DNA of 64,000 bases from positions 10,357,501-10,421,500 of the forward strand of contig NZ_CP069338.1 in the NCBI RefSeq assembly GCF_016859125.1, read 5' to 3'. Origin of the DNA: Archangium violaceum. GTDB taxonomy: Bacteria > Myxococcota > Myxococcia > Myxococcales > Myxococcaceae. A model generated the notes under the pieces. That model saw nothing but the letters and a program-made list of their open reading frames with translations, was not told the DNA's origin and made no database searches. Made by a program: the position numbers and the translations under genes. Shown piece by piece: positions 1 to 64,000 of the stretch. The stretch's first letter is position 1. Every line of letters starts with the position of its first letter.

Positions 1-775
1 TCGTCCCTGTGTCGCCGAAGCGGGCCGGGACGGTGAACGACTCTCCATCCACCTGGTTGGAGACCTCGGGGCGGATGAGCACGCGCGTGGAGCCGATGCC
101 CGCTCCGCCGCTGAGCACGAGGCTGAACTGCAAGAGGTGGTTGTCGTAGAAGGCGAACTTGCCGTAGAGCGGCGTCACCTCCACGCCCGCCTGCACGCCC
201 CACAACAGCAGCAGCGCCGAAGCCGCCTGCGCCTGCTCGCGCACCTTGTCGATGAGCTCCAGGTTGAAGGGGCTCTCGTTCGAATACCAGTTGTACTGGG
301 TGGACAGCTGCAGGCCGAAGTTCTCCTGCAGGTGGTACGTGTAGTGGAACGCACTGCCCGTATGCTGGGTGAACCGGCCGTTCACCTGCGCCACCACCGG
401 GTAGAGCGTGAGCTCGTGCCGGCCCTCGTCCGCGAAGCGCTTCTTCTGCACCACGTGGACGGCCACGTTCGGGTTGTGCAGCGGCGCCCCGTTCACCAGA
501 CGCTGCTGGTTGGGATCCGCCACCGGCTGGAGCTCGGCCGGATCGGCCGAGACGAGCGGCGCGTCCGGCGGCGCCACGGGCGTCTGGGACTCCAGGGACG
601 CGGGAGGCTCGGCCGCGGGCTGCTCGGGCTCGGGCTGCTCCGGCCGGGGCTCCGGCTTCACGGGAATGGGCGCCGTCTCCGAGGGAACGGGCCGCTCGGA
701 TACAGGGGCCTGCGCCAGGGCCGCCGCCGGAGTGGCCGCGGCCAGGAGGAACGCGAAGAGCGAGGTCGATCGCAT
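1..775 (-). CDS. Outer-membrane beta-barrel protein (3' end outside window)
   Basis: The reading frame runs off the left edge, so only the N-terminal part is present (about 258 residues). It opens with a signal peptide (MRSTSLFAFLLAAATPAAALA), then a Pro/Glu-rich linker to about residue 90, then an amphipathic beta-strand-rich region (for example NGRFTQHTGSAFHYTYHL). This layout fits the myxobacterial outer-membrane beta-barrel domain family, whose members include motility proteins such as GltA/GltB. I cannot tell which paralogue this is. It lies 14 bases after the stop of a second barrel gene on the same strand, so the two are probably one transcript. Start chosen at the only ATG directly before the signal peptide. 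Confidence 0.6.
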   Translation of the reverse strand, partial: MRSTSLFAFLLAAATPAAALAQAPVSERPVPSETAPIPVKPEPRPEQPEPEQPAAEPPASLESQTPVAPPDAPLVSADPAELQPVADPNQQRLVNGAPLHNPNVAVHVVQKKRFADEGRHELTLYPVVAQVNGRFTQHTGSAFHYTYHLQENFGLQLSTQYNWYSNESPFNLELIDKVREQAQAASALLLLWGVQAGVEVTPLYGKFAFYDNHLLQFSLVLSGGAGIGSTRVLIRPEVSNQVDGESFTVPARFGDTGT

Positions 776-789
776 GTGAGACGTCAGCC

Positions 790-1605
790 TCAGAAGAGGA
801 AGGAGTAGCCGATGTCGAACTGCACCAGGTGCGTCAGGCCCGGGTTGGGCGCGGGCTCACCACTCTCCCGCCCCGCCTCCCAGTCCTCGCGCGACACGTT
901 CACGCGGTACTGGTCCGCGAAGATCCAGTCGCGCAGCTCGAAGCGCAGCGCGTGCCCGCTCGCCAGGAAGAAGCGGAAGCCCACCGCGCCCGAGACCACC
1001 GGCGCCATGCGCGTGTCGACGCGCCAGTAGGACTCGGTCGCGCTGCTCCGGTCGTCCGGACTCGTCCGGTTGTCACAGATGCCCAGCTCGCGATCCACCA
1101 CCTGCGTGCACTGGATCACCGACTGGCGCCGCAGCGAGGCCAGCCCACCGCCCGCCCAGAGGTAGGCCTGGAAGTGCGCCGTCTCGTCGGCCAGCAGCGA
1201 CAGCTTGCCGTAGATGGGCGCCCAGCGGGCCCCCACCACGCCGTGCGCCCCCATCTCCCACATGTCCTCGAGCTCGTCCGTGATCTTCTTGTCCTCACGG
1301 TTGAGGAAGCTCTCGGAGATGGAGCGCGCCAGGCCCGTGTGGCGGCTGAGCGCGTAACCGGCGCGTGCCTCCAGGCCGAACGTATTGAAGAGGTTGTAGG
1401 CAACGCCGACGTTCAGGTTGTAGTGCGCGGTGAGGTACTCGCGCGCGGGCAGGCCCACCGTGATGGACGCCTCCAGCCGCTCCCCTGGAGAGAAGAGCCG
1501 GTGGCGAACGGCGGCCGGGTCCAGCACCTGCTCCTGCGCCGAGGCGGACAGCGCCGTCAGCAGCAGTGCCAGCGAAACGAAACGGGGAAGGATGCGTGCA
1601 GTCAT
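790..1605 (-). CDS. Outer-membrane beta-barrel protein, complete
   Basis: About 271 residues. An N-terminal signal peptide (MTARILPRFVSLALLLTALS, cleavage near ASA-QE) is followed by a barrel-like region with alternating hydrophobic and aromatic residues. It ends in Leu-Phe, the terminal aromatic typical of proteins assembled by the BAM complex. Two cysteines (IQCTQ and GICDN) could form one disulfide. Two more in-frame starts exist upstream (1620 and 1650). The ATG at 1605 gives the cleanest signal peptide and has AAGG upstream. It is the first gene of a two-gene unit with the barrel gene that follows. By family this is an envelope protein; a gliding-motility role as for GltA/GltB is possible but not shown by the sequence. 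Confidence 0.65.
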   Translation of the reverse strand: MTARILPRFVSLALLLTALSASAQEQVLDPAAVRHRLFSPGERLEASITVGLPAREYLTAHYNLNVGVAYNLFNTFGLEARAGYALSRHTGLARSISESFLNREDKKITDELEDMWEMGAHGVVGARWAPIYGKLSLLADETAHFQAYLWAGGGLASLRRQSVIQCTQVVDRELGICDNRTSPDDRSSATESYWRVDTRMAPVVSGAVGFRFFLASGHALRFELRDWIFADQYRVNVSREDWEAGRESGEPAPNPGLTHLVQFDIGYSFLF

Positions 1606-1746
1606 GGCCTTGTGGCGCATCGATGTGGGCACGCGATCACCCGGGAGCAAGGGACCGGCCTCACCGGGAGTGTGCTATCGCATGCACAAGCCACTCCAAC
1701 GCATGCTGGCCAACGTTTCGGCCCTATCAGGAGGCCAGAAACACGA

Positions 1747-1780
1747 ACGCCCCGCCCGGTGGGTAGCCGGAGCGGGGCGT
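1747..1780 (-). terminator. Hairpin terminator downstream of rplC
   Basis: A nine-base perfect stem (ACGCCCCGC at 1747-1755 with GCGGGGCGT at 1772-1780). On the minus strand it is followed by a T-rich tract (TCGTGTTT). It lies about 100 bases past the rplC stop and before the first barrel gene, so it probably ends the rplC transcript. A second GC hairpin sits closer to the stop (CCCTCCC at 1834-1840 with GGGAGGG at 1849-1855). Confidence 0.55.
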
Positions 1781-1877
1781 CGAGGATGGACCCTGTGGCG
1801 GTGCCTGGAGGCTCGGTAGGACGATGAACCCGGCCCTCCCCCGGGTGAGGGAGGGAGCACACACAGGGCTTGCGGCC

Positions 1878-2552
1878 CTACTTGGCGCGAGCGGCCTTGT
1901 GCTGCGCGCGCAGGGCCACCTTGATGCTCGGACGCACGACGATGATGCCGTCGTTGTGGCCGGGGACCGCGCCCTTGATGAGCAGCAGGCCCTTCTCCAC
2001 GTCCACGTCCACCACGGTCAGGTTCTGGGTGGTCACCTGATCCACGCCGTAGTGACCGGGCAGCTTCTTGTTCGGGTACACGCGGCCGGGCGTCTTACGC
2101 TGACCGATGGCGCCCGGGTGACGGCGGTACTCGTGCGTACCACGCGTCTTCGTCTGCGAGCCCTTGAAGCTCCAGCGCTTCATGACGCCCTGGAAGCCAC
2201 GGCCCTTGGTGATGCCGGTGACGTCCACGAGCTGGCCCTTGGTGAACAGGTCCGCCTTCACGGCGTCGCCCACGCTGTAGCCCGCGGCGTCCTCCGCGCT
2301 CACCCGGAACTCCTTCAGGTGACGGCGCAGCGGCGCGTTGTTCTTCTTGAAGAAGCCCAGATCCGCCTTCGTCAGGCTCTTCTCGCGGATCTCCCCGAAG
2401 CCCAGCGTCACCGCCGAGTACTTGTCCTTCTCCGGAGTCCGCTTCCCAACGACCTGGCAGGTGTTGACGTCGACCACCGTCACGGGAACGAGGTTGCCCT
2501 CCTCGTTGAACACCTGGGTCATTCCAATCTTCTTGCCAATGAGACCCTTCAC
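1878..2552 (-). CDS. rplC: 50S ribosomal protein L3, located away from the S10 operon
   Basis: 224 residues, full length for bacterial L3. The N-terminus MKGLIGKKIGMTQVF and the signatures DVTGITKGRGFQG, MKRWSF and LLLIKGAVPG are diagnostic. The central loop reads AIGQRKTPGRVY, with Lys where E. coli L3 has Gln150, the residue methylated by PrmB. Translation starts at GTG, with GAGGA just upstream (GTGAGGACGAC-GTG). L3 normally sits between rpsJ and rplD. Here the neighbours are a coiled-coil protein and outer-membrane barrels, with no other ribosomal gene in 64 kb. It therefore has its own promoter, probably within 2553-2694, and a terminator at 1747-1780. Whether it is the only L3 gene or a paralogue cannot be told from the window. 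Confidence 0.95.
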   Translation of the reverse strand: MKGLIGKKIGMTQVFNEEGNLVPVTVVDVNTCQVVGKRTPEKDKYSAVTLGFGEIREKSLTKADLGFFKKNNAPLRRHLKEFRVSAEDAAGYSVGDAVKADLFTKGQLVDVTGITKGRGFQGVMKRWSFKGSQTKTRGTHEYRRHPGAIGQRKTPGRVYPNKKLPGHYGVDQVTTQNLTVVDVDVEKGLLLIKGAVPGHNDGIIVVRPSIKVALRAQHKAARAK

Positions 2553-2694
2553 GTCGTCCTCACAACTCGTGCGTCTTGCACGAAAACATCAATGATTTCA
2601 GCACTTTGCGTCCGACTTCAGTCCCCGGACGCCGGGAAGCGGCGCAATGTAGCAGCTTGCCCCCCACCGTCAAGCACGGCGGGAGGGCACGGCT

Positions 2695-3468
2695 TCACTC
2701 CGCGCGATCCAACCGGGGATAGAGCGGTGCGAGCTGCGCGTCCTGAATCCGCTGCGCGTACACGTCCTCGCCGAGGAGGAACAACGCCTGATCCAGATAA
2801 TCCTCCGCGGCCTGGACCTCGGTCTCCTTCTCGGCGATCGCCTGGTCGAGCTCGGCCATCGCCTGGTCGAAGGTCTCCTTGCGGGCCGTCATCTCGTCCT
2901 CCAGGTCGAGCATGCGCTTGTGCGCCAGGATGCCGGGCGCGCCGGGCTGGCCGGGCTTGGGCGTGAGCACCAGTTCGATCTGATGCGACAGATCCTCCAC
3001 CTCGCGGGCCAGCCGCATGGCGAGGATGCGGTTCTTCTTCAGGTTGTCGCGCGAGAGGGCGAGCTTGGACTCGTCCCGGGTGGTGAGCTCCAGGTCGGCG
3101 TGCTTCTTCTCCAGCTTCTTGAGCGCGTCCTGGGCGTAGCGCATGTCCGCGCGGCGGGCGGACAGCGTCTTGCGGAGGGTCTTCGTCTGCCCCTCCACGG
3201 CGTCCACCGCCTTCTTCCACTTCTTGACGATGTCGAGCTGGACGGCCCGCTCCTGCTCATACTGCGCGAGGTAGTCCTGCCAGGCCGCGTCCTCGTCGTT
3301 CATCTGCTGCTCGAGCGCGGCCAACTCGTCCCGCCGGGCCACCAACGCCGCTTCGGCGCGGTAGACGCGATCCATGGTCCGAGGACAGTTGGGCTTGCCC
3401 GCCAGGCGATCCCTCGCGAGATCGCCCAGTTGGAACATCAAATCGTTGTAGCTCTCCGCCTTGGGCAT
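2695..3468 (-). CDS. Coiled-coil protein of unknown function
   Basis: 257 residues, almost entirely charged heptad-like helix (for example QTKTLRKTLSARRADM, DALKKLEKKHADLEL, ETEVQAAEDYLDQAL). It has no signal peptide and no membrane segment, so it is probably a cytoplasmic structural or scaffolding protein. One Cys-Pro (PNCPRTMDRV) lies near residue 28. ATG start, preceded by AAAAAGGGGGGC. It follows another unknown helical protein on the same strand by 33 bases and is probably cotranscribed with it. I do not recognise a named family. Confidence 0.7.
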   Translation of the reverse strand: MPKAESYNDLMFQLGDLARDRLAGKPNCPRTMDRVYRAEAALVARRDELAALEQQMNDEDAAWQDYLAQYEQERAVQLDIVKKWKKAVDAVEGQTKTLRKTLSARRADMRYAQDALKKLEKKHADLELTTRDESKLALSRDNLKKNRILAMRLAREVEDLSHQIELVLTPKPGQPGAPGILAHKRMLDLEDEMTARKETFDQAMAELDQAIAEKETEVQAAEDYLDQALFLLGEDVYAQRIQDAQLAPLYPRLDRAE

Positions 3469-3501
3469 GCCCCCCTTTTTACGCCCAAGGCGAGCGGGCT
3501 G

Positions 3502-3975
3502 TCAGCTCTCGGCCGGAGCGGCGACCTGAGGGGCATTCGCCTCGGCGGCGGCCTGGGCGGCCCCCTCGGCCAGGGCGAAGAGCTCCCGGGAGCGGTCCTG
3601 CTCCTCGGTGCGGTTGAGCTCACAGACCCAGGCGCTGGACAGGTCCGCGTGCTGGCGGGCCAGCTCGGCGGTGGCCTCGTAGCGGGCCGCGGAGGCGCGC
3701 GCGAAGGCCCCCTCCCGGCGTAGCTCCATCACCGTGTCCTCGTCGAGAGTGATCTCCTCGGGCGGCACGGGCAGAGGCCCCCGCCCCAGTGCCGCCAACC
3801 GGGCCAGCAACCTCGATGCATGTGCCCTACAAAAAGCGGCGAGTACCATCAGCCGCGCCCGTCCGCGGCTGTCACCCAGTCGCTCGGCCAGCATCGTCAT
3901 GCGCCGTGCCGAAACAACCTCGGATTCCCACGCCGCGGCCAGTGCTGCGGCCAAGCGGGTATGCCTTGCGCCCAT
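3502..3975 (-). CDS. Small all-helical protein of unknown function
   Basis: 157 residues predicted as several amphipathic helices (AAWESEVVSARRMTMLAERLG, LMVLAAFCRAHASRLLARLA, AARYEATAELARQHADLSS) with an Ala-rich tail. The four-helix appearance vaguely recalls ferritin-like bundles, but no metal-binding ExxH pair can be assigned, so I give no function. ATG start, preceded by GGGGAGGGCCG. It lies directly upstream of, and on the same strand as, the coiled-coil gene, and 69 bases after the HupE/UreJ-type gene, so these genes may share a transcript. Confidence 0.6.
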   Translation of the reverse strand: MGARHTRLAAALAAAWESEVVSARRMTMLAERLGDSRGRARLMVLAAFCRAHASRLLARLAALGRGPLPVPPEEITLDEDTVMELRREGAFARASAARYEATAELARQHADLSSAWVCELNRTEEQDRSRELFALAEGAAQAAAEANAPQVAAPAES

Positions 3976-4044
3976 CGGCCCTCCCCAGGTCCTGCCCCCA
4001 ATCCCGGCTCGAAACTAGGGACGGACCCGCCAGGATTCAACCGA

Positions 4045-5118
4045 TCACCCCAGCGCGCGCTCCAAGAACCAATACCCTCCGGCCGAGAGGATGAGGAGCG
4101 ACAGACCGCGAACTGTCCTCTGGTGCAAGACGGACCGGCGCTGCACGAGCCGGACGAGCGGCAGCAGCACGGCGACGACGGCCGCCTGTCCCAGCTCCAC
4201 GCCCAGGTTGAAACCGAACAGGCCCGTCACCATCGAGTCGCCCAGGCCGTAGCCGCTCAACACGCTGGCGAAGCCGAAGCCGTGCACCAGGCCGAAGAGG
4301 AAGGTGAGCAGGGCCCGGTGGCGGTGCTCGCGCAGCAGCAGGTTCTCCAGGGCCACCCAGATGATGGACACGGCGATGGCCGCCTCCACCCAGCGCGTGC
4401 GCGTGTCATCCAGGAGGATGAAGCCCAGCGCGGTAGCCCCCAGGGTGAGGGAGTGGGCCACGGTGAACGCCGTCACCAGCAGCAGCACCCGCCGCCAGCT
4501 GCCCCCCACCAGCAACAGGGCCAGCAGGAAGGCCAGGTGATCGATTCCCTCGAAGATGTGCGTGAGCCCCAGGCCGATCCACGCGAGCAGGCCCGAGACG
4601 GCTTGCCGCTCCGGATGTCCGGGCTCGGACACCACGAGCGTGGGCTGGGTGGCGTCCGCGAAGCGCTGCCCCTGCTCGCCCTGCACGTAGCTGCCGAGCA
4701 CCACCTTGTAGTTGGGCGGCAACAGGGACAACAGGGTGAAGCGCTGGCGGAGCTCGCCGGGCGCGCAGGTGAAGGTGGCACCGAGCTCCACGAAGGCCTC
4801 GCGGACCCGCGCGGTGGTGCTGGTGCGGGTACAGGGCCGGCCCTGGGCGCTCAGGGGAATGGCGTCCCAGATGCCCACCGCCAGCGCCTGCGCGCGTGCG
4901 TCGAGGTCCGCCTGGGAGAGCGCACCATTCCCATCCGCGTCCGCCGGGATGAGCAGGGCGAGTGTGTCCGCCGTGAGGGTGAGGCGCTCGCGCACCTCCG
5001 GCTTGCCCGTCTCGGGGCGCCAGAGCTGCGCGTAGAGGATGTCCGCGTCGTGCGCGCCCGCGCTCCCCACCAGCAGCAGCAGGGCGAGGCAGGCCAGCCG
5101 TCGGGCCGTCAGCCACAT
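4045..5118 (-). CDS. HupE/UreJ-family membrane protein with a lumenal EF-hand-like segment
   Basis: About 357 residues. A signal peptide (ARRLACLALLLLVGSAGA) is followed by an exported domain of about 170 residues and then by about seven membrane segments. Family signatures are GLGLTHIFEGIDHLAFLLAL, VAHSLTLG and LVHGFGFASVL; their histidines and acidic residues suggest metal (nickel/cobalt-like) binding. The exported part carries DADGNGALSQAD at about residues 60-71, an EF-hand-like calcium loop. No urease or hydrogenase genes are nearby, so the substrate is open. The in-frame ORF extends further upstream, but the ATG at 5118 places the signal peptide at the N-terminus. Its ribosome-binding site is weak. 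It follows the zinc-ribbon gene by 35 bases. Confidence 0.75.
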   Translation of the reverse strand: MWLTARRLACLALLLLVGSAGAHDADILYAQLWRPETGKPEVRERLTLTADTLALLIPADADGNGALSQADLDARAQALAVGIWDAIPLSAQGRPCTRTSTTARVREAFVELGATFTCAPGELRQRFTLLSLLPPNYKVVLGSYVQGEQGQRFADATQPTLVVSEPGHPERQAVSGLLAWIGLGLTHIFEGIDHLAFLLALLLVGGSWRRVLLLVTAFTVAHSLTLGATALGFILLDDTRTRWVEAAIAVSIIWVALENLLLREHRHRALLTFLFGLVHGFGFASVLSGYGLGDSMVTGLFGFNLGVELGQAAVVAVLLPLVRLVQRRSVLHQRTVRGLSLLILSAGGYWFLERALG

Positions 5119-5153
5119 GGGCCAGGAGACTGCCCCTGGTCGCCTGCCTTCGT

Positions 5154-5717
5154 CTACTCCTCGATGAATTGCAGGTGGATCTGCTGCCGGCCACTCAAGC
5201 CCCCGTGCCGGGAGCCGCAGCGCGGACAGTAGAGCGGCCCCTCCCAATCCCAGAGGGCCTTCACCTCCTCGCCGCAGCACACCAGGGGGATGACCCGGAG
5301 ATCATCCGTGTCCTGCGGCATGGGCCCGGGAAGCGCCTCCGGCTCCACGCTGACGAAGGTGGGCCGGGGATTGAGGGACAGGGTGCGCGACACATAGGCG
5401 AGCTGCTCGTAGCGCACGTGGTTGGCCCAGGCCCGCGCCAGGGCCTCCACGTGGGCCTGCTGCGCGGGGGTGAGCCACTCGTCCCCCGGCGCCCGGTGTC
5501 CACAGTACAGGCACCACCAGTCCGGCACCTCGTCGAAGCTCTCGTGCGCGTTCTCGAACGGAAAGAGCGAGGCCAACCTCCGCTGGAGGATGCTCGCGTC
5601 GTGGCGGCAGGGCCGCGTCTTGAAGTCCCGCTGGCACTGCGGACACTCGCGCCGCACGAAGCCGCTCGCGTCCCGCGGTAGCTCCAGATCGATGATCGCG
5701 GGGGCGTAGCGCCTCAT
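5154..5717 (-). CDS. Zinc-ribbon protein of unknown function
   Basis: 187 residues with several Cys pairs arranged as zinc ribbons: CPQC near residue 24, CLYC near 70, a CC pair in PLVCCGEE, and CPRC near the C-terminus. No enzyme motif is visible. The start ATG overlaps the stop of the upstream 51-aa membrane gene in the form ATGA, implying translational coupling. The reading frame remains open far upstream (to 6266), but that part is shadow sequence over the intergenic region. A metal-binding or nucleic-acid-binding adaptor is possible; nothing in the sequence decides it. Confidence 0.65.
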   Translation of the reverse strand: MRRYAPAIIDLELPRDASGFVRRECPQCQRDFKTRPCRHDASILQRRLASLFPFENAHESFDEVPDWWCLYCGHRAPGDEWLTPAQQAHVEALARAWANHVRYEQLAYVSRTLSLNPRPTFVSVEPEALPGPMPQDTDDLRVIPLVCCGEEVKALWDWEGPLYCPRCGSRHGGLSGRQQIHLQFIEE

Positions 5718-5869
5718 GCCAGAGCGCCTCGGCCCCGGCGCGCCAGCGCCAGGATGAGGGTCACCATCGAGAAGATCAGCAGCAGGTGCACCCACCGTCC
5801 CTCGGTCGAACCACTGATCAACCCGAGCACCCACAGCACGAACAGGATCGCACTCATCGTCCAGTACAC
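5714..5869 (-). CDS. 51-residue lmo0937-type membrane protein
   Basis: Two short hydrophobic segments with the pattern of the lmo0937 family: YWTMSAILFVLWVLGLISG, then WVHLLLIFSMVTLILALA and a basic tail. Read from a GTG at 5869 that has a good ribosome-binding site (GAGAGGAG about ten bases upstream). This start matches the family N-terminus (M-x-W-T) better than the internal ATG. The gene is the first of the run that includes the zinc-ribbon and HupE genes; its stop overlaps the next start by four bases. Proteins of this family are small inner-membrane proteins, often linked to stress, with no defined biochemical role. Confidence 0.7.
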   Translation of the reverse strand: MYWTMSAILFVLWVLGLISGSTEGRWVHLLLIFSMVTLILALARRGRGALA

Positions 5870-6053
5870 GCCGCCCACTCCTCTCCCATATCGCGGGGGA
5901 CCGTGCGCAAAGCTGGGTCGCCTGGTTGGTCCCGGCAACCCCTCCTTTCGACAGTCCCAGCGTGGGCAGATCGTTTCCCAGATCTGACTTTTTTTCTGGC
6001 GCGCCCTTTCCCACCCACACGGGCTCCCTCGTGATTCCGGGCGTTTGCCCCGA

Positions 6054-6069
6054 TGGCACGGTGACTGCT
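6054..6069 (+). promoter_or_regulatory. Candidate sigma-54 promoter for the lytic transglycosylase
   Basis: TGGCACGGTGACTGCT matches the -24/-12 consensus (TGGCACN5TTGCW) except for C in place of the first T of the -12 box. GG and GC are separated by exactly ten bases. It lies 65 bases before the ATG at 6135, in the divergent intergenic region, and points the right way. An enhancer-binding protein would be needed; its site was not identified. Confidence 0.5.
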
Positions 6070-6134
6070 TTGAGCGGCGGGCATCGGCCACACGGGACGT
6101 GCGGCTCGCCGGGCGCGCGTGGGGAGGGTGAGTG

Positions 6135-6848
6135 ATGAGAGGGTGGGCGGTGGCGATGGTGGTGGCGGGAGGTCTGGTGGGCTCGACGGCGTTGGCCTTC
6201 CAGCCCTATTTCCCAGGGCAGAACAGCGCGGAGGTCGCGGAGCTGCGCGCGAAGCTGGCCGAGCATGAGGCCAACCTGGCGCGGCTCGAGGAGGAGGCGG
6301 CGCTCTACGCGGAGGCGGAGCTGCTGGGGGTGACGGCGGCGGTGCAGGCGTCACAACTGCCCGAGCGGCAGCAGCGGCGGCTGGCCATGGCCATCGTCCG
6401 CGAGGCCAAGCGCAACGGCGTGGATCCCATGTTGGTGGTGGCGGTCATCCGCTGCGAGAGCTCCTTCAACAACTATGCGGTGTCCCACGTCGGCGCGATG
6501 GGGCTGATGCAGGTGATGCCGGACACGGGCAGCTATCTGGCGGACAAGGCCGGATTCAAACTGCGACGTCACACCAATCTGTTCGACTCGGAACTGAACG
6601 TGGAGCTGGGGACGGCCTACCTGGCCAACCTCATCGAGCGCTTCGGCTCTCCGGAGCGGGCGCTGGTGGCCTACAACGCGGGACCGGGGCTGGCGAAGAA
6701 GATCCTCGCCAAGCGCGACGTGCGTGAGCGCTTCATGGCGGGCTACCCCGCCAAGGTGATGCGCGAGTTCCGTCGCCTGAAGGCCCAGCAGGCACAGGAG
6801 CTGTCACGGCTGGAAGCTCAGAAGAAGACGTCTGACGGCCCTGGATGA
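6135..6848 (+). CDS. Lytic transglycosylase, SLT (family 1) domain
   Basis: 237 residues. The signal sequence MRGWAVAMVVAGGLVGSTALA is followed by a short coiled coil (residues 30-60) and an SLT domain from about residue 80. The catalytic glutamate is E108 in VVAVIRCESSFNN; the family motifs GAMGLMQVMPDT and ALVAYNAGPG follow. It should cleave peptidoglycan in the periplasm, releasing 1,6-anhydro-muropeptides. ATG at 6135 chosen over the adjacent GTG at 6132 because GGGGAGGG is well spaced from it. It is divergent from the 51-aa membrane gene and has a likely sigma-54 promoter upstream, which would tie it to a regulated programme such as starvation or development. Confidence 0.88.
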   Translation: MRGWAVAMVVAGGLVGSTALAFQPYFPGQNSAEVAELRAKLAEHEANLARLEEEAALYAEAELLGVTAAVQASQLPERQQRRLAMAIVREAKRNGVDPMLVVAVIRCESSFNNYAVSHVGAMGLMQVMPDTGSYLADKAGFKLRRHTNLFDSELNVELGTAYLANLIERFGSPERALVAYNAGPGLAKKILAKRDVRERFMAGYPAKVMREFRRLKAQQAQELSRLEAQKKTSDGPG

Positions 6849-7054
6849 CGGATGGCAAACAGTTGGTGAGCCCGCTGTACGACAGAGAGACGGTTTTTTC
6901 AGTGGCATGACTGCCTTTCTCGCGAAAACGGAAGCACTCTGAATCGCCGATCTGGTGCGCCGGGGTGGGTGGTTCCTCCCCGGACCGGGCCTACCCGACA
7001 TATCCCGGTTCCCTAGGAATGGACGCATCCGGCTTCGATGGAGAGAGACGAACC

Positions 7055-7378
7055 ATGGCGGGGCTTGAGATTCACCGGGAAGAACTCGCGGGGCGGTTGA
7101 CCCTGCGACTCACGGGCACGCTGGATGGCCGCACCGCGACGCTGCTGCGCAGCTCGTTGGACGAGCTGGGTTCGCGGGAGGTGGTGGTGGACTTCACCCA
7201 CCTGCGGGAGTTTCGCGACTCCGCGGTGGCCGTGCTGACCCACGGGCTGAAGGATCGCAAGATCCAGCTGCGCGGGCTGGCGGGGCACCATGAGCGGATG
7301 TTCCGCTACTTCGGACTGAGCACGGGCAGCGCTGCGCCGCCGCGCGCGTATTACACGCCAGAAGAAGTCCTGGCGTGA
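7055..7378 (+). CDS. STAS-domain protein (anti-sigma-factor-antagonist-like)
   Basis: 107 residues spanning one STAS fold: LEIHREELAGRLTLRLTGTL, the Leu-rich helix ATLLRSSLDELG, the strand EVVVDFTHLREF, then RDSAVAVLTHGLKDR. In SpoIIAA-type antagonists the phosphorylated Ser/Thr follows the D of the third strand; here the region reads FRDSAVAV, so S60 is a candidate. No anti-sigma kinase gene is adjacent. ATG at 7055 chosen because it begins directly at the domain with GAGAGAG upstream; an in-frame ATG at 7019 would add 12 residues. Partner unknown. Confidence 0.72.
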   Translation: MAGLEIHREELAGRLTLRLTGTLDGRTATLLRSSLDELGSREVVVDFTHLREFRDSAVAVLTHGLKDRKIQLRGLAGHHERMFRYFGLSTGSAAPPRAYYTPEEVLA

Positions 7379-7388
7379 GTATCAGGAT

Positions 7389-7442
7389 GGGCGGGAGGAT
7401 CGAGGTGACGACGCTGGGCTGAGCAGCCCGATCCTCCCCGCC
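7389..7442. repeat. Nested inverted repeat (cruciform-like)
   Basis: The outer arms GGGCGGGAGGATCG (7389-7402) and CGATCCTCCCCGCC (7429-7442) pair almost perfectly. Between them lies an inner hairpin (GGGCT-GAGC-AGCCC). It is 11 bases past the STAS stop and could act as a terminator or mRNA 3' end, although no T-tract follows. Confidence 0.45.
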
Positions 7443-7578
7443 AATCCGGGAGTGTGCAACAAACGACCCTCCCCGAGAGAACCGGAGGGGGAAGCCCTCC
7501 CTGCCTGCTTGCTCCCGTCAGCAATCTCCAACCCCCTGGGTTCTGGGGCAGCGGGACTGGAGTAGAGTAGCGGGCCAG

Positions 7579-8559
7579 ATGAACGCCCCTGCCCGATCCG
7601 TCAGTCCCCTTCCCTCCTCCGCCAGCGCGCGGACCACGCTGGAGCGCGTGGCCGCGAACCTGTCACTGGCGGTGCAGGGCAAGGACAAGGAGCTCCGCCT
7701 CGCCGTCACCTGCATCGTGGCGGGAGGGCACCTGCTACTGGAAGACGTCCCCGGAGTCGGGAAGACGACGCTGGTGGAAGCACTCGCCCGCTCCTTCGCC
7801 CTCTCCTTCTCCCGCGTCCAGTTCACCGCGGACCTGATGCCCGCCGACATCCTCGGCGCGCAGGTGTTCCACGCCCAGACGGCCACCTTCACCTTCAGGC
7901 CCGGCCCGATCTTCCGTCAGCTCGTGCTGGCCGACGAGCTCAACCGCGCCCCGCCGCGCACGCAGTCCGCGCTGCTGGAGGCCATGGCCCAGGGCCAGGT
8001 GTCCCTGGACGGCGCCACCCACGCCCTGCCCCGCCCCTTCACGGTGGTGGCCACGCAGAACCCCGTGGACTTCTCCGGTACCTATCCGCTGCCGGACTCG
8101 CAGCTGGACCGCTTCCTCATGCGCCTGTCGCTGGGCCACCCCTCGCCCGAGGTGGAGGCCCGTCTGCTCACCACGCGGGATACGAGCTCGCCCGTGGAGC
8201 ACCTGGCGGCGGTGACGTCGCCGGAGGAGTTGAGCGAGCTGCGCACGCAGGTGGCCGCGCAGCGCCTGGACGACGCCGTGGCCGACTACGTGGTGCGGCT
8301 GGCCCAGGCCACGCGTGCCCACGGCGACATCGAGCGCGGCGCCTCCACCCGCGCGGTGCTCGCGCTGGGCATGGCCGCCCGCGCGTACGCCCTCTGGGAG
8401 GAGCGCTCCTTCGTGACGCCCGGGGACGTGCGGGCGGTGCTCGGGCCGTGCCTGGCCCACCGGCTCCTGCTGCGCAGCGCCACCCAGGGGGCCTATACCC
8501 GTGATGAGGCGGCCCACCTCCTCGAGGAGGTCGCCCGGAAGGTCCCGGCGCCCCGGTGA
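7579..8559 (+). CDS. MoxR-family AAA+ ATPase
   Basis: 326 residues. Walker A is DVPGVGKTTLVEALA (about residues 56-69); the B region is LVLADELNRAPPRTQSALLEAM; sensor motif VVATQNPVDFSGTYPLP; then the C-terminal lid. MoxR ATPases are cytoplasmic chaperone-like proteins that mature metal- or VWA-domain proteins. They commonly travel with DUF58 and transglutaminase genes, exactly as here. The stop overlaps the GTG of the DUF58 gene. No VWA (BatA/B) gene is present, so the operon is the short, MoxR-DUF58-TgpA version. The ribosome-binding site before the ATG is weak. Confidence 0.92.
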   Translation: MNAPARSVSPLPSSASARTTLERVAANLSLAVQGKDKELRLAVTCIVAGGHLLLEDVPGVGKTTLVEALARSFALSFSRVQFTADLMPADILGAQVFHAQTATFTFRPGPIFRQLVLADELNRAPPRTQSALLEAMAQGQVSLDGATHALPRPFTVVATQNPVDFSGTYPLPDSQLDRFLMRLSLGHPSPEVEARLLTTRDTSSPVEHLAAVTSPEELSELRTQVAAQRLDDAVADYVVRLAQATRAHGDIERGASTRAVLALGMAARAYALWEERSFVTPGDVRAVLGPCLAHRLLLRSATQGAYTRDEAAHLLEEVARKVPAPR

Positions 8560-9518
8560 GCCCTCCTCCCGCCTCGTGGTGGCGGCGCCTCAAGGCCGCC
8601 CTCCGTCCGCCGCGCACCCTCAAGGTGACGCGCATGGGTCGCACGTACCTCGTGGTGACGTTCGGCGTGGGCCTGGGCGCGCTCAACACCGGCAACAACC
8701 TCCTCTACCTGGTGCTCGGGTTGTTGCTCAGCGTCATCATCCTCTCCGGCGTGCTGTCCGAGCGCTGCCTGCGCGACCTGTCGGTGCGGCGCGTGGGCAC
8801 GGACGGAGCGTTCGCGGGAGAGCCCTTCGCCTGCCGTTGGGGAGTCACGCGTGGCAAGGGGCACGCCTTCGCCCTCACCCTGTCCGAGGTGGACTCTCCC
8901 CTCACGGGTGAAGGCGGCGTGGGCTACCTGCCCGCGGGCGCGGAGCACGTGGTGCGGGCCGATCTCACGGCGCCCCGGCGGGGCCCGCTGAAGCTCACGG
9001 GCGTGCGCGTCACCACCACCTGGCCGCTGGGCCTCTTCGCCAAGACGCGCGTCTTCCCGTTGGAGGCCACCCTGCTCGTCTACCCGCGGCGGGGCTTCGC
9101 CTGCGCGGCTCCCGCCGATGTGGCCGTGGGCAACGTGGGCGAGTCCAACAACCCCCACCGGCTGGACGGCACCGGAGACGTGGCGGGACTGCGCGAGCTC
9201 GGCGAGCACGAGGACGCCCGGCGCGTGCACTGGCTGAAGAGCGCCTCGGTGGGCAAGCTCCTCAAGGTGGAGCGCGAGCGCGAGGAGCGCCGCACGTTCT
9301 TCCTCGACGTGCCGTCGGGGCTCGCGGGTGACGCGCTGGAGCGGCGCTGCGAGGAGGTGGCGGAGCAGGCCCACCGGCTGATCGAAGCGGGCCACGAGGT
9401 GGGGCTGGAATTGCCCGGCCACCGGCTGCGTCCGGGCGCGGGCAGCGGGCAGGAGCGCGCCATCCTCCGGGCGCTGGCGTGGTTGGGCTTCGAGGATCAG
9501 CGGGAGGAAGCGGCATGA
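8556..9518 (+). CDS. DUF58-domain membrane protein
   Basis: 320 residues. Two adjacent hydrophobic segments (TYLVVTFGVGLGALNTGNNL and LYLVLGLLLSVIILSGVL) anchor it in the inner membrane. The cytoplasmic part carries the DUF58 core GTGDVAGLRELGEHEDARRV followed by HWLKSASVG. GTG start in the overlap GTGA with the MoxR stop; its own stop overlaps the ATG of the transglutaminase gene. DUF58 proteins resemble VWA folds and are thought to be clients or partners of MoxR ATPases. Function in the cell is not established. Confidence 0.88.
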   Translation: MSPPPASWWRRLKAALRPPRTLKVTRMGRTYLVVTFGVGLGALNTGNNLLYLVLGLLLSVIILSGVLSERCLRDLSVRRVGTDGAFAGEPFACRWGVTRGKGHAFALTLSEVDSPLTGEGGVGYLPAGAEHVVRADLTAPRRGPLKLTGVRVTTTWPLGLFAKTRVFPLEATLLVYPRRGFACAAPADVAVGNVGESNNPHRLDGTGDVAGLRELGEHEDARRVHWLKSASVGKLLKVEREREERRTFFLDVPSGLAGDALERRCEEVAEQAHRLIEAGHEVGLELPGHRLRPGAGSGQERAILRALAWLGFEDQREEAA

Positions 9519-11545
9519 CACGGCCCAACCGGCTGCGGCTGGTGCTGCGAGACCTGGGCACGGGAGCGGCGTTCGCGTCCATGGCCGTGTCCGGCCAGGT
9601 GCCCATCTGGGTGCTCGGGCTCGTCGTGCTCGCGCTGTTCGTGGCGTTGATGGGCCGGCGTCCCTTCGCCCGCGCGCCCCGGCTGACGGCGGTGTTGCTG
9701 GTGCCGGTGGGGGGCGTGCTCTACCTGGCCGTGGCCTCGGGACAGATGGACCTGGTGGTGGCCGCCTGCTCCTTCGCGGGCCTCGTCGCCTCCCAGCGGC
9801 TGCTGTCGGACACCAGCCCCACCACGGACGGACAGGTGCTGCTGGCCGGTCTGTTGATGATCGCCGGCGGCGCGGCGCTCTCCGGTGAGCTGCTCTTCGC
9901 GGTGTGCCTGCTGACCTTCGCGGTGCTGGCGAGCCTCTCGCTGGGTCTGGGCGTGGTGGAGGCGGCCGTGCCTCCGGGCGAGCCCGTGCCGGTACGCCAG
10001 GTGATGCGCCCGCTCGCCATGGGCACCACCCTCGCGATGCTCGGCGCGGTGGCCTTCTTCATCCTCTTCCCGCGCCTCAACTGGAACATGGGCGCGCGCC
10101 GGGCGTCCCCGGGGCTCGGCACGGCCACCACCGGCTTCTCCGACACCGTGCGCCTGGGCGGCTCGGGCACCCTCAAGAGCAACCCCCGCGTGGTGCTGCG
10201 GGCGAAGCTGACGCCCGATCCCGGCGTCGAGCAGCTCGCGTCCTACTGGGTGGGCCGCACCTATGACACCTTCGACGGCCAGGAGTGGTCGACGATCGGC
10301 GCCCCCAACAAGCGCAGCCGCACGCGCGTGACGCTGCGCCGGGGCGCGGAGAAGCAGGTGTACCAGAAGATCGAGCTGCTGCCCGCCTACGGCAGCCGCA
10401 CGCTGATCGCCCTGGAGACGCCCGCCAAGCTGGGCAATGCCCTGACGCACACGGTCACGGGCGACAAGCGCACCCAGCTGCAGGAGCTGGGCGGCGACGA
10501 GCTGCGCTTCGTGGAGCAGGGGCTCGGCTATGCCTACGAGGTGTACAGCGTGCCACCGGGCACGGACGCGGATCCGGGCAAGATGGCCCAGAAGGAGGCG
10601 GACCAGCTCCTGGCCCTGCCGGACAACCTGGATCCCCGCGTGGAGGCGCTGGCCCGGCAGGTGGTGGGCGACGAGAAGGATCCACTGGCCGCGGCCAACA
10701 AGCTGTCGGCCTGGCTGCAGCGCGAGTACCAGTACACGCTCGAGCTGGGCGGGGACGTGGCGGATCCGCTGGTGGACTTCCTGTTCGTGCGCAAGGCGGG
10801 CCACTGCGAGCACTTCGCCTCGGCGCTCACGCTGATGCTGCGCACCCTGGGCTTCGAGACCCGGCTCGCCACGGGCTTCTTCGGCGGCGAGCGCGTGGGA
10901 GGCGAGTACATCGTCCGCGCCGGAGACGCCCACGCATGGACGCACGTGCTGGTGCCCGGACGTGGCTTCGTCACGGTGGACGCCACTCCGCCGGCGTTCC
11001 GCGCCAACCAGTCGCTGCAGCTGCTGGAGTCGCTCATCTCCCTCTACGAGGCCATCGAGTCGGCGTGGCGCGCGTCCGTGGTCGACTACTCCTTCCGCGA
11101 CCAGATGAACTTCATGCGCGATCTGTCGCGTTCGCGGCGCGAGCCGGGCAAGGAGCAGCGAACCCGTCTGCCGCCCCTGCGAGCATGGTTGACGGCGGCG
11201 CTGGTGGGCGCGGCCGTGTACTGGACGTGGAAGAAGCTCTCGCGGCTCAAGCCCCGGACACCGGCCCTGGAGGCCACGCGCTTCGCGGACGCGATGGAGC
11301 GCCAGCTCGCGACGGTGGGCGTGGGCTCGCGCGACGGCGAGACGCTCGAGGATGTGTCCGCACGGCTCACCCGGGAGGCGCATCCGCTGGCGCCCACGGT
11401 GTCACCACTCACGCGCCGCTACCTCGAGGCCCGCTTCGGCCAGCAGCCACTTCAGCCCGGCGAGGCCTCCCGTCTGTTGAAGGACCTCAAACAGGCCGTC
11501 GACTCGCAACGCAAGCAGCAGGCCTCGGGCACTCGCGCCGCGTAG
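9515..11545 (+). CDS. TgpA-type membrane transglutaminase-like protease (DUF3488)
   Basis: 676 residues. The N-terminal half has about six membrane helices (DUF3488/TgpA N-terminal domain). A periplasmic transglutaminase-like domain follows with the Cys-His-Asp triad in KAGHCEHFASALTLML, AGDAHAWTHV and FVTVDATPP. A further membrane segment (LTAALVGAAVYWTWKKL) and a DUF4129-like tail end the protein. TgpA-family proteins are implicated in peptide or cell-wall remodelling; the substrate is unknown. It starts at 9515 in an ATGA overlap with DUF58 and completes the three-gene operon. The predicted architecture is intact, with no missing catalytic residue. Confidence 0.9.
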   Translation: MTRPNRLRLVLRDLGTGAAFASMAVSGQVPIWVLGLVVLALFVALMGRRPFARAPRLTAVLLVPVGGVLYLAVASGQMDLVVAACSFAGLVASQRLLSDTSPTTDGQVLLAGLLMIAGGAALSGELLFAVCLLTFAVLASLSLGLGVVEAAVPPGEPVPVRQVMRPLAMGTTLAMLGAVAFFILFPRLNWNMGARRASPGLGTATTGFSDTVRLGGSGTLKSNPRVVLRAKLTPDPGVEQLASYWVGRTYDTFDGQEWSTIGAPNKRSRTRVTLRRGAEKQVYQKIELLPAYGSRTLIALETPAKLGNALTHTVTGDKRTQLQELGGDELRFVEQGLGYAYEVYSVPPGTDADPGKMAQKEADQLLALPDNLDPRVEALARQVVGDEKDPLAAANKLSAWLQREYQYTLELGGDVADPLVDFLFVRKAGHCEHFASALTLMLRTLGFETRLATGFFGGERVGGEYIVRAGDAHAWTHVLVPGRGFVTVDATPPAFRANQSLQLLESLISLYEAIESAWRASVVDYSFRDQMNFMRDLSRSRREPGKEQRTRLPPLRAWLTAALVGAAVYWTWKKLSRLKPRTPALEATRFADAMERQLATVGVGSRDGETLEDVSARLTREAHPLAPTVSPLTRRYLEARFGQQPLQPGEASRLLKDLKQAVDSQRKQQASGTRAA

Positions 11546-11860
11546 CGCCCTGACGAGCCCACGCCCCTTCGCCAGCCCTCCAGCGGTGCGCCAACGTGCC
11601 GCTCGCAGGGGATGCGCGGCCTCCTTATTACCCGTTGGGACGAAGGGAGGCGATCACCTCCCTCCCACGAAGCCCTGACCGCGAGTCCAATGGCGATCGG
11701 GGCCCCAGGAGGCCATTTGAGGACAGAGGCGAATTATTTACTTCCTCAATTCCCCGGTGGAGCCGCTCCAGACCTGTAACCCTTACGGGTTTCCTTCCAC
11801 CGTCGTGCGGTCGCATCGGCCAAGTATGCGTTGCGACTGGAGAAATCCCGCGAGGGGGCG
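11546..11860 (+). other. Intergenic region upstream of the sigma-factor promoter
   Basis: About 315 bases without a convincing gene. It is less GC-rich than its surroundings (for example GAGGCGAATTATTTACTTCC near 11730). It contains a small hairpin GGAGG-CGATCA-CCTCC near 11647-11662 and an inverted repeat AACCC-TTAC-GGGTT at 11778-11791. The latter lies about 70-83 bases upstream of the sigma-54 -24 element, a usual distance for enhancer-binding-protein sites. Its function is inference only. Confidence 0.4.
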
Positions 11861-11876
11861 TGGCACATCGGTTGCT
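11861..11876 (+). promoter_or_regulatory. Sigma-54 promoter of the RpoH-like sigma gene
   Basis: TGGCACATCGGTTGCT is a full match to TGGCAC-N5-TTGCW, with the GG and GC dinucleotides ten bases apart. Transcription would begin near 11887, about 70 bases before the ATG at 11956. It lies in the correct orientation in the gap upstream of the sigma gene, with a palindrome at 11778-11791 as a possible activator site. Confidence 0.75.
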
Positions 11877-11955
11877 CTAGGCACCCTTCATCTAGTTGTC
11901 ACGAGGTTCAAACCTCTTCTCACCGGCCTCGGCGCGAGGCCACTCGGGAGAACCC

Positions 11956-12846
<891 letters not shown>

Positions 12847-12973
12847 GCCACACGGGTCCCCAGAATCGCGTCCGGGGGGACGCACCACCGAGGCGCTTCC
12901 ACACCGGCGAGGAGTGGAGGCTCCTTGGTTTTTGCTACAAGGGCCGGGTTCCCGCACCACGTGAGGAGTTCCC

Positions 12974-15445
12974 GTGTCCCACGGCCAACCGCCGATCTCC
13001 GAGGACCGCGTCCCCATCGCCCAGGCCTCCCAGCCCCACCCCCACAAGCCCTATGTGCCCGCGACCGAGTCACGCCCGGAGTTGACGGTGCGCGGGCTGG
13101 TGCTGGGCTCGGTGCTGGGCATCATCTTCGGTGCCTCGTCGGTGTACCTGGCGGTGAAGGTGGGCCTGACGGTGTCCGCCTCCATCCCGGTGGCGGTGCT
13201 GTCCATCGCCATCTTCCGGGCGCTGGGCCGCTCCAACATCCTGGAGAACACGATCGTCCAGACGGTGGGCTCGGCCGGCGAGTCGCTCGCCTTCGGAGTG
13301 GCCGCGGCGCTGCCCGCCCTGCTGCTGCTCGGCTACGACATCGATCTCTTCCACGCCTTCCTGGTGGCGTCGCTCGGCGGAGTGCTGGGTGTGCTGATGA
13401 TGATTCCCCTGCGCGACGGGCTCATCGTCCAGGAGCACGGCAGGCTCACCTACCCGGAAGGTACCGCCGCGGCGGACGTGCTCGTCGTCGGCGAGGAGGG
13501 AGGGACGAACGCGCGCACGGTCATCCTCGGCTTCTCGGTGGGCGGGTTCTACAAGTTCGCCTACGCGGGCCTGCACCTCTTCAAGGAGGTGGTGGGCACG
13601 GCGCTGAGCCAGGTGAAGACGACGGCGGCCGGGCTGGCGCAGCGGGTGGGCTACGCGGGCGGCTCCATCTCCATGGAGGTGAGCCCGGAGCTGCTCGGCG
13701 TGGGCTACATCATCGGCCCGAAGGTGGCGGCCATCACCTTCGCGGGCGGCGTGCTCAGCTACCTCATCCTGATTCCCCTCATCACCTTCTTCGGCAGCGG
13801 CCTGGAGCAACCGCTCCTGCGGCCGGACGGCATGCTCATCCGGGACATGGATCCGGACACGGTGCGCGACGCGTACGTGCTGTACATCGGCGCGGGCGCG
13901 GTGGCCACCGGAGGGCTCGTCAGCCTCATCCGCTCGCTCCCCACCATCATCAGTGCCTTCCAGCGCGGGCTGGGCACCCTCCTCGCCTCGCGGCGCAAGG
14001 AGGCGGGGCCGGTGATGCTGCGCACCGAGCAGGATCTGCCCATCACGGTGGTGCTGGTGGGCAGCGCGCTGCTCGTGCTGGCCATCTGGCTGGCGCCCCC
14101 GCTGCACGTCAACTTCGTGTCCTCGTTGCTCATCGTGGTGTGCGGCTTCTTCTTCGTGACGGTGAGCGCCCGCATCACGGGGGAGATCGGCTCCTCGTCC
14201 AACCCCATCTCCGGCATGGTGGTGGCCACGCTGCTCATCACCTGCCTCGTGTACCTGATGCTGGGGTGGACGAGCTCCGAGGACCGCTTCATGGCGCTCA
14301 CCACGGCGGCCATCGTGGGCATCGCGGCCTCCAACGGAGGCACCACGGCGCAGGACCTGAAGACGGCCTTCCTGGTGGGAGGCACGCCCCGGCGGCAGCA
14401 GCTCGCCCTCTTCGTGGGCGTGCTCACCAGCGCGCTGCTCATCGGCCTGGTGCTGGTGGTGCTCAACCGGGGCGCCACCACCATCATCCCCGAGACGCAC
14501 CCGGGCCAGACGGTGAGCGTCGTCGGCGACCAGACGCGCACGCAGCACACGTACCCCTGGGCGGTTTCGGAGCAGGCCCTGTTGGCGAGGGGCGTGAAGC
14601 TCGCGGAGCTGGAGGGCCCGCTGTGGAGGCAGGGGCTCGAGGTGGCGCAGGGGCCGGGCGGCGCTCCCGAGCTGCGCAGCTGGAACGCGCTGCCGGTGGA
14701 GCGCGTGGCGGGCACGGACGTGCGGCTGCCCTCGGGGCAGACGGTGAAGGTGTCCGAGCTGGGCGCGGTGACGCCGGGCCCCGAGCGCACCTGGCGGGTG
14801 GGCTACGTCCGGGGCGCGGACACCCCGGTGCCCACGGGCACGTACCTGGTGGATGACGCGGGGGCCATCCACTACCTGGTGGATCCGGGCATCGGCGGGC
14901 GCATCACCAGCTACGAGGGGCAGACGCTCACCCGCTACCCCGCCCCCAAGGCGCAGCTCTTCGCCCTCATCATCGACGGCATCCTCACGCGCAAGCTGCC
15001 GTGGGATCTGGTGCTGGTGGGCGTCTTCATCGCGTTGATGCTCGAGCTGTGCGGCGTGTCCTCGCTGCCCTTCGCGGTGGGCGTGTACCTGCCCATCTCC
15101 AGCAGCGCCCCCATCTTCGTGGGCGGCATGGTGCGCTACGTGGTGGACCGGGTGCGCGGGGGCACCGCCGCCGAGTCCGAGTTCTCCCCCGGCACCCTGC
15201 TCTCCTCGGGCTACATCGCCGGTGGCGCCATCGCGGGCGTGCTCATCGCCTTCCTGGAGATCGCCAGCGACGGGGCCTGGACGCGCGCCATCGACATCCC
15301 CGAGCGGCTCGGCGACACGACCTTCTCGCGCTTCCTGCAGGAGTCGGATCTCTGGGGCCTGGGTGTCTTCGCCATCCTCGCCGTCCTGCTGCTGCGCACC
15401 GGCCTTGAGGGCGAGAGCGGCGCACAGGCCCGGCCCGCGAAGTAG
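12974..15445 (+). CDS. OPT-family oligopeptide/metal-chelate transporter
   Basis: 823 residues with about 14-16 membrane segments. Family features include NILENTIVQTVGSAGESLAFG, LTYPEGTAAADVLVVGEEGG and ASNGGTTAQDLKTAFLVGG. OPT proteins are inner-membrane proton-coupled importers of oligopeptides or metal-chelators. A hydrophilic insert of roughly 130 residues (about 510-650) separates the N- and C-terminal membrane blocks; it probably forms a periplasmic or cytoplasmic domain. Start at GTG 12974 with GAGGAG eight bases upstream. It follows the sigma gene by 127 bases on the same strand but probably has its own promoter. Confidence 0.88.
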   Translation: MSHGQPPISEDRVPIAQASQPHPHKPYVPATESRPELTVRGLVLGSVLGIIFGASSVYLAVKVGLTVSASIPVAVLSIAIFRALGRSNILENTIVQTVGSAGESLAFGVAAALPALLLLGYDIDLFHAFLVASLGGVLGVLMMIPLRDGLIVQEHGRLTYPEGTAAADVLVVGEEGGTNARTVILGFSVGGFYKFAYAGLHLFKEVVGTALSQVKTTAAGLAQRVGYAGGSISMEVSPELLGVGYIIGPKVAAITFAGGVLSYLILIPLITFFGSGLEQPLLRPDGMLIRDMDPDTVRDAYVLYIGAGAVATGGLVSLIRSLPTIISAFQRGLGTLLASRRKEAGPVMLRTEQDLPITVVLVGSALLVLAIWLAPPLHVNFVSSLLIVVCGFFFVTVSARITGEIGSSSNPISGMVVATLLITCLVYLMLGWTSSEDRFMALTTAAIVGIAASNGGTTAQDLKTAFLVGGTPRRQQLALFVGVLTSALLIGLVLVVLNRGATTIIPETHPGQTVSVVGDQTRTQHTYPWAVSEQALLARGVKLAELEGPLWRQGLEVAQGPGGAPELRSWNALPVERVAGTDVRLPSGQTVKVSELGAVTPGPERTWRVGYVRGADTPVPTGTYLVDDAGAIHYLVDPGIGGRITSYEGQTLTRYPAPKAQLFALIIDGILTRKLPWDLVLVGVFIALMLELCGVSSLPFAVGVYLPISSSAPIFVGGMVRYVVDRVRGGTAAESEFSPGTLLSSGYIAGGAIAGVLIAFLEIASDGAWTRAIDIPERLGDTTFSRFLQESDLWGLGVFAILAVLLLRTGLEGESGAQARPAK

Positions 15446-15583
15446 CCGCTGCACCGCCCTGATCAGGGGGTTGGCCGGGCCGATCCATTCCCTGTGTTAC
15501 AGAAAGTTTACAGGGAAAGCGAAACGAGAAGAATCAGGGTACACTGAACTCTCCTATCGCCCACTCGCCCCCCAAGGACGTCA

Positions 15584-17341
15584 ATGGCCGCACAGACCGC
15601 GAGCACCGCTGCCCAGGAATCCGGAATGGATCCCTCCGTGCAGGAGAAGGTGGAGTCGGCGCGCAACTTCACCTTCCATCTGCTCAAGGGCATCAAGCAG
15701 ATCGGCATGTACCGGCACAACGAGGCGAGGTTCCCCGAGTTCCTCGGCCGGGCCCACGAGGCACTCGCCGCGTATACGGACAAGTACGGTCCGCTGTCGC
15801 TCAGGGTGGAACAGCAGAACTTCACGCTGCACGGCGAGGCCGTCTTCTCCGAGGACACGCCGCTGCCCTACAAGTTCTACCGGGACGGCATCCGGCAGCT
15901 CATCTTCCGCCCGGGCCTCACGCTCGAGGAGATGGTGTCGCTCACGCTCATCTCCCTGTCCGAGCCCGATCGCGGCGCGGAGGACGTGCTGGCCCAGCTG
16001 TGGCGGGCGGGCCTGGAGCACCTCGAGTACGTGGTGGTCGAGGGCTTCAAGATGGACGAGGTCTCCGAGCAGGAGGTCGAGGTCGAGGTCGACAAGGTGG
16101 TGGGCTACCTCTACTCGCGCCTCAAGACGAACTCGGAGGACTTCCTGCGCTTCGCCCGCGTGAACGCGGAGGACCTGGACTCCAAGCTGGACGGCGTGGA
16201 GCAGATGCGCGGCCTGGTGGTGGCCGGCAACTACGCCTCGGACGACCTCAAGGCCCGGCTCCAGCGGGAGATCGCCGAGGAGGAACACTCCCGGCTCTTC
16301 CCCAAGCTGGTGAGCGCCATCTTCCAGGTGGTCGAGGGCGGCGTGGATGACACGGAGCTGCTCGAGGAGGTCTTCGTCCAGCTCCTGGACGCGATGCTCA
16401 TCCAGGACGACTACGGCACCATCAACCAGATGGTCCTCAAGCTGCGCGCCATGGCGCAGAGGGAGCCCGAGGGCCCGAGCGCCCGGCTGCTCGCCCACTT
16501 CGTCCTGAAGATGGGCGAGGAGCAGCGCGTGATGCGTCTGGCGGAGGTGCTCAAGACGACGCGCCCGAAGAACCCGGTGGACATCACCCGCTACCTCCAG
16601 GTGCTGGAGCCCTCCACCGTGTTCACGATGCTCAACGCGCTGGAGACGATCGAGATCCCGGAGAACCGGATCCTCGTGTGCGACGTGCTGGCGCGCTTCG
16701 CGCAGGAGAACCCGCAGCCGTTCGTGCAGCGGCTGGAGTCCGAGCGGCCGCAGACCGTGCGCGACATGGTCTACGTCCTGGAGAAGAGCAACCACCCGGA
16801 CCGGGTGAAGATGTTCGGCCTGGTGATGATCAACAAGAACCTCGCGGTGAAGCTGGAGGTGATGAACATCATCGCCCGCGGCCGCACCGCCGAGGCGCGC
16901 AAGCTCATCGTCGAGGCGCTCAACGACTCCGTCACCCAGGTGCGCATCCTCGCGGCGCGGCTGCTGCCCGAGTTCGATCGCGACAAGGCCTACGTGGACC
17001 TGGTGCGCCTGATGAAGGACCCGGGCTTCGAGAAGAAGAGCCTCGAGGAGCGCACGGCCATCTACACCGCGTTCGGCTCCACGGCGCTGCCCGGGGCCAT
17101 CTCGCTGATGCTGCAGATGCTGGCGGTGAAGCCCACCCTGCTCACCAAGAAGAAGGTCCTGGAGGACAAGCTGCTGGCCATCGCCGGGCTGGCGGGCGCG
17201 TGCTCCATCCCCTCCTACAAGGCCCTGCAGGGCGTGGTGGAGGACAAGAGCCAACCCGTCGAGGTGCTCACCGCGGCGCGCAAGGCCATGTACCAGACGA
17301 AGAAGACGCTGTTCGGCGAGACGGCCACCGAGGAGGAGTAG
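15584..17341 (+). CDS. HEAT-repeat-like helical protein, partner of the HD-GYP-like protein
   Basis: 585 residues, all-helical. The N-terminal part (about 20-240) has a conserved-looking segment, RNFTFHLLKGIKQIGMYRHN, that echoes the LIRSVKMYDPDNAVF segment of the following gene. The C-terminal half looks like HEAT repeats (LVIVEALNDSVTQVR-like units; DRVKMFGLVMINKNLAVKLE; KAYVDLVRLMKDPG). No catalytic motif seen. ATG with AAGGA upstream. It is five bases from the next gene, so the pair is certainly cotranscribed and the products probably act together. The shared N-terminal theme suggests duplication of a sensory or docking module. No gene symbol can be given. Confidence 0.75.
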   Translation: MAAQTASTAAQESGMDPSVQEKVESARNFTFHLLKGIKQIGMYRHNEARFPEFLGRAHEALAAYTDKYGPLSLRVEQQNFTLHGEAVFSEDTPLPYKFYRDGIRQLIFRPGLTLEEMVSLTLISLSEPDRGAEDVLAQLWRAGLEHLEYVVVEGFKMDEVSEQEVEVEVDKVVGYLYSRLKTNSEDFLRFARVNAEDLDSKLDGVEQMRGLVVAGNYASDDLKARLQREIAEEEHSRLFPKLVSAIFQVVEGGVDDTELLEEVFVQLLDAMLIQDDYGTINQMVLKLRAMAQREPEGPSARLLAHFVLKMGEEQRVMRLAEVLKTTRPKNPVDITRYLQVLEPSTVFTMLNALETIEIPENRILVCDVLARFAQENPQPFVQRLESERPQTVRDMVYVLEKSNHPDRVKMFGLVMINKNLAVKLEVMNIIARGRTAEARKLIVEALNDSVTQVRILAARLLPEFDRDKAYVDLVRLMKDPGFEKKSLEERTAIYTAFGSTALPGAISLMLQMLAVKPTLLTKKKVLEDKLLAIAGLAGACSIPSYKALQGVVEDKSQPVEVLTAARKAMYQTKKTLFGETATEEE

Positions 17342-17346
17342 GAGCC

Positions 17347-18666
17347 ATGCTGGACACCCACAACCTGAAGGTCACCCAGAGCCAGGGCGAGAACGTCGGC
17401 GAGTTCGGCCGCGCCTATTCGGAGAAGCTGCAGACCCTGGCGCGAGGGCTCGTGTCGGGCCTGTACATGCTCATCCGCTCGGTGAAGATGTACGACCCGG
17501 ACAACGCGGTCTTCGAGAAGCCGCTGCTCCAGCTCCAGGACATCATCAACCAGATCATCTCCAAGGAAGGCCGGCTGGAGCTGGTGGGCGTCAAGGACTC
17601 GTTCTACCTCAACAACATGCTGGTGAAGGTGGACCTCAACTCCATCGACAACCAGCGCTACCTGCTGGGGGAGATGCGCGACAAGGACGTGGGCGGCATC
17701 TCGCTGAACAAGCCCGTCACGGTGCCGGACCTGAAGAACTTCATCTGGATCTTCAGCAAGGAGCAGACGGCGGCGGCCGAGGAGGACGGGCTGGCGGGCC
17801 GCAAGCTGCTCAACATGAAGGTGGCCAGGTTCTCCCGGCTCCGGGAGAAGCTGAACCGGGACGATCTGGCCAACCCGGATGATCAGAAGGTGGACCGCAA
17901 GAAGTACGCGATGACGGTCTACGCGCGCGCGGTGTTCTTCCTCTCGAAGTACCTGGAGTCCGTGCAGCAGGGCAAGCCGCTGAACACGTCGAAGGCGCTG
18001 CGGCTGGTGCAGGACTTCGTGGACATCTCCTTCGAGCAGAAGACGCACTTCCTGGGCATGACCACGATGAAGCGCGAGGCGGACTACCTCGTGTACCACC
18101 AGGTGAACGTGTGCCTGATGAGCATCGTGTTCGGGCAGGAGCTGGGGCTGACCAAGGCGCAGCTGAGGGACCTGGGCTACATCGCGCTCTTCCACGACGC
18201 GGGGATGAGCACCATCCCCGAGGAGCTGGCCACCAAGAGGGGCGCGCTGAGCGCGGAGGAGAAGGCGATCATCCAGAAGGCGCCGCTCATCTCCATCCGC
18301 AACATCCTGATGGAGAAGGGCTTCTCGCGCTCGACGCTGCTGCGCGTGGTGACGACGTTCGAGCACAAGGCGGACTTCGGCACGGCGGTGCGGGACGGGC
18401 GAGGCAACATCCAGATGATCATCCCGAAGACGAACCTCGGGGTGTTCGCGAAGATCATCGCCATCTGCGACACCTTCGACGCGCTGACGTCGAGGCGGCC
18501 GTACCGGGAGGCGTACGGCCCCGAGGTGGCGCTGATGCTGATGTGGACGGAGATGCGCAACAAGTTCGACCCGGAGCTGCTCCAGGTCTTCATGCGCGTG
18601 ATGGCCATCCAGCCGGTGAAGGTGCTGAGCCGGCGGCAGCAGACGATGTCGCTGGGCGGCCTCTGA
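17347..18666 (+). CDS. Degenerate HD-GYP domain protein
   Basis: 439 residues. An N-terminal helical module (1-230) is followed by an HD-GYP-like domain. H251 and the HD pair H283-D284 (LGYIALFHDAGMSTIPEELA) are present. After ALSAEEKAIIQ the usual HPxxG reads KAPLIS, and the HHExxDGxGYP block is replaced by FEHKADFGTAVRDGRG. The later NLGVFAKIIAICDTFDALTS segment is typical of the fold. HD-GYP enzymes hydrolyse cyclic di-GMP. With GYP and several metal ligands lost, this one is probably a binding or signalling protein rather than a full phosphodiesterase. ATG at 17347 with AGGAG overlapping the previous stop region. Confidence 0.82.
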   Translation: MLDTHNLKVTQSQGENVGEFGRAYSEKLQTLARGLVSGLYMLIRSVKMYDPDNAVFEKPLLQLQDIINQIISKEGRLELVGVKDSFYLNNMLVKVDLNSIDNQRYLLGEMRDKDVGGISLNKPVTVPDLKNFIWIFSKEQTAAAEEDGLAGRKLLNMKVARFSRLREKLNRDDLANPDDQKVDRKKYAMTVYARAVFFLSKYLESVQQGKPLNTSKALRLVQDFVDISFEQKTHFLGMTTMKREADYLVYHQVNVCLMSIVFGQELGLTKAQLRDLGYIALFHDAGMSTIPEELATKRGALSAEEKAIIQKAPLISIRNILMEKGFSRSTLLRVVTTFEHKADFGTAVRDGRGNIQMIIPKTNLGVFAKIIAICDTFDALTSRRPYREAYGPEVALMLMWTEMRNKFDPELLQVFMRVMAIQPVKVLSRRQQTMSLGGL

Positions 18667-18733
18667 GCCCCCCTCGGCGGAAGGGGCCGGGCCCCAAGCG
18701 CTACCTTCGGCAGAAGTTCCTACCGTCCTGCCC

Positions 18734-18761
18734 ACGAGTTCAAGTCCCGTACTCCTCGCCA
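18734..18761 (+). other. Possible tRNA 3'-end remnant (integration scar)
   Basis: ACGAG-TTCAAGT-CCCGT reads as a T-arm with four of five stem pairs. It is followed by exactly seven bases (ACTCCTC), a discriminator G and CCA. No matching tRNA 5' half lies upstream. It is 18 bases from the end of the accessory toxin-immunity unit, where integrases often leave such copies. No second copy was found at the other side, so this is suggestive only. Confidence 0.3.
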
Positions 18762-18778
18762 AGAGAAGCCCAGCAATC

Positions 18779-19537
18779 TCAAGGGGTGGAGCGCCCTCCG
18801 ATCTCCGGGAAGCGCTCGTAGGCCCGTTTGAGCGCGTCCAGGTGCGCGGGGGTATCCAGGTCGAGCGGCGCATCCGTGAGCTGCACAACCCACCCGTCCG
18901 TCGCGGTACGTCGTGAGCGCGAAAGCAGCTCCGCATCGCGGGCCGGGTCCGGAAAGCCGATGGCCCGTGCGGCAGCATCCGACCAGTAGTTCAGCCACCC
19001 GAGGTTATGCGGAATCTCGGGCGCGAGGATGTAGTCTGGGAACCTGAGCGCTGGCAGCCCTCGTGGCGGAACTCCTGGCTTACGCACCGGATCGGTCGTC
19101 TGCCGCGAAATCTCCACGGTCGCGTTGGAGGGCGTGGCGTGCCCCCAGTACGCACGTGCGCCTTCCCCTACGGCCGCCAGCACATCCGCAGCCGCCGCAA
19201 GGCCGGCAGCATGCGCTGGCAGCGACGCATGCACTTCAAAATGCGGCGGGCCTTCTGCGGAAAGACCGTTCGGGTTTTCGAGCCCAAAAATCGTCACAGG
19301 GTGGGCGTCGTCATCGTTGCAAAGGAACGGAAAACCTCCGTCTGTCCTGTCGGACGCGACCCACGCATCGCGGTGGGGTACTGCGATGAGGTCGTCCTTC
19401 TCCGAGGTTGTCCACCGCAAGAGCAATCCAGGAAACGCACGCTCCACTCCATGAACTATAGCAAGCGGGCGCCCATCATCGCCTACGAGCGCGGGCGCGT
19501 ACACGCTGACGATAATGCCATTTGGAGAAAACTCCAT
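18779..19537 (-). CDS. DUF5953 protein, putative immunity partner
   Basis: 252 residues, cytoplasmic, no signal or membrane segment. It matches my recollection of the myxobacterial DUF5953 family: VSVYAPALVGDDGRPLAIVH at the N-terminus, RAYWGHATP in the middle, and IPHNLGWLNYWSDAAARAIGF then VQLTDAPLDLDTPAHLDALK at the C-terminus. The layout resembles Imm52-type immunity proteins. Its ATG lies one base after the stop of the DUF6310-type lipoprotein gene, with GGAGTGG inside that gene as the ribosome-binding site. Such tight toxin-then-partner order is what an immunity gene shows. The immunity role is inferred from context. Confidence 0.75.
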   Translation of the reverse strand: MEFSPNGIIVSVYAPALVGDDGRPLAIVHGVERAFPGLLLRWTTSEKDDLIAVPHRDAWVASDRTDGGFPFLCNDDDAHPVTIFGLENPNGLSAEGPPHFEVHASLPAHAAGLAAAADVLAAVGEGARAYWGHATPSNATVEISRQTTDPVRKPGVPPRGLPALRFPDYILAPEIPHNLGWLNYWSDAAARAIGFPDPARDAELLSRSRRTATDGWVVQLTDAPLDLDTPAHLDALKRAYERFPEIGGRSTP

Positions 19538-19538
19538 A

Positions 19539-20543
19539 TCAACACCACTCCATCACGATAATGGTGAGGGTTTTATCCAATTTCTCAAGAGCTTCTTTGT
19601 GTGCGGCGCTTTTGACGCCAACAGCGAAGTTATAGCCACACTCCTTGGCGAGTCTGGCTTCGCGTCGTATCTCCGGCAACTTCACTTTGGCGAAGAACGC
19701 TTGTGAGCGAGGCGAGTGTATATCAAAATCATCAGTCTTTACCTCCCACAACGTGCGCGTGGCCAGTTGCAGCGCGTCAAATTGCTTGCCATCAACGAGC
19801 ACATCCCAACCGGCGAAGCTGTTGTATGGAATTCTGTCGGCGCACTTATTGTGCTCGTTGTTTCCGCCTCGATGCGGCACCGGGATGGGCTTGCATCTCG
19901 GGTCGTCTTCCTCCACGAGGGCGAACGCGGGCTGCTTCTGCGGCGACGGCTCCCGGGCCGGTGCTTTCGTCGCACGAGGCTGGGCCTCAAGTTCCACCAT
20001 GAGTTGCCGCGAGGACTCCGAGACGTCCCGCAGCCGGGCCTCGAACTCCCGTTGAGCGTCGACCCAGGGCGGGCGGCTGTCAGCCTCCGGCCCGGCGGTG
20101 CTGGAGGGCCAGAGCAGGACGAGGGCCACGAGCACCGGGCCCACCCTGGAGAGCGCTAAAGGGGCCTCGCTTGCGCGTCCAGCCTGGGCAAGGCCCTCGG
20201 CTCCCCTCGCCACCTCTGCGGCGTGCCTGCTCGTCCTCGCGGCGCGGGAGAACCGCTCGAAGGCCCGTTCCGCCGCGGTGAGCTTGCGGTCCAACTGTTC
20301 CCACTGACGCGGCTCGATGTCTTTGCGCGCCCGAGACAGCAGTGCCCTGGCATTGTCCAGGTCCGCCTTTCCAATCCACGACCGAGCCGGCGCTGGCTCC
20401 ATCGGCGCGGAAACGAGCCGGATGCGCGGGCCCGAAGTGGGAGTCGACGCAAGGGCGTGGGGCCGTGGCATCGACTGAGAGGCGGGCGCGCTCGCGCAGG
20501 CGGTGAGCAGCACCAGGAGCGCGCTCCAAGTCCGCAAGCGCAT
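19539..20543 (-). CDS. DUF6310-type lipoprotein with a nuclease-like C-terminal domain (putative toxin)
   Basis: 334 residues. N-terminal lipoprotein signal (MRLRTWSALLVLLTAC, lipid on C16), helical middle, one hydrophobic segment near 134-146 (GPVLVALVLLWPS), then a C-terminal DUF6310-like domain from about 217. That domain has CKPIPVPHRGGNN, KQFDALQLATRTLWEVKTDD and TIIVMEWC. D256 followed by E267-x-K269 fits the PD-(D/E)XK nuclease active site. The domain's DNA is clearly more AT-rich than neighbouring genes, a sign of transfer. ATG at 20543 chosen for AAGGA upstream and the lipobox. It is followed one base later by the DUF5953 gene. A contact-delivered DNase or RNase effector is likely, not proven. 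Confidence 0.72.
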   Translation of the reverse strand: MRLRTWSALLVLLTACASAPASQSMPRPHALASTPTSGPRIRLVSAPMEPAPARSWIGKADLDNARALLSRARKDIEPRQWEQLDRKLTAAERAFERFSRAARTSRHAAEVARGAEGLAQAGRASEAPLALSRVGPVLVALVLLWPSSTAGPEADSRPPWVDAQREFEARLRDVSESSRQLMVELEAQPRATKAPAREPSPQKQPAFALVEEDDPRCKPIPVPHRGGNNEHNKCADRIPYNSFAGWDVLVDGKQFDALQLATRTLWEVKTDDFDIHSPRSQAFFAKVKLPEIRREARLAKECGYNFAVGVKSAAHKEALEKLDKTLTIIVMEWC

Positions 20544-20726
20544 CGTCACGTCCTTCATCAAGCGAGGGGGCAGGCTCATCCACTTCTGATCCAACAGCAG
20601 CAGGCGCTCCCTCTAGACTGCTTCCACGCCCTGCTCCTACCCCGAAGGCTCTCGGGAATTCGCGATTTTCTCGTCAATCCGCCAAGATGCATCCCGCAGT
20701 GAACACTGCACGCACAAGGAGCGGAG

Positions 20727-21395
20727 ATGAGCATCGGCAAGCCGGCAGCGGAGCCCCTCTGGTTGCAAGGACGAGATGCGGTGGTCGAGAACGACGAGGG
20801 CGTGAAGTGGCGCCACGGCCGTCCCGACTACCACCTCACGCGCATCACCGTGGGGAAGGAGCGGACGCACCACTTCCCGGAGAAGTCGCTGGAGATGGTG
20901 GTGGAGGACCTCGTGCGGGTGTTCGAGATGGAGGTCTCCCACAAGGCCGATCCCACCCAGTGGGTCTCGGTCGTGCTCGACAAGTTTCGCAATCGCACCA
21001 ACGGCGGGCCCTGGCACACCGGCCAGGACATCGCCGCGAGGGGCAGCTACAACCTCTTCCTCGGGGACACGCCGTATTACAAGGCCAGCGAGGAGACCTT
21101 CGACTCCTCACATGAGGTCTTCCACACGGCCTTCCCCGAGGGGTTCTTCTGGGAGGTGCTCGAGGTGTACTCGCCGCCGCCCGTGGTGAGCTTCAAGTGG
21201 CGCCACTGGGGCAACTTCACGGGCCCCTACAAGGGCCAGCAGCCCACCGGCAAGCGCGTGGAGATCTTCGGCATGAGCGTGGCGCGCGTGGCGGAAGATC
21301 TGCGGCTGGTCGAGGTGGAGCACTACTACGACAACAGCCTCTTCCTCAGTCAGATCGCGACCGGGTGCCCGGTCCACGCCGCGGGGACGAAGTAA
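20727..21395 (+). CDS. SnoaL-like / NTF2-fold protein
   Basis: 222 residues. The C-terminal half shows the SnoaL pattern: VVSFKWRHWGNFTGPYKGQQ, then PTGKRVEIFGMSVARV and a final VEVEHYYDNSLFLSQI. SnoaL-like proteins form cone-shaped folds and include polyketide cyclases, isomerases and many non-enzymatic members. The substrate cannot be named. No polyketide genes are nearby, so a secondary-metabolite role is not supported by context. ATG with AAGGAG five bases upstream. It stands alone between the toxin-immunity pair (minus strand) and the guanidinium exporter (minus strand). Confidence 0.68.
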   Translation: MSIGKPAAEPLWLQGRDAVVENDEGVKWRHGRPDYHLTRITVGKERTHHFPEKSLEMVVEDLVRVFEMEVSHKADPTQWVSVVLDKFRNRTNGGPWHTGQDIAARGSYNLFLGDTPYYKASEETFDSSHEVFHTAFPEGFFWEVLEVYSPPPVVSFKWRHWGNFTGPYKGQQPTGKRVEIFGMSVARVAEDLRLVEVEHYYDNSLFLSQIATGCPVHAAGTK

Positions 21396-21466
21396 TCCCT
21401 CCTGCTGCTCGCGGCCCGGCCCGCCCCGGTCACCCTCGTGGCCGCCGGGGCGGACCCACTCCGAGT

Positions 21467-21793
21467 TCAGTGCTCGCCACCGCTCGTGAGCTTCAAGCCG
21501 ATGATCGACGTCAGGAGCATGGCGAGGAACAAGGCACGCGCGGGAGTGACGGGCTCGTGGAACAGGAAGATGCCCAAGATGGCCGCTCCCAAGGCACCGA
21601 TGCCCACCCACACCGCGTAGGCCGTGCCGATGGGCAGGCTCCGGGCCGCCATCGACAGCAGCACCATGCTGGCGATGATGGCCGCGACCGTCAGCACCGT
21701 GGGCAGGGGTCGAGTGAAGCCCTCGGTGTACTTGAGCCCGATGGCCCAGCAGACCTCGAGCAGACCGGCAACGACGAGGAGAATCCACGCCAT
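21467..21793 (-). CDS. gdx: SMR-family guanidinium exporter (Gdx/SugE type)
   Basis: 108 residues in four membrane helices: [20 protein letters not shown] with the essential Glu13, then [40 protein letters not shown] and [16 protein letters not shown]. The combination LLEVxWAxGLKYTxGF plus GTAYAVWxGIG is that of the Gdx/SugE subgroup, which exchanges guanidinium for protons as a dual-topology dimer, rather than that of EmrE/QacE drug pumps. The guanidine-III riboswitch just upstream independently supports guanidinium as substrate. ATG at 21793 with AAGGAG eight bases upstream. Expression should rise when guanidine accumulates. Confidence 0.92.
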
Positions 21794-21810
21794 GACGCAC
21801 ACTCCTTCTC

Positions 21811-21854
21811 GGGCGTCGTCTTGTCGTGACCGGGTACGGCGCACCTCGTCCGGG
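21811..21854 (-). ncRNA. Guanidine-III (ykkC-III) riboswitch
   Basis: Reading the minus strand, the segment begins CCGGACGAGGTGCGCCG, continues TACCCGGTCACGACAAGACG and ends ACGCCC. This is nearly the aptamer consensus of guanidine-III riboswitches: conserved ACGAGG, ACCCGGTCA, GACAAGAC; CCGG/CCGG pairing; and a GCGCCGT/ACGACGC stem with one C-A mismatch, forming the H-type pseudoknot. Its 3' end lies five bases before the AAGGAG of gdx, so ligand binding probably frees the ribosome-binding site. Note the G-to-C change in TCACGAC relative to the common TCAGGAC. Confidence 0.88.
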
Positions 21855-21948
21855 CCCGATGGCGCTCCCCATGAGCCCATCGTGACGGGGCAAGGCTTAA
21901 CCGCACCCCTCGCGCCTGTCCAGGGTTGCTCGCTCGAGCCCGGGACGG

Positions 21949-22896
21949 CTAACGGCCTCGCAGCACCTTCAGCGCGACGGTGAAGTCCGGAGGCAGCGGC
22001 GCCTCCACGTGCAACACCTTGCCCGTGCGCGGATGGGGGAAGGCCAGCTTCCAGGCGTGCAGCGCTTGGCGACCCAGCACCTCCTGGGCCTCCTCCGCCC
22101 TGCCCTTCGCCTTGCGGCCCGCGCCGTACACGCTGTCGCACAGCAGCGGGTGGCCCGCCTCCGCCAGGTGCACGCGAATCTGATGCGTGCGGCCCGTGAG
22201 CAGATCCACCTCCACGCACGCGGCGCCCTCGAAGGCCTCGCGCACCCGGTACACGGTGATGGCGGGCTTGCCCTCCTTCACCTTGCCGGTGAAGCGCTGG
22301 CGGTGCACCGGGTGGCGGCCGTAGAGCGTCTCGATGCGCGCCTCCGCGGCCTTGGGCACCCCGTGCACGAGCGCCAGGTACGTCTTCTCCACCGCGCGCG
22401 TCTTGAAGGCCTTCTGCAGCGCCACCAGCGCCGCCTCGTGCTTGGCCACCACCAGGCAGCCCGTCGTGTCCTTGTCCAGCCGGTGGACGATGCCCGGGCG
22501 CAGCTCGCCGCCCACGCCGGCCAGATCCTTCACCCGGTGCAGCAGTGCGTTGACCAGCGTCCCCGAGGCGTGACCCGCTCCCGGGTGCACCACCATCCCC
22601 GCCGCCTTGTCCACCACGACGAGATCGCGATCCTCGTGCAGCACCGCCAGCGGCAGCTCCTCGGCCACTGGCACGGCGGGGACTGGCGCGGGCACCACGA
22701 GGGACAGCAGCTCGCCCCCCTTGAGACGCAGCGAGGCCTTCACGGGCTTGCCGTCGACCTGCGCGTGACCGGCCTCGATGAGGCCCTGGATGCGCGAGCG
22801 CGTGAGCTCGGGAAAAAGACGCGCGAGAACTTGATCCAGCCGCTCGCCACGGGCCTCGGGCGGGGCACGGTGCTCGCGCGCGTCGGGGGCTACCAA
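21949..22896 (-). CDS. RluA/RluD-family 23S rRNA pseudouridine synthase
   Basis: 315 residues. N-terminal S4 RNA-binding domain ([19 protein letters not shown], about 17-75), then the synthase domain with [16 protein letters not shown] and the catalytic Asp in [28 protein letters not shown] and [19 protein letters not shown] complete the family motifs. By family RluD makes pseudouridines 1911, 1915 and 1917 in 23S rRNA; which RluA paralogue this is cannot be settled, so no symbol is given. The start is a TTG overlapping the stop of the small upstream gene; this is uncertain, but no better in-frame start precedes the S4 domain. Confidence 0.9.
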
Positions 22897-23153
22897 ATCT
22901 TCGACTTCACGTGCGCCTTGGAGCGCAGGACGATGTCGTTGATGGCCCGCTCGAAGAAATTCATCCTCTGGAAGATCTCGGGGCTCACGCGGCTCTTGTA
23001 GAGCTCACGGCCCTCGTCGAGCTCCTCCTTGAGGACCTCGAAGAGGTTGTCCTGCTCGATGCCCTTGATGATCTTCTGCTCGTTGTAGAGCGAGATATCC
23101 GAGGCAATCGCGCGGGCCAGCCGCATGGCCTTGATCTTTTCTTCTTCAGTCAT
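22890..23153 (-). CDS. Conserved 87-residue helical protein
   Basis: Highly charged and helical ([20 protein letters not shown], then [19 protein letters not shown]), with a basic C-terminus. No signal or membrane segment. The start ATG has AGGTCCAGG close upstream. It overlaps the following pseudouridine synthase by seven bases, so the two are translationally linked. Codon use is typical of the genome, which argues that it is genuine despite the length. I know no function for it. Confidence 0.75.
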
Positions 23154-23243
23154 CCTGGACCTTTCTAAGCAGCCCCCCCCGGGGTGTCAACTTCGCTGAC
23201 ACGCGGCAAACACCCAGGAGACGCCCGGCCGCTCAGCACCGTC

Positions 23244-24518
23244 TCATCGCCGGTTTTTCTCACCGGATGCGACGAGGCCCATGTAGCTCCTGGAGACCCG
23301 GAGCGGATCCAACCCCAGCTCGCGGGCGATGCTCATCAACATGCCGCGCAGATAGACCCCCGCGGGGAGGATGCCGTAGCGGTCGGCCTCGATGTTCTCC
23401 ACGTGTCGGACCGAGATGCGCGTCCTGTCCGCGAGCATCTGCAGCGAGATGTTGCGGCCCTCGCGAACGCGGCGCAGCAGCTCGCCGTTGAACTCAGCAT
23501 CAGAGGGAATGTCCACGATCGTCTTGAGTCGGGTACGGGAGTCGCGCGCCTTCACCGCGACCTGGGCGAGCGCCGACTCGGCGGTGGCGATGGCCGAGGC
23601 CTGGGCCAGCACGGGCGCATCCCCGAGCTGCTGCCCGTTGGGCATGCGTGCGGGGGACTGCCGGGCCCCATTGCGTGGTGGCAACGGAGGAGGCACGGAC
23701 GAACCCGGGCGCGCCACCGGAGCACTGGGCCGGGCATGGGCGACCGACCGTAGGGTCCCGGGCATCGGAGTGAGGGAGCGGGACCTGGGCGGGGGGGCGG
23801 CCGGCGTCGGGGCCACGGACGGAGCCGGAGGGGGGACCTCCACCTCCGTCTTCTCCTCCTCCACGTGCGCCACGGTTCCCCCGGACCCCAGCACCGGCTT
23901 CGGCTCCGGCCTGGCCACGGGAGCATCCTCCTCGGGCTCCTCCGGCCGCTTGAGGGGCTTCACCTCGACCACCGGCGCCGTCTCGGACTCCGGCTCCACC
24001 TCGGTCACCACCACCGCATCCAGCGGCTCCGACTCAGCGGAAGAGGGCGCCAGGGCGACCGGCTGCTCCTGCGCCACCGGCTGCTCCTGCGCCACCGGAT
24101 GCGCATGCACCTCCTGGGGCTTCACCTCGGCCACGGGCTGTGCCGGGGCCGCCACCGTGGAGACCGGCGACTCCCCTGCCCTGTTCGCGGGCGCTTCCCC
24201 GCCATCCGACGCGGCCGCGCGCTTCAGCGACTCCGCTCGCAGGCGGTTCAGCTCCTCGGGCGAGCGCATGACGCCGAGCTTGCGATCGTACTCGATGCGC
24301 ATATCCAGCTCGCAGAGCACCTCCATGGCTTGCGTGAGCCGCTGTCGCAGGGCCTCGAGTTGCTCCGGCTCCACCAACGTGTACACGGCGATGGAGTCGG
24401 GAGAGTACGTTTCCATCGCGCGCGCATAGGCGTCGAGGATCTGATCCTCCGAGGCGCTGACAGGCACCTCCAGGAGCTCGTAATAGGACTGCTGCTCGAA
24501 GTGCTTCATGGCGGACAT
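23244..24518 (-). CDS. Protein with N-terminal J-like domain and C-terminal RodZ-type HTH
   Basis: 424 residues. Residues 5-90 resemble a DnaJ fold (SYYELLEVPVSASEDQILDA, RQRLTQAMEVLCELDMRIEY, DRKLGV), but HPD is replaced by YSPDS, so it should not stimulate DnaK. A long Pro/Ala/Val/Glu linker includes a tandem duplication (VAQEQPVAQEQPVA). The C-terminus is an HTH_25 domain as in RodZ (RRVREGRNISLQMLADRTR, HVENIEADRYGILPAGVYLR), with no following membrane helix. Start ATG at 24518 lies in a TGATG overlap with the MinD-like gene, so the two are coupled. A cytoplasmic adaptor or DNA-binding partner of that ATPase is a reasonable guess. Confidence 0.8.
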   Translation of the reverse strand: MSAMKHFEQQSYYELLEVPVSASEDQILDAYARAMETYSPDSIAVYTLVEPEQLEALRQRLTQAMEVLCELDMRIEYDRKLGVMRSPEELNRLRAESLKRAAASDGGEAPANRAGESPVSTVAAPAQPVAEVKPQEVHAHPVAQEQPVAQEQPVALAPSSAESEPLDAVVVTEVEPESETAPVVEVKPLKRPEEPEEDAPVARPEPKPVLGSGGTVAHVEEEKTEVEVPPPAPSVAPTPAAPPPRSRSLTPMPGTLRSVAHARPSAPVARPGSSVPPPLPPRNGARQSPARMPNGQQLGDAPVLAQASAIATAESALAQVAVKARDSRTRLKTIVDIPSDAEFNGELLRRVREGRNISLQMLADRTRISVRHVENIEADRYGILPAGVYLRGMLMSIARELGLDPLRVSRSYMGLVASGEKNRR

Positions 24519-25543
24519 CACCCCGTCACCCCGTCGAGCGCCAACAGGCGATCGGCGATGCTCTGGATACCGACAGCGGCCGGAGACTCGGGCTTGTCGA
24601 GTACGATGGGCCGGCGCCTGCGGACCGCGCGCCACGCCTCGTCGTCATACCGGATGGCCCCCAGGTCATCCATCTCCAGGCCGAAGAACTTCTTCCACGC
24701 GGACACCACCGCGCCGCCCACGTTCAGGTCGCCATCGGAGCGCGCCTGGTTGAGCACCAGCTTCACGCGGAAGGCGGTCAGTTCCTTCTCGAGCCGCTCG
24801 GCGAGCGAGACGTTGTGCTGGCGCACGTGCTGGATGATCTCGAAGGGCGTGCGCGCGGCGCCCTCGCGGGTGGACAGGGCGCGCTCCACGAGCCGCTCGA
24901 TGCCGTAGTTGGACTCCACCTGCTGCAGCCGCCGGTAGAAGGCGGCCTTGACGAAGCGGTAGGCGTTCTCCACCGAGGTGGGCTCGGGCAGCAGCACCAG
25001 CACACCATGATCGGCGATGATGAAGAAGTCGAGCGTGTTGAAGCTGGAGCCCGCGCCCAGATCGAGGATCAGGTAGTCCACCGTCTGGGTCTGGAGGCCG
25101 CGCAGCAGCCGCTGCTTCTGGGCGTACTTGATGTTGGCCGCGTCCAGCACGTCCAGCGCGCCGGCGATCAACGACAGGTTGGGCACGCCCGTGGGGACGA
25201 TGACGTCCTCCAGCCGTGCCTTCGGACGCAACATGAAGTCCGACAGGGTGGCCGTGGGCTGGCCCACGCCCAGGCAGGTGTGGAGGTTGGCGCCACCCAG
25301 GTCCGCATCGACCAGGAGCACGCGTTGGCCTCGCATGGCCAGCGCGACTCCGAGGTTGGCGGAGACGAGCGACTTGCCAATACCACCCTTGCCCCCTCCC
25401 ACCGCGATGATGCGGTGGGGACGAGCCCGCGCGCCGAGCCCCGGAGAATCGGGGTCCGGGCGCGCGGAGGCCCCGCCCGCGGACGGGGCGGGCGAGGGGG
25501 ACCGGGCGGGCTGCGACGCGGAGGAGGGACTGGGGGGACTCAA
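24518..25543 (-). CDS. MinD/ParA-family ATPase
   Basis: 341 residues. After a Pro/Ser-rich, probably disordered N-terminus (1-40) comes the deviant Walker A IIAVGGGKGGIGKS. Then VLLVDADLGGANLHTCLG (Walker A' / switch) and VDYLILDLGAGSSFNTLDFF. It is closer to FleN/MotR-like and orphan MinD ATPases than to chromosome-partition ParA. No parS, minC/minE or flagellar genes lie nearby. A C-terminal membrane-targeting helix is not obvious. Start given as the TTG at 25543; no ATG/GTG exists before the Walker motif, so the N-terminus is uncertain. It overlaps the J-like/HTH gene downstream, so the pair is likely one positional or regulatory module. Confidence 0.87.
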   Translation of the reverse strand: MSPPSPSSASQPARSPSPAPSAGGASARPDPDSPGLGARARPHRIIAVGGGKGGIGKSLVSANLGVALAMRGQRVLLVDADLGGANLHTCLGVGQPTATLSDFMLRPKARLEDVIVPTGVPNLSLIAGALDVLDAANIKYAQKQRLLRGLQTQTVDYLILDLGAGSSFNTLDFFIIADHGVLVLLPEPTSVENAYRFVKAAFYRRLQQVESNYGIERLVERALSTREGAARTPFEIIQHVRQHNVSLAERLEKELTAFRVKLVLNQARSDGDLNVGGAVVSAWKKFFGLEMDDLGAIRYDDEAWRAVRRRRPIVLDKPESPAAVGIQSIADRLLALDGVTG

Positions 25544-25593
25544 AGCACCCGTATCAAAACCCGTCCCGGGCTCCGCGTCGACTCCCTGGCCAA

Positions 25594-27324
25594 CTAGTTG
25601 AGGATCAGCTGGCAGACACAGGGCGAAGTGCCATCACACGCCCCTGCCGTCGAGGTGGCGCAGGCCAGGCCGGTGCAGCACTCGCCATTGCTCGAGCACG
25701 CCTGTCCGCTGGTCGAGCAGGTAGCCCCGGGCTGGCAGGTGCCGGTGACGGACCCCTGGGGGATGTCGCAGAGCAGGCCCTGGCAGCAGTCCGAGCCGGA
25801 GGTGCACACCTCGTTCTGTGGCTGACACGCCTGGGGCGCCTGACAGGTCCCTCCCGAGCAGATGCCCGAGCAGCACTGTGACCCGGCCGAGCACGTGGCG
25901 CCATTGGCCTGGCACGTACCACCCCCCGTCCCCGCGTCGGCAGGGGAGGTTCCACCGTCGGTGGAAGGCGTTCCACCGTCAGAGGAAGGTTGTGTGTACG
26001 GTACCAGACAGGCCTTGGTCAATTCGGAGTTGGGCAGACACTGGGTGCCCGCGCAGCACGTCACGCTCGCGTCGTCGCAGGGCGTGCCCACGGGAGCACA
26101 CGTGGGCTTCTGGCACGACAGGCGGCCGGTGCCATCCCCCGCCGGCAGGCAGAGGGCGCCGTCGCAACACTGATCGGAGAACTGGCAGGTGTCGTTCTGC
26201 GCGATGCAGCAGCCCGCTTCGCCCGTGTAGCCGCTCGGGCAGGCCCCCAGGCCGCCATCGACCGCCGAGCCACCGAAGCACCTGGGCACACCGGTGGAGT
26301 CCGCATGGCACACGGCCTTCTTGCCGTCGCAGCAGTTCTGCGACGCGCTGACGTCCGTGACCCCTCCATCCGGCAGCTTGCCGGCGCCGCAAACGTTGCC
26401 CACGCCGTTGCAGGACTGCCCGTTGTCGCAGCGACCGTTGGTGCACTTGACGGTGCCGTTGGGGTTGATCGGCCCGCCGTCGGGGTACGTCCCACCGCCG
26501 CAGCAGTCACTGTCCTGCGTGCAGAAGTTTCCAGTCAGCTTGCAACCGCCCACCGGCTGGCAGACCGTGGCGCCATAGCCGAGGTCCACACACGTCCGCG
26601 AGCAGCACGTGGAGCCCTCGCTGCACGGGTTGCCGTCCTGGATGCACCCGCCCCCGCCACCGCCCGTGACGAACAGGCACCGGCCCACGCCGCCGTCGCC
26701 ATTGGCCGAGCACGCGTTTCCACAGCACTCCGCGCTGGTGGTGCAGATGTCGTCGTAACCCTGACACGAGTAGGCGCGGGCGCAGAGGCCCGCCTGGCAG
26801 TTGGTGGAGCAGCAGTCCCCATCCGCTGCGCAGGCCTGGCCCACCACCTTGCACATCGAGGTGGTGTCACTCGGAATCTGGGCACACGTACCGTTGGTGC
26901 ACGTCTTGGTGCAGCACTCCTCGGCGCTGGAGCATGCGCCGCCGATGTCGAGGCACTGGCTGGCGCCGCACGTGCCGTTGGAGCACACGTTGGTGCAGCA
27001 CTGGACGCCCGAGGTGCAGGCTTCTCCAGCGCTCCGGCACAGCGGGTTGGGCTCCGGACAGCGGCCATCCTCACCGCACACGCCCGTACAGCACTGGGCA
27101 CCGAGGTCCCGGCTGCAGCTCGCCCCCGCCGCCACGCACTGGGAGCCCGGGCCACCATCCAGGACCGTCCCGTCCCCGCCATCCGGCTGTCCATCCCCCG
27201 CGTCCCGGCCGTCCACCACGCCGGCGTCATCGTTGGTACCGGGCGGGGTGTTGCCACAGTCGCAGCCCATGAAACTCATGAGCAGTGCGAGCGCGCCCGC
27301 GACCAACCATCGGTTGCCCCTCAT
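25594..27324 (-). CDS. Cysteine-rich repeat lipoprotein
   Basis: 576 residues. The lipoprotein signal ends FMGC (MRGNRWLVAGALALLMSFMG then C), followed by a Gly/Asp-rich linker. The body is about a dozen repeats of a disulfide-knot type unit, roughly C-x6-C-x5-CC-x3-C-x4-C (for example CRSAGEACTSGVQCCTNVCS, CLDIGGACSSAEECCTKTCT). These recall Dickkopf-N/colipase-like or conotoxin-like repeats, interrupted once by a Gly/Thr/Asp spacer near 460. Expected on the outer membrane or cell surface, with disulfides formed in the periplasm. Start ATG with GGGGAG upstream. Such proteins occur in several myxobacterial copies; possible roles are adhesion or defence against proteases. Confidence 0.8.
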   Translation of the reverse strand: MRGNRWLVAGALALLMSFMGCDCGNTPPGTNDDAGVVDGRDAGDGQPDGGDGTVLDGGPGSQCVAAGASCSRDLGAQCCTGVCGEDGRCPEPNPLCRSAGEACTSGVQCCTNVCSNGTCGASQCLDIGGACSSAEECCTKTCTNGTCAQIPSDTTSMCKVVGQACAADGDCCSTNCQAGLCARAYSCQGYDDICTTSAECCGNACSANGDGGVGRCLFVTGGGGGGCIQDGNPCSEGSTCCSRTCVDLGYGATVCQPVGGCKLTGNFCTQDSDCCGGGTYPDGGPINPNGTVKCTNGRCDNGQSCNGVGNVCGAGKLPDGGVTDVSASQNCCDGKKAVCHADSTGVPRCFGGSAVDGGLGACPSGYTGEAGCCIAQNDTCQFSDQCCDGALCLPAGDGTGRLSCQKPTCAPVGTPCDDASVTCCAGTQCLPNSELTKACLVPYTQPSSDGGTPSTDGGTSPADAGTGGGTCQANGATCSAGSQCCSGICSGGTCQAPQACQPQNEVCTSGSDCCQGLLCDIPQGSVTGTCQPGATCSTSGQACSSNGECCTGLACATSTAGACDGTSPCVCQLILN

Positions 27325-27402
27325 ATGTGTCTCCCCTCGACAGTCGACGCGCGGACAGGGTCCACGCGTTCAGGGAGACCCCCTTCACGGGGCAACGGTC
27401 AC

Positions 27403-27995
27403 TCAGTCGTCGAGAAGCTCCACGTTCCAATACGAGGCGTCCGCCAGGTTCAGGAACGGCAACCACTCACGGTACGTGACGCGGCGGGAGGCACCTCGGA
27501 ACAAGGGCGTCCAGCGGGGCCGCACGGGCGTCCGCAGCAGCTTCATCCCCGCCTGCTCCGGCGTACGCCCCCCCTTCTTGAGATTGCAGGGCACACACGA
27601 GCACACCACGTTCTCCCAGCTCGTCTTGCCGTTCTGGGAGCGAGGCACCACGTGGTCCAGATTCAGCTCCGAGCGAGGCAGTTGCCGGGCGCAGTACTGA
27701 CAGGTGTCGTGGTCGCGCGCGTAGATGTTGAGGCGGGAGAAGCGCACGCGGCCACGCGGCAGATACTCGTAGGCGGAGAGCACCACCACCCGGGGTACGC
27801 GGATGCGCCGGTTGATGGTGTTGATGCTGTCGTGCGGGGCGGCGGCGCTCAACGCGGCCCAGTCCTCGAATTCATAGAGGCGGTAGTGCGCGTCGATGGC
27901 TTTCGCCACTCCCAGATAGAGGAGCGAGAGGGCGCGCTTCACCGAGGTGACGTGCACCGGCTGATAATTACGGTTCAGGACGAGAACGGCGCTGT

Positions 27996-28002
<7 letters not shown>
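27403..28002 (-). CDS. HNH endonuclease family protein
   Basis: 199 residues. The C-terminal half holds a zinc-coordinated HNH domain: CQYCARQLPRSELNLDHVVP, then RSQNGKTSWENVVCSCVPCN and LKKGG, with both CxxC pairs and the catalytic His intact. The N-terminal part (VLVLNRNYQPVHVTSVKRAL) is the usual extension of chromosomally encoded HNH proteins that are not in phages. The start ATG overlaps the selA stop by seven bases. The role is unknown; DNA repair or processing is more plausible than restriction, since no methylase accompanies it. Confidence 0.88.
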
Positions 28003-29393
<1,391 letters not shown>

Positions 29394-29462
29394 GAACAGA
29401 AGTTTAAGGGAGCGGGGGCGCTCGCGCCAGCCAGCCCCCCTACCCTTCACCCCGTGTTCACA

Positions 29463-31859
29463 TCACTTCTTCCTGGACGCCTGCACGACGGGCGCCTTGG
29501 CGGGCCGGCCGTAGAGCAGCTGGTAGGTGTTGTAGGAGCGCAGCACACGCTTGATGTAGCCGCGCGTCTCCGCGATGGGCACCTCTTCCACCCACGCGTC
29601 CAGCGGCATGCCCGGGCGATCCGCGCGCCACCGGTCGATGGCCAGCGGACCGGCGTTGTAGCTGCCCACCGCGAACGGGGTGTGTCCGGAGAAGCGCTTC
29701 ACGAGCGAGCCCAGGTAGTGGGCACCCAGCTTGATGTTGAGGTCCGGATCCAGCAGCGCCTGGGTCGTCACCTTCTTGAGCTTGAGCTGACGCGCCACCG
29801 CCTGCGCCGTGGAGGGCATGAGCTGGGTGAGGCCCAGCGCGCCCGCCCACGAGAGCGCCTTGGGATCCAACGCGCTCTCCTCGCGCATCAGCGCCTGGAG
29901 CAGATCCGGCTCCACGCCGGCCGTGCGGGTGTGCTTCTCGATCAGCTCGCGGAAGGCATTGGGGTACGCCACCTCCCACACCGGCCGCGTCTCCGGGGTG
30001 ATGCGGCCACTCAGGTCGCGGCGCAGCGCCACGCGCGCCACCGCATGGGCCCCGCGCTCGTCACCGGCATGCGCCAGCAGGTGGACGAGCAGCCGGATGT
30101 TCTCGGCGGGCAGGTTCGTGCGGTTGACGGCGAGCAGCTCCGAGGAGACGGCCTCGGGGAAGCCCAGGCGCAGCAGCTCCACGGCGGCGGTGAAGTGCGG
30201 ATCCTTCTCCATCGCCCCCGCGTGCAGGGGCCAGGGACCGCGGCGCTCCTGCTGGGTGAAGTCGATCCGCGGCGCCACGCGCTCCATGCGCGCCGGCTCC
30301 AGCTCGCCCAGCACCGTGCGCGCCATCAGCCCGTAGTAGGTGGCCGGGTGCTCCACCGCGAGCTTCTCGAAGATGTCCGCGGCGGCCTTCGTGTCACCCC
30401 TGTCCTGCAGGGTGCGAGCCCGCCAGTACGCCGCGCGCTCCACGTCGTACGTCTCGTCCGCGTCGGCGAAGCGCTTCTCGATCTCCTCGAGCATGGGCAG
30501 GCCACCGTCCGCGGTCTTCAGCGTGCGGGAGATCCAGAAGTCCTTGAAGAGCGCCTCGCCCAGGAAGTCGCCCTGGGGATAGAGCTTCGCGAGCTCCTTG
30601 AGCCGCTGCGAGGCCAGCTCCAGGCGGCCCGTCTTCACGTAGAGATCCGCGGCGAAGAAGAGCGCGTCGTCGGCGAAGGAGTGATCCGGGTACTCGCGGG
30701 CGAGCCGCTCGTACGTATCGGGGCCCTTCACCTGATCCACGATGGAGCGCGACGAGCCGAGCACGTAGAGGGCGCGCGGCAGCAGATCCCGCTCCTGACA
30801 CTTGTCCACCACGGGGGTGAGCGCGGCGATGGCGCGGGTGTGCTGGCGCTCCTTGCGCAGGCCCTTGCCGTAGACGAAGTGCGCGCGGCAGGCGAGCGCG
30901 TCGGGCAGCTTGAGCTTGGGCAGCAGCGGCTCGAGCACGTCGAGGCCCTGGCGGTTGCGGTTGAGCTCGATGAGCTGCTCGCCGCGCAGCACCTTCATCT
31001 CCATCGGCGCCTGCTGGCCCTTGAGGCGCTTCTCGGCCTGCTGAGCCAGGGGCGTGAGGGGATGGCTGGCCCACAGGCGCCAGAGGAACTCGCGCTCGCG
31101 GGTCTTGTCCTTCTTCTCCGCGGCGATGTCGGCGCTGGCCATGAGGGCCTCGGCGCCCACGTTACGGCCCCACGAGGGCGAGGTGCGGCTGGACAGGGGC
31201 GCGAGCGCGGCGAGCGCGGCCTCGGGATCCTTCGCCTTGCGCAGGACGCGGCCGAGCGCCAGGCGGGCATCGGCGTACAGCCGGGAGCTGTCGGGCACCT
31301 GGGCGAGCAGCTCGGCCGCCTCGGCGAAACGCCCGAGCGACTCGAGGGCCACGCCGGCATGGGTGAGGCATCGATCGCGCAGCGCGGGGTAGTCCGCGGC
31401 CAGGGCGGTCATCTCCTCGGCGGCGCGCTTGTCATCCCCGGCACGCACGGCGCTCAGGGCGCGCAGGTAGCGCACGGGGAGCGAGCTCCCCTCCTTCTCC
31501 AGCAACTCCCGGGCGCGGACGTAGAAGCCCTTGTCGAAGGCCTCCTTGGCCTCCTTGCGCTTGCCCTCGCCGAAGTACGGCGCCAGGTCGTCCAGGCCGT
31601 AGGCGCGGCCCTTGAAGATCCTCGGCTGCGCGGGCGCGGGCGGAGGTCCATCCGGGAACGCCGGGTTGAGTACCTCCACGAAGCCGGGAGGCACGACGGC
31701 CTTCTCCGAGTCGGGAGGCGGCGAGAGTTGGGCCTCGGACGGGGCACTGCCCGTGAGGGCCTGGGGAGCCGCGGAGGGCTCCTCGGAGAGAGGCGCCTGG
31801 GTGAAGGCCAGCGACGTGGCGGCGGCGGCAGCGGCGAGCAGGGGGACGAAGGCTTTCAT
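29463..31859 (-). CDS. Large soluble lytic transglycosylase (Slt70-like) with TPR-type superhelix
   Basis: 798 residues, somewhat longer than Slt70. Signal peptide MKAFVPLLAAAAAATSLA, a Pro-rich linker, a long region of helical TPR-like repeats (about 90-600), then the SLT catalytic domain. Catalytic Glu is in LLQALMREESALDPKALS, followed by WAGALGLTQLMPSTAQAVAR, LGAHYLGSLVKRF and AVGSYNAGP. It should cleave glycan strands in the periplasm. ATG with TGAGGG upstream. It is upstream of selA on the same strand with only a short gap. Divergent from the histidine-kinase gene. The window's second lytic transglycosylase, of a different architecture. Confidence 0.92.
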   Translation of the reverse strand: MKAFVPLLAAAAAATSLAFTQAPLSEEPSAAPQALTGSAPSEAQLSPPPDSEKAVVPPGFVEVLNPAFPDGPPPAPAQPRIFKGRAYGLDDLAPYFGEGKRKEAKEAFDKGFYVRARELLEKEGSSLPVRYLRALSAVRAGDDKRAAEEMTALAADYPALRDRCLTHAGVALESLGRFAEAAELLAQVPDSSRLYADARLALGRVLRKAKDPEAALAALAPLSSRTSPSWGRNVGAEALMASADIAAEKKDKTREREFLWRLWASHPLTPLAQQAEKRLKGQQAPMEMKVLRGEQLIELNRNRQGLDVLEPLLPKLKLPDALACRAHFVYGKGLRKERQHTRAIAALTPVVDKCQERDLLPRALYVLGSSRSIVDQVKGPDTYERLAREYPDHSFADDALFFAADLYVKTGRLELASQRLKELAKLYPQGDFLGEALFKDFWISRTLKTADGGLPMLEEIEKRFADADETYDVERAAYWRARTLQDRGDTKAAADIFEKLAVEHPATYYGLMARTVLGELEPARMERVAPRIDFTQQERRGPWPLHAGAMEKDPHFTAAVELLRLGFPEAVSSELLAVNRTNLPAENIRLLVHLLAHAGDERGAHAVARVALRRDLSGRITPETRPVWEVAYPNAFRELIEKHTRTAGVEPDLLQALMREESALDPKALSWAGALGLTQLMPSTAQAVARQLKLKKVTTQALLDPDLNIKLGAHYLGSLVKRFSGHTPFAVGSYNAGPLAIDRWRADRPGMPLDAWVEEVPIAETRGYIKRVLRSYNTYQLLYGRPAKAPVVQASRKK

Positions 31860-31961
31860 ACGGGATGGGCCCTCAGGTGATGCGCCTGGGCAGCCCGGGA
31901 GACAACTGGATGCAGGGAAAAAATTTCCGCGAACGAACGGAGGTTAGACTGGCCACCACGC

Positions 31962-34214
31962 ATGGACATCCGGACACAGAGCGCTCTTCTCGCATCCATC
32001 ATCGGGCTGGCGCTTGGCGTTTCCATGTTGTTGCGGGCGGGACGCCCTCGAGTGCTCACGCTCTACTCCGTCTTCGCGTTGACGGTGGGCGGGTACTACC
32101 TGTCCAGTTTCTTGCACAGCCTGTTCGAGCGCGCGGAGTACCCGTGGGTGACGCGGGTGACCGTGGGTGCCACCATTCTACTGGCTTCGCTGGTTCCTGG
32201 CGCGGCAGTGGCTTTCTTCCTCGAATTCCTCGGGGTGAGCAAGGGCACGCATCTGCTCGGCCGGCGGCTCGCTTTCCTCTCCTCCATCTTCGGCCTGGCC
32301 GTGGCCGTCTCTCCCCTCGCCGAGAACCGGTGGGCCCGGGTGGCCATGGGCGCCTGGGTGCTCGGTGCCCTGCTCGCCTCCATCTCGTTGCTGCTCCGAC
32401 GGGTCAGCACCTCCGAGTCACGTATCGAACGATTGCGGCTGACGTACCTGGCCATCGGAGCGGGGGCGGCCATCCTCTTCAGCGCGCTGGACCTGCTGGA
32501 GCGCTACGGGCTGCCCTTCCCCACCCTGGGCCCGGTCTTCACCACGCTCTACCTGTTCTTCCTGGCCCAGACGCTGCTGCGGCTGCGGCTGATGGACCTG
32601 CACGAGCTGCTGGGGAAGATCGCCTCGCAGACGGTGCTGGCCAGCATCCTGGCCGCGGTCTTCACCGTGCTGACGGTGTGGGTGGACGAGAACAACACCT
32701 CGCTCTTCCTCTTCAACACGGTGGTGGCGGCCTTCGTGGTGCTCATCCTCCTGGAGCCGCTGCGGGTGAAGGTGGAGGAGCAGGTGGTGGCCATCTTCTT
32801 CCGCGAGCGCTTCGAACTGCTGCGGGTACTGAGCAACGTGCGCGCGCGGATGGCGGGCGTCATCGAGATCTCCGAGCTGGCGCGCATGGTGCTGGATGCG
32901 CTGCACGAATCGGGACGCATCACCCATGCCTCGCTGTACCTGCTCGCGGAGGATCGGCCGGGCTACCGGCTGCTGGACGCGCGGGGACCGGCGCCGGTGA
33001 CCTTCCTGGACACGGGCGCGGCGCGTGGCGTGCTGTTCGCGGTGGCCTCGGGACAGAAGGCGGTGCTGCTGGAGAACGTGGAGCGGCGCATCGCGGTGCT
33101 GCGGCAGCAGGCCGTGGAGGGCAAGCGCTTCCGCGACGAGCTCAAGCGGCTCAACGACACGCGCGCGGCGCTCCTGCAGATGAAGGGCGGCATCACCGTG
33201 CCGCTGCTGGGAAATGACCGCGTCATCGGCTTCCTCAACCTGTGGGACGAGCGCGTGCCGGAGGCCTACGCCTCGGATGAGATCGCCCTCATCCTGGAAG
33301 TGGCCGAGCGGCTGGCGACGGCCCTGGAGAACTCGAAGCTGTACGAGAAGATCCGCGAGCGCGACCGCCTGGCGGCCCTGGGCGAGATGGCCGCGGGTCT
33401 GGCCCATGAAATCCGCAACCCGCTGGGCGCCATCAAGGGCGCGGCGCAGTGCCTCGATCCCAAGCGGCTGCCGGGCGAGGAAGGCGAGTTCGTGGAGGTC
33501 ATCGTCGAGGAGGTGAACCGGCTCAACGGCGTGGTGTCGGCGTTCCTCGACTACTCGCGCCCGCTGAAGCAGAACTTCGGCCCCACGGACCTGAACGAGG
33601 TGGTGACTCGGACGGTGAAGCTCATCCACAACGAGATTCCGCGGGGCATCGAGCTCAAGGTCGAGCAGGAGGAGTCCCTGCCGCGGGTGGAGGCGGACGC
33701 GGAGCAGCTCAAGCAGGTGTTGATCAACCTGGTGCAGAACGCGATGCAGGCCATGGGCGACGCCGGGGGGAGCATCACGGTGAAGACGGTGCGGCCGGAT
33801 CGCTTCAACGACTTCCGATCCCCGGCGGGGGACTCGGTCGTGGAGCTGCACGTGTCGGACACGGGCCCCGGGATTCCGCAGGATCAACAGCAGCACATCT
33901 TCGTGCCCTTCTACACGACGAAGCAGAAGGGCACGGGACTGGGGCTGGCCATCAGCCAGCGCATCGTGAAGAACCACGGCGGGACGATGTTGGTGCAGAG
34001 CAAGCCGGGCGAAGGCGCCACGTTCATCATCCGCATGCCCGTGCCCCCATCCGAGCCGGCCCAGCACCCGGAGCGGCTCATCGTGGACGGGACGCCCTTC
34101 CCCGCCACGAGGTCCGCCGAGTCCCTGTCGCTGGAAAACAGCAACCCGGAGCTCACGCCGCCGCCGAGGTCCGAGCGCAAGTCGAAGCGAGAGAAGAAGC
34201 GCCGCGCGAGCTGA
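31962..34214 (+). CDS. Membrane sensor histidine kinase with GAF domain
   Basis: 750 residues. About seven membrane helices (5-260), a GAF domain (about 290-465, ending FLNLWDERVPEAYASDEIAL), then DHp with the phosphorylated His in LAHEIRNPLGAIKGAAQCLD. The N, G1 and G2 boxes (QVLINLVQNAMQAMG, DTGPGIP, KGTGLGLAISQRIVKNHGG) are intact. The architecture resembles PrsK-like kinases. C-terminal tail basic (RSERKSKREKKRR). No response-regulator gene is adjacent, so it is orphan by location; NtrC-type partners elsewhere are possible. ATG at 31962 has its GGAGG rather far upstream (about 17 bases). Promoter presumably in the divergent gap 31860-31961. Confidence 0.9.
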   Translation: MDIRTQSALLASIIGLALGVSMLLRAGRPRVLTLYSVFALTVGGYYLSSFLHSLFERAEYPWVTRVTVGATILLASLVPGAAVAFFLEFLGVSKGTHLLGRRLAFLSSIFGLAVAVSPLAENRWARVAMGAWVLGALLASISLLLRRVSTSESRIERLRLTYLAIGAGAAILFSALDLLERYGLPFPTLGPVFTTLYLFFLAQTLLRLRLMDLHELLGKIASQTVLASILAAVFTVLTVWVDENNTSLFLFNTVVAAFVVLILLEPLRVKVEEQVVAIFFRERFELLRVLSNVRARMAGVIEISELARMVLDALHESGRITHASLYLLAEDRPGYRLLDARGPAPVTFLDTGAARGVLFAVASGQKAVLLENVERRIAVLRQQAVEGKRFRDELKRLNDTRAALLQMKGGITVPLLGNDRVIGFLNLWDERVPEAYASDEIALILEVAERLATALENSKLYEKIRERDRLAALGEMAAGLAHEIRNPLGAIKGAAQCLDPKRLPGEEGEFVEVIVEEVNRLNGVVSAFLDYSRPLKQNFGPTDLNEVVTRTVKLIHNEIPRGIELKVEQEESLPRVEADAEQLKQVLINLVQNAMQAMGDAGGSITVKTVRPDRFNDFRSPAGDSVVELHVSDTGPGIPQDQQQHIFVPFYTTKQKGTGLGLAISQRIVKNHGGTMLVQSKPGEGATFIIRMPVPPSEPAQHPERLIVDGTPFPATRSAESLSLENSNPELTPPPRSERKSKREKKRRAS

Positions 34215-34251
34215 GGAAGAAGCCGCCAGGACCGGCGAGCGCCGTCATCGG

Positions 34252-34794
34252 TTACTCGTCCGAGCGCGAGCTCCGCGCATCCGCCCTCTTGCGGCGTTTG
34301 CGCTCTTGGGCGGCAACACCATCGGTGTCGAGGCCAGCGAATGTCCGGGCTCGCGCCAACATGAGCTCGACCTGCTCCCGCGCGGCGGGATGCGGTGGCC
34401 GAATTCGAGCCCGCCGCTCGAAGTCAGCGATGAGCGTAGCAGCCCTGCGCAGCCCCACTCGAGAACCGCTGGCGGCCTGCGCCGCCCAGCAACAAACCAA
34501 CAAGCGACAGTCCATCGAGGAGTAGCCAAGCTTCTCCATTCGCCGCAGGTACGGCGAGAACCGCCTCCAGGGACCGGTACGGTTCTCCATGAGCAGGCTC
34601 TTGGTGATCCGCCTGCGCACTTCTCGTTTCCCGGCCGCGGTACGCATCTCCTTTAGAAACCGCCGCTCGAGTCGTTTGAACGCCTGGACCTTCTCGGCGA
34701 GGGAAGCCTCTCGAAGCGAGAGGTAGAGACGATCCCACTCTCGAGCCAGGAGAGACAGCCGCTCGCCCTCTTCCCTTGTCAGATGCCCGGGCAT
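34252..34794 (-). CDS. Basic helical protein, partner of the upstream lipoprotein gene
   Basis: 180 residues, strongly helical and basic (KVQAFKRLERRFLKEMRTAA, GKREVRRRITKSLLMEN, and the tail AQERKRRKRADARSSRS). No signal peptide; two Cys in LLVCCWAAQ. ATG at 34794 overlaps the end of the lipoprotein gene by 16 bases, so translation is coupled; an in-frame ATG at 34815 is an alternative. The region is less GC-rich than its neighbours. I do not recognise a family. The order secreted cysteine-rich protein then small cytoplasmic protein is the order of an effector and its partner, but nothing else supports that. Confidence 0.6.
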   Translation of the reverse strand: MPGHLTREEGERLSLLAREWDRLYLSLREASLAEKVQAFKRLERRFLKEMRTAAGKREVRRRITKSLLMENRTGPWRRFSPYLRRMEKLGYSSMDCRLLVCCWAAQAASGSRVGLRRAATLIADFERRARIRPPHPAAREQVELMLARARTFAGLDTDGVAAQERKRRKRADARSSRSDE

Positions 34795-35219
34795 GGCAGC
34801 CTGACCCCGTTCCATGTGTAGAGCGCCTGTGGCCAGAAACCATTGGACGTGCAGTACTCCAAGCAAGATGCGCAGCGGCTCTCGCCCTCGATACGACCCG
34901 GTAGACTTCCACCGCCTGCGTCCACGCACCTGTCGTAGTAATCCACGCAGCTGTCCTTGGAGCCTTTGTCAAGCACCTTGCCCGTACCGGGTGGCATCAC
35001 AGGTCCAGGAGCCGGGGGATTGGGGGGCCTGGGCGCCGTCCCCAGCTGCTCGCAGGCGGCTGCCGAACCATTCTTGCATGCACAATCCATCGTGCTCGCA
35101 CAGCCCGGTCCGGGTCCCGGTCCCACGGATTGACGCAGCACCTGCTGGCCACCAGCACAGCCCACGAGCCCCGTGCACATCAAAGCCTGCCACACGCTCG
35201 ATCGCATGACTTCATGCAA
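34779..35219 (-). CDS. Small Cys-rich lipoprotein of unknown function
   Basis: About 146 residues. Lipoprotein signal ending LVGC, then a Pro/Gly linker with CASTMDCACKNGSAAACEQLG. The C-terminal domain has paired cysteines: DSCVDYYDRCVD, then RCASCLEYCTSNGFWPQALY and a final LPCPG. The domain is compact and probably disulfide-bonded. TTG at 35219 has AGGAG six bases upstream. The in-frame ATG at 35207 would remove four residues and has a poorer ribosome-binding site, so the start is uncertain. The DNA is less GC-rich than flanking genes. Might be the secreted member of an effector-partner pair with the overlapping downstream gene; I recognise no toxin signature. Confidence 0.6.
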   Translation of the reverse strand: MHEVMRSSVWQALMCTGLVGCAGGQQVLRQSVGPGPGPGCASTMDCACKNGSAAACEQLGTAPRPPNPPAPGPVMPPGTGKVLDKGSKDSCVDYYDRCVDAGGGSLPGRIEGESRCASCLEYCTSNGFWPQALYTWNGVRLPCPGI

Positions 35220-35354
35220 GCACGGCTCCTCTCCCTCGGGCCACGCGACCCCTGGGTCTCGACCGTGATTTCGCGCATTGTGTCTCTTCCTGAGCGGTAG
35301 CGCCGAAGCCAGCCCTCTCCCAACTTCGAGCCCACAACGCCGTACCGCTGACGC

Positions 35355-36257
35355 CTACAGGAAGAACCGCGCAGCCATGAGCGCGGGAAAGCCCACGTAA
35401 TAGAGCACCGCGTTGGCCACTTCCACGAACCGCCGTACGCCTCGCGCTCGCGGCGGTGAGAGCCACGCCCCGATGAAGGCAATCAACTCGGACGGGACGC
35501 GCCACAGGGCCGCGAGCAGCACGAGCACCGCCGTGAAGACGGTCCAATAGGTGCCAAGGCTCTGCAGGTAGGGCCCGAGTCCGTACATCTGGTACTGGCC
35601 GAACGCCCCACCGTAGGTGATGTATTGGTTCGCCCGGAACATGACACCCGCGGGGAGCAGCGGGAACAGGACGAACTTGAACGCCAGGTGGTACCAGCGC
35701 CGGCGGACGATCACCGCCCGGGCGTGCGCGAACGCGGCGAGCGAAGGATGCGCCGTGGCGGAGAGCTCAGGGTTGTGGCGGCCCAGCGCCTCCAGCAGTG
35801 GCAGGGGGTCCGACACCTGCGGGGAGTACTGGAAGGTGCGCCCCGATTTCATCCGCAACGACAGGCCCGCCCCCGGCAGGGGCACCCGCCAGATCTGGAG
35901 GGACGCCACCGAGCTCAGGGGAATCTCGAATCGATCCCCGCGGCGATCCAGTACGAACCGCTCCGGCTCGACGGAGAAGGTGGCGGCGGAGAACCAACGG
36001 AGGAGTTGGAGGAAGCCGAACAGGACGAGCGCGAGCAGGGCGAGCCAGCCCGACAGGGCGGGCGGTGTGGGGTTCAACGCCCCGGTGAAGGTGTCGAAGA
36101 CGATGAGCTGTGAGAGGTAGAGGAGATCGGCGACGATCAGCACCTGAAGCACGGCACCGAGGATTCGCGGCACCGGTGCGTAGGCGTGGACCTGGAAGCT
36201 CGGGGCAACGGCTCGACCCTCGACGGAGGGCGCGGCGGACGCATCGGCAGCGTGCAT
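35355..36257 (-). CDS. Inner-membrane protein of unknown function
   Basis: 300 residues with about five hydrophobic segments (LGAVLQVLIVADLLYLSQLI, LSGWLALLALVLFGFLQLL, LAFKFVLFPLLPAGVMF, YWTVFTAVLVLLAALW, AVLYYVGFPALMAARFFL). A PH-like strand-rich stretch lies between segments 2 and 3 (FSVEPERFVLDRRGDRFEIP, LSSVASLQIWRVPLPG). That arrangement suggests a membrane protein with a cytoplasmic beta domain. No motif allows a function. ATG at 36257; a GTG nine bases further upstream is also possible. Divergent from the next gene. Confidence 0.65.
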   Translation of the reverse strand: MHAADASAAPSVEGRAVAPSFQVHAYAPVPRILGAVLQVLIVADLLYLSQLIVFDTFTGALNPTPPALSGWLALLALVLFGFLQLLRWFSAATFSVEPERFVLDRRGDRFEIPLSSVASLQIWRVPLPGAGLSLRMKSGRTFQYSPQVSDPLPLLEALGRHNPELSATAHPSLAAFAHARAVIVRRRWYHLAFKFVLFPLLPAGVMFRANQYITYGGAFGQYQMYGLGPYLQSLGTYWTVFTAVLVLLAALWRVPSELIAFIGAWLSPPRARGVRRFVEVANAVLYYVGFPALMAARFFL

Positions 36258-36356
36258 GGCATTCACTTGGAGCAGGAGTCATCCACCGGGCTCTCGACGG
36301 ATTGCCCGGGCGGCAGGGGGCCCGTAGCATACGAGGCCCAGAGAACAGGGGCGAGA

Positions 36357-37013
36357 ATGGGTTCGCAGCCTCCCAATGACGAGCGGCGGCGCGTCGACAG
36401 TGACGGCGTGACGCACATCCAGCGCAAGCGCGCGGGCAGTGGTACGTGGATCATCGGGCTGGCACTCGGCTTCACGGTCGTGTGTCTGCTCTTGAGTGCC
36501 TGGCTCGTGTCATCACCAGGGCCCGTGCCGGACACACCAGAGGCCGCGCCCGAGAGGCGCGCGGAAAACCCCACCTCCTCCATCTCCTACCGGCCCGCCC
36601 CGAAGGTGGCCCCACGGCCCATGGCGCAGAGCGTGGCCCTCTCGGGAGCACCGTCCCCATCCGAGCCCGCCCCCGCGCAGGAGCCCATGACGCAGGACGC
36701 CACGCCCTCGGGACCGGCGGAGGGCATCAACCTGTACCGCCCGGGCACCAAGCCCATCAAACAGGGCATCATCGTGCCCGAGGACTTCGAGCTGCCTCCC
36801 GGCTACGTGCGCCACTACCAGGCCACGGACAACGGTGAGCGCGTGAAGCCGATCCTCATGTTCCATCCGGACTACAAGCCGACCGACTCGAACGGCAACC
36901 CCGTCGAGCTGCCCTCCAACCGAGTCGTCCCGCCCGAGATGGCGCCCCCGGGCATGCCCATCGACATCCTGGACGTCCCGGCGGGACCCGAGGGAGTGGA
37001 GCCCATTCCGTGA
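36357..37013 (+). CDS. Single-pass membrane protein preceding lnt
   Basis: 218 residues. One membrane helix near residues 30-52 (SGTWIIGLALGFTVVCLLLS), then a Pro/Ala/Glu-rich extracytoplasmic linker and a conserved-looking C-terminal part (NLYRPGTKPIKQGIIVPEDF, ELPPGYVRHYQATDNGERV). Start ATG at 36357 with GGGGCGAG upstream; the frame is open further upstream, but only as shadow. It overlaps the GTG of lnt by four bases, so the two are coupled. A link to envelope lipoprotein processing is possible by context only. Confidence 0.7.
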   Translation: MGSQPPNDERRRVDSDGVTHIQRKRAGSGTWIIGLALGFTVVCLLLSAWLVSSPGPVPDTPEAAPERRAENPTSSISYRPAPKVAPRPMAQSVALSGAPSPSEPAPAQEPMTQDATPSGPAEGINLYRPGTKPIKQGIIVPEDFELPPGYVRHYQATDNGERVKPILMFHPDYKPTDSNGNPVELPSNRVVPPEMAPPGMPIDILDVPAGPEGVEPIP

Positions 37014-38677
37014 GCGCGGGTGCGGCACGCGCGCGACGCCTGGCGGGCCTGTTGCTCGGCGTCGCGGGCACCACGGCCCTCGCGTGGCTGTTCTCGAGCC
37101 TGGAGGCTCGCTGGGTGGCGGTCGTCTGGGTGTCGCTCGTGCCCTGGTTGTGGGTGCTGGACCGGGCCGGATCCTGGCGCGAGGCCGTGCTGGCCGGTGT
37201 GGCCCTGAGCCTCGCCTTCACCTCGGCGGTCTTCGGATGGTTCCCCGGGGCGATACAGAGCTACTCCCAGGCGCCCCTGGCGGTGTGCTGGCTCGCCCTG
37301 TGGGTGCTGGCCCCCTTCATGGAGCTCCAGTTCATCGCCTTCGCGCTGGTGCGCGACCACCTGCGGCGCACCTCGGGAGCAGGCCCGTGGGCCTTCTGGC
37401 GCGTCACGCTCACGAGCGCGCTCGTGTACGTGGGCACCGAGTGGCTGTGTCCCAAGCTCTTCGCGGAGACCCTCGGACAAGGCCTCTACGCGTCCGAGCT
37501 CCTGCGCCAGGGCGCGGACATCGCCGGAGCGCACGGGCTCACGTTCGTGATCATCATCGCCAACGAGTGCGTACTCGCCGCGGGGAAGGCCCTCGTGGCT
37601 CACGGGCCCGGGGAGGGCTGGAAGCGCGCGCTGGCGCCCCTGGCGGTGCTGGCGGCGATCGTGCTGGGCGGGCTCGGGTATGGACAGCTCCGCTACCGGC
37701 AGGTAGCCGACGCCAGGGCCTCGCGGCCAGACCTCGTGGTGGGCGTCGTGCAGGCGAACATCACGAAGTACGAGAAGCTCGCGGCGGAGATGGGCATGTA
37801 CGACGTCGTCCGGATGATCCTGGACACGCACTACCGGCTCTCGGACGAGCTGCTCCAGGACCGGAAGGTGGATCTGCTCGTCTGGCCCGAGACGGTGTAC
37901 CCGACGACCTTCGGCACACCGAAGAGCGAGGCGGGCGCCGAGTTCGACGCGGAGATCTCCGAATTCGTCTCGCGACGCCAGGTGCCGCTCCTCTTCGGCA
38001 CGTACGACCTGGAGCAGGAGCGCGAGTACAACGCCGCCATGTTCGTGGGTCCGGGACGGGACGGAACGCTGACCCGCTCGGCGTACCGCAAGACGATGCT
38101 CTTCCCGCTGACCGAGTGGGTCCCCGAGGCAATCGACTCGCCATGGCTGCGCGAGCGGATGCCCTGGACGGGTTACTGGAAGCGGGGCCCCGGACCCCAG
38201 GCCCTGGCGCTCCCGCTGCGCGAGGGCCGGACGCTCACCATCGCGCCGCTCATCTGCTACGAGTCCATCTTCCCCGGCTACGTCGCCGAGGAGGCCCGCC
38301 GGGGCGCCGAGCTCATCGTCACGCTGTCCAACGACTCGTGGTTCTCGGGGACGCCCGCGCCGAAGCTGCACCTGATGCACGCGGCGTTTCGCAGCATCGA
38401 GACGCGGCTGCCACAGGTGCGCGTCACCAACTCGGGCATCTCCGCCCTCATCAGCCCCACGGGCGAGGTGCTCACCGAGGTGCCGGACGACCACCGAGGA
38501 AGCGTGGCCATGACCGTTCCCCAGACCCCGCACCTGCCCACGCTGATGGTGGCCTGGGGTGACTGGCCAGGCCCCACCGCCCTGGTGCTGAGCGTGGTGC
38601 TCCTCCTCGGCCCCTCGCTGCTGGCCCGGCGGAAGGTACGCCCGGCCCCGTCATCGCACCCGCTTCCGGGAGCCTGA
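37010..38677 (+). CDS. lnt: Apolipoprotein N-acyltransferase
   Basis: 555 residues. About six N-terminal membrane helices, then the periplasmic nitrilase-like domain, then a last helix near 525-545. The catalytic triad is E294 in LLVWPETVYPT, K361 in AYRKTMLFPLTEWVP and C416 in IAPLICYESIFPGY. It adds the third acyl chain to outer-membrane lipoproteins. Typical length (about 510-560). GTG start in a four-base overlap with the preceding gene. Convergent with the dipeptidase gene, with only five bases between the stops. Confidence 0.95.
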   Translation: MSAGAARARRLAGLLLGVAGTTALAWLFSSLEARWVAVVWVSLVPWLWVLDRAGSWREAVLAGVALSLAFTSAVFGWFPGAIQSYSQAPLAVCWLALWVLAPFMELQFIAFALVRDHLRRTSGAGPWAFWRVTLTSALVYVGTEWLCPKLFAETLGQGLYASELLRQGADIAGAHGLTFVIIIANECVLAAGKALVAHGPGEGWKRALAPLAVLAAIVLGGLGYGQLRYRQVADARASRPDLVVGVVQANITKYEKLAAEMGMYDVVRMILDTHYRLSDELLQDRKVDLLVWPETVYPTTFGTPKSEAGAEFDAEISEFVSRRQVPLLFGTYDLEQEREYNAAMFVGPGRDGTLTRSAYRKTMLFPLTEWVPEAIDSPWLRERMPWTGYWKRGPGPQALALPLREGRTLTIAPLICYESIFPGYVAEEARRGAELIVTLSNDSWFSGTPAPKLHLMHAAFRSIETRLPQVRVTNSGISALISPTGEVLTEVPDDHRGSVAMTVPQTPHLPTLMVAWGDWPGPTALVLSVVLLLGPSLLARRKVRPAPSSHPLPGA

Positions 38678-38682
38678 GGCGC

Positions 38683-39942
38683 TCAGCGGCTCGCGGCGTG
38701 GGCCTCGACCTGCCGCCACACGCGGAAGACGTTGCCCGAGGCGATCTTCTCGATATCCGCCTCGCTGTAGCCGCGTTCGAGGAGCACGCGGAAGAGGTTG
38801 GGATATTTGGACACGTCCTCGAGCCCGATGGGAAGCGTGGGGCCCACGCCATCGAAGTCGGAGCCGAGGCCCACGTGCTCGATCCCGACCAGCTTCACCA
38901 CGTGGTCGATGTGATCGGCCACGTCCTCCACCTTCGCGAGCGGGGCCGGGTGCTCGCGCAGATAGGACTCGACGAACGCCTTCAGCTCGGGGCTGTCCTG
39001 CTTCAGGCCACGCGTCGTGGCGAAGGTGGTGATGTCCTTGTGGAACTGCTCCTGGTACGCGTTGGCGGCCTGGGTGAGGAAGGCGGAGCCGAAGTTGATC
39101 ATCACCACCCCACCCTTCGCGGCCACGGCGCGGATGAGCTCATCGCTGATGTTGCGCTCGAAGCCGGGCGTGAAGTGGCGGCACGAGGAGTGCGAGGCGA
39201 TGACGGGCACCTGGCTCGTCTCCACCGCCTGACGGATGGCGTCATCCGAGAGATGCGAGACATCCACCATGATGCCCACCCGGTTCATCTCGGCGACCAC
39301 CTGCTTGCCGAAGGGACTGAGGCCATTCCAGGTGCGCTTGCCCGTGTTGAAGGAGGCATCACTGAGCAGGTTGTCCTTGGAGTGCGTGAGGGTGATGTAG
39401 CGCACGCCACGCCGCTGGAAGTGCGCGACGTTCTCCAGCTTGTCCTCGATGGCGGCACCGTTCTCGATGCCCAACGCGAAGGAGACCCTGCCCTCCTGGG
39501 AGTTGCGTCGGGCCTCCTCGACCGAGTACGCCATGGCGAACTTCTCGGGGGACTTCCGGGCGATCTTCTCCACCATGTCGATCAGCGAGTCCGCGAGCGC
39601 CCTGGCGCCGCCCTTCTCCTGGTACTCGGCGGGGATGTAGATGGACATGAAGGGCACGTCGAGCCCGCCCTCCACGGCGCGCGGGAAGTCGAAGTCACCC
39701 TCGGTGGTGCGCTGCGAGATATCCTCGGTGGGCTCCCCATCGGGACCAGCCTTCGCCTTGAGCCGGTAGGGCACGTCGATGTGGCCATCGACGATGATGA
39801 CGCGCCTGGCGAGCTCGTGTGCGCGCTCGGCGAGGTCCGTGGACGAAGGGGTTGCCGGGGTGCCCTGCTGGGTGCTCGTGCCGTGGGTGCACGCCGAACC
39901 CGCGAGCAGGACGAGGCTGAGAAGCGCGGTGGTGGGTCTCAT
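38683..39942 (-). CDS. Membrane dipeptidase (peptidase family M19)
   Basis: 419 residues. N-terminal signal with a plausible but non-ideal lipobox (SLVLLAGSAC). M19 zinc-site features: VDGHIDVPYRL (HxD), the bridging Glu in FALGIENGAAI, the first His in IASHSSCRHF, and HVGLGSDFDGV near the C-terminus. Renal-dipeptidase-like enzymes hydrolyse dipeptides (sometimes D-amino-acid containing) outside the cytoplasm; a role in muropeptide recycling is possible. ATG at 39942 chosen at the signal peptide; the frame extends to 39978 with a charged extension. Divergent from the sugar-dehydrogenase-like gene across 95 bases. Confidence 0.9.
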   Translation of the reverse strand: MRPTTALLSLVLLAGSACTHGTSTQQGTPATPSSTDLAERAHELARRVIIVDGHIDVPYRLKAKAGPDGEPTEDISQRTTEGDFDFPRAVEGGLDVPFMSIYIPAEYQEKGGARALADSLIDMVEKIARKSPEKFAMAYSVEEARRNSQEGRVSFALGIENGAAIEDKLENVAHFQRRGVRYITLTHSKDNLLSDASFNTGKRTWNGLSPFGKQVVAEMNRVGIMVDVSHLSDDAIRQAVETSQVPVIASHSSCRHFTPGFERNISDELIRAVAAKGGVVMINFGSAFLTQAANAYQEQFHKDITTFATTRGLKQDSPELKAFVESYLREHPAPLAKVEDVADHIDHVVKLVGIEHVGLGSDFDGVGPTLPIGLEDVSKYPNLFRVLLERGYSEADIEKIASGNVFRVWRQVEAHAASR

Positions 39943-40037
39943 GGCCGATCGCTTATCGCACCCGCGCGGACGCGTCATCGATTAGCGGCGCTCCTCCGAA
40001 ATGGACAAGCCCAGGGCCCTCATGAAGTCTCCGCCCC

Positions 40038-42467
40038 ATGCGAACATCCATCCTCTTGCTTCTCGGCCTCCTGGCCCTGGCGCCCCGAGCCGAATCAGCG
40101 ACCGTGCTCGAGCGCGGCTTCACCGACACGGTCTTCGTCCCCTCCGGCCTGAGCCAACTCACGGGCATGGCCTGGGCCACGGATGGCTCCAACCGGCTCT
40201 ACGTGACGCGCAAGTCGGGAGAGATCCATCTGGTGAAGGACGGCGTGCTCCAACCCACGCTCTTCGCGAAGGTGAGCCCCATCCAGACGCATGACTGGTG
40301 CGAGTGCGGCCTGGTCGGCATCGCCATCGATCCGGCCTTCGCCAGCAACCGGTACCTCTACGTCTTCGTCACCGTCTCCGAGAGCGAGCAGCAGATCATC
40401 CGGTACACCGACGTCGACGGGATTGGCACCGACAAGACCGTCATTCTCGGAGGGTTGCCCACCCGGGGCGCCAACCATGACGGCGGAGGTCTCGCGTTCG
40501 GCCCCGATGGAAGGCTCTATTTCGGCGTCGGCGATACGGGGACCAGTCTGGGAGCCAACGATGACCTGGCGACCCTCGGCTCCAAGATCGGACGGGTCAA
40601 CCGCGACGGCACTGCCCCCGAGGACAATCCGTTCTTCGACGGCCCAGGACCCAACAACGACTACATCTGGGCGCGAGGCTTCCGGAATCCCTTCGGCCTC
40701 ACCTTCGAGCCCGGCACCGGAAGGCTGTGGGTCAACGTCGCTGGAGACGCCTACGAGCAGGTCTTCGTCCCGCGGGCCGGAGATCATGCGGGCTGGAATA
40801 CCTACGAGAACTACCAGCCCGAGGGATTCCTCACGCCCGTCATCAACTACCGCACCCATGGCAATGACGTCCGCCAGCTCACCCCACAGGGCGCGGAACG
40901 CCGGGACAACGTCGTGACCTTCACGACCTCACAGCCCCACGGCTTCCACCCGGGAGAGCGGATTTCCGTGTTCGACGTAGGCGACGTGGCGTTCCACGGA
41001 GACTTCTACATCGCCTCCGTCACCAGCTCCACGTCGTTCACCGTCGCCCAGAAGGGTCCGGATGTCAGGAGTAGCGGTGGCACGGTCTCCTCCCACTACC
41101 TGGGAGGCTCCATCACGGGCGGAGCCTTCTACACGGGCACCACCTTCCCGCCCCCGTACCGCGGCAACTTCTTCTTCGGAGACTTCGTGTCCGGGCAGAT
41201 CATCCGCGCGACGCTCGGAGCGGACGGTACCGTGACCCGCGTGGATCCCTTCGCCACCGATGTCCCGGAGGCAGTGGCCGTCGCGACGGGGCCCGATGGG
41301 GCGCTCTACTACGCTGAGTTCTCCAGCGGCATCATCCACCGGGTGACCTGGTCGGCCCCGGCCCCGCGCGTCGGCGTCTCCAGGACGCGCCTCTCCGTCG
41401 ACGAGGGGCAGACCACGTCCTTCTCCGTCCACCTGGAGGATGCGCCCACCGCCCCCATCACCCTCACCACCACCTTCCTGGGCGCCGAAAGCATGGGCCT
41501 GTCCGTGGTCGATGGCGGGTCGCTGACGTTCACGCCGGACAACTTCGCTACGCCCCAGACCGTCACCCTGTTCGCGAGCTCGGACGAGGATGCGCGCCAC
41601 GTAACCGTCACGGTTCTCGTCGGAGGTCCTGGCATGGAGCCTCGGTCCGTGGATGTCCAGCTCCTCGATGATGACGGAGTCGACCTGGTCCTCTCGAGCA
41701 CGGCCATGAGCCTGGAGGAAACCGCACGCGCCACGCTGTACGTGTCTCTCGCCAGCGCGCCCCCGGGAGACGTGGTGCTCAAGGCCACCCGTTGGGAGGG
41801 AGAGCGCTTCTCCATCGCCTCGGGCGAAACCCTGACGTTCACGCCGGCCAACCATGCCACGCCGCAAGCCGTGGTCATCCAGGGTCTCTACGCTCCGGAT
41901 GCGAAGGACACCACCGGGACCCTCCAGCTCCAGGGAGCGGGAGCACTCACCCGGACGGTCGCGCTCACCATCCAGAACACCGACACGGCCCCTCCCCTCA
42001 TCCTGTCCGAGCCCGTGACGGCCGCCGTCGTCGGAGCACCCTATCGCTATGAGGTGAAGACCCTCGGCAATCCTCCGCCGACCTACTCCTTGAGCGAGGA
42101 GCTCTCCGGAATGAGCATCGATCCGAGGACCGGGGTCATCTCCTGGATTCCGAGCACCCCGGGCACCTACGAGATTCCCGTGGTCGCCACCAACGACCAT
42201 GGCACCGCCACCCAGAGCTTCATGCTCACAGTGACCGAGGCTCCAGACCCCGCCGATGCCGGCACCGCGGATGGCGGCACCCCACCGGATGCGGGCTCGG
42301 CGCCGGATGCAGGGAGCCCCCTGGACGCGGGCACCGAACCGGATGCGGGCTCGGACCCGGGAAAACCGAGCGGAGGGTGCGGATGCACCTCGGGGCTTCC
42401 GGCCGGCAATCTCCTGCTGTGGGCGATGCTTCTGGGAGCACACCTCGCCACGAGACGGCGCCGGTAG
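40038..42467 (+). CDS. Sugar/sorbosone dehydrogenase-like surface protein with MYXO-CTERM tail
   Basis: 809 residues. Signal peptide (MRTSILLLLGLLALAPRA). A six-bladed propeller of the glucose/sorbosone dehydrogenase (soluble PQQ) type follows, about 25-430: LTGMAWATDGSNRLYVTRKS, CGLVGIAIDPAFASNRYLYV, ANHDGGGLAFGPDGRLYFGV, WARGFRNPFGLTF. Two beta-sandwich repeats (each with SLTFTP- or TLTFTPANHATPQ-like strands) and an Ig-like domain (PPTYSLSEELSGMSIDPRTG) come next, then an Asp/Gly/Ala-rich stalk and CGCTSG plus a membrane helix and RRRR. That tail is the MYXO-CTERM sorting signal, so it is cleaved and presented at the cell surface. Sugar oxidation is inferred from the fold. Confidence 0.85.
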   Translation: MRTSILLLLGLLALAPRAESATVLERGFTDTVFVPSGLSQLTGMAWATDGSNRLYVTRKSGEIHLVKDGVLQPTLFAKVSPIQTHDWCECGLVGIAIDPAFASNRYLYVFVTVSESEQQIIRYTDVDGIGTDKTVILGGLPTRGANHDGGGLAFGPDGRLYFGVGDTGTSLGANDDLATLGSKIGRVNRDGTAPEDNPFFDGPGPNNDYIWARGFRNPFGLTFEPGTGRLWVNVAGDAYEQVFVPRAGDHAGWNTYENYQPEGFLTPVINYRTHGNDVRQLTPQGAERRDNVVTFTTSQPHGFHPGERISVFDVGDVAFHGDFYIASVTSSTSFTVAQKGPDVRSSGGTVSSHYLGGSITGGAFYTGTTFPPPYRGNFFFGDFVSGQIIRATLGADGTVTRVDPFATDVPEAVAVATGPDGALYYAEFSSGIIHRVTWSAPAPRVGVSRTRLSVDEGQTTSFSVHLEDAPTAPITLTTTFLGAESMGLSVVDGGSLTFTPDNFATPQTVTLFASSDEDARHVTVTVLVGGPGMEPRSVDVQLLDDDGVDLVLSSTAMSLEETARATLYVSLASAPPGDVVLKATRWEGERFSIASGETLTFTPANHATPQAVVIQGLYAPDAKDTTGTLQLQGAGALTRTVALTIQNTDTAPPLILSEPVTAAVVGAPYRYEVKTLGNPPPTYSLSEELSGMSIDPRTGVISWIPSTPGTYEIPVVATNDHGTATQSFMLTVTEAPDPADAGTADGGTPPDAGSAPDAGSPLDAGTEPDAGSDPGKPSGGCGCTSGLPAGNLLLWAMLLGAHLATRRRR

Positions 42468-42656
42468 GAAGAGGATCTGGTTCGCCTGGCTGCCAGGTGA
42501 CCAGGAGACGGGGCCTCCCTCTCGGACCCAAGCCGTGAGGAGAAGTGGCATGAATCAATCGGGGTCATGACCGTCCATGCGTGAAAACCCTGGCGACGAG
42601 GCACACCTTTGCCTGCGTGTCAGTGGATGGTTCGGCAGCAGACACGGAGACGCGTC

Positions 42657-43499
42657 ATGAGTCCTCGATGGTTGGTCTGTTTGGTTCTGGGCCTGGCGAC
42701 CCCGGTCGTTCATGCACAGACGGCCCCGGTCGCCGCGCCAGGTTCCGAGTTCGCCGGAGACATGGAAGAGGATGTGGAACTGGCGCCCACGGCCCCCTCC
42801 CCTCCTCCGCCACTCCCCGAGGAGACGCCGACAGCGCGTCCCTTCGCCGATGCCGTGTGGACCTCGGGCCATTGGTACTGGGATGACGGTCAGTGGCGCT
42901 TCAAGCCGGGGGCGTGGATCGCGAAGATGCCGGGCTACCAGTTCGTCAACGGCTACTGGCAGCAGGACGGATATGTCTGGCGCTGGATCTCAGGGGGATG
43001 GGCGAGTCCCGGCTCGATGGAGGTGGAAATCCCCATCGATCTGACGAGCGAAGAGGTCACGACGACCCAGGCTCCTCCCCAACTCCAGGTGGAAACCCCT
43101 CCGCCCGCTCCCGCTCCGAACCTCACGTGGGCGCCCGGTTATTGGTTCTGGTCCGGCACGCAGTGGGCCTGGGTGGGTGGGAGTTGGGTCGCGCCGCCCC
43201 GGCCAGGTCTGGTCTTCGTTGCCCCGAGATGGGTGCGGCGTGGGCCCTTGTGGGTCTTCGTCGATGGCGGATGGGCCGTGCGTGGCTCGGTCCGGGTCGT
43301 CGTTCCGGAGTACCGGCACGCGGGCATCACCGTGAGGTGGGGGCATCCCCACTACTTCTTCCACACGTGGCGGCGCTACCCGATGGTGCGTCACCACTAC
43401 TACAGGGGCTGGTCAGCTCCCGTCCGCCATCGCGGCCCCCGCTACCATGACGCAAGCCCCTCCCGAGAGCTCCGCTGGGGCGGCCGGCATCACAGGTAG
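42657..43499 (+). CDS. YXWGXW repeat-containing exported protein
   Basis: 280 residues. Signal peptide (SPRWLVCLVLGLATPVVHA), an acidic Pro-rich linker, then tryptophan-rich repeats: SGHWYWDDGQWRFKPGAW, GYWQQDGYVWRWISGGW and GYWFWSGTQWAWVGGSWVAP. A His/Arg/Tyr-rich tail (WRRYPMVRHHYYRGW) follows. It is a periplasmic or surface protein of unknown function. ATG at 42657 chosen with GGAG upstream; the frame begins at 42609. The stop lies 15 bases before a dispersed palindrome (43515-43549), which probably serves as a terminator for this gene and the converging ABC-F gene. Confidence 0.8.
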   Translation: MSPRWLVCLVLGLATPVVHAQTAPVAAPGSEFAGDMEEDVELAPTAPSPPPPLPEETPTARPFADAVWTSGHWYWDDGQWRFKPGAWIAKMPGYQFVNGYWQQDGYVWRWISGGWASPGSMEVEIPIDLTSEEVTTTQAPPQLQVETPPPAPAPNLTWAPGYWFWSGTQWAWVGGSWVAPPRPGLVFVAPRWVRRGPLWVFVDGGWAVRGSVRVVVPEYRHAGITVRWGHPHYFFHTWRRYPMVRHHYYRGWSAPVRHRGPRYHDASPSRELRWGGRHHR

Positions 43500-43514
43500 T
43501 GGCACGGAAGTGAA

Positions 43515-43549
43515 TACCCTCACCCCAGCCCTCTCCCAGAGGGAGAGGG
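43515..43549 (+). repeat. Dispersed palindromic repeat, copy A
   Basis: Begins TACCCTCACCCC, then CCCTCTCCC (43529-43537) and its perfect partner GGGAGAGGG (43541-43549). It lies between two converging genes, 15 bases after one stop and seven bases after the other. Further copies are at 52123, 62825 and 63231. Confidence 0.85.
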
Positions 43550-43556
43550 GGCGGAC

Positions 43557-45518
43557 TCAGAGCGACGCGGAGGCCTCGGCGAGTTTCTCCTGTGCCGCCT
43601 CCCATTGGGCGTAGAGCTGCTCCAGTTGCTCCTTGCCCTCTCGGTGCGTGTCCATCAGCGGCTTGGCCTTCGCGAAGTCGTTGTAGAGCACCGGATCCGC
43701 CAGCTGCGCCTCGCGCTCCTTCTGCGCAGCCTCCAGCTTGGAGATCGCCTCCTCCAGCTTCGCGATCTCCTTCTTGATGGGGCCCTCCACGGCGCTGCGC
43801 CTCTGCCGCGCCTCGGCCTCCATCCGCTTGCGCTCCTTCTCCGTCATCCCCGCCGTCGGCGTCTTCTCCGACAGCTTCTCGCCCAACCCCGCGGCCTCCG
43901 CCGCCAGTCGCTGCTGCTCCTGGTGGTACAGGTAGTCGTCCAGGTTGCCCGGGTGCGTCTCCACCTTGCCGCCCACCACGTCCCAGACGTGTGTCGCCAG
44001 CCCGTTCACGAAGCTCCGGTTGTGCGACACGAACACCAGCGTGCCGCCGTAGCCCTGCAGGGCCTCGATGAGCATCTCCGTCGAGTCCAGGTCCAGGTGG
44101 TTCGTCGGCTCGTCCATCAGCAGCAGGTTCGAGGGCACCAGCAGCAGCTTCGCCAGCGCCACGCGCGCCCGCTCTCCACCGCTGAGCACGCCCACGGGCT
44201 TGTCCACGTCGTCCCCCGAGAACATGAACGATCCGAGCACCCCGCGGATGAAGCTCTCCGGCTTGTCCGCCGCGAGCGGGCGCACCTCCTCGATGATGGT
44301 GTTCTGCTTGTTCAGCTTGTCCGCGTGGTGCTGCGCGTAATACCCCATCACCACGTTGTGCCCGAGCTTCACCGTGCCCCCATCCGGCACCAGCTCGCTC
44401 GCGATGATCTTCAGCAGCGTCGTCTTGCCCGCGCCGTTGGCGCCCACCACGGCGATGCGCTGGCCTCGCTCCACCCGCGCGTCCAGCCCCGAGTACACCA
44501 CCGCGTCCCCGTAGCGCTTCTGGATGCCCTCCAGCGTCACCACGTCGCGCCCCGAGCGCTCCACCTCCGGGAAACGGAAGTGCATGGTGGCGCGCTCCTC
44601 GATCACCTGCACGTCCTCCATCTTCTCCAGCATCTTCGCGCGGCTCTGCGCCTGCCGGGCCTTGGTGGCCTTCGCACCGAAGCGATCGATGAAGGCCTGC
44701 AGCTCCGCCTTGCGCGCCTCGACGCGCTCGGCCTGGGCCTTGAGCTGCTCCATCTCCTCGGCGCGCTGCCGCTTGTACGTGTCGTAGTTGCCCACGTACG
44801 AGCGCAGCCCCTCCATCTCCAGCGAGAGGATGCGGCCCACCTGCCGGTTGAGGAAGTCACGGTCGTGGGAGATGAGCACCAGCGACTTGTTCGAGCGCTT
44901 GAGGAAGCCGTCGAACCACGCCAGCGTCGGCACGTCCAGGTGGTTGGTGGGCTCGTCCATCAGCAGCAGGTCCGGATCCTGGAGCAGCAGGCCCGCCAAC
45001 GCCGCGCGCATGCGCCAGCCGCCGCTCAGTGCCCCGGTGGGCTTGGCCAGGTCCGCCTCCCGGAAGCCCAGGCCCTTGAGGATGCGCTCGGCGTGGTGGC
45101 GTCCGTAGTGATCCTCGAAGTGATCCAGCTCCGTGTGCAGGTCCGCGAGCGTCTGCGCCAGCTCGAGCTGCTCCTCCTCGGAGGACGCGTTGCCGAGCGC
45201 CTCCTCGGTCTCCCGCAGGCGCGTCTCCAGTGAGTCCCGGCCGGGCACGGTGCTCATCACCGCGTCCACCACCGAGCCCTCGGGCAGGCCCGCCAGTTCC
45301 TGGGGCAGGTAACCGATACGTGACTTGCGGCGGTAGGTGAGCGTCCCCGAGTCCGGGTGCTGTACCCCGGCCAGGATCTTCATCAACGAGCTCTTCCCCG
45401 TACCGTTGGCTCCCACCAGACCGATGCGATCCTTCGGTCCGATGGTGAAGCTTTCGTTGTCGAAGAGAACCTTCTTCCCGTAGGAGAGGCAGATGTCCTG
45501 GGCGATGACGAGGCTCAT
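43557..45518 (-). CDS. ABC-F family ATP-binding protein
   Basis: 653 residues, two ABC modules and no membrane segment. Module 1: GLVGANGTGKSSLMKILAG, LSGGWRMRAALAGLLLQDPD, LLLMDEPTNHLD. Module 2: VVGANGAGKTTLLKIIASE, LSGGERARVALAKLLLVPSN and a second DEPTNHLD. Between them lies the charged P-site tRNA-interaction linker (about 235-290). The C-terminus is a coiled coil (KLEEAISKLEAAQKEREAQL) as in YheS/Uup-type members. ABC-F proteins act on the ribosome at stalled or difficult peptides. ATG at 45518 follows the family N-terminus; the ORF continues upstream as shadow. Divergent from the Ser/Thr kinase across 144 bases. Confidence 0.93.
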   Translation of the reverse strand: MSLVIAQDICLSYGKKVLFDNESFTIGPKDRIGLVGANGTGKSSLMKILAGVQHPDSGTLTYRRKSRIGYLPQELAGLPEGSVVDAVMSTVPGRDSLETRLRETEEALGNASSEEEQLELAQTLADLHTELDHFEDHYGRHHAERILKGLGFREADLAKPTGALSGGWRMRAALAGLLLQDPDLLLMDEPTNHLDVPTLAWFDGFLKRSNKSLVLISHDRDFLNRQVGRILSLEMEGLRSYVGNYDTYKRQRAEEMEQLKAQAERVEARKAELQAFIDRFGAKATKARQAQSRAKMLEKMEDVQVIEERATMHFRFPEVERSGRDVVTLEGIQKRYGDAVVYSGLDARVERGQRIAVVGANGAGKTTLLKIIASELVPDGGTVKLGHNVVMGYYAQHHADKLNKQNTIIEEVRPLAADKPESFIRGVLGSFMFSGDDVDKPVGVLSGGERARVALAKLLLVPSNLLLMDEPTNHLDLDSTEMLIEALQGYGGTLVFVSHNRSFVNGLATHVWDVVGGKVETHPGNLDDYLYHQEQQRLAAEAAGLGEKLSEKTPTAGMTEKERKRMEAEARQRRSAVEGPIKKEIAKLEEAISKLEAAQKEREAQLADPVLYNDFAKAKPLMDTHREGKEQLEQLYAQWEAAQEKLAEASASL

Positions 45519-45662
45519 ATCGGGACCGGGGATGTAACAGTCCGGCGGCCTTCCGGGAACGACGGAGATGCCCGCCCGCTTCCTCCCCGGCCCCCGAGCC
45601 CGGGCCAACCCCCTGTCAGGACCCCTGCCTCCCACCTCCTGGGTTTGTATACTCGGGCCCCG

Positions 45663-47351
45663 ATGGCTCCCCCCTGCCCGCACTGCGGTAGCGCCGAAGG
45701 CCCCGATCATCCCTGCAGCGCCCCCCAGATGGCGCTCATCGGCCAGGTGCTCGACGGCCGCTACAAGATCGAAGACGTGCTCGGCCAGGGCGGCATGGGC
45801 ATGGTCTTCCGCGCGACCCAGACGTCCGTGCAGCGGCCGGTGGCGGTCAAGACGCTCAACCCCTCGCTGGCGGCAGCACCCCAGTTCTTCGAGCGCTTCC
45901 GGCGCGAGGCGGAGATCGCCAGCCGCCTGCGCCACCCCAACGTCATCACCATCTACGACTTCGGTCGCGCCCAGGACGGCACCTGCTACTACGTCATGGA
46001 GCTCCTGGAGGGCGAGAGCCTCCGCGAGCAGGTCAAGCGCGACGGGCCCATGTCCCTGCGCCGCGCGGTGGACATCATCGAGCAGGCCTGCCGCGGCCTC
46101 GCCCACGCCCACGAGCAGGGCGCCGTCCACCGCGACATCAAGCCGCACAACATCATGGTGCAGCAGCTCGACGGGCGGGACTTCGTCAAGGTGCTGGACT
46201 TCGGGCTGGTGAAGGCGCTCGAGCAGGACGATGAGCAGCAACTCACCTCCACCGGTCAGGTGCTCGGCACGCCGCAGTACATGCCGCCCGAGCAGGCCGG
46301 CGGAGAGGGCGTCGACCACCGCTCCGACCTCTACTCGATGGGCGGCGTCTTCTATTACTGCCTCACCGGCACCTCGCCGTACGGGGCCAACACGGTGCGC
46401 AAGGCGCTCACCGCCGCGCTGACGCAGCCCGTGCCCACGGTGGCCTCCAAGCGCCAGGGCGCGCCCGTGCCCCAGACCCTGGAGGAGTTCTTCGAGAAGG
46501 CACTCGCCCGCGAGCAGGAGGACCGCTTCCAGAACGCCCAGGAGTTCATCGACGCCATGCTGGACGCGGTGGCGGACCTGTCGTCCGAGGAGCTCGATGC
46601 GCTCCCCACCAACTCGGCGCCCGAGGCGGGGGGCGGCAGCAAGCCGAGCCAACGCAGCGTGTCGAAGCCGGGCCGCTCGTCTCCGAGTGCCGGTAACTCC
46701 CGGACTTCGGCTCTTCCGGCGGCCCGGTCGGGCTCCCGGAGTGCCCAGCCATCCAACCCGAGCCCCGCGCGGGGAGGTGGCGCGGCCGTGCGCCAGGCGA
46801 CTCCGCGTCCCTCGGCCCCCGCGGTCCCCCCGCGCGCCGAGGAGCTCCTGGAAGCGACGCAGAGCCAATTCCAGGGCAAGAAGATCGCGCTCGTGGCTAT
46901 CCCGCTGGCACTCTTCGCCGCGGGAGGCGCGTTCGTCGTGCTGCGCCCTTCTGCTCCGGCCAGGGCCCCTTCTCCCAACGTGGAGGCGAGCAGCTCGGCC
47001 CCCGTGCAGAAGCCCGCCGCCCCCGTCGCGGACAGCATGATCCTGGTGCGGCTCCGCTCGACGCCTTCCGGAGCCACCGTGTTCGATGGTGACGTGCAGC
47101 TCGGCACGACTCCCCAGGATCGCCCGTTGCGCCGCAACGAGCTGCACGAGCTCACCTTCCGCCTGGCCAATCACGAAGACGTGAAGCGCAAGCTGGACTT
47201 CAGTGGCGTGCCGTCGGATGCGCCGCAGGAAGTGAGCGTGACGCTGGAGCCCGTGAAGTCGGCACCCGTCGAGCCCTCCTCCAGGACCTCGCGCCCCGCC
47301 AGGCCGGGCAAGGAAAGGGAGAAGGACGACTCCGTCCCCATCTTCGAGTAG
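45663..47351 (+). CDS. Membrane Ser/Thr protein kinase with zinc-ribbon and PEGA domains
   Basis: 562 residues. The N-terminus holds CPHCGSAEGPDHPC (zinc-ribbon-like), then a Hanks-type kinase (about 33-300): LGQGGMGMV, K63, HRDIKPHN with D158, DFG at 179-181, APE-type PPEQAGGEG. A long Ser/Pro/Arg linker leads to one membrane helix (about 403-424) and a C-terminal PEGA domain (VRLRSTPSGATVFDGDVQLG). This is a typical myxobacterial receptor-like kinase, with the kinase in the cytoplasm and PEGA outside. ATG at 45663. All catalytic residues are intact, so it should be active. Confidence 0.93.
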   Translation: MAPPCPHCGSAEGPDHPCSAPQMALIGQVLDGRYKIEDVLGQGGMGMVFRATQTSVQRPVAVKTLNPSLAAAPQFFERFRREAEIASRLRHPNVITIYDFGRAQDGTCYYVMELLEGESLREQVKRDGPMSLRRAVDIIEQACRGLAHAHEQGAVHRDIKPHNIMVQQLDGRDFVKVLDFGLVKALEQDDEQQLTSTGQVLGTPQYMPPEQAGGEGVDHRSDLYSMGGVFYYCLTGTSPYGANTVRKALTAALTQPVPTVASKRQGAPVPQTLEEFFEKALAREQEDRFQNAQEFIDAMLDAVADLSSEELDALPTNSAPEAGGGSKPSQRSVSKPGRSSPSAGNSRTSALPAARSGSRSAQPSNPSPARGGGAAVRQATPRPSAPAVPPRAEELLEATQSQFQGKKIALVAIPLALFAAGGAFVVLRPSAPARAPSPNVEASSSAPVQKPAAPVADSMILVRLRSTPSGATVFDGDVQLGTTPQDRPLRRNELHELTFRLANHEDVKRKLDFSGVPSDAPQEVSVTLEPVKSAPVEPSSRTSRPARPGKEREKDDSVPIFE

Positions 47352-47481
47352 CTCCAGGGTTCACTCGGAGGCGACTCGCGAAGTTCACCCCCTCGAGTGT
47401 CGCGGCTGAATCGGGTTCAGGTTAAAGATGCGCCTGATGTCGGCGCGACCTCGCTCCGGCCCCTGACTCGAGGATCACACC

Positions 47482-47973
47482 ATGGCTGAAGTCACCCTGG
47501 ATCTGCGCGGTAGGCCCAAGGCCGAGGCCTACGCCGAGCTCAAGAAGCACGTCGATGCCGTCCTGGAGGGCATCAACGACGACGTGGCCGGCATGGCCAC
47601 GATGAGCTGCCTGCTCCACCACGCCTTCGGGCACCTGTGGACCGGCTTCTACCGCGTCGTGGAGCCCGGCAAGCTGCTGCGAGTTGGTCCCTATCAGGGG
47701 ACCCTCGGGTGCCTGGAGATCCGCTTCGGCAAGGGCGTCTGCGGCACCTCCGCCGCCAAGGGGGAGACCGTCGTCGTCGAGGACGTGCACGCGTTCCCGG
47801 GCCACATCACCTGTGACGGCCGCTCGGTCTCGGAGATCGTCGTCCCGGTGTTCGGTCCCAACCGGGAGCTGATCGCCGTGCTCGACATCGACTCCGAGCA
47901 CAAGGCGACCTTCGACGACGTGGACCGCCGCGCCCTGGAAGAGCTGGTGGGGTGGTTCTCCCGGCGCAAGTAG
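47482..47973 (+). CDS. msrC: Free methionine-(R)-sulfoxide reductase (GAF fold)
   Basis: 163 residues, one GAF domain. The three cysteines of fRMsr are present: C77 in GTLGCLEIRFGKG, C87 in GVCGTSAAKGE and C111 in FPGHITCDGRSVSEIVVP. It reduces free L-methionine-(R)-sulfoxide using thioredoxin, recycling oxidised methionine. LLHHAFGHLWTGFYRV and VLDIDSEHKATFD complete the family signature. ATG with GAGG upstream. The adjacent cmk gene converges on it, 13 bases away. A single-gene unit, with no visible operator. Confidence 0.92.
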   Translation: MAEVTLDLRGRPKAEAYAELKKHVDAVLEGINDDVAGMATMSCLLHHAFGHLWTGFYRVVEPGKLLRVGPYQGTLGCLEIRFGKGVCGTSAAKGETVVVEDVHAFPGHITCDGRSVSEIVVPVFGPNRELIAVLDIDSEHKATFDDVDRRALEELVGWFSRRK

Positions 47974-47986
47974 CCGGGAGAGCGAG

Positions 47987-48676
47987 TTACCGCTTGGACA
48001 TCCTCGCCAGGATGTCCTGCTCCAGCCGGTGCACCACCTCGGACAGCGGCAAGGAGCTCGAATCGATCCGCATCGCGTCCTCCGCCGGCTTCAGCGGAGC
48101 CACGGCTCGCGATGCATCGTCCTCGTCCCGCTTGATCTGATCCGCCAGGACCTCTTCCAGCGAGCGCTCCACGCCCTTCTGGAAGAGCTCCTCGTACCGG
48201 CGCCGGGCCCGGATGTCCGGGTTGGCCTCCAGGAAGAACTTCGCGTCCGCGTCCGGGAACACCACCGTCCCGATGTCGCGGCCCTCCAGGATGGCGCCCT
48301 TGGGCGTCTCCAGCGCCAGCCGCCGCTGCAGCGACAGCAGGCCCGCGCGCACCACCGGCCGGCTCGACACCTGCGAGGCCGCCATCGAGTTCTCCGGTGT
48401 CCGGATCTCCCCCGACACGTCCTCGCCATCCAGGAACACGTGGTTGTCCTCACCCACCACCTGGAAGGACACGTGTACCCGGGCCAGCAGCTCGCCCAGC
48501 TTCACGTCGTCGTCGAACGCGATGCCCTCCCGCCGCGCCTTCAGCGCCACGCAGCGGTAGATGGCTCCGGTGTCCACCAGCGCGAAGCCCAGCCGCCGTG
48601 CCAGCACCTTCGACACGGTGGACTTGCCCGCACCCGCCGGGCCGTCGATGGCCACGATGAAGGGACGCTGACTCAT
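47987..48676 (-). CDS. cmk: Cytidylate kinase
   Basis: 229 residues. Phosphorylates CMP/dCMP with ATP. P-loop IDGPAGAGKSTVSKVLARRL, substrate-site residues in LVDTGAIYRCVAL, GRDIGTVVFPDADAKFFLEA, and the lid RRRYEELFQKG. Start ATG overlaps the hisC stop by four bases with GGAGG upstream, so expression is coupled to hisC. In many bacteria cmk lies in a hisC/tyrA/aroA/cmk/rpsA block; here only hisC-cmk remains. Confidence 0.95.
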   Translation of the reverse strand: MSQRPFIVAIDGPAGAGKSTVSKVLARRLGFALVDTGAIYRCVALKARREGIAFDDDVKLGELLARVHVSFQVVGEDNHVFLDGEDVSGEIRTPENSMAASQVSSRPVVRAGLLSLQRRLALETPKGAILEGRDIGTVVFPDADAKFFLEANPDIRARRRYEELFQKGVERSLEEVLADQIKRDEDDASRAVAPLKPAEDAMRIDSSSLPLSEVVHRLEQDILARMSKR

Positions 48677-49767
48677 GAAGCGAGAACCTCCCTCAACGCC
48701 GTCACGCAGCGCGCGTTCTCCTCGCGCGTGCCCACCGAGATGCGCAGCGACGTGGGGTAACCGTTGCCCGCCACCGGCCGCACGATGACGCCCTTGCGCA
48801 GCAGCTTCTCGTACAACTCCACCGCCGGCTGCCCGAGGTCCGCCAGCACGAAGTTCGCGTGGCTCTTCGTCAGACGCGCCCCCAGCTTCGGCAGCTCCGC
48901 CTCGAAGAAGCGCAGCCCCTCACCGTTGAGCTCGCGCGTGCGCCGCACGTGCTCCACGTCACCCAGCGCCGCCAGCCCGCCCATCTGCGCGGGGATCGTC
49001 AGGTTGAACGGCATCCGCGTGCGCTGCAGGTACGCCACCAGCCGCGCGTCCATCACCCCGTACCCCAGCCGGATGCCCGCCAGGCCGTAGATCTTGCTGA
49101 ATGTGCGCAGCGCCACCACGTTGGGGTGCGCGCGGAAGTACTCCACCGCGCTGAAGTACTCCGGCCAGTCCACGAACTCGAAGTAGGCCTCGTCGTGGAC
49201 CACCAGCACGTGCTCCGGAACCTTCGCCAGGAAGGCCTCCCACTCCTGGCGGCCGAACGCCGTCCCCGTCGGGTTGTCCGGGTTGGCGATGAAGATCATC
49301 CGCGTGCGCGGGTTGATCGCCTTCGCCATCGCCTCCAGATCGTACCGGTGCCCCTCGCGCATGGGCACCTCGGCGAAGGGCCGGCCATGGGCCTGCACGG
49401 AGATCCGGTACGCCGGGAACGAGCCCTTGCACAGCAGCACTTCGTCCTCGGGCGTGGTGAAGGTGCGGATGAGCAGCTCGATGAGCTCGTTCGAGCCGCT
49501 GCCCAGCACCACCTCCTCGGGCTTCACCCCGAGGTGCTCGGCCAGCCGGCCCACGAGCGTGAAGCTGCTCGCGTCCGGGTACAGATGAACCTTCTGCGCC
49601 GCCTCGCGCATGGCCTCGATGGCCTTGGGCGAGGGCCCCAGCGGGTTCTCGTTGGAAGCCAGCTTGATGACCCCCGTGAGACCGTACTCCCGCTCCGTCT
49701 CCTCGATGGGTTTGCCCGGAACGTAGGGCTTGAGCGTCTCGATGTAGGGCGGAACGAGCGGTCTCAT
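48673..49767 (-). CDS. hisC: Histidinol-phosphate aminotransferase
   Basis: 364 residues, fold-type I PLP enzyme. PLP-lysine in LRTFSKIYGLAGIRLGYGV; other motifs are IKLASNENPLGPSPKAIEA, HLYPDASSFTLV and FIANPDNPTGTAF. It makes histidinol phosphate from imidazole-acetol phosphate and often also transaminates aromatic amino acids. No other his gene is nearby. Linkage to cmk recalls the hisC-aro-cmk supraoperon, so an aromatic-aminotransferase role is as likely as a histidine role. AGGAAG before the ATG. It follows accA by 25 bases on the same strand. Confidence 0.92.
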   Translation of the reverse strand: MRPLVPPYIETLKPYVPGKPIEETEREYGLTGVIKLASNENPLGPSPKAIEAMREAAQKVHLYPDASSFTLVGRLAEHLGVKPEEVVLGSGSNELIELLIRTFTTPEDEVLLCKGSFPAYRISVQAHGRPFAEVPMREGHRYDLEAMAKAINPRTRMIFIANPDNPTGTAFGRQEWEAFLAKVPEHVLVVHDEAYFEFVDWPEYFSAVEYFRAHPNVVALRTFSKIYGLAGIRLGYGVMDARLVAYLQRTRMPFNLTIPAQMGGLAALGDVEHVRRTRELNGEGLRFFEAELPKLGARLTKSHANFVLADLGQPAVELYEKLLRKGVIVRPVAGNGYPTSLRISVGTREENARCVTALREVLAS

Positions 49768-49792
49768 GCGGATCTGGCTTCCTGGTTGACGG

Positions 49793-50761
<969 letters not shown>

Positions 50762-50857
50762 GGCGCCGGACCCCTATCACCTGCCCCCAGGCCTTTACAA
50801 CGCGCAACCCGTTACGCGGTGCGTAGAATCCCCACTTCTCTCGCCCGTCGGAGTTCC

Positions 50858-51547
50858 ATGCACCGCCTGTTGCTCCTGCTCGCCCTCGTCCTCGCCCTCC
50901 CCTCGTCCGCCCAGTCGGCCCGTGCCCTCAACACCGAGGGGTTCCGCCTCTATCAGGAGGGTAAGTACCCCGAAGCACTGGAGAAATTCGAGGCCGCCGC
51001 CAGGGCCGACCCCAAGCACGCCCTGGCCCACTACAACGTGGCCGCCACCCTGGGCGTGCTGCGCAAGAGGGGGGAGATCTGCCAGTACTCCGCTCACCGG
51101 GAGACGATCCTCGAGCGGTTGAACACCTCCATCCGGTTGGATCCCCGCCGGCTCGCCCGGGCCAAGGAGGACGCGGACCTGGAGCCCATCCGTGACACGG
51201 TGGGCTGGCAGCGCCTCCTGGGCCGCTCCCCCGCGAAGCAGCGCGATGTGCCGGAGCTCCTCCGCCGGGTGACCTGGTACTCCCCCGGCGAGGGCGTCTA
51301 CGGCTCCACCCGGAAGCTCACCTTCTCCGACGGGCAGCGCGTCGTCCTGTGGCGGAGGATCATCGACGACGACGCCAACCCGGGCCGCACCGAGGAGGTG
51401 TCCGGGACGTACACCCTCAAGGGGCGCGCCATCACCCTGACCTTCCCGGGAAGGAAGCCCCTTGCTGGGAAGATGACACCCAAGGGGGTGCTGCAATTCG
51501 AGGAGCTGGGAACGTTCCTCGACTCACCCTCCGAGTGCGAGGCGTAG
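50858..51547 (+). CDS. Exported TPR protein of unknown function
   Basis: 229 residues. Signal peptide MHRLLLLLALVLALPSSAQS, then one or two TPR units (ALNTEGFRLYQEGKYPEALE, KFEAAARADPKHALAHYNVA). A C-terminal beta-rich part (YGSTRKLTFSDGQRVVLWRR, SGTYTLKGRAITLTFPG) may be a lipocalin-like or sensor domain. ATG with GGAG five bases upstream. Periplasmic by prediction; no enzyme motif. The next gene follows on the same strand after 72 bases. Confidence 0.75.
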   Translation: MHRLLLLLALVLALPSSAQSARALNTEGFRLYQEGKYPEALEKFEAAARADPKHALAHYNVAATLGVLRKRGEICQYSAHRETILERLNTSIRLDPRRLARAKEDADLEPIRDTVGWQRLLGRSPAKQRDVPELLRRVTWYSPGEGVYGSTRKLTFSDGQRVVLWRRIIDDDANPGRTEEVSGTYTLKGRAITLTFPGRKPLAGKMTPKGVLQFEELGTFLDSPSECEA

Positions 51548-51619
51548 GACGGATTCCCCCCGAGGCACTTGGCGACCGAGCCCCCCCTGTCCACCCTCCT
51601 CTCCAGGAGGTTGCGGGGG

Positions 51620-52087
51620 ATGGTGCGACTCGAGAATCGGCAGTGGGGGCTGGTCGCGATCGTGGCGGTGACCCCCTTCTTCTTCGCCTTCCTGCTGGCG
51701 GCCCGATCGCCGGGCCTCGTCGAGCCCGTGCTCGGAACGGCGATCGGCGGCGCGAGCTGGCTGCTGGCCGCGCTCCTGGGACTGCTCGGCGGTGCCCTGT
51801 TCGCGGGCGGATTGAGCACACTGGCGCACTCGCCCGGATTCGCCACCTCGCCGGTCCGCCGTGTGCTCGGGATGACCTTCGCGTCGCTCGTTCCCGTGGG
51901 GCTGTGCATCGTCCCCGCGATCTGCCTGCTCCTCGCCGGGCCGGCGCTCGCCCTGCGCCTGGAGCATGGCGCGGCGGTGCTGCCTGGCCGGGAGCAGCGC
52001 CACACACCTCGCGAGCTGGCGCAGCGCATTCTCCGGCAGCAGTTGCCCCGGGTGCTCCCGACCCTGCCCCGGGTCAATCCCCGGTGA
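51620..52087 (+). CDS. Small inner-membrane protein of unknown function
   Basis: 155 residues with about three hydrophobic segments (WGLVAIVAVTPFFFAFLLAA, SWLLAALLGLLGGALFAGGL, LVPVGLCIVPAICLLLAG) and a basic, Gln-rich C-terminus. Start ATG at 51620 because a perfect AGGAGG lies nine bases upstream. A TTG at 51569 would add 17 residues, including PPLSTLLSRRLRGM, and is less likely. No family recognised. It ends 35 bases before a dispersed palindrome. Confidence 0.65.
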   Translation: MVRLENRQWGLVAIVAVTPFFFAFLLAARSPGLVEPVLGTAIGGASWLLAALLGLLGGALFAGGLSTLAHSPGFATSPVRRVLGMTFASLVPVGLCIVPAICLLLAGPALALRLEHGAAVLPGREQRHTPRELAQRILRQQLPRVLPTLPRVNPR

Positions 52088-52122
52088 AGGGAGACACGGG
52101 GGGTGAACCCGGGCGGGGCATA

Positions 52123-52157
52123 TACCCTCACCCCGGCCCTCTCCCAGGGGGAGAGGG
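52123..52157 (+). repeat. Dispersed palindromic repeat, copy B
   Basis: Same element as at 43515: TACCCTCACCCC, then CCCTCTCCC (52137-52145) paired with GGGAGAGGG (52149-52157). It sits between converging genes, three bases from the stop of the ArsA-like gene, and likely works as a two-way terminator. Confidence 0.85.
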
Positions 52158-52160
52158 AGG

Positions 52161-54179
52161 TCAGGCCGCCTTCGTCTTCGCGGTGGCGCTCAGCGCGTAC
52201 CAGGCCGTGCGGAAGGCCTTCAGCTCGCGCAGACCCGCTGGGTGACGACCCAGGGCGGGTGCCACCGTCACGGGCAGACCGATCTTCTTCTCGATCGCCT
52301 TCGCCGCGTTGAGCTCGTTCTTCCGGCGGTTCTCGCACTTGGGGCAGTCCGCCTTCGGACCCACCCGGTTCACCAGCACGCGCTCCACCTGGAGCTTGCG
52401 CTCCTTCAGGTACTCCACCAGCCGCTCCGAGCGCGCCGTCGCCAGCTCCTCACCCCGCGTCACCACCACGAAGCGCGACTCGTTCGGCGAGGCCAGCGCG
52501 TCCTCGAAGCGCTTCACGTGCTTGAGGAAGGCGGCCATGTCGTCGGCCAGCTCGCCCAGGCCCTTCGCCTTGTGCTTGGACAGCACGCCGTGCAGCGCCG
52601 TGAACCAGGCCTTCGCCGTGTCCGCCAGCTCCACCACGCGCATGGAGCTCACCATGGGCGCCGAGTCCACCACGATCCGCTTGAAGCGCTCCTGCACCAG
52701 TGCGTCCGTCAGACACGACATGGCGGCCAGCTCGTCGATGCCCGGAGGCGCCGCGTCCAGCAGGTTGCGGAACAGCAGCAGATCCAACGGCACGTCGTTG
52801 CCCGTCTTCGGCGCGCCCTCGAAGGCCTTCTCCGCCTTCTCCTTCCAGCGCTTGCGCAGGTTGTTGAACCAGCCGGCCATGTCGAGCTCGCGCGCGTACA
52901 GGCCCTTGGTGCCCTTCACCTGCGTCTCCACGTCCGTCAGCCGGCTCTGCAGCACGTCCGACAGCGAGTGCGCCGGATCCGTGGAGATGAGGAGCACCGG
53001 CCCCTCCTTCTCCGTCAGCGTCACCGCCGCGGCGGCCGCGCACGAGCTCTTCCCCACTCCACCCTGGCCCACGAAGAAGATGAGCCGCGTGGGAGGCAGC
53101 GGCGGCGCCGCGATGGGCGGCATGGACGGGGCGCGCACCAGGGCCGGCGGGCCCTCGGACGCGGCGAACTCCAGCGACTTCGTCTCCTTGCCGCTCGCCC
53201 ACTCCTTCGCGAACGGCTTGAGCAGCTCCAGGCCCCGGGGCGCCACCTCGCGCCGGCCCACCAGGTGCACCGGCACGTTCTTGTCCATCGCCTGGTACTT
53301 GCGCACGTGTGGCGCCTGAAGCCCGCGGCGACCCAGGCAGGCCGTACAGCCTTCCTTGTCCTCCACCTGGTTCACCACCACCTCGACCACCGGAATGCCG
53401 CGCTCGCGCAGCTGCGCGAAGTACATGCGCGTCTGGGCCTCGGGCACCGGCTCCGCCAGCGCCACCAGGTGGAAGGCCAAGCGCGCCGGATCCTTCAGCG
53501 CCGCCAGCAGCTTCTCCGCCCGGGCCGCGAACTCCTCGAGGAACGCCAGCTCCTCCGCCGCGACCGGGGCCTTCTTGCCCTTGCCGCCCGCGGCTCGATC
53601 CGCCCCCGCCTTCACCAGGCCCAGGAACTTGCGCAGCCCCACCGGCATGTCGAAGAGGCGCAGCGTGTGGCTGGTGGGCGCCGTGTCCACCACCACCCGA
53701 TCGAACTCACCGCTCTCCAGCAGCTCCAACACGTGCAGGAGCCCCAACAGCTCCTCCAGCCCCGGCGTGGCCTGGCCGTACAGCTTGCCCAGCTCCTCGT
53801 CCGACAGATGCGTGCCCTTCATCGCCACCTTCTGCAGCGCGGGCACGTACTTCGCCAGGAAACTCTTGGCCAGCGCGGCGGGCTCCACCTCCATCGCCCA
53901 CACGCCCCCGTCCGCCTTGCCCTTCACCGCCTTGCCCTTGGCCTTCGTCTCCGGCTTGGGCTCCTTGGCGGCCTCCCCCTCCTCCTCCACCTTCGTCGGC
54001 TTTCCCGTCAGCTTCTTCTTCAGGAGATCCGACAACGAGCGCACTGGATCCAACGAGACGAGCAGCACCTTCTCCTTGGGCGCTTCATCCGCGAGCCGCA
54101 GCGCGTACGCCGCCGCGAGCGTGGTCTTGCCCACCCCGCCCTTGCCGCCGAAGAAGTGAAGAACTCGCGCGTCGCTCAT
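52161..54179 (-). CDS. Two-domain ArsA/Get3-like ATPase
   Basis: 672 residues, two ATPase halves. First half: LHFFGGKGGVGKTTLAAAYA and VLLVSLDPVRSLSDLL. Second half: RLIFFVGQGGVGKSSCAAAA and VLLISTDPAHSLSDVL. Each half also has a CxxC (GCTACLGRRG, and ADCPKCENRRK), the zinc-site spacing of eukaryotic Get3. The first half carries a Lys/Glu-rich insert (about 60-95). No arsB/arsR or arsenite-binding cysteine triad is near, so the tail-anchored-protein or general chaperone reading is at least as good as arsenite export. ATG at 54179 with GGAAGG upstream; the frame extends upstream as shadow. Confidence 0.85.
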   Translation of the reverse strand: MSDARVLHFFGGKGGVGKTTLAAAYALRLADEAPKEKVLLVSLDPVRSLSDLLKKKLTGKPTKVEEEGEAAKEPKPETKAKGKAVKGKADGGVWAMEVEPAALAKSFLAKYVPALQKVAMKGTHLSDEELGKLYGQATPGLEELLGLLHVLELLESGEFDRVVVDTAPTSHTLRLFDMPVGLRKFLGLVKAGADRAAGGKGKKAPVAAEELAFLEEFAARAEKLLAALKDPARLAFHLVALAEPVPEAQTRMYFAQLRERGIPVVEVVVNQVEDKEGCTACLGRRGLQAPHVRKYQAMDKNVPVHLVGRREVAPRGLELLKPFAKEWASGKETKSLEFAASEGPPALVRAPSMPPIAAPPLPPTRLIFFVGQGGVGKSSCAAAAAVTLTEKEGPVLLISTDPAHSLSDVLQSRLTDVETQVKGTKGLYARELDMAGWFNNLRKRWKEKAEKAFEGAPKTGNDVPLDLLLFRNLLDAAPPGIDELAAMSCLTDALVQERFKRIVVDSAPMVSSMRVVELADTAKAWFTALHGVLSKHKAKGLGELADDMAAFLKHVKRFEDALASPNESRFVVVTRGEELATARSERLVEYLKERKLQVERVLVNRVGPKADCPKCENRRKNELNAAKAIEKKIGLPVTVAPALGRHPAGLRELKAFRTAWYALSATAKTKAA

Positions 54180-54535
54180 GAAAACGTGACCTTCCTTGAC
54201 GCCCCCCGGCGTGGCCGGTCTCCGTTTTTTCGGACAACCTCGGAGAGGGCACACCGGAAGTGTCCCTGGGTAGGGATTTGTAACACCGGGTGCCCCGTGG
54301 GTGTGTGTGACCCGCAGGATCGCCCGCAGTGACCCTGTGAGTCAAGCGAAGACGGGGTCTTCGACCTCCCGTTTGCGCAGTGCGTCACGCCTCGCTCTCA
54401 TGAGCGACATGCGCACGAGCATCCGCTCTCCCGGTATGTAGATGTGAACCGGGAATGCACACCGGAGCCAACTCGGAAGGTCGGCTCCGGTAGGGACTCT
54501 TCAGGAGTAGGCAGGAGTCGTGGTGGGACGAGGAT
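54180..54535. other. Intergenic region with inverted repeat
   Basis: No convincing gene. A perfect nine-base inverted repeat, ACCGGAGCC (54461-54469) and GGCTCCGGT (54483-54491), lies downstream of the NtrC-type gene and may end its transcript, although it lacks a T-tract. The part near 54180-54300 contains the ribosome-binding site and presumably the promoter of the ArsA-like gene; no clear -35/-10 or sigma-54 box was found there. Confidence 0.4.
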
Positions 54536-55978
<1,443 letters not shown>

Positions 55979-56041
55979 GTGAGAACCTCCAGACTTCAGA
56001 CACTTCGGGTAGGGAAAGGGTTCCGAAAGCCGCTCGCCCAC

Positions 56042-56722
56042 TCAGACGAGCGGAAAGGACAACCGGCACGTGCCGGCACGCATCAGCAACTCCACGCCGA
56101 GCTGCCCACACCGCAACTCCAGCGCCGCCGCCGCTTCCGGGACGGTCTCCGCCGGAGAGGAGGTGGCATCCACCACCTCGAGCACCGCTCGCGAGCCCTC
56201 GGCCCGCACCGCCACGGTCACCTCGGCGCCCTGCTCCGAGCGGCCGTAGGCCCTCATCAGGGACTGCACCACCAGGAAGCCCAGCTCGCCGGTGTCCGAC
56301 AGACGGGCCCGCACTCCGGGGGCAATCGTCTGACGCACCTGCAGGCGCCGCTTGCGGCCCTCGTGCGCCAGCACCTCCATGGCGCGCGTCACGGTCTCGG
56401 ACAGCTCCGCCTCGCCGGGCGTGCCCGGGCGGCTCACGATGAACTCGGCGAAGCGCCGCATGATGCCGTCCACGCGCTGGATCTGATCGCGCATGGCCTT
56501 GAGGTTCTTCTCCTGCGAGGGCGGCACCTGCCCCGTCTCGCCCTTCAGCTTCTCCGTCAGCACCTCCAGGTGGATGGAGAGCGCGTTCAAGGGGTTGCGC
56601 ACGTCGTGAAGCAGGCTGTCCATCAGCGTGGGAACCGCGCCATAACGCGCGGCGTCCACTACCGGATCCGCCCCTTCACGCAGTGGGGGCGCACTGCTGC
56701 TCGCAGCCGTGGAGTTGATCAC
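56042..56722 (-). CDS. Histidine-kinase-like protein with degenerate ATP-binding domain
   Basis: 226 residues. The DHp helix is clear, with the phospho-acceptor H39 in LMDSLLHDVRNPLNALSIHL. The expected N, G1 and G2 boxes are not recognisable: the C-terminal part reads LGFLVVQSLMRAYGRSEQGA and VVDATSSPAETVPEAAAALE. No sensor or membrane segment. It lies directly upstream of the NtrC-type regulator. It may act as a phosphotransfer or phosphatase partner, taking phosphate from another kinase, rather than as an autokinase. ATG start; ribosome-binding site AGGAGCATTTG-like, moderately good. Confidence 0.75.
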   Translation of the reverse strand: MINSTAASSSAPPLREGADPVVDAARYGAVPTLMDSLLHDVRNPLNALSIHLEVLTEKLKGETGQVPPSQEKNLKAMRDQIQRVDGIMRRFAEFIVSRPGTPGEAELSETVTRAMEVLAHEGRKRRLQVRQTIAPGVRARLSDTGELGFLVVQSLMRAYGRSEQGAEVTVAVRAEGSRAVLEVVDATSSPAETVPEAAAALELRCGQLGVELLMRAGTCRLSFPLV

Positions 56723-56980
56723 AAATGCTCCTAGAGGTTTGACCGGCGCCCTTCATTCCCGCCGCCCTGTCGCTGCGAGGATTTAGGGAGCCCTGTAGGT
56801 ACCGTCAACCCTGGGGCGGTAATTCTTGCTGGCTGCGAGGAATTCCCACAGCGAAGCGTCTTCCATCGGGCGCATCAGGTGTTCCCGAGATGACGCTTCA
56901 CTTGTACTGGAGAACGAGTCCACGCGCGTTTCGTGAACCCGCCAACAGTGCTTCACGGAAGCATGTGATCGAAATGGGGC

Positions 56981-57442
<462 letters not shown>

Positions 57443-57522
57443 ACGTACCTCCCCTCCCCGGGATGTACCGTGAGAGGGACCGCTGTCGAGTTTCCAGCCG
57501 GAGGCGCCCGGGGAGCGCGCGG

Positions 57523-58413
57523 CTAGCGGCTGGCCGTCTGAGAGCCGTCCGTGGCCGGGCCCGCTCCGGCGGTGCCGCCGAGCAGCCGGGCGAACCCCTT
57601 CTGCTGGAGGAACTGGCGCACCTTGCCGCTGGGCGCGGCGAAGGTCTCTCCGGGCATGGGCACGTCGAAGCTGTAGTTCTGCTCGGCCACGGCGAAGCCC
57701 ACCTTGGCGGTGCGATAGCCCTCGACGATGGCGAGCAGCTTGCCCGTCTCGAGGCTGAAGATGCCGCCACCGGAGGCGCCGTAACCGATGGGCGCGTCCG
57801 TCTTCACCATGCGCGGCTTCTTGCTCTCCTTGTCCCACTCCACCTGGGACAGCATGCCGCCGGAGAGCGACAGGGCCCGGCCGAAGGGCGAGGCGGCCAC
57901 CACCACGTCATCGCCCAGCTCCAGCTCCGAGTCCGCGGCGAGCTGCGCGGGCGCGAGCGGCAGGCCGGGCACCTTCAAGAGCGCCAGGTCCATGTCCGGG
58001 ACCGAGCCCGTGGCCACCACCTGCGCCCCGTACTCCGTGGAGTCGGCGCGATCATCCACGATGACGACGAGGCTCGGGTCCTTCAGCTCGGCCATCTCCA
58101 CCGCGTGCGCGTTGGTGAGCACGTAGCTGACGAGCCCCCCGGCGGTCTTCTCGTTACCGATGACCACGCCCGAGGCGGTGCGCTTCGCCTTGCCACCCTC
58201 GATGACGGCGAGCCGGACGTTGTGCGGGAGGATCCGCTGCACCTGTTCCTTGCGCGAGAGCCGCGGCGTAGGGGCGCCCACCTGCTGCATCACCACCGGC
58301 GCACTGCCGGCTCCGCCGGTGCCCGGACTCTCCGGGACGACCTGCGAGTTCGGCGCGGCGGCACAGGACAGCATGGCGAAGAGAGCGGGCAGGCCCAGGG
58401 AGAAACGGATCAT
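57523..58413 (-). CDS. Exported trypsin-like serine protease (S1C/HtrA-like, no PDZ)
   Basis: 296 residues. Signal with probable lipid-attachment Cys (SLGLPALFAMLSC). The catalytic triad is in SYVLTNAHAVEMAEL (His), VPDMDLALLKVPG (Asp) and IGYGASGGGIFS (Ser). The core resembles HtrA proteases, but no PDZ domain follows; the C-terminus is a short tail. Probably periplasmic or outer-membrane attached, for protein quality control or processing. ATG at 58413 with GGAG upstream; an upstream in-frame start (58458) would add a non-signal extension. Between the PrkA gene (upstream) and the deaminase gene. Confidence 0.8.
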   Translation of the reverse strand: MIRFSLGLPALFAMLSCAAAPNSQVVPESPGTGGAGSAPVVMQQVGAPTPRLSRKEQVQRILPHNVRLAVIEGGKAKRTASGVVIGNEKTAGGLVSYVLTNAHAVEMAELKDPSLVVIVDDRADSTEYGAQVVATGSVPDMDLALLKVPGLPLAPAQLAADSELELGDDVVVAASPFGRALSLSGGMLSQVEWDKESKKPRMVKTDAPIGYGASGGGIFSLETGKLLAIVEGYRTAKVGFAVAEQNYSFDVPMPGETFAAPSGKVRQFLQQKGFARLLGGTAGAGPATDGSQTASR

Positions 58414-58549
58414 CGACGCTCCGAAGCGAGGAAGAGGAAGGGGAACGGAAACCCTCAACTTCTATTGAGTTCCCATCTTCCACTTGCGATGCATTTTCGG
58501 AAAGCACCACACCTGGAGGGCCCTCGCTCGCTCGTCCGCCCTCGCGGGC

Positions 58550-60832
58550 TCAGCCGTAGCGCTTCTTCATGAGGAAGAGGATGGCGTCCTTGGCGCAGTG
58601 CTCGCAGTAGCCGTAGCGCTCGTGCATCGTCTTCAAGGTGCTCTCCACCTGGCTCTGCTCGCGCGAGGACAGCGTGGCGCGCTCCTCGGAGAGGTACTTG
58701 AGGACGTTCTCCTTGTTGCGGCGCAGCACCCGCTTGCGCTCCTCGAAGTAGTGGTCGCGCAGGCGGCGGAACATGTCCGGGAAGATGCGCGGGTAGTCCA
58801 TCTCCGCGTCCGGATTGTCCAGCTTGTGCGCGCCGATCTGCGAGATGAGCCCGCGGCGGAACTCACCCGGATCCTCGCCCCGCGGCATGACGATGGCCTC
58901 CATCTCCGCCATGCGCTGCTCGTCCGGGCGCTCCATGGCGCCGGTGATCCGGTTGCGGATCTTCTCGCCCTTCACCCAGTGGCTCACGTTGTAGACGTAG
59001 CGCTCCACCAGCTCGCGGTACTGGCCCTCGGAGACGAGCCCCATGGACTCACGCACCTCCTCGTCCACCCGGTCGAGGTACTCGGCCTCCACCGCGCGCA
59101 CGAACTCCTCGTGATCGTGGTAGCCGTCCACCACCTCCTGCAGGAGGAACTCGTAGACGCTCTTGTCCTTGCAGATGGCCTCGAGCTCCTCGAGCACCGC
59201 CAGGGCGTTGAGGCACTTGTAGTCGGGGTTCTGCGCGGCGTTGAAGAGCGCCGTCTTGATCTCCCGGGCGCTGGCGCCGCTGCGGCCCTCGTAGTTGGGG
59301 TAGGCGTCGGACTCCTCGTACATGTCCGTGCGCAGCTTCCGCAGCTCCTTGCCGTGGGAGAGGCTGAGCCGATCCGGCACCACGCCCTCCTCGTACAGGT
59401 GCATCTTCTCCACCGGCGTCACCTGATCCACGAGCTCCTTCACCTCGGGCGGGTAGCGGTCGGGGATGGGCTTCTTGAGGCGCGTGAGCACGGCCCACAT
59501 CGCGGCCACCTCGGTGGCGTGCGGGGCCACGTGCTTGCCCACGGTGGTGGGGGTGATCTGCGCGTCGTAGATCTCCTGCTCCACCTTGTAGCGGCGCAGG
59601 TAGGGCACGCGCACCAGCTCGATGCGGCCCTTGAAGGAGGCGAAGTCCGGCAGCTCCTTGAAGGCGCCCAGGTGCTTCTCGTTGGACGAGGCGATGAGCA
59701 CCTCGTCGAGCTGCAGCACGAAGTGCTCGAGGGGCACCTGTGACGTCTCGCTGAAGCCCAGCAGGTACTTGAAGGCCTCCAGCGGGCGCTTGAGCAGATC
59801 CGAGTACTCGATGATACCGCGGTTGGCGTGCACCAGCGGGCCATGGGGCTCGAAGAGGGCCACGTTCTGGAGCGAGGGCGGCATGTTGAGGAGCTGCGCC
59901 CGGTCCGCCGTCACCTGCTGGTACATGGCGTCCACGCTCATCTGCGGCTCCACCGTCACCGAGCCCACCTGGTAGCGGCGCGAGATGTAGAAGCGCTCCA
60001 CGCGCACGTGGCGCAGCACCTGGAGGTAGTCGCCCTTGTAGTTGGCCAGGAGCGCCGTGTAGATGCTGCGGCACTTGTGGCACATCTCTCCGTGCAGCAC
60101 GTAGTCGGAGAGGACGAAGTCACCGTCCCCCTGCCCGTCCCCGTTGCCCAGGCCCTTCTTCTTCAGCGCCCCCTCGAGCAGACGCTGGCGCTCGGCGGGA
60201 GGAATCACGAAGAGCGGGTGATCCCGCAGCTCGCAGGGGATGCGCACGTCGATGGACTCGGCGTCCAGGTGCGCGTAGGAGGACAGCTCTCCGCCCGCCG
60301 CCGCCGTCGCCGCCGCCGTCGCCGCGCGCTCGCCACCGAAGCCGATGGAGCCCTTGACGAGCTTCTCCGAGGGGAAGATCCAGCTGATGCGGTAGAGGGC
60401 CCCCTGGGGCTGGCGCGAGTAGTCCTCCATGCCGGCCTTGAGCGCGTTGACCAGGGTCGACTTCGCGCTGCCGTTGGGACCGTGCAGCATGATGAGCTTG
60501 TTGATGCGGCCGGCGCGCGTGAAGTTGCCGAGCAGCCGGTAGATGGCGTTCTGCACCTCCTCCTGGCCCGCGACCCCGACCCGGCCATCCCGGTCGGTGG
60601 CGGGCACGTCGAAGACCTTGAAGCGACGCAGCTTCCCGGTGGGGTGAGGCACCGTCTCCGTCCCGAAGTGGTCCATCACGTCGCGCAGGTACTGGGCGGC
60701 GTTGCGCGACTGCCCCCGTGGATCCCCCATGAAGAGCGTGAGGTACTCCTCGAAGGAGAGGATGGAGCGATTCTTGACGAAGTCGTCGGACACCTGGGCG
60801 CCCACTTCCTGCAGGTATCGCTTGGCTTCCAC
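58550..60832 (-). CDS. prkA: PrkA-family serine protein kinase (AAA-like), long form
   Basis: 760 residues, longer than the usual 630-680. AAA-type ATPase domain with Walker A LHGPNGSAKSTLVNALKAG, then the PrkA C-terminal kinase domain (RLSLSHGKELRKLRTDMYEE, VEKMHLYEEGVVPDRLS). Extra features are a low-complexity Ala/Thr stretch near residues 170-178, a Gly/Asp-rich loop (LGNGDGQGDGDFV) and two CxxC motifs (MCHKCRSIYTALL; GYCEHCAKDAILF). PrkA homologues act in starvation and sporulation responses. GTG start at 60832 with GAGGAG upstream. No YeaH/YcgB-type partners (the usual prkA-yeaH-ycgB order) are next to it. Confidence 0.9.
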   Translation of the reverse strand: MEAKRYLQEVGAQVSDDFVKNRSILSFEEYLTLFMGDPRGQSRNAAQYLRDVMDHFGTETVPHPTGKLRRFKVFDVPATDRDGRVGVAGQEEVQNAIYRLLGNFTRAGRINKLIMLHGPNGSAKSTLVNALKAGMEDYSRQPQGALYRISWIFPSEKLVKGSIGFGGERAATAAATAAAGGELSSYAHLDAESIDVRIPCELRDHPLFVIPPAERQRLLEGALKKKGLGNGDGQGDGDFVLSDYVLHGEMCHKCRSIYTALLANYKGDYLQVLRHVRVERFYISRRYQVGSVTVEPQMSVDAMYQQVTADRAQLLNMPPSLQNVALFEPHGPLVHANRGIIEYSDLLKRPLEAFKYLLGFSETSQVPLEHFVLQLDEVLIASSNEKHLGAFKELPDFASFKGRIELVRVPYLRRYKVEQEIYDAQITPTTVGKHVAPHATEVAAMWAVLTRLKKPIPDRYPPEVKELVDQVTPVEKMHLYEEGVVPDRLSLSHGKELRKLRTDMYEESDAYPNYEGRSGASAREIKTALFNAAQNPDYKCLNALAVLEELEAICKDKSVYEFLLQEVVDGYHDHEEFVRAVEAEYLDRVDEEVRESMGLVSEGQYRELVERYVYNVSHWVKGEKIRNRITGAMERPDEQRMAEMEAIVMPRGEDPGEFRRGLISQIGAHKLDNPDAEMDYPRIFPDMFRRLRDHYFEERKRVLRRNKENVLKYLSEERATLSSREQSQVESTLKTMHERYGYCEHCAKDAILFLMKKRYG

Positions 60833-60941
60833 GGGATGACTCCTCTGTGCTGTAGTTCAGGAACCCACTAACCACGCCGGCCAGCCGCCGCCATGCACAC
60901 GCAACACGCGGCCCCCCGGAACTTTCCCCTCGGGGAGCGGG

Positions 60942-61217
60942 ATGTCCAGGGCCCTCGTTTCCGTTGTGTCGTTGGCAGTGCTCTCCGCACACACGAGGGT
61001 GCCGCTCCCCCTGCTGCCAGCCGGGTTCGACGCGGTCGTGGAGGCAGGATACACCCGGAGTGCGGGCCCTCGCCATGCGTCCAGGCCCACTGGCTCCTAC
61101 ACGGCCGGGAGCCGTGCCTTCCCACCCTCGGCGATCCGCTGGCTGGACGCCCCCGGGGCGGACCTGCGCCAGCCGCTGATCGTGCTGGACACCTACTCGC
61201 GCTCGCGACCCCAGTGA
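60942..61217 (+). CDS. Possible small exported protein
   Basis: 91 residues from ATG 60942, with GGGGAG four bases upstream. It begins MSRALVSVVSLAVLSAHTRV, weakly signal-like, and ends with a more protein-like segment (AIRWLDAPGADLRQPLIVLD). Codon third positions are GC-rich, more so toward the 3' end. It occupies part of a 465-base gap between divergent genes. Two other frames are also open over the same stretch, so its reality is uncertain. No function suggested. The rest of the gap (60833-60941 and 61218-61297) holds the promoters of prkA and of the DnaK gene. Confidence 0.35.
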   Translation: MSRALVSVVSLAVLSAHTRVPLPLLPAGFDAVVEAGYTRSAGPRHASRPTGSYTAGSRAFPPSAIRWLDAPGADLRQPLIVLDTYSRSRPQ

Positions 61218-61297
61218 ACTTGAACTAACCTCCCGGGACCCTGGTCGAGGTAGGCCCCGGTCGCCTCGAGCCCCACTTCGCTCGGAGTCCACGCAAG

Positions 61298-62815
61298 ATG
61301 CACAAGGATCCCATCATCGGCATCGACCTCGGCACGACCAACTCGTGCGCCGCGATCGTCGAGGACGGTGGGAACGTGAAGCTCATCCCCTACAAGGGCG
61401 GCGAGTACACCATCCCCTCCATCTTCGCGATCGACGACAAGGGCAACGAGCTGATCGGCTACGAGGCCAAGCGCCAGTGGCAGCTCAACCCGAAGAACAC
61501 CATCTACGGCGCCAAGCGGCTGGTGGGGCGGCCCTTCCAGAGCGACATCGTCGAGGCGATGAAGAAGGTCGTGGCGTACTCGGTGCGCCCCGGCAAGAAG
61601 AACGACGTCGTCCTGGATGTGGGCAAGAAGGAGTTCACCCTCCAGGAGATCAGCGCCAAGATCCTCAACAAGATCCGCGACGTCGCCGCCAACTACCTGA
61701 AGACGCCCATCAAGCGCGCGGTGGTGACGGTGCCGGCGTACTTCAACGACCGGCAGCGCCAGACGGTCAAGGAGGCTGGCAAGCTCATCGACCTCGAGGT
61801 GGTGCGCATCATCAACGAGCCCACCGCGGCGGCGCTCGCCTATGGAGCGGGCAAGGGCGTCAACAAGAAGGTGCTCGTCTACGACCTGGGCGGCGGCACC
61901 TTCGACGTGTCCATCATCGCGATCCGCGACCGCGTCTTCGAGGTGAAGGCCACCGGCGGTGACGTCTTCCTGGGCGGTATCGACTTCGACAACGCCATCA
62001 TCCACCACGTCCTCAAGGACTTCGCCGCCAAGACGGGCATCGACCTGGCCACGGATCCGGTGGCCATGCAGCGCATCAAGGACCTCGCCGAGCGCACGAA
62101 GATCGATCTGTCGGCGCGCGACGACGTGCAGTTCAACATCCCCTTCATCACGATGACGGCGCAGGGCCAGCCGCTGAACATCGAGATGAAGTTCACGCGC
62201 AAGATGCTGCAGCAGCTCACCAACCACCTGGTGGACCGGACGCTGCAGATGGTGGCGCGGGTGCTGGTGGACTCGGGGCTGAGCACCAAGGACATCGACG
62301 AGGTGCTGCTGGTGGGCGGGCAGACGCGCATGCCAATCGTCCAGGACCGGTTGACGAAGTTCTTCGGCAAGACGCCGAGCAAGGGCGTGCACCCGGACGA
62401 GGCGGTGGCGGTGGGCGCGGCGCTGTACGCGAAGTCCCTGGAGGACAACTCGAGCCTGCGGCTGCAGCTGCTGGACGTGATCCCGATGGCCATCGGCCTG
62501 GAGCGCGCGGGCGGGGCGTTCCACACGGTGTTCCCGCGCAACGCGCCAATCCCCAACGCCCGGCAGCTGGTGGCGACCACGAGCATGGACAACCAGACCG
62601 AGCTGGCCATGCGCATCTACCAGGGCGACCACGAGCAGGTGGTGAAGAACGATCTGCTGGGCGAGTTCACGTTCTCGGGGATCCGCCCGGCCCGAGCGGG
62701 CTCGGTGCAGGTGGAGATCACCTTCGACGTGAACGTGGAAGGCATCCTCACCATGCGCGCCAGGGATCCGGCCACCGGCCGGGAGATGAACACCACGGTC
62801 CGCGTGAGCAGCTGA
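61298..62815 (+). CDS. DnaK-like (Hsp70) protein lacking the C-terminal lid
   Basis: 505 residues, whereas DnaK has about 630. The ATPase domain is intact (IIGIDLGTTNSCAAIVEDGG, YDLGGGTFDVSII, EVLLVGGQTRMP; about 1-385). The beta-sandwich substrate domain follows (LDVIPMAIGLERAGGAFHTV to VNVEGILTMRARDPATG) and stops at NTTVRVSS, with no alpha-helical lid and no EEVD-type end. Myxobacteria carry several DnaK paralogues (SglK, StkA and others) used in motility and EPS control; this is likely one such specialised form. No grpE/dnaJ adjacent. Its ribosome-binding site before ATG 61298 is not strong. Confidence 0.92.
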   Translation: MHKDPIIGIDLGTTNSCAAIVEDGGNVKLIPYKGGEYTIPSIFAIDDKGNELIGYEAKRQWQLNPKNTIYGAKRLVGRPFQSDIVEAMKKVVAYSVRPGKKNDVVLDVGKKEFTLQEISAKILNKIRDVAANYLKTPIKRAVVTVPAYFNDRQRQTVKEAGKLIDLEVVRIINEPTAAALAYGAGKGVNKKVLVYDLGGGTFDVSIIAIRDRVFEVKATGGDVFLGGIDFDNAIIHHVLKDFAAKTGIDLATDPVAMQRIKDLAERTKIDLSARDDVQFNIPFITMTAQGQPLNIEMKFTRKMLQQLTNHLVDRTLQMVARVLVDSGLSTKDIDEVLLVGGQTRMPIVQDRLTKFFGKTPSKGVHPDEAVAVGAALYAKSLEDNSSLRLQLLDVIPMAIGLERAGGAFHTVFPRNAPIPNARQLVATTSMDNQTELAMRIYQGDHEQVVKNDLLGEFTFSGIRPARAGSVQVEITFDVNVEGILTMRARDPATGREMNTTVRVSS

Positions 62816-62818
62816 CCT

Positions 62819-63229
62819 TTACTTCCCCTCTCCCGCCGGGAGAGGGACGGGGTGAGGGGACGTGCTCATCTGGTTCCAGATCCGTGTGAGCACGGCCTCG
62901 GTCTCCTGCAGCACCTCCCGATTGGAAAACCGCAACACCGTGAGGCCGTGCGCCTCCAGGAACTCCGTGCGCGCCGCATCTCGGGCCTGTTGCTCGGGCC
63001 GCGCATGGCCGTCCCCGTCCAGTTCGAGGGCCAGCTTCGCCTCGTGTGCGTAGAAGTCGAGGATGTAGGGGCCGAACTGATGCTGGCGCCGGAACTTCAC
63101 GCCCATGAGTTGACGGGCCCTCAGCAGCCTCCACAGCAGGGACTCCGCATCCGTGGTGTTCGCCCGGAGCCGCCGACACAGATCGAGCAACCCGAGTTGA
63201 CTCAGTTCACCGTGTGACGCGCGATGCAC
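62819..63229 (-). CDS. DUF559 endonuclease-like protein bracketed by inverted palindromic repeats
   Basis: 136 residues. DUF559 domain (Vsr/MutH-like fold): ANTTDAESLLWRLLRARQLM, GVKFRRQHQFGPYILDFYAH and KLALELDGDGHARPEQQ, which supplies the D/E-x-D metal site. The last 14 residues, TSPHPVPLPAGEGK, are encoded by a dispersed palindromic repeat, and GTG 63229 begins two bases after the edge of another copy, whose GGTGAGGG forms the ribosome-binding region. The gene is therefore exactly enclosed by two inverted repeat copies. Start by GTG. By family a single-subunit nuclease; a role in moving or amplifying the repeat is an inference from the layout. Confidence 0.82.
   Translation of the reverse strand: MHRASHGELSQLGLLDLCRRLRANTTDAESLLWRLLRARQLMGVKFRRQHQFGPYILDFYAHEAKLALELDGDGHARPEQQARDAARTEFLEAHGLTVLRFSNREVLQETEAVLTRIWNQMSTSPHPVPLPAGEGK
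62825..62860 (-). repeat. Dispersed palindromic repeat, copy C (inverted), overlaps the DUF559 3' end
   Basis: Reads on the minus strand as TCCCCTCACCCC, then CCCTCTCCC and GGGAGAGGG. It encodes the last codons of the DUF559 gene and lies nine bases after the DnaK stop. Orientation is opposite to copy D at 63231. Confidence 0.85.
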
Positions 63230-63230
63230 G

Positions 63231-63265
63231 TACCCTCACCCCGACCCTCTCCCGAGGGGAGAGGG
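63231..63265 (+). repeat. Dispersed palindromic repeat, copy D, at the DUF559 5' edge
   Basis: TACCCTCACCCC, then CCCTCTCCC and, after CGA, GGGAGAGGG (with GAGG variation). It lies immediately before the DUF559 GTG and in inverted orientation to copy C, so the two flank the gene with their TACCCTCACCCC ends pointing inward. Confidence 0.85.
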
Positions 63266-63302
63266 AGAGGTGCGTACCACGGACCGGGAGATTACCCCCT
63301 GA

Positions 63303-63341
63303 AATGAAAAACCCCCGTGCCTCGGCGGGCAACGGGGGTTT
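63303..63341 (-). terminator. Rho-independent terminator of clpX
   Basis: On the minus strand, AAACCCCCG and CGGGGGTTT (63309-63317 and 63333-63341 on plus) form a nine-base stem with a short loop. The minus-strand product then runs into TTTTCATTTC. It lies 26 bases past the clpX stop. Confidence 0.85.
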
Positions 63342-63366
63342 CCCCTGTGGAAGATGAAGTGGGCCT

Positions 63367-64000
<634 letters not shown>

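Follow-up and report, generated by a model that had tools for sequence, protein, structure and literature searches.

A conserved sigma-54 promoter box ahead of an RpoH-like sigma factor gene, the likely sigB orthologue, in Archangium violaceum

The sigma factor locus and its upstream box

Within the 64-kb stretch of A. violaceum DNA that we analysed as a whole (the window), a gene for a 296-residue sigma factor lies between a gene for a TgpA-type transglutaminase and one for an OPT-family oligopeptide transporter (Table 1). The transglutaminase belongs to a MoxR-DUF58-transglutaminase cluster, in which the DUF58 label is our own assumption for a protein that had no Pfam match, and the gene order with the OPT transporter is identical in Myxococcus xanthus AM003 (locus L016). 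Sigma-70 regions 1.2, 2 and 4 were found in the sigma protein, together with a 10-residue stretch resembling what we take to be the RpoH box. Because the protein scored above the cut-off of the sigma-32 subfamily HMM NF005143 (318.3 bits versus 241) and just below that of the RpoH equivalog TIGR02392 (318.4 bits versus 323.1), it is assigned by these profiles as RpoH-like rather than as RpoH proper, which is also how the original prediction had described it.

Table 1. Features of the sigma factor locus (positions in the window)
Feature	Position	Strand	Remarks
TgpA-type transglutaminase gene, upstream neighbour	9479..11545	+	3' end about 410 bases from the sigma ATG
Conserved dyad GTAACCCTTAC, GTAAC-N-GTTAC (family consensus GTAACNGTTAC)	11776..11786		centre at about -106 from the predicted start
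Sigma-54 (-24/-12) promoter box TGGCACATCGGTTGCT	11861..11876	+	GG at 11862-11863, GC at 11874-11875
Predicted transcription start	11887	+	12 bases past the C of the -12 GC, as expected from standard sigma-54 geometry
5'-leader hairpin GGCCTCG-GCG-CGAGGCC	11925..11941	+	directly 5' of the ribosome-binding site
Probable Shine-Dalgarno GGGAG	11946..11950	+	
Gene for the 296-aa RpoH-subfamily sigma factor, likely sigB (MXAN_3357) orthologue	11956..12846	+	
Terminator-like stem-loop and T-run	12908..12927	+	3' of the sigma gene
OPT-family oligopeptide transporter gene, downstream neighbour	12974..15445	+	

The box TGGCACATCGGTTGCT falls within the sigma-54 consensus TGGCAC-N5-TTGCW, with 10 bases separating its GG and GC doublets, and the ATG of the sigma gene follows 79 bases after its end. 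Re-reading the window confirmed the sequence, coordinates, strand and GG-N10-GC spacing with which this box had been proposed. It is the only exact TGGCACN5TTGCW site in the window. Over the 12.68 Mb of the genome, the counts are 10 for this pattern and 5 for the pattern in reversed letter order, from which about 0.03-0.05 would be expected in a window of this size. A single rpoN gene and about 59 enhancer-binding-protein genes that match Sigma54_activat well are present in the genome, so that both of the components that a sigma-54 promoter requires are encoded.

The stem-loop located 3' of the sigma gene speaks for a transcript of this gene only, although shuffles yield 0.8 sites of this kind by chance. 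On the 5' side, a G+C-rich leader hairpin of 6-7 bp was seen in most orthologues (loci L002-L028), ending 14-21 bases before the ATG and with base pairs altered on both sides of the stem in L002 (GGCCCCG/CGGGGTC) and in L007 (AGCCTC/GAGGCT); taken singly, these hairpins are scarcely stronger than in shuffles. Folding of the alignment was discarded as a source of RNA structure, the hairpin having been misregistered by the aligner and only the promoter box being paired, and hairpins were therefore listed sequence by sequence.

Conservation of the box at orthologues and paralogues

The pattern TGGCA[CT]N5TTGCT is kept in all 27 orthologues for which upstream sequence was available (named genomes and MAGs), at 64-114 bases from the ATG, and it is also intact in 30 of 30 loci that were fetched separately from the whole-genome set, the two samples sharing species in part. 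The box, whose presence in related genomes had been suggested as a check and whose absence from close relatives would have counted against it, was thus missing from none of these loci. For each of the 27 upstream regions, the observed box score was reached by 0 of 300 shuffles. The fixed positions are invariant in the alignment except for the sixth (C/T), while the mean identity of the intergenic region is only 52% across all 28 sequences and 46% across 15 representatives, and the 16-base window covering the box ranks first of 245 (all sequences) or second of 245 (representatives) for conservation. This pattern indicates that the box is under selection in the orthologues.

The genome has a second copy of this clade, a paralogue 76% identical to the window protein, and a second perfect site (TGGCACCCGTATTGCT) lies 68 bases ahead of its ATG. 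In M. xanthus, the box at sigC is a weaker variant (TGGCACGTGGGTCGCA). Across the order, a perfect box or a one-to-two-base variant is present at most clade members whose identity is about 66% or higher, mostly as CGGCAC-N5-TTGCT at the Anaeromyxobacter loci, and no box was found upstream of the members L063, L072 and L074. Upstream scores were no better than those of shuffles for the more distant RpoH-like genes and the RpoD gene of the same genome (L084-L087). The box is therefore present at both paralogues and absent at the other RpoH-like genes.

A perfect site is also found ahead of the actA/actB homologue of the same genome (L096), which served as a positive control: the M. xanthus actB promoter TGGCACA-N4-TTGCT, whose -24 and -12 regions were characterised by mutation, is of the sigma-54 type (PMC9765219), and the Myxococcus actA/actB homologues carry TGGCACAGCCATTGCT. 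Two more perfect sites look promoter-like, one before gspC (L093), adjoining an enhancer-binding-protein gene, and one at the start of an opgG homologue (L097). Conservation and the match to the actB promoter together support the proposal that the box is a sigma-54 promoter placed ahead of another sigma factor gene. The window box is the same as in the actB, nla28 and pilA sigma-54 promoters of M. xanthus, and the actA/actB homologue accounts for one of the ten perfect sites in its own genome. However, the targets of those promoters are enhancer-binding proteins and pili, and several lie inside genes and have Nla28 half-sites, whereas the predicted promoter of the window is intergenic, shows no excess of Nla28 half-sites and would drive a sigma factor gene.

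Probable assignment to sigB and the developmental context

M. xanthus has the sigma-32-like developmental factors SigB, SigC and SigE, and its orthologue of the window gene at L016 encodes a protein with 93% identity to the window protein. To assign the gene among these, we used its chromosome position relative to actA. In the single-contig genome G136, where the box is the same as in L016, 174.7 kb separate the actA homologue (at 3,757,878) from the sigma orthologue (at 3,932,586), and the corresponding distance is 144.6 kb in genome G121; these values were set against the 144 locus numbers from MXAN_3213 to MXAN_3357. The assignment of actA in both genomes is supported because these loci carry TGGCACAGCCATTGCT, which matches the published actB promoter. 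By this position, the window gene is most likely the orthologue of MXAN_3357 (sigB) and the 76% paralogue is probably that of sigC, the evidence being positional rather than drawn from the published SigB sequence. The first description of sigB reportedly gave a shorter protein.

The sigC gene has a divergent upstream neighbour (PMC4320627), and so does the 76% paralogue in most of the Myxococcus loci examined. The gene upstream of the window gene runs in the same direction as it does, which ruled out sigC as its identity. Elimination had first pointed to sigE, which the positional test led us to abandon in favour of sigB.

During glycerol-induced sporulation of M. xanthus, early induction of rpoN is followed by that of sigB (50-fold) and sigC (140-fold) (PMC2875238); rpoN also rises during starvation development (PMC6791715). 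The title of the first sigB paper (cited via PMC2875238) terms the gene development-specific. These timings, with rpoN preceding sigB and sigC, fit the order of control proposed below, short of proving it. The developmental relevance guessed in the original prediction likewise agrees with the likely orthology to sigB, a late-development sigma factor.

Candidate activator site and the proposed relay

The start of a conserved dyad is located 85 or 87 bases upstream of the box in almost all orthologues possessing it. The palindrome that had been proposed at 11778-11791 (AACCC-TTAC-GGGTT) does exist, but it is out of register with this dyad and was rejected as it is not conserved in relatives. GTAACNSTTACNG occurs only once in the genome, at the sigma locus, and GTAACNGTTACNG was found in four of nine genomes, there solely in front of the sigma orthologue. 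By a strict pattern, 5 of 30 orthologues, two of them from the same genus, have a degenerate dyad or none, and the dyad was sought at the sigC paralogue and at other clade members and not found there. We consider it as a candidate activator site; for a sigma-54 promoter, such a site would be expected about 80-150 bases ahead of the start, and the centre of the dyad is at about -106 from the predicted one. Its half-site GTAAC resembles the half-site of TyrR-like enhancer-binding proteins, GcsR among them (TGTAACG-N4-CGTTCCG; PMC4894688), but the spacing differs, so that the likeness may serve as a lead only. Nla28 was rejected as the activator, its half-sites not exceeding chance in the window, L016 or L090. 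The sole enhancer-binding-protein gene of the window lies at 55052-55549 on the minus strand, at a distance of 42 kb from that of the sigma factor. A second stretch of conserved sequence (CGCCAACCCC) intervenes between dyad and box; it reads CG(C/T)CAACCCC in most relatives and GGCCAAG in the window (about 11817-11826) and is possibly the site of a further regulator.

Judging from the sequence evidence, we consider it highly probable that 11861-11876 is a working sigma-54 promoter of the sigB orthologue, opened by an activator and feeding development, and that the same applies to sigC. Sigma-54 RNA polymerase would bind the -24/-12 box and wait there as a closed complex, which an enhancer-binding protein, probably located at or near the GTAAC-N-GTTAC dyad some 106 bases upstream of the predicted start, would open using ATP. 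This activator would be triggered by a development or stress signal, and the RpoH-like sigma factor that is then made would direct late-differentiation genes, with a developmental timing that we presume for A. violaceum. Since sigC has the same promoter type, sigma-54 would feed both paralogues.

An origin of the box by chance, or its persistence as a functionless fossil, appears extremely improbable. Perfect sites do occur where no promoter role is obvious, such as the one located inside a gene (L095), even if intragenic sigma-54 promoters reported in M. xanthus (PMC9765219) make intragenic sites ambiguous. A functionless box would nevertheless have drifted, whereas this one is invariant in all the orthologous loci of both samples, recurs as the same type at the paralogue and was matched by no shuffle of any of the 27 regions; its invariance while the flanking intergenic DNA diverged rules out this explanation as far as sequence allows. 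A more serious alternative, possible if rather doubtful in our opinion, is that the sigma-54 promoter is real but minor and provides a condition-specific boost, while the main promoter is of a myxobacterial sigma-70 type, ECF-dependent or MrpC/FruA-dependent. The sigma-54 box of enteric rpoH is found among several promoters and net expression is little altered in the absence of rpoN (PMC3844500), MrpC binding reported near sigC (PMC4320627) means that other inputs exist, and the second conserved element is located between dyad and box in most relatives. Against it, no sigma-70-like site was detected in 11400-13000 in a scan that used the E. coli consensus, and with all orthologues included no block of the intergenic region is better conserved than the box.

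The RpoH-like factor may also act in heat or general stress, the sigma-54 link then serving a stress-sensing enhancer-binding protein rather than development, and we regard this as unlikely. Such a role would suit a protein placed in the sigma-32 subfamily by NF005143 (318 bits versus 241) and a clade whose members and boxes are spread over many families of the order, among which Anaeromyxobacter is, to our knowledge, not noted for fruiting. The first sigB paper, whose title designates the gene as development-specific, argues instead for a developmental role.

A relay of the kind proposed here, from sigma-54 to a second sigma factor, is already known in other bacteria. In Borrelia burgdorferi, sigma-54 and the enhancer-binding protein Rrp2 drive transcription of RpoS, a sigma-70-family factor in charge of a life-stage programme (PMC11109971). 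As in that cascade, a sigma-54 promoter is predicted ahead of a gene for a sigma-70-family factor in the window, but the Borrelia cascade targets RpoS instead of an RpoH-like factor and operates in an unrelated organism, where the activator, Rrp2, is known. The enteric rpoH genes of E. coli (Janaszak et al. 2007) and Salmonella (TGGCACGGTTGTTGCT; PMC3844500) have a near-identical sigma-54 box before an rpoH-type gene. There, the box is one of several heat-shock-factor promoters and has little net activity, while no E. coli-type sigma-70 site was seen at the window gene, which, unlike enteric rpoH, is a member of a developmental clade of myxobacteria whose two paralogues share this wiring. We found no statement of sigma-54 control of sigB or sigC in the open-access papers searched, among which the original sigB and sigC papers do not figure; given the Borrelia and enteric precedents, novelty would concern sigB and sigC, subject to prior reports that may exist.

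The main interest lies in the order-wide conservation of the box at two paralogues. M. xanthus development is usually attributed to cascades of enhancer-binding proteins and of MrpC/FruA, rather than to sigma factor cascades (PMC2875238), and if sigB and sigC each have a conserved sigma-54 promoter, this would join the enhancer-binding-protein and sigma factor layers. Sigma-54 control, if confirmed, would also offer a testable reason for the late induction of both genes, and the box ahead of sigB suggests a handover between regulators in fruiting-body development. We see about even chances for a broader version of this relay, spanning the order, in which an ancestral RpoH-like gene driven by sigma-54 would have been duplicated along with its promoter to give sigB and sigC. 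Each copy would be tuned by an activator of its own, that of sigB being dedicated and acting at GTAAC-N-GTTAC, and sporulation regulons of the sigma-70 family would take over control from the cascade of enhancer-binding proteins. The locus-specific dyad could be used in the search for the activator, with GTAACGGTTAC as the capture sequence.

Some observations concern related loci. Of the distant Myxococcota, at 46-55% identity, L160 alone has a perfect box where a promoter could lie, 71 bases before the start of an RpoH-like gene of 47% identity, and this may reflect either an older wiring or an independent gain. At L149, the match is partial and weaker and extends over the start codon. Four sigC-type leaders (L034, L045, L050 and L056) contain a CUCU...AGAG hairpin about 25 bases before the start, which overlaps the probable Shine-Dalgarno GAGAG and could thereby hide the ribosome site. 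Finally, a record titled Comamonas sp. KCTC 72670 carries Myxococcaceae-type sigB and sigC (L024 and L047, at 91% and 75% identity) and looks mislabelled.
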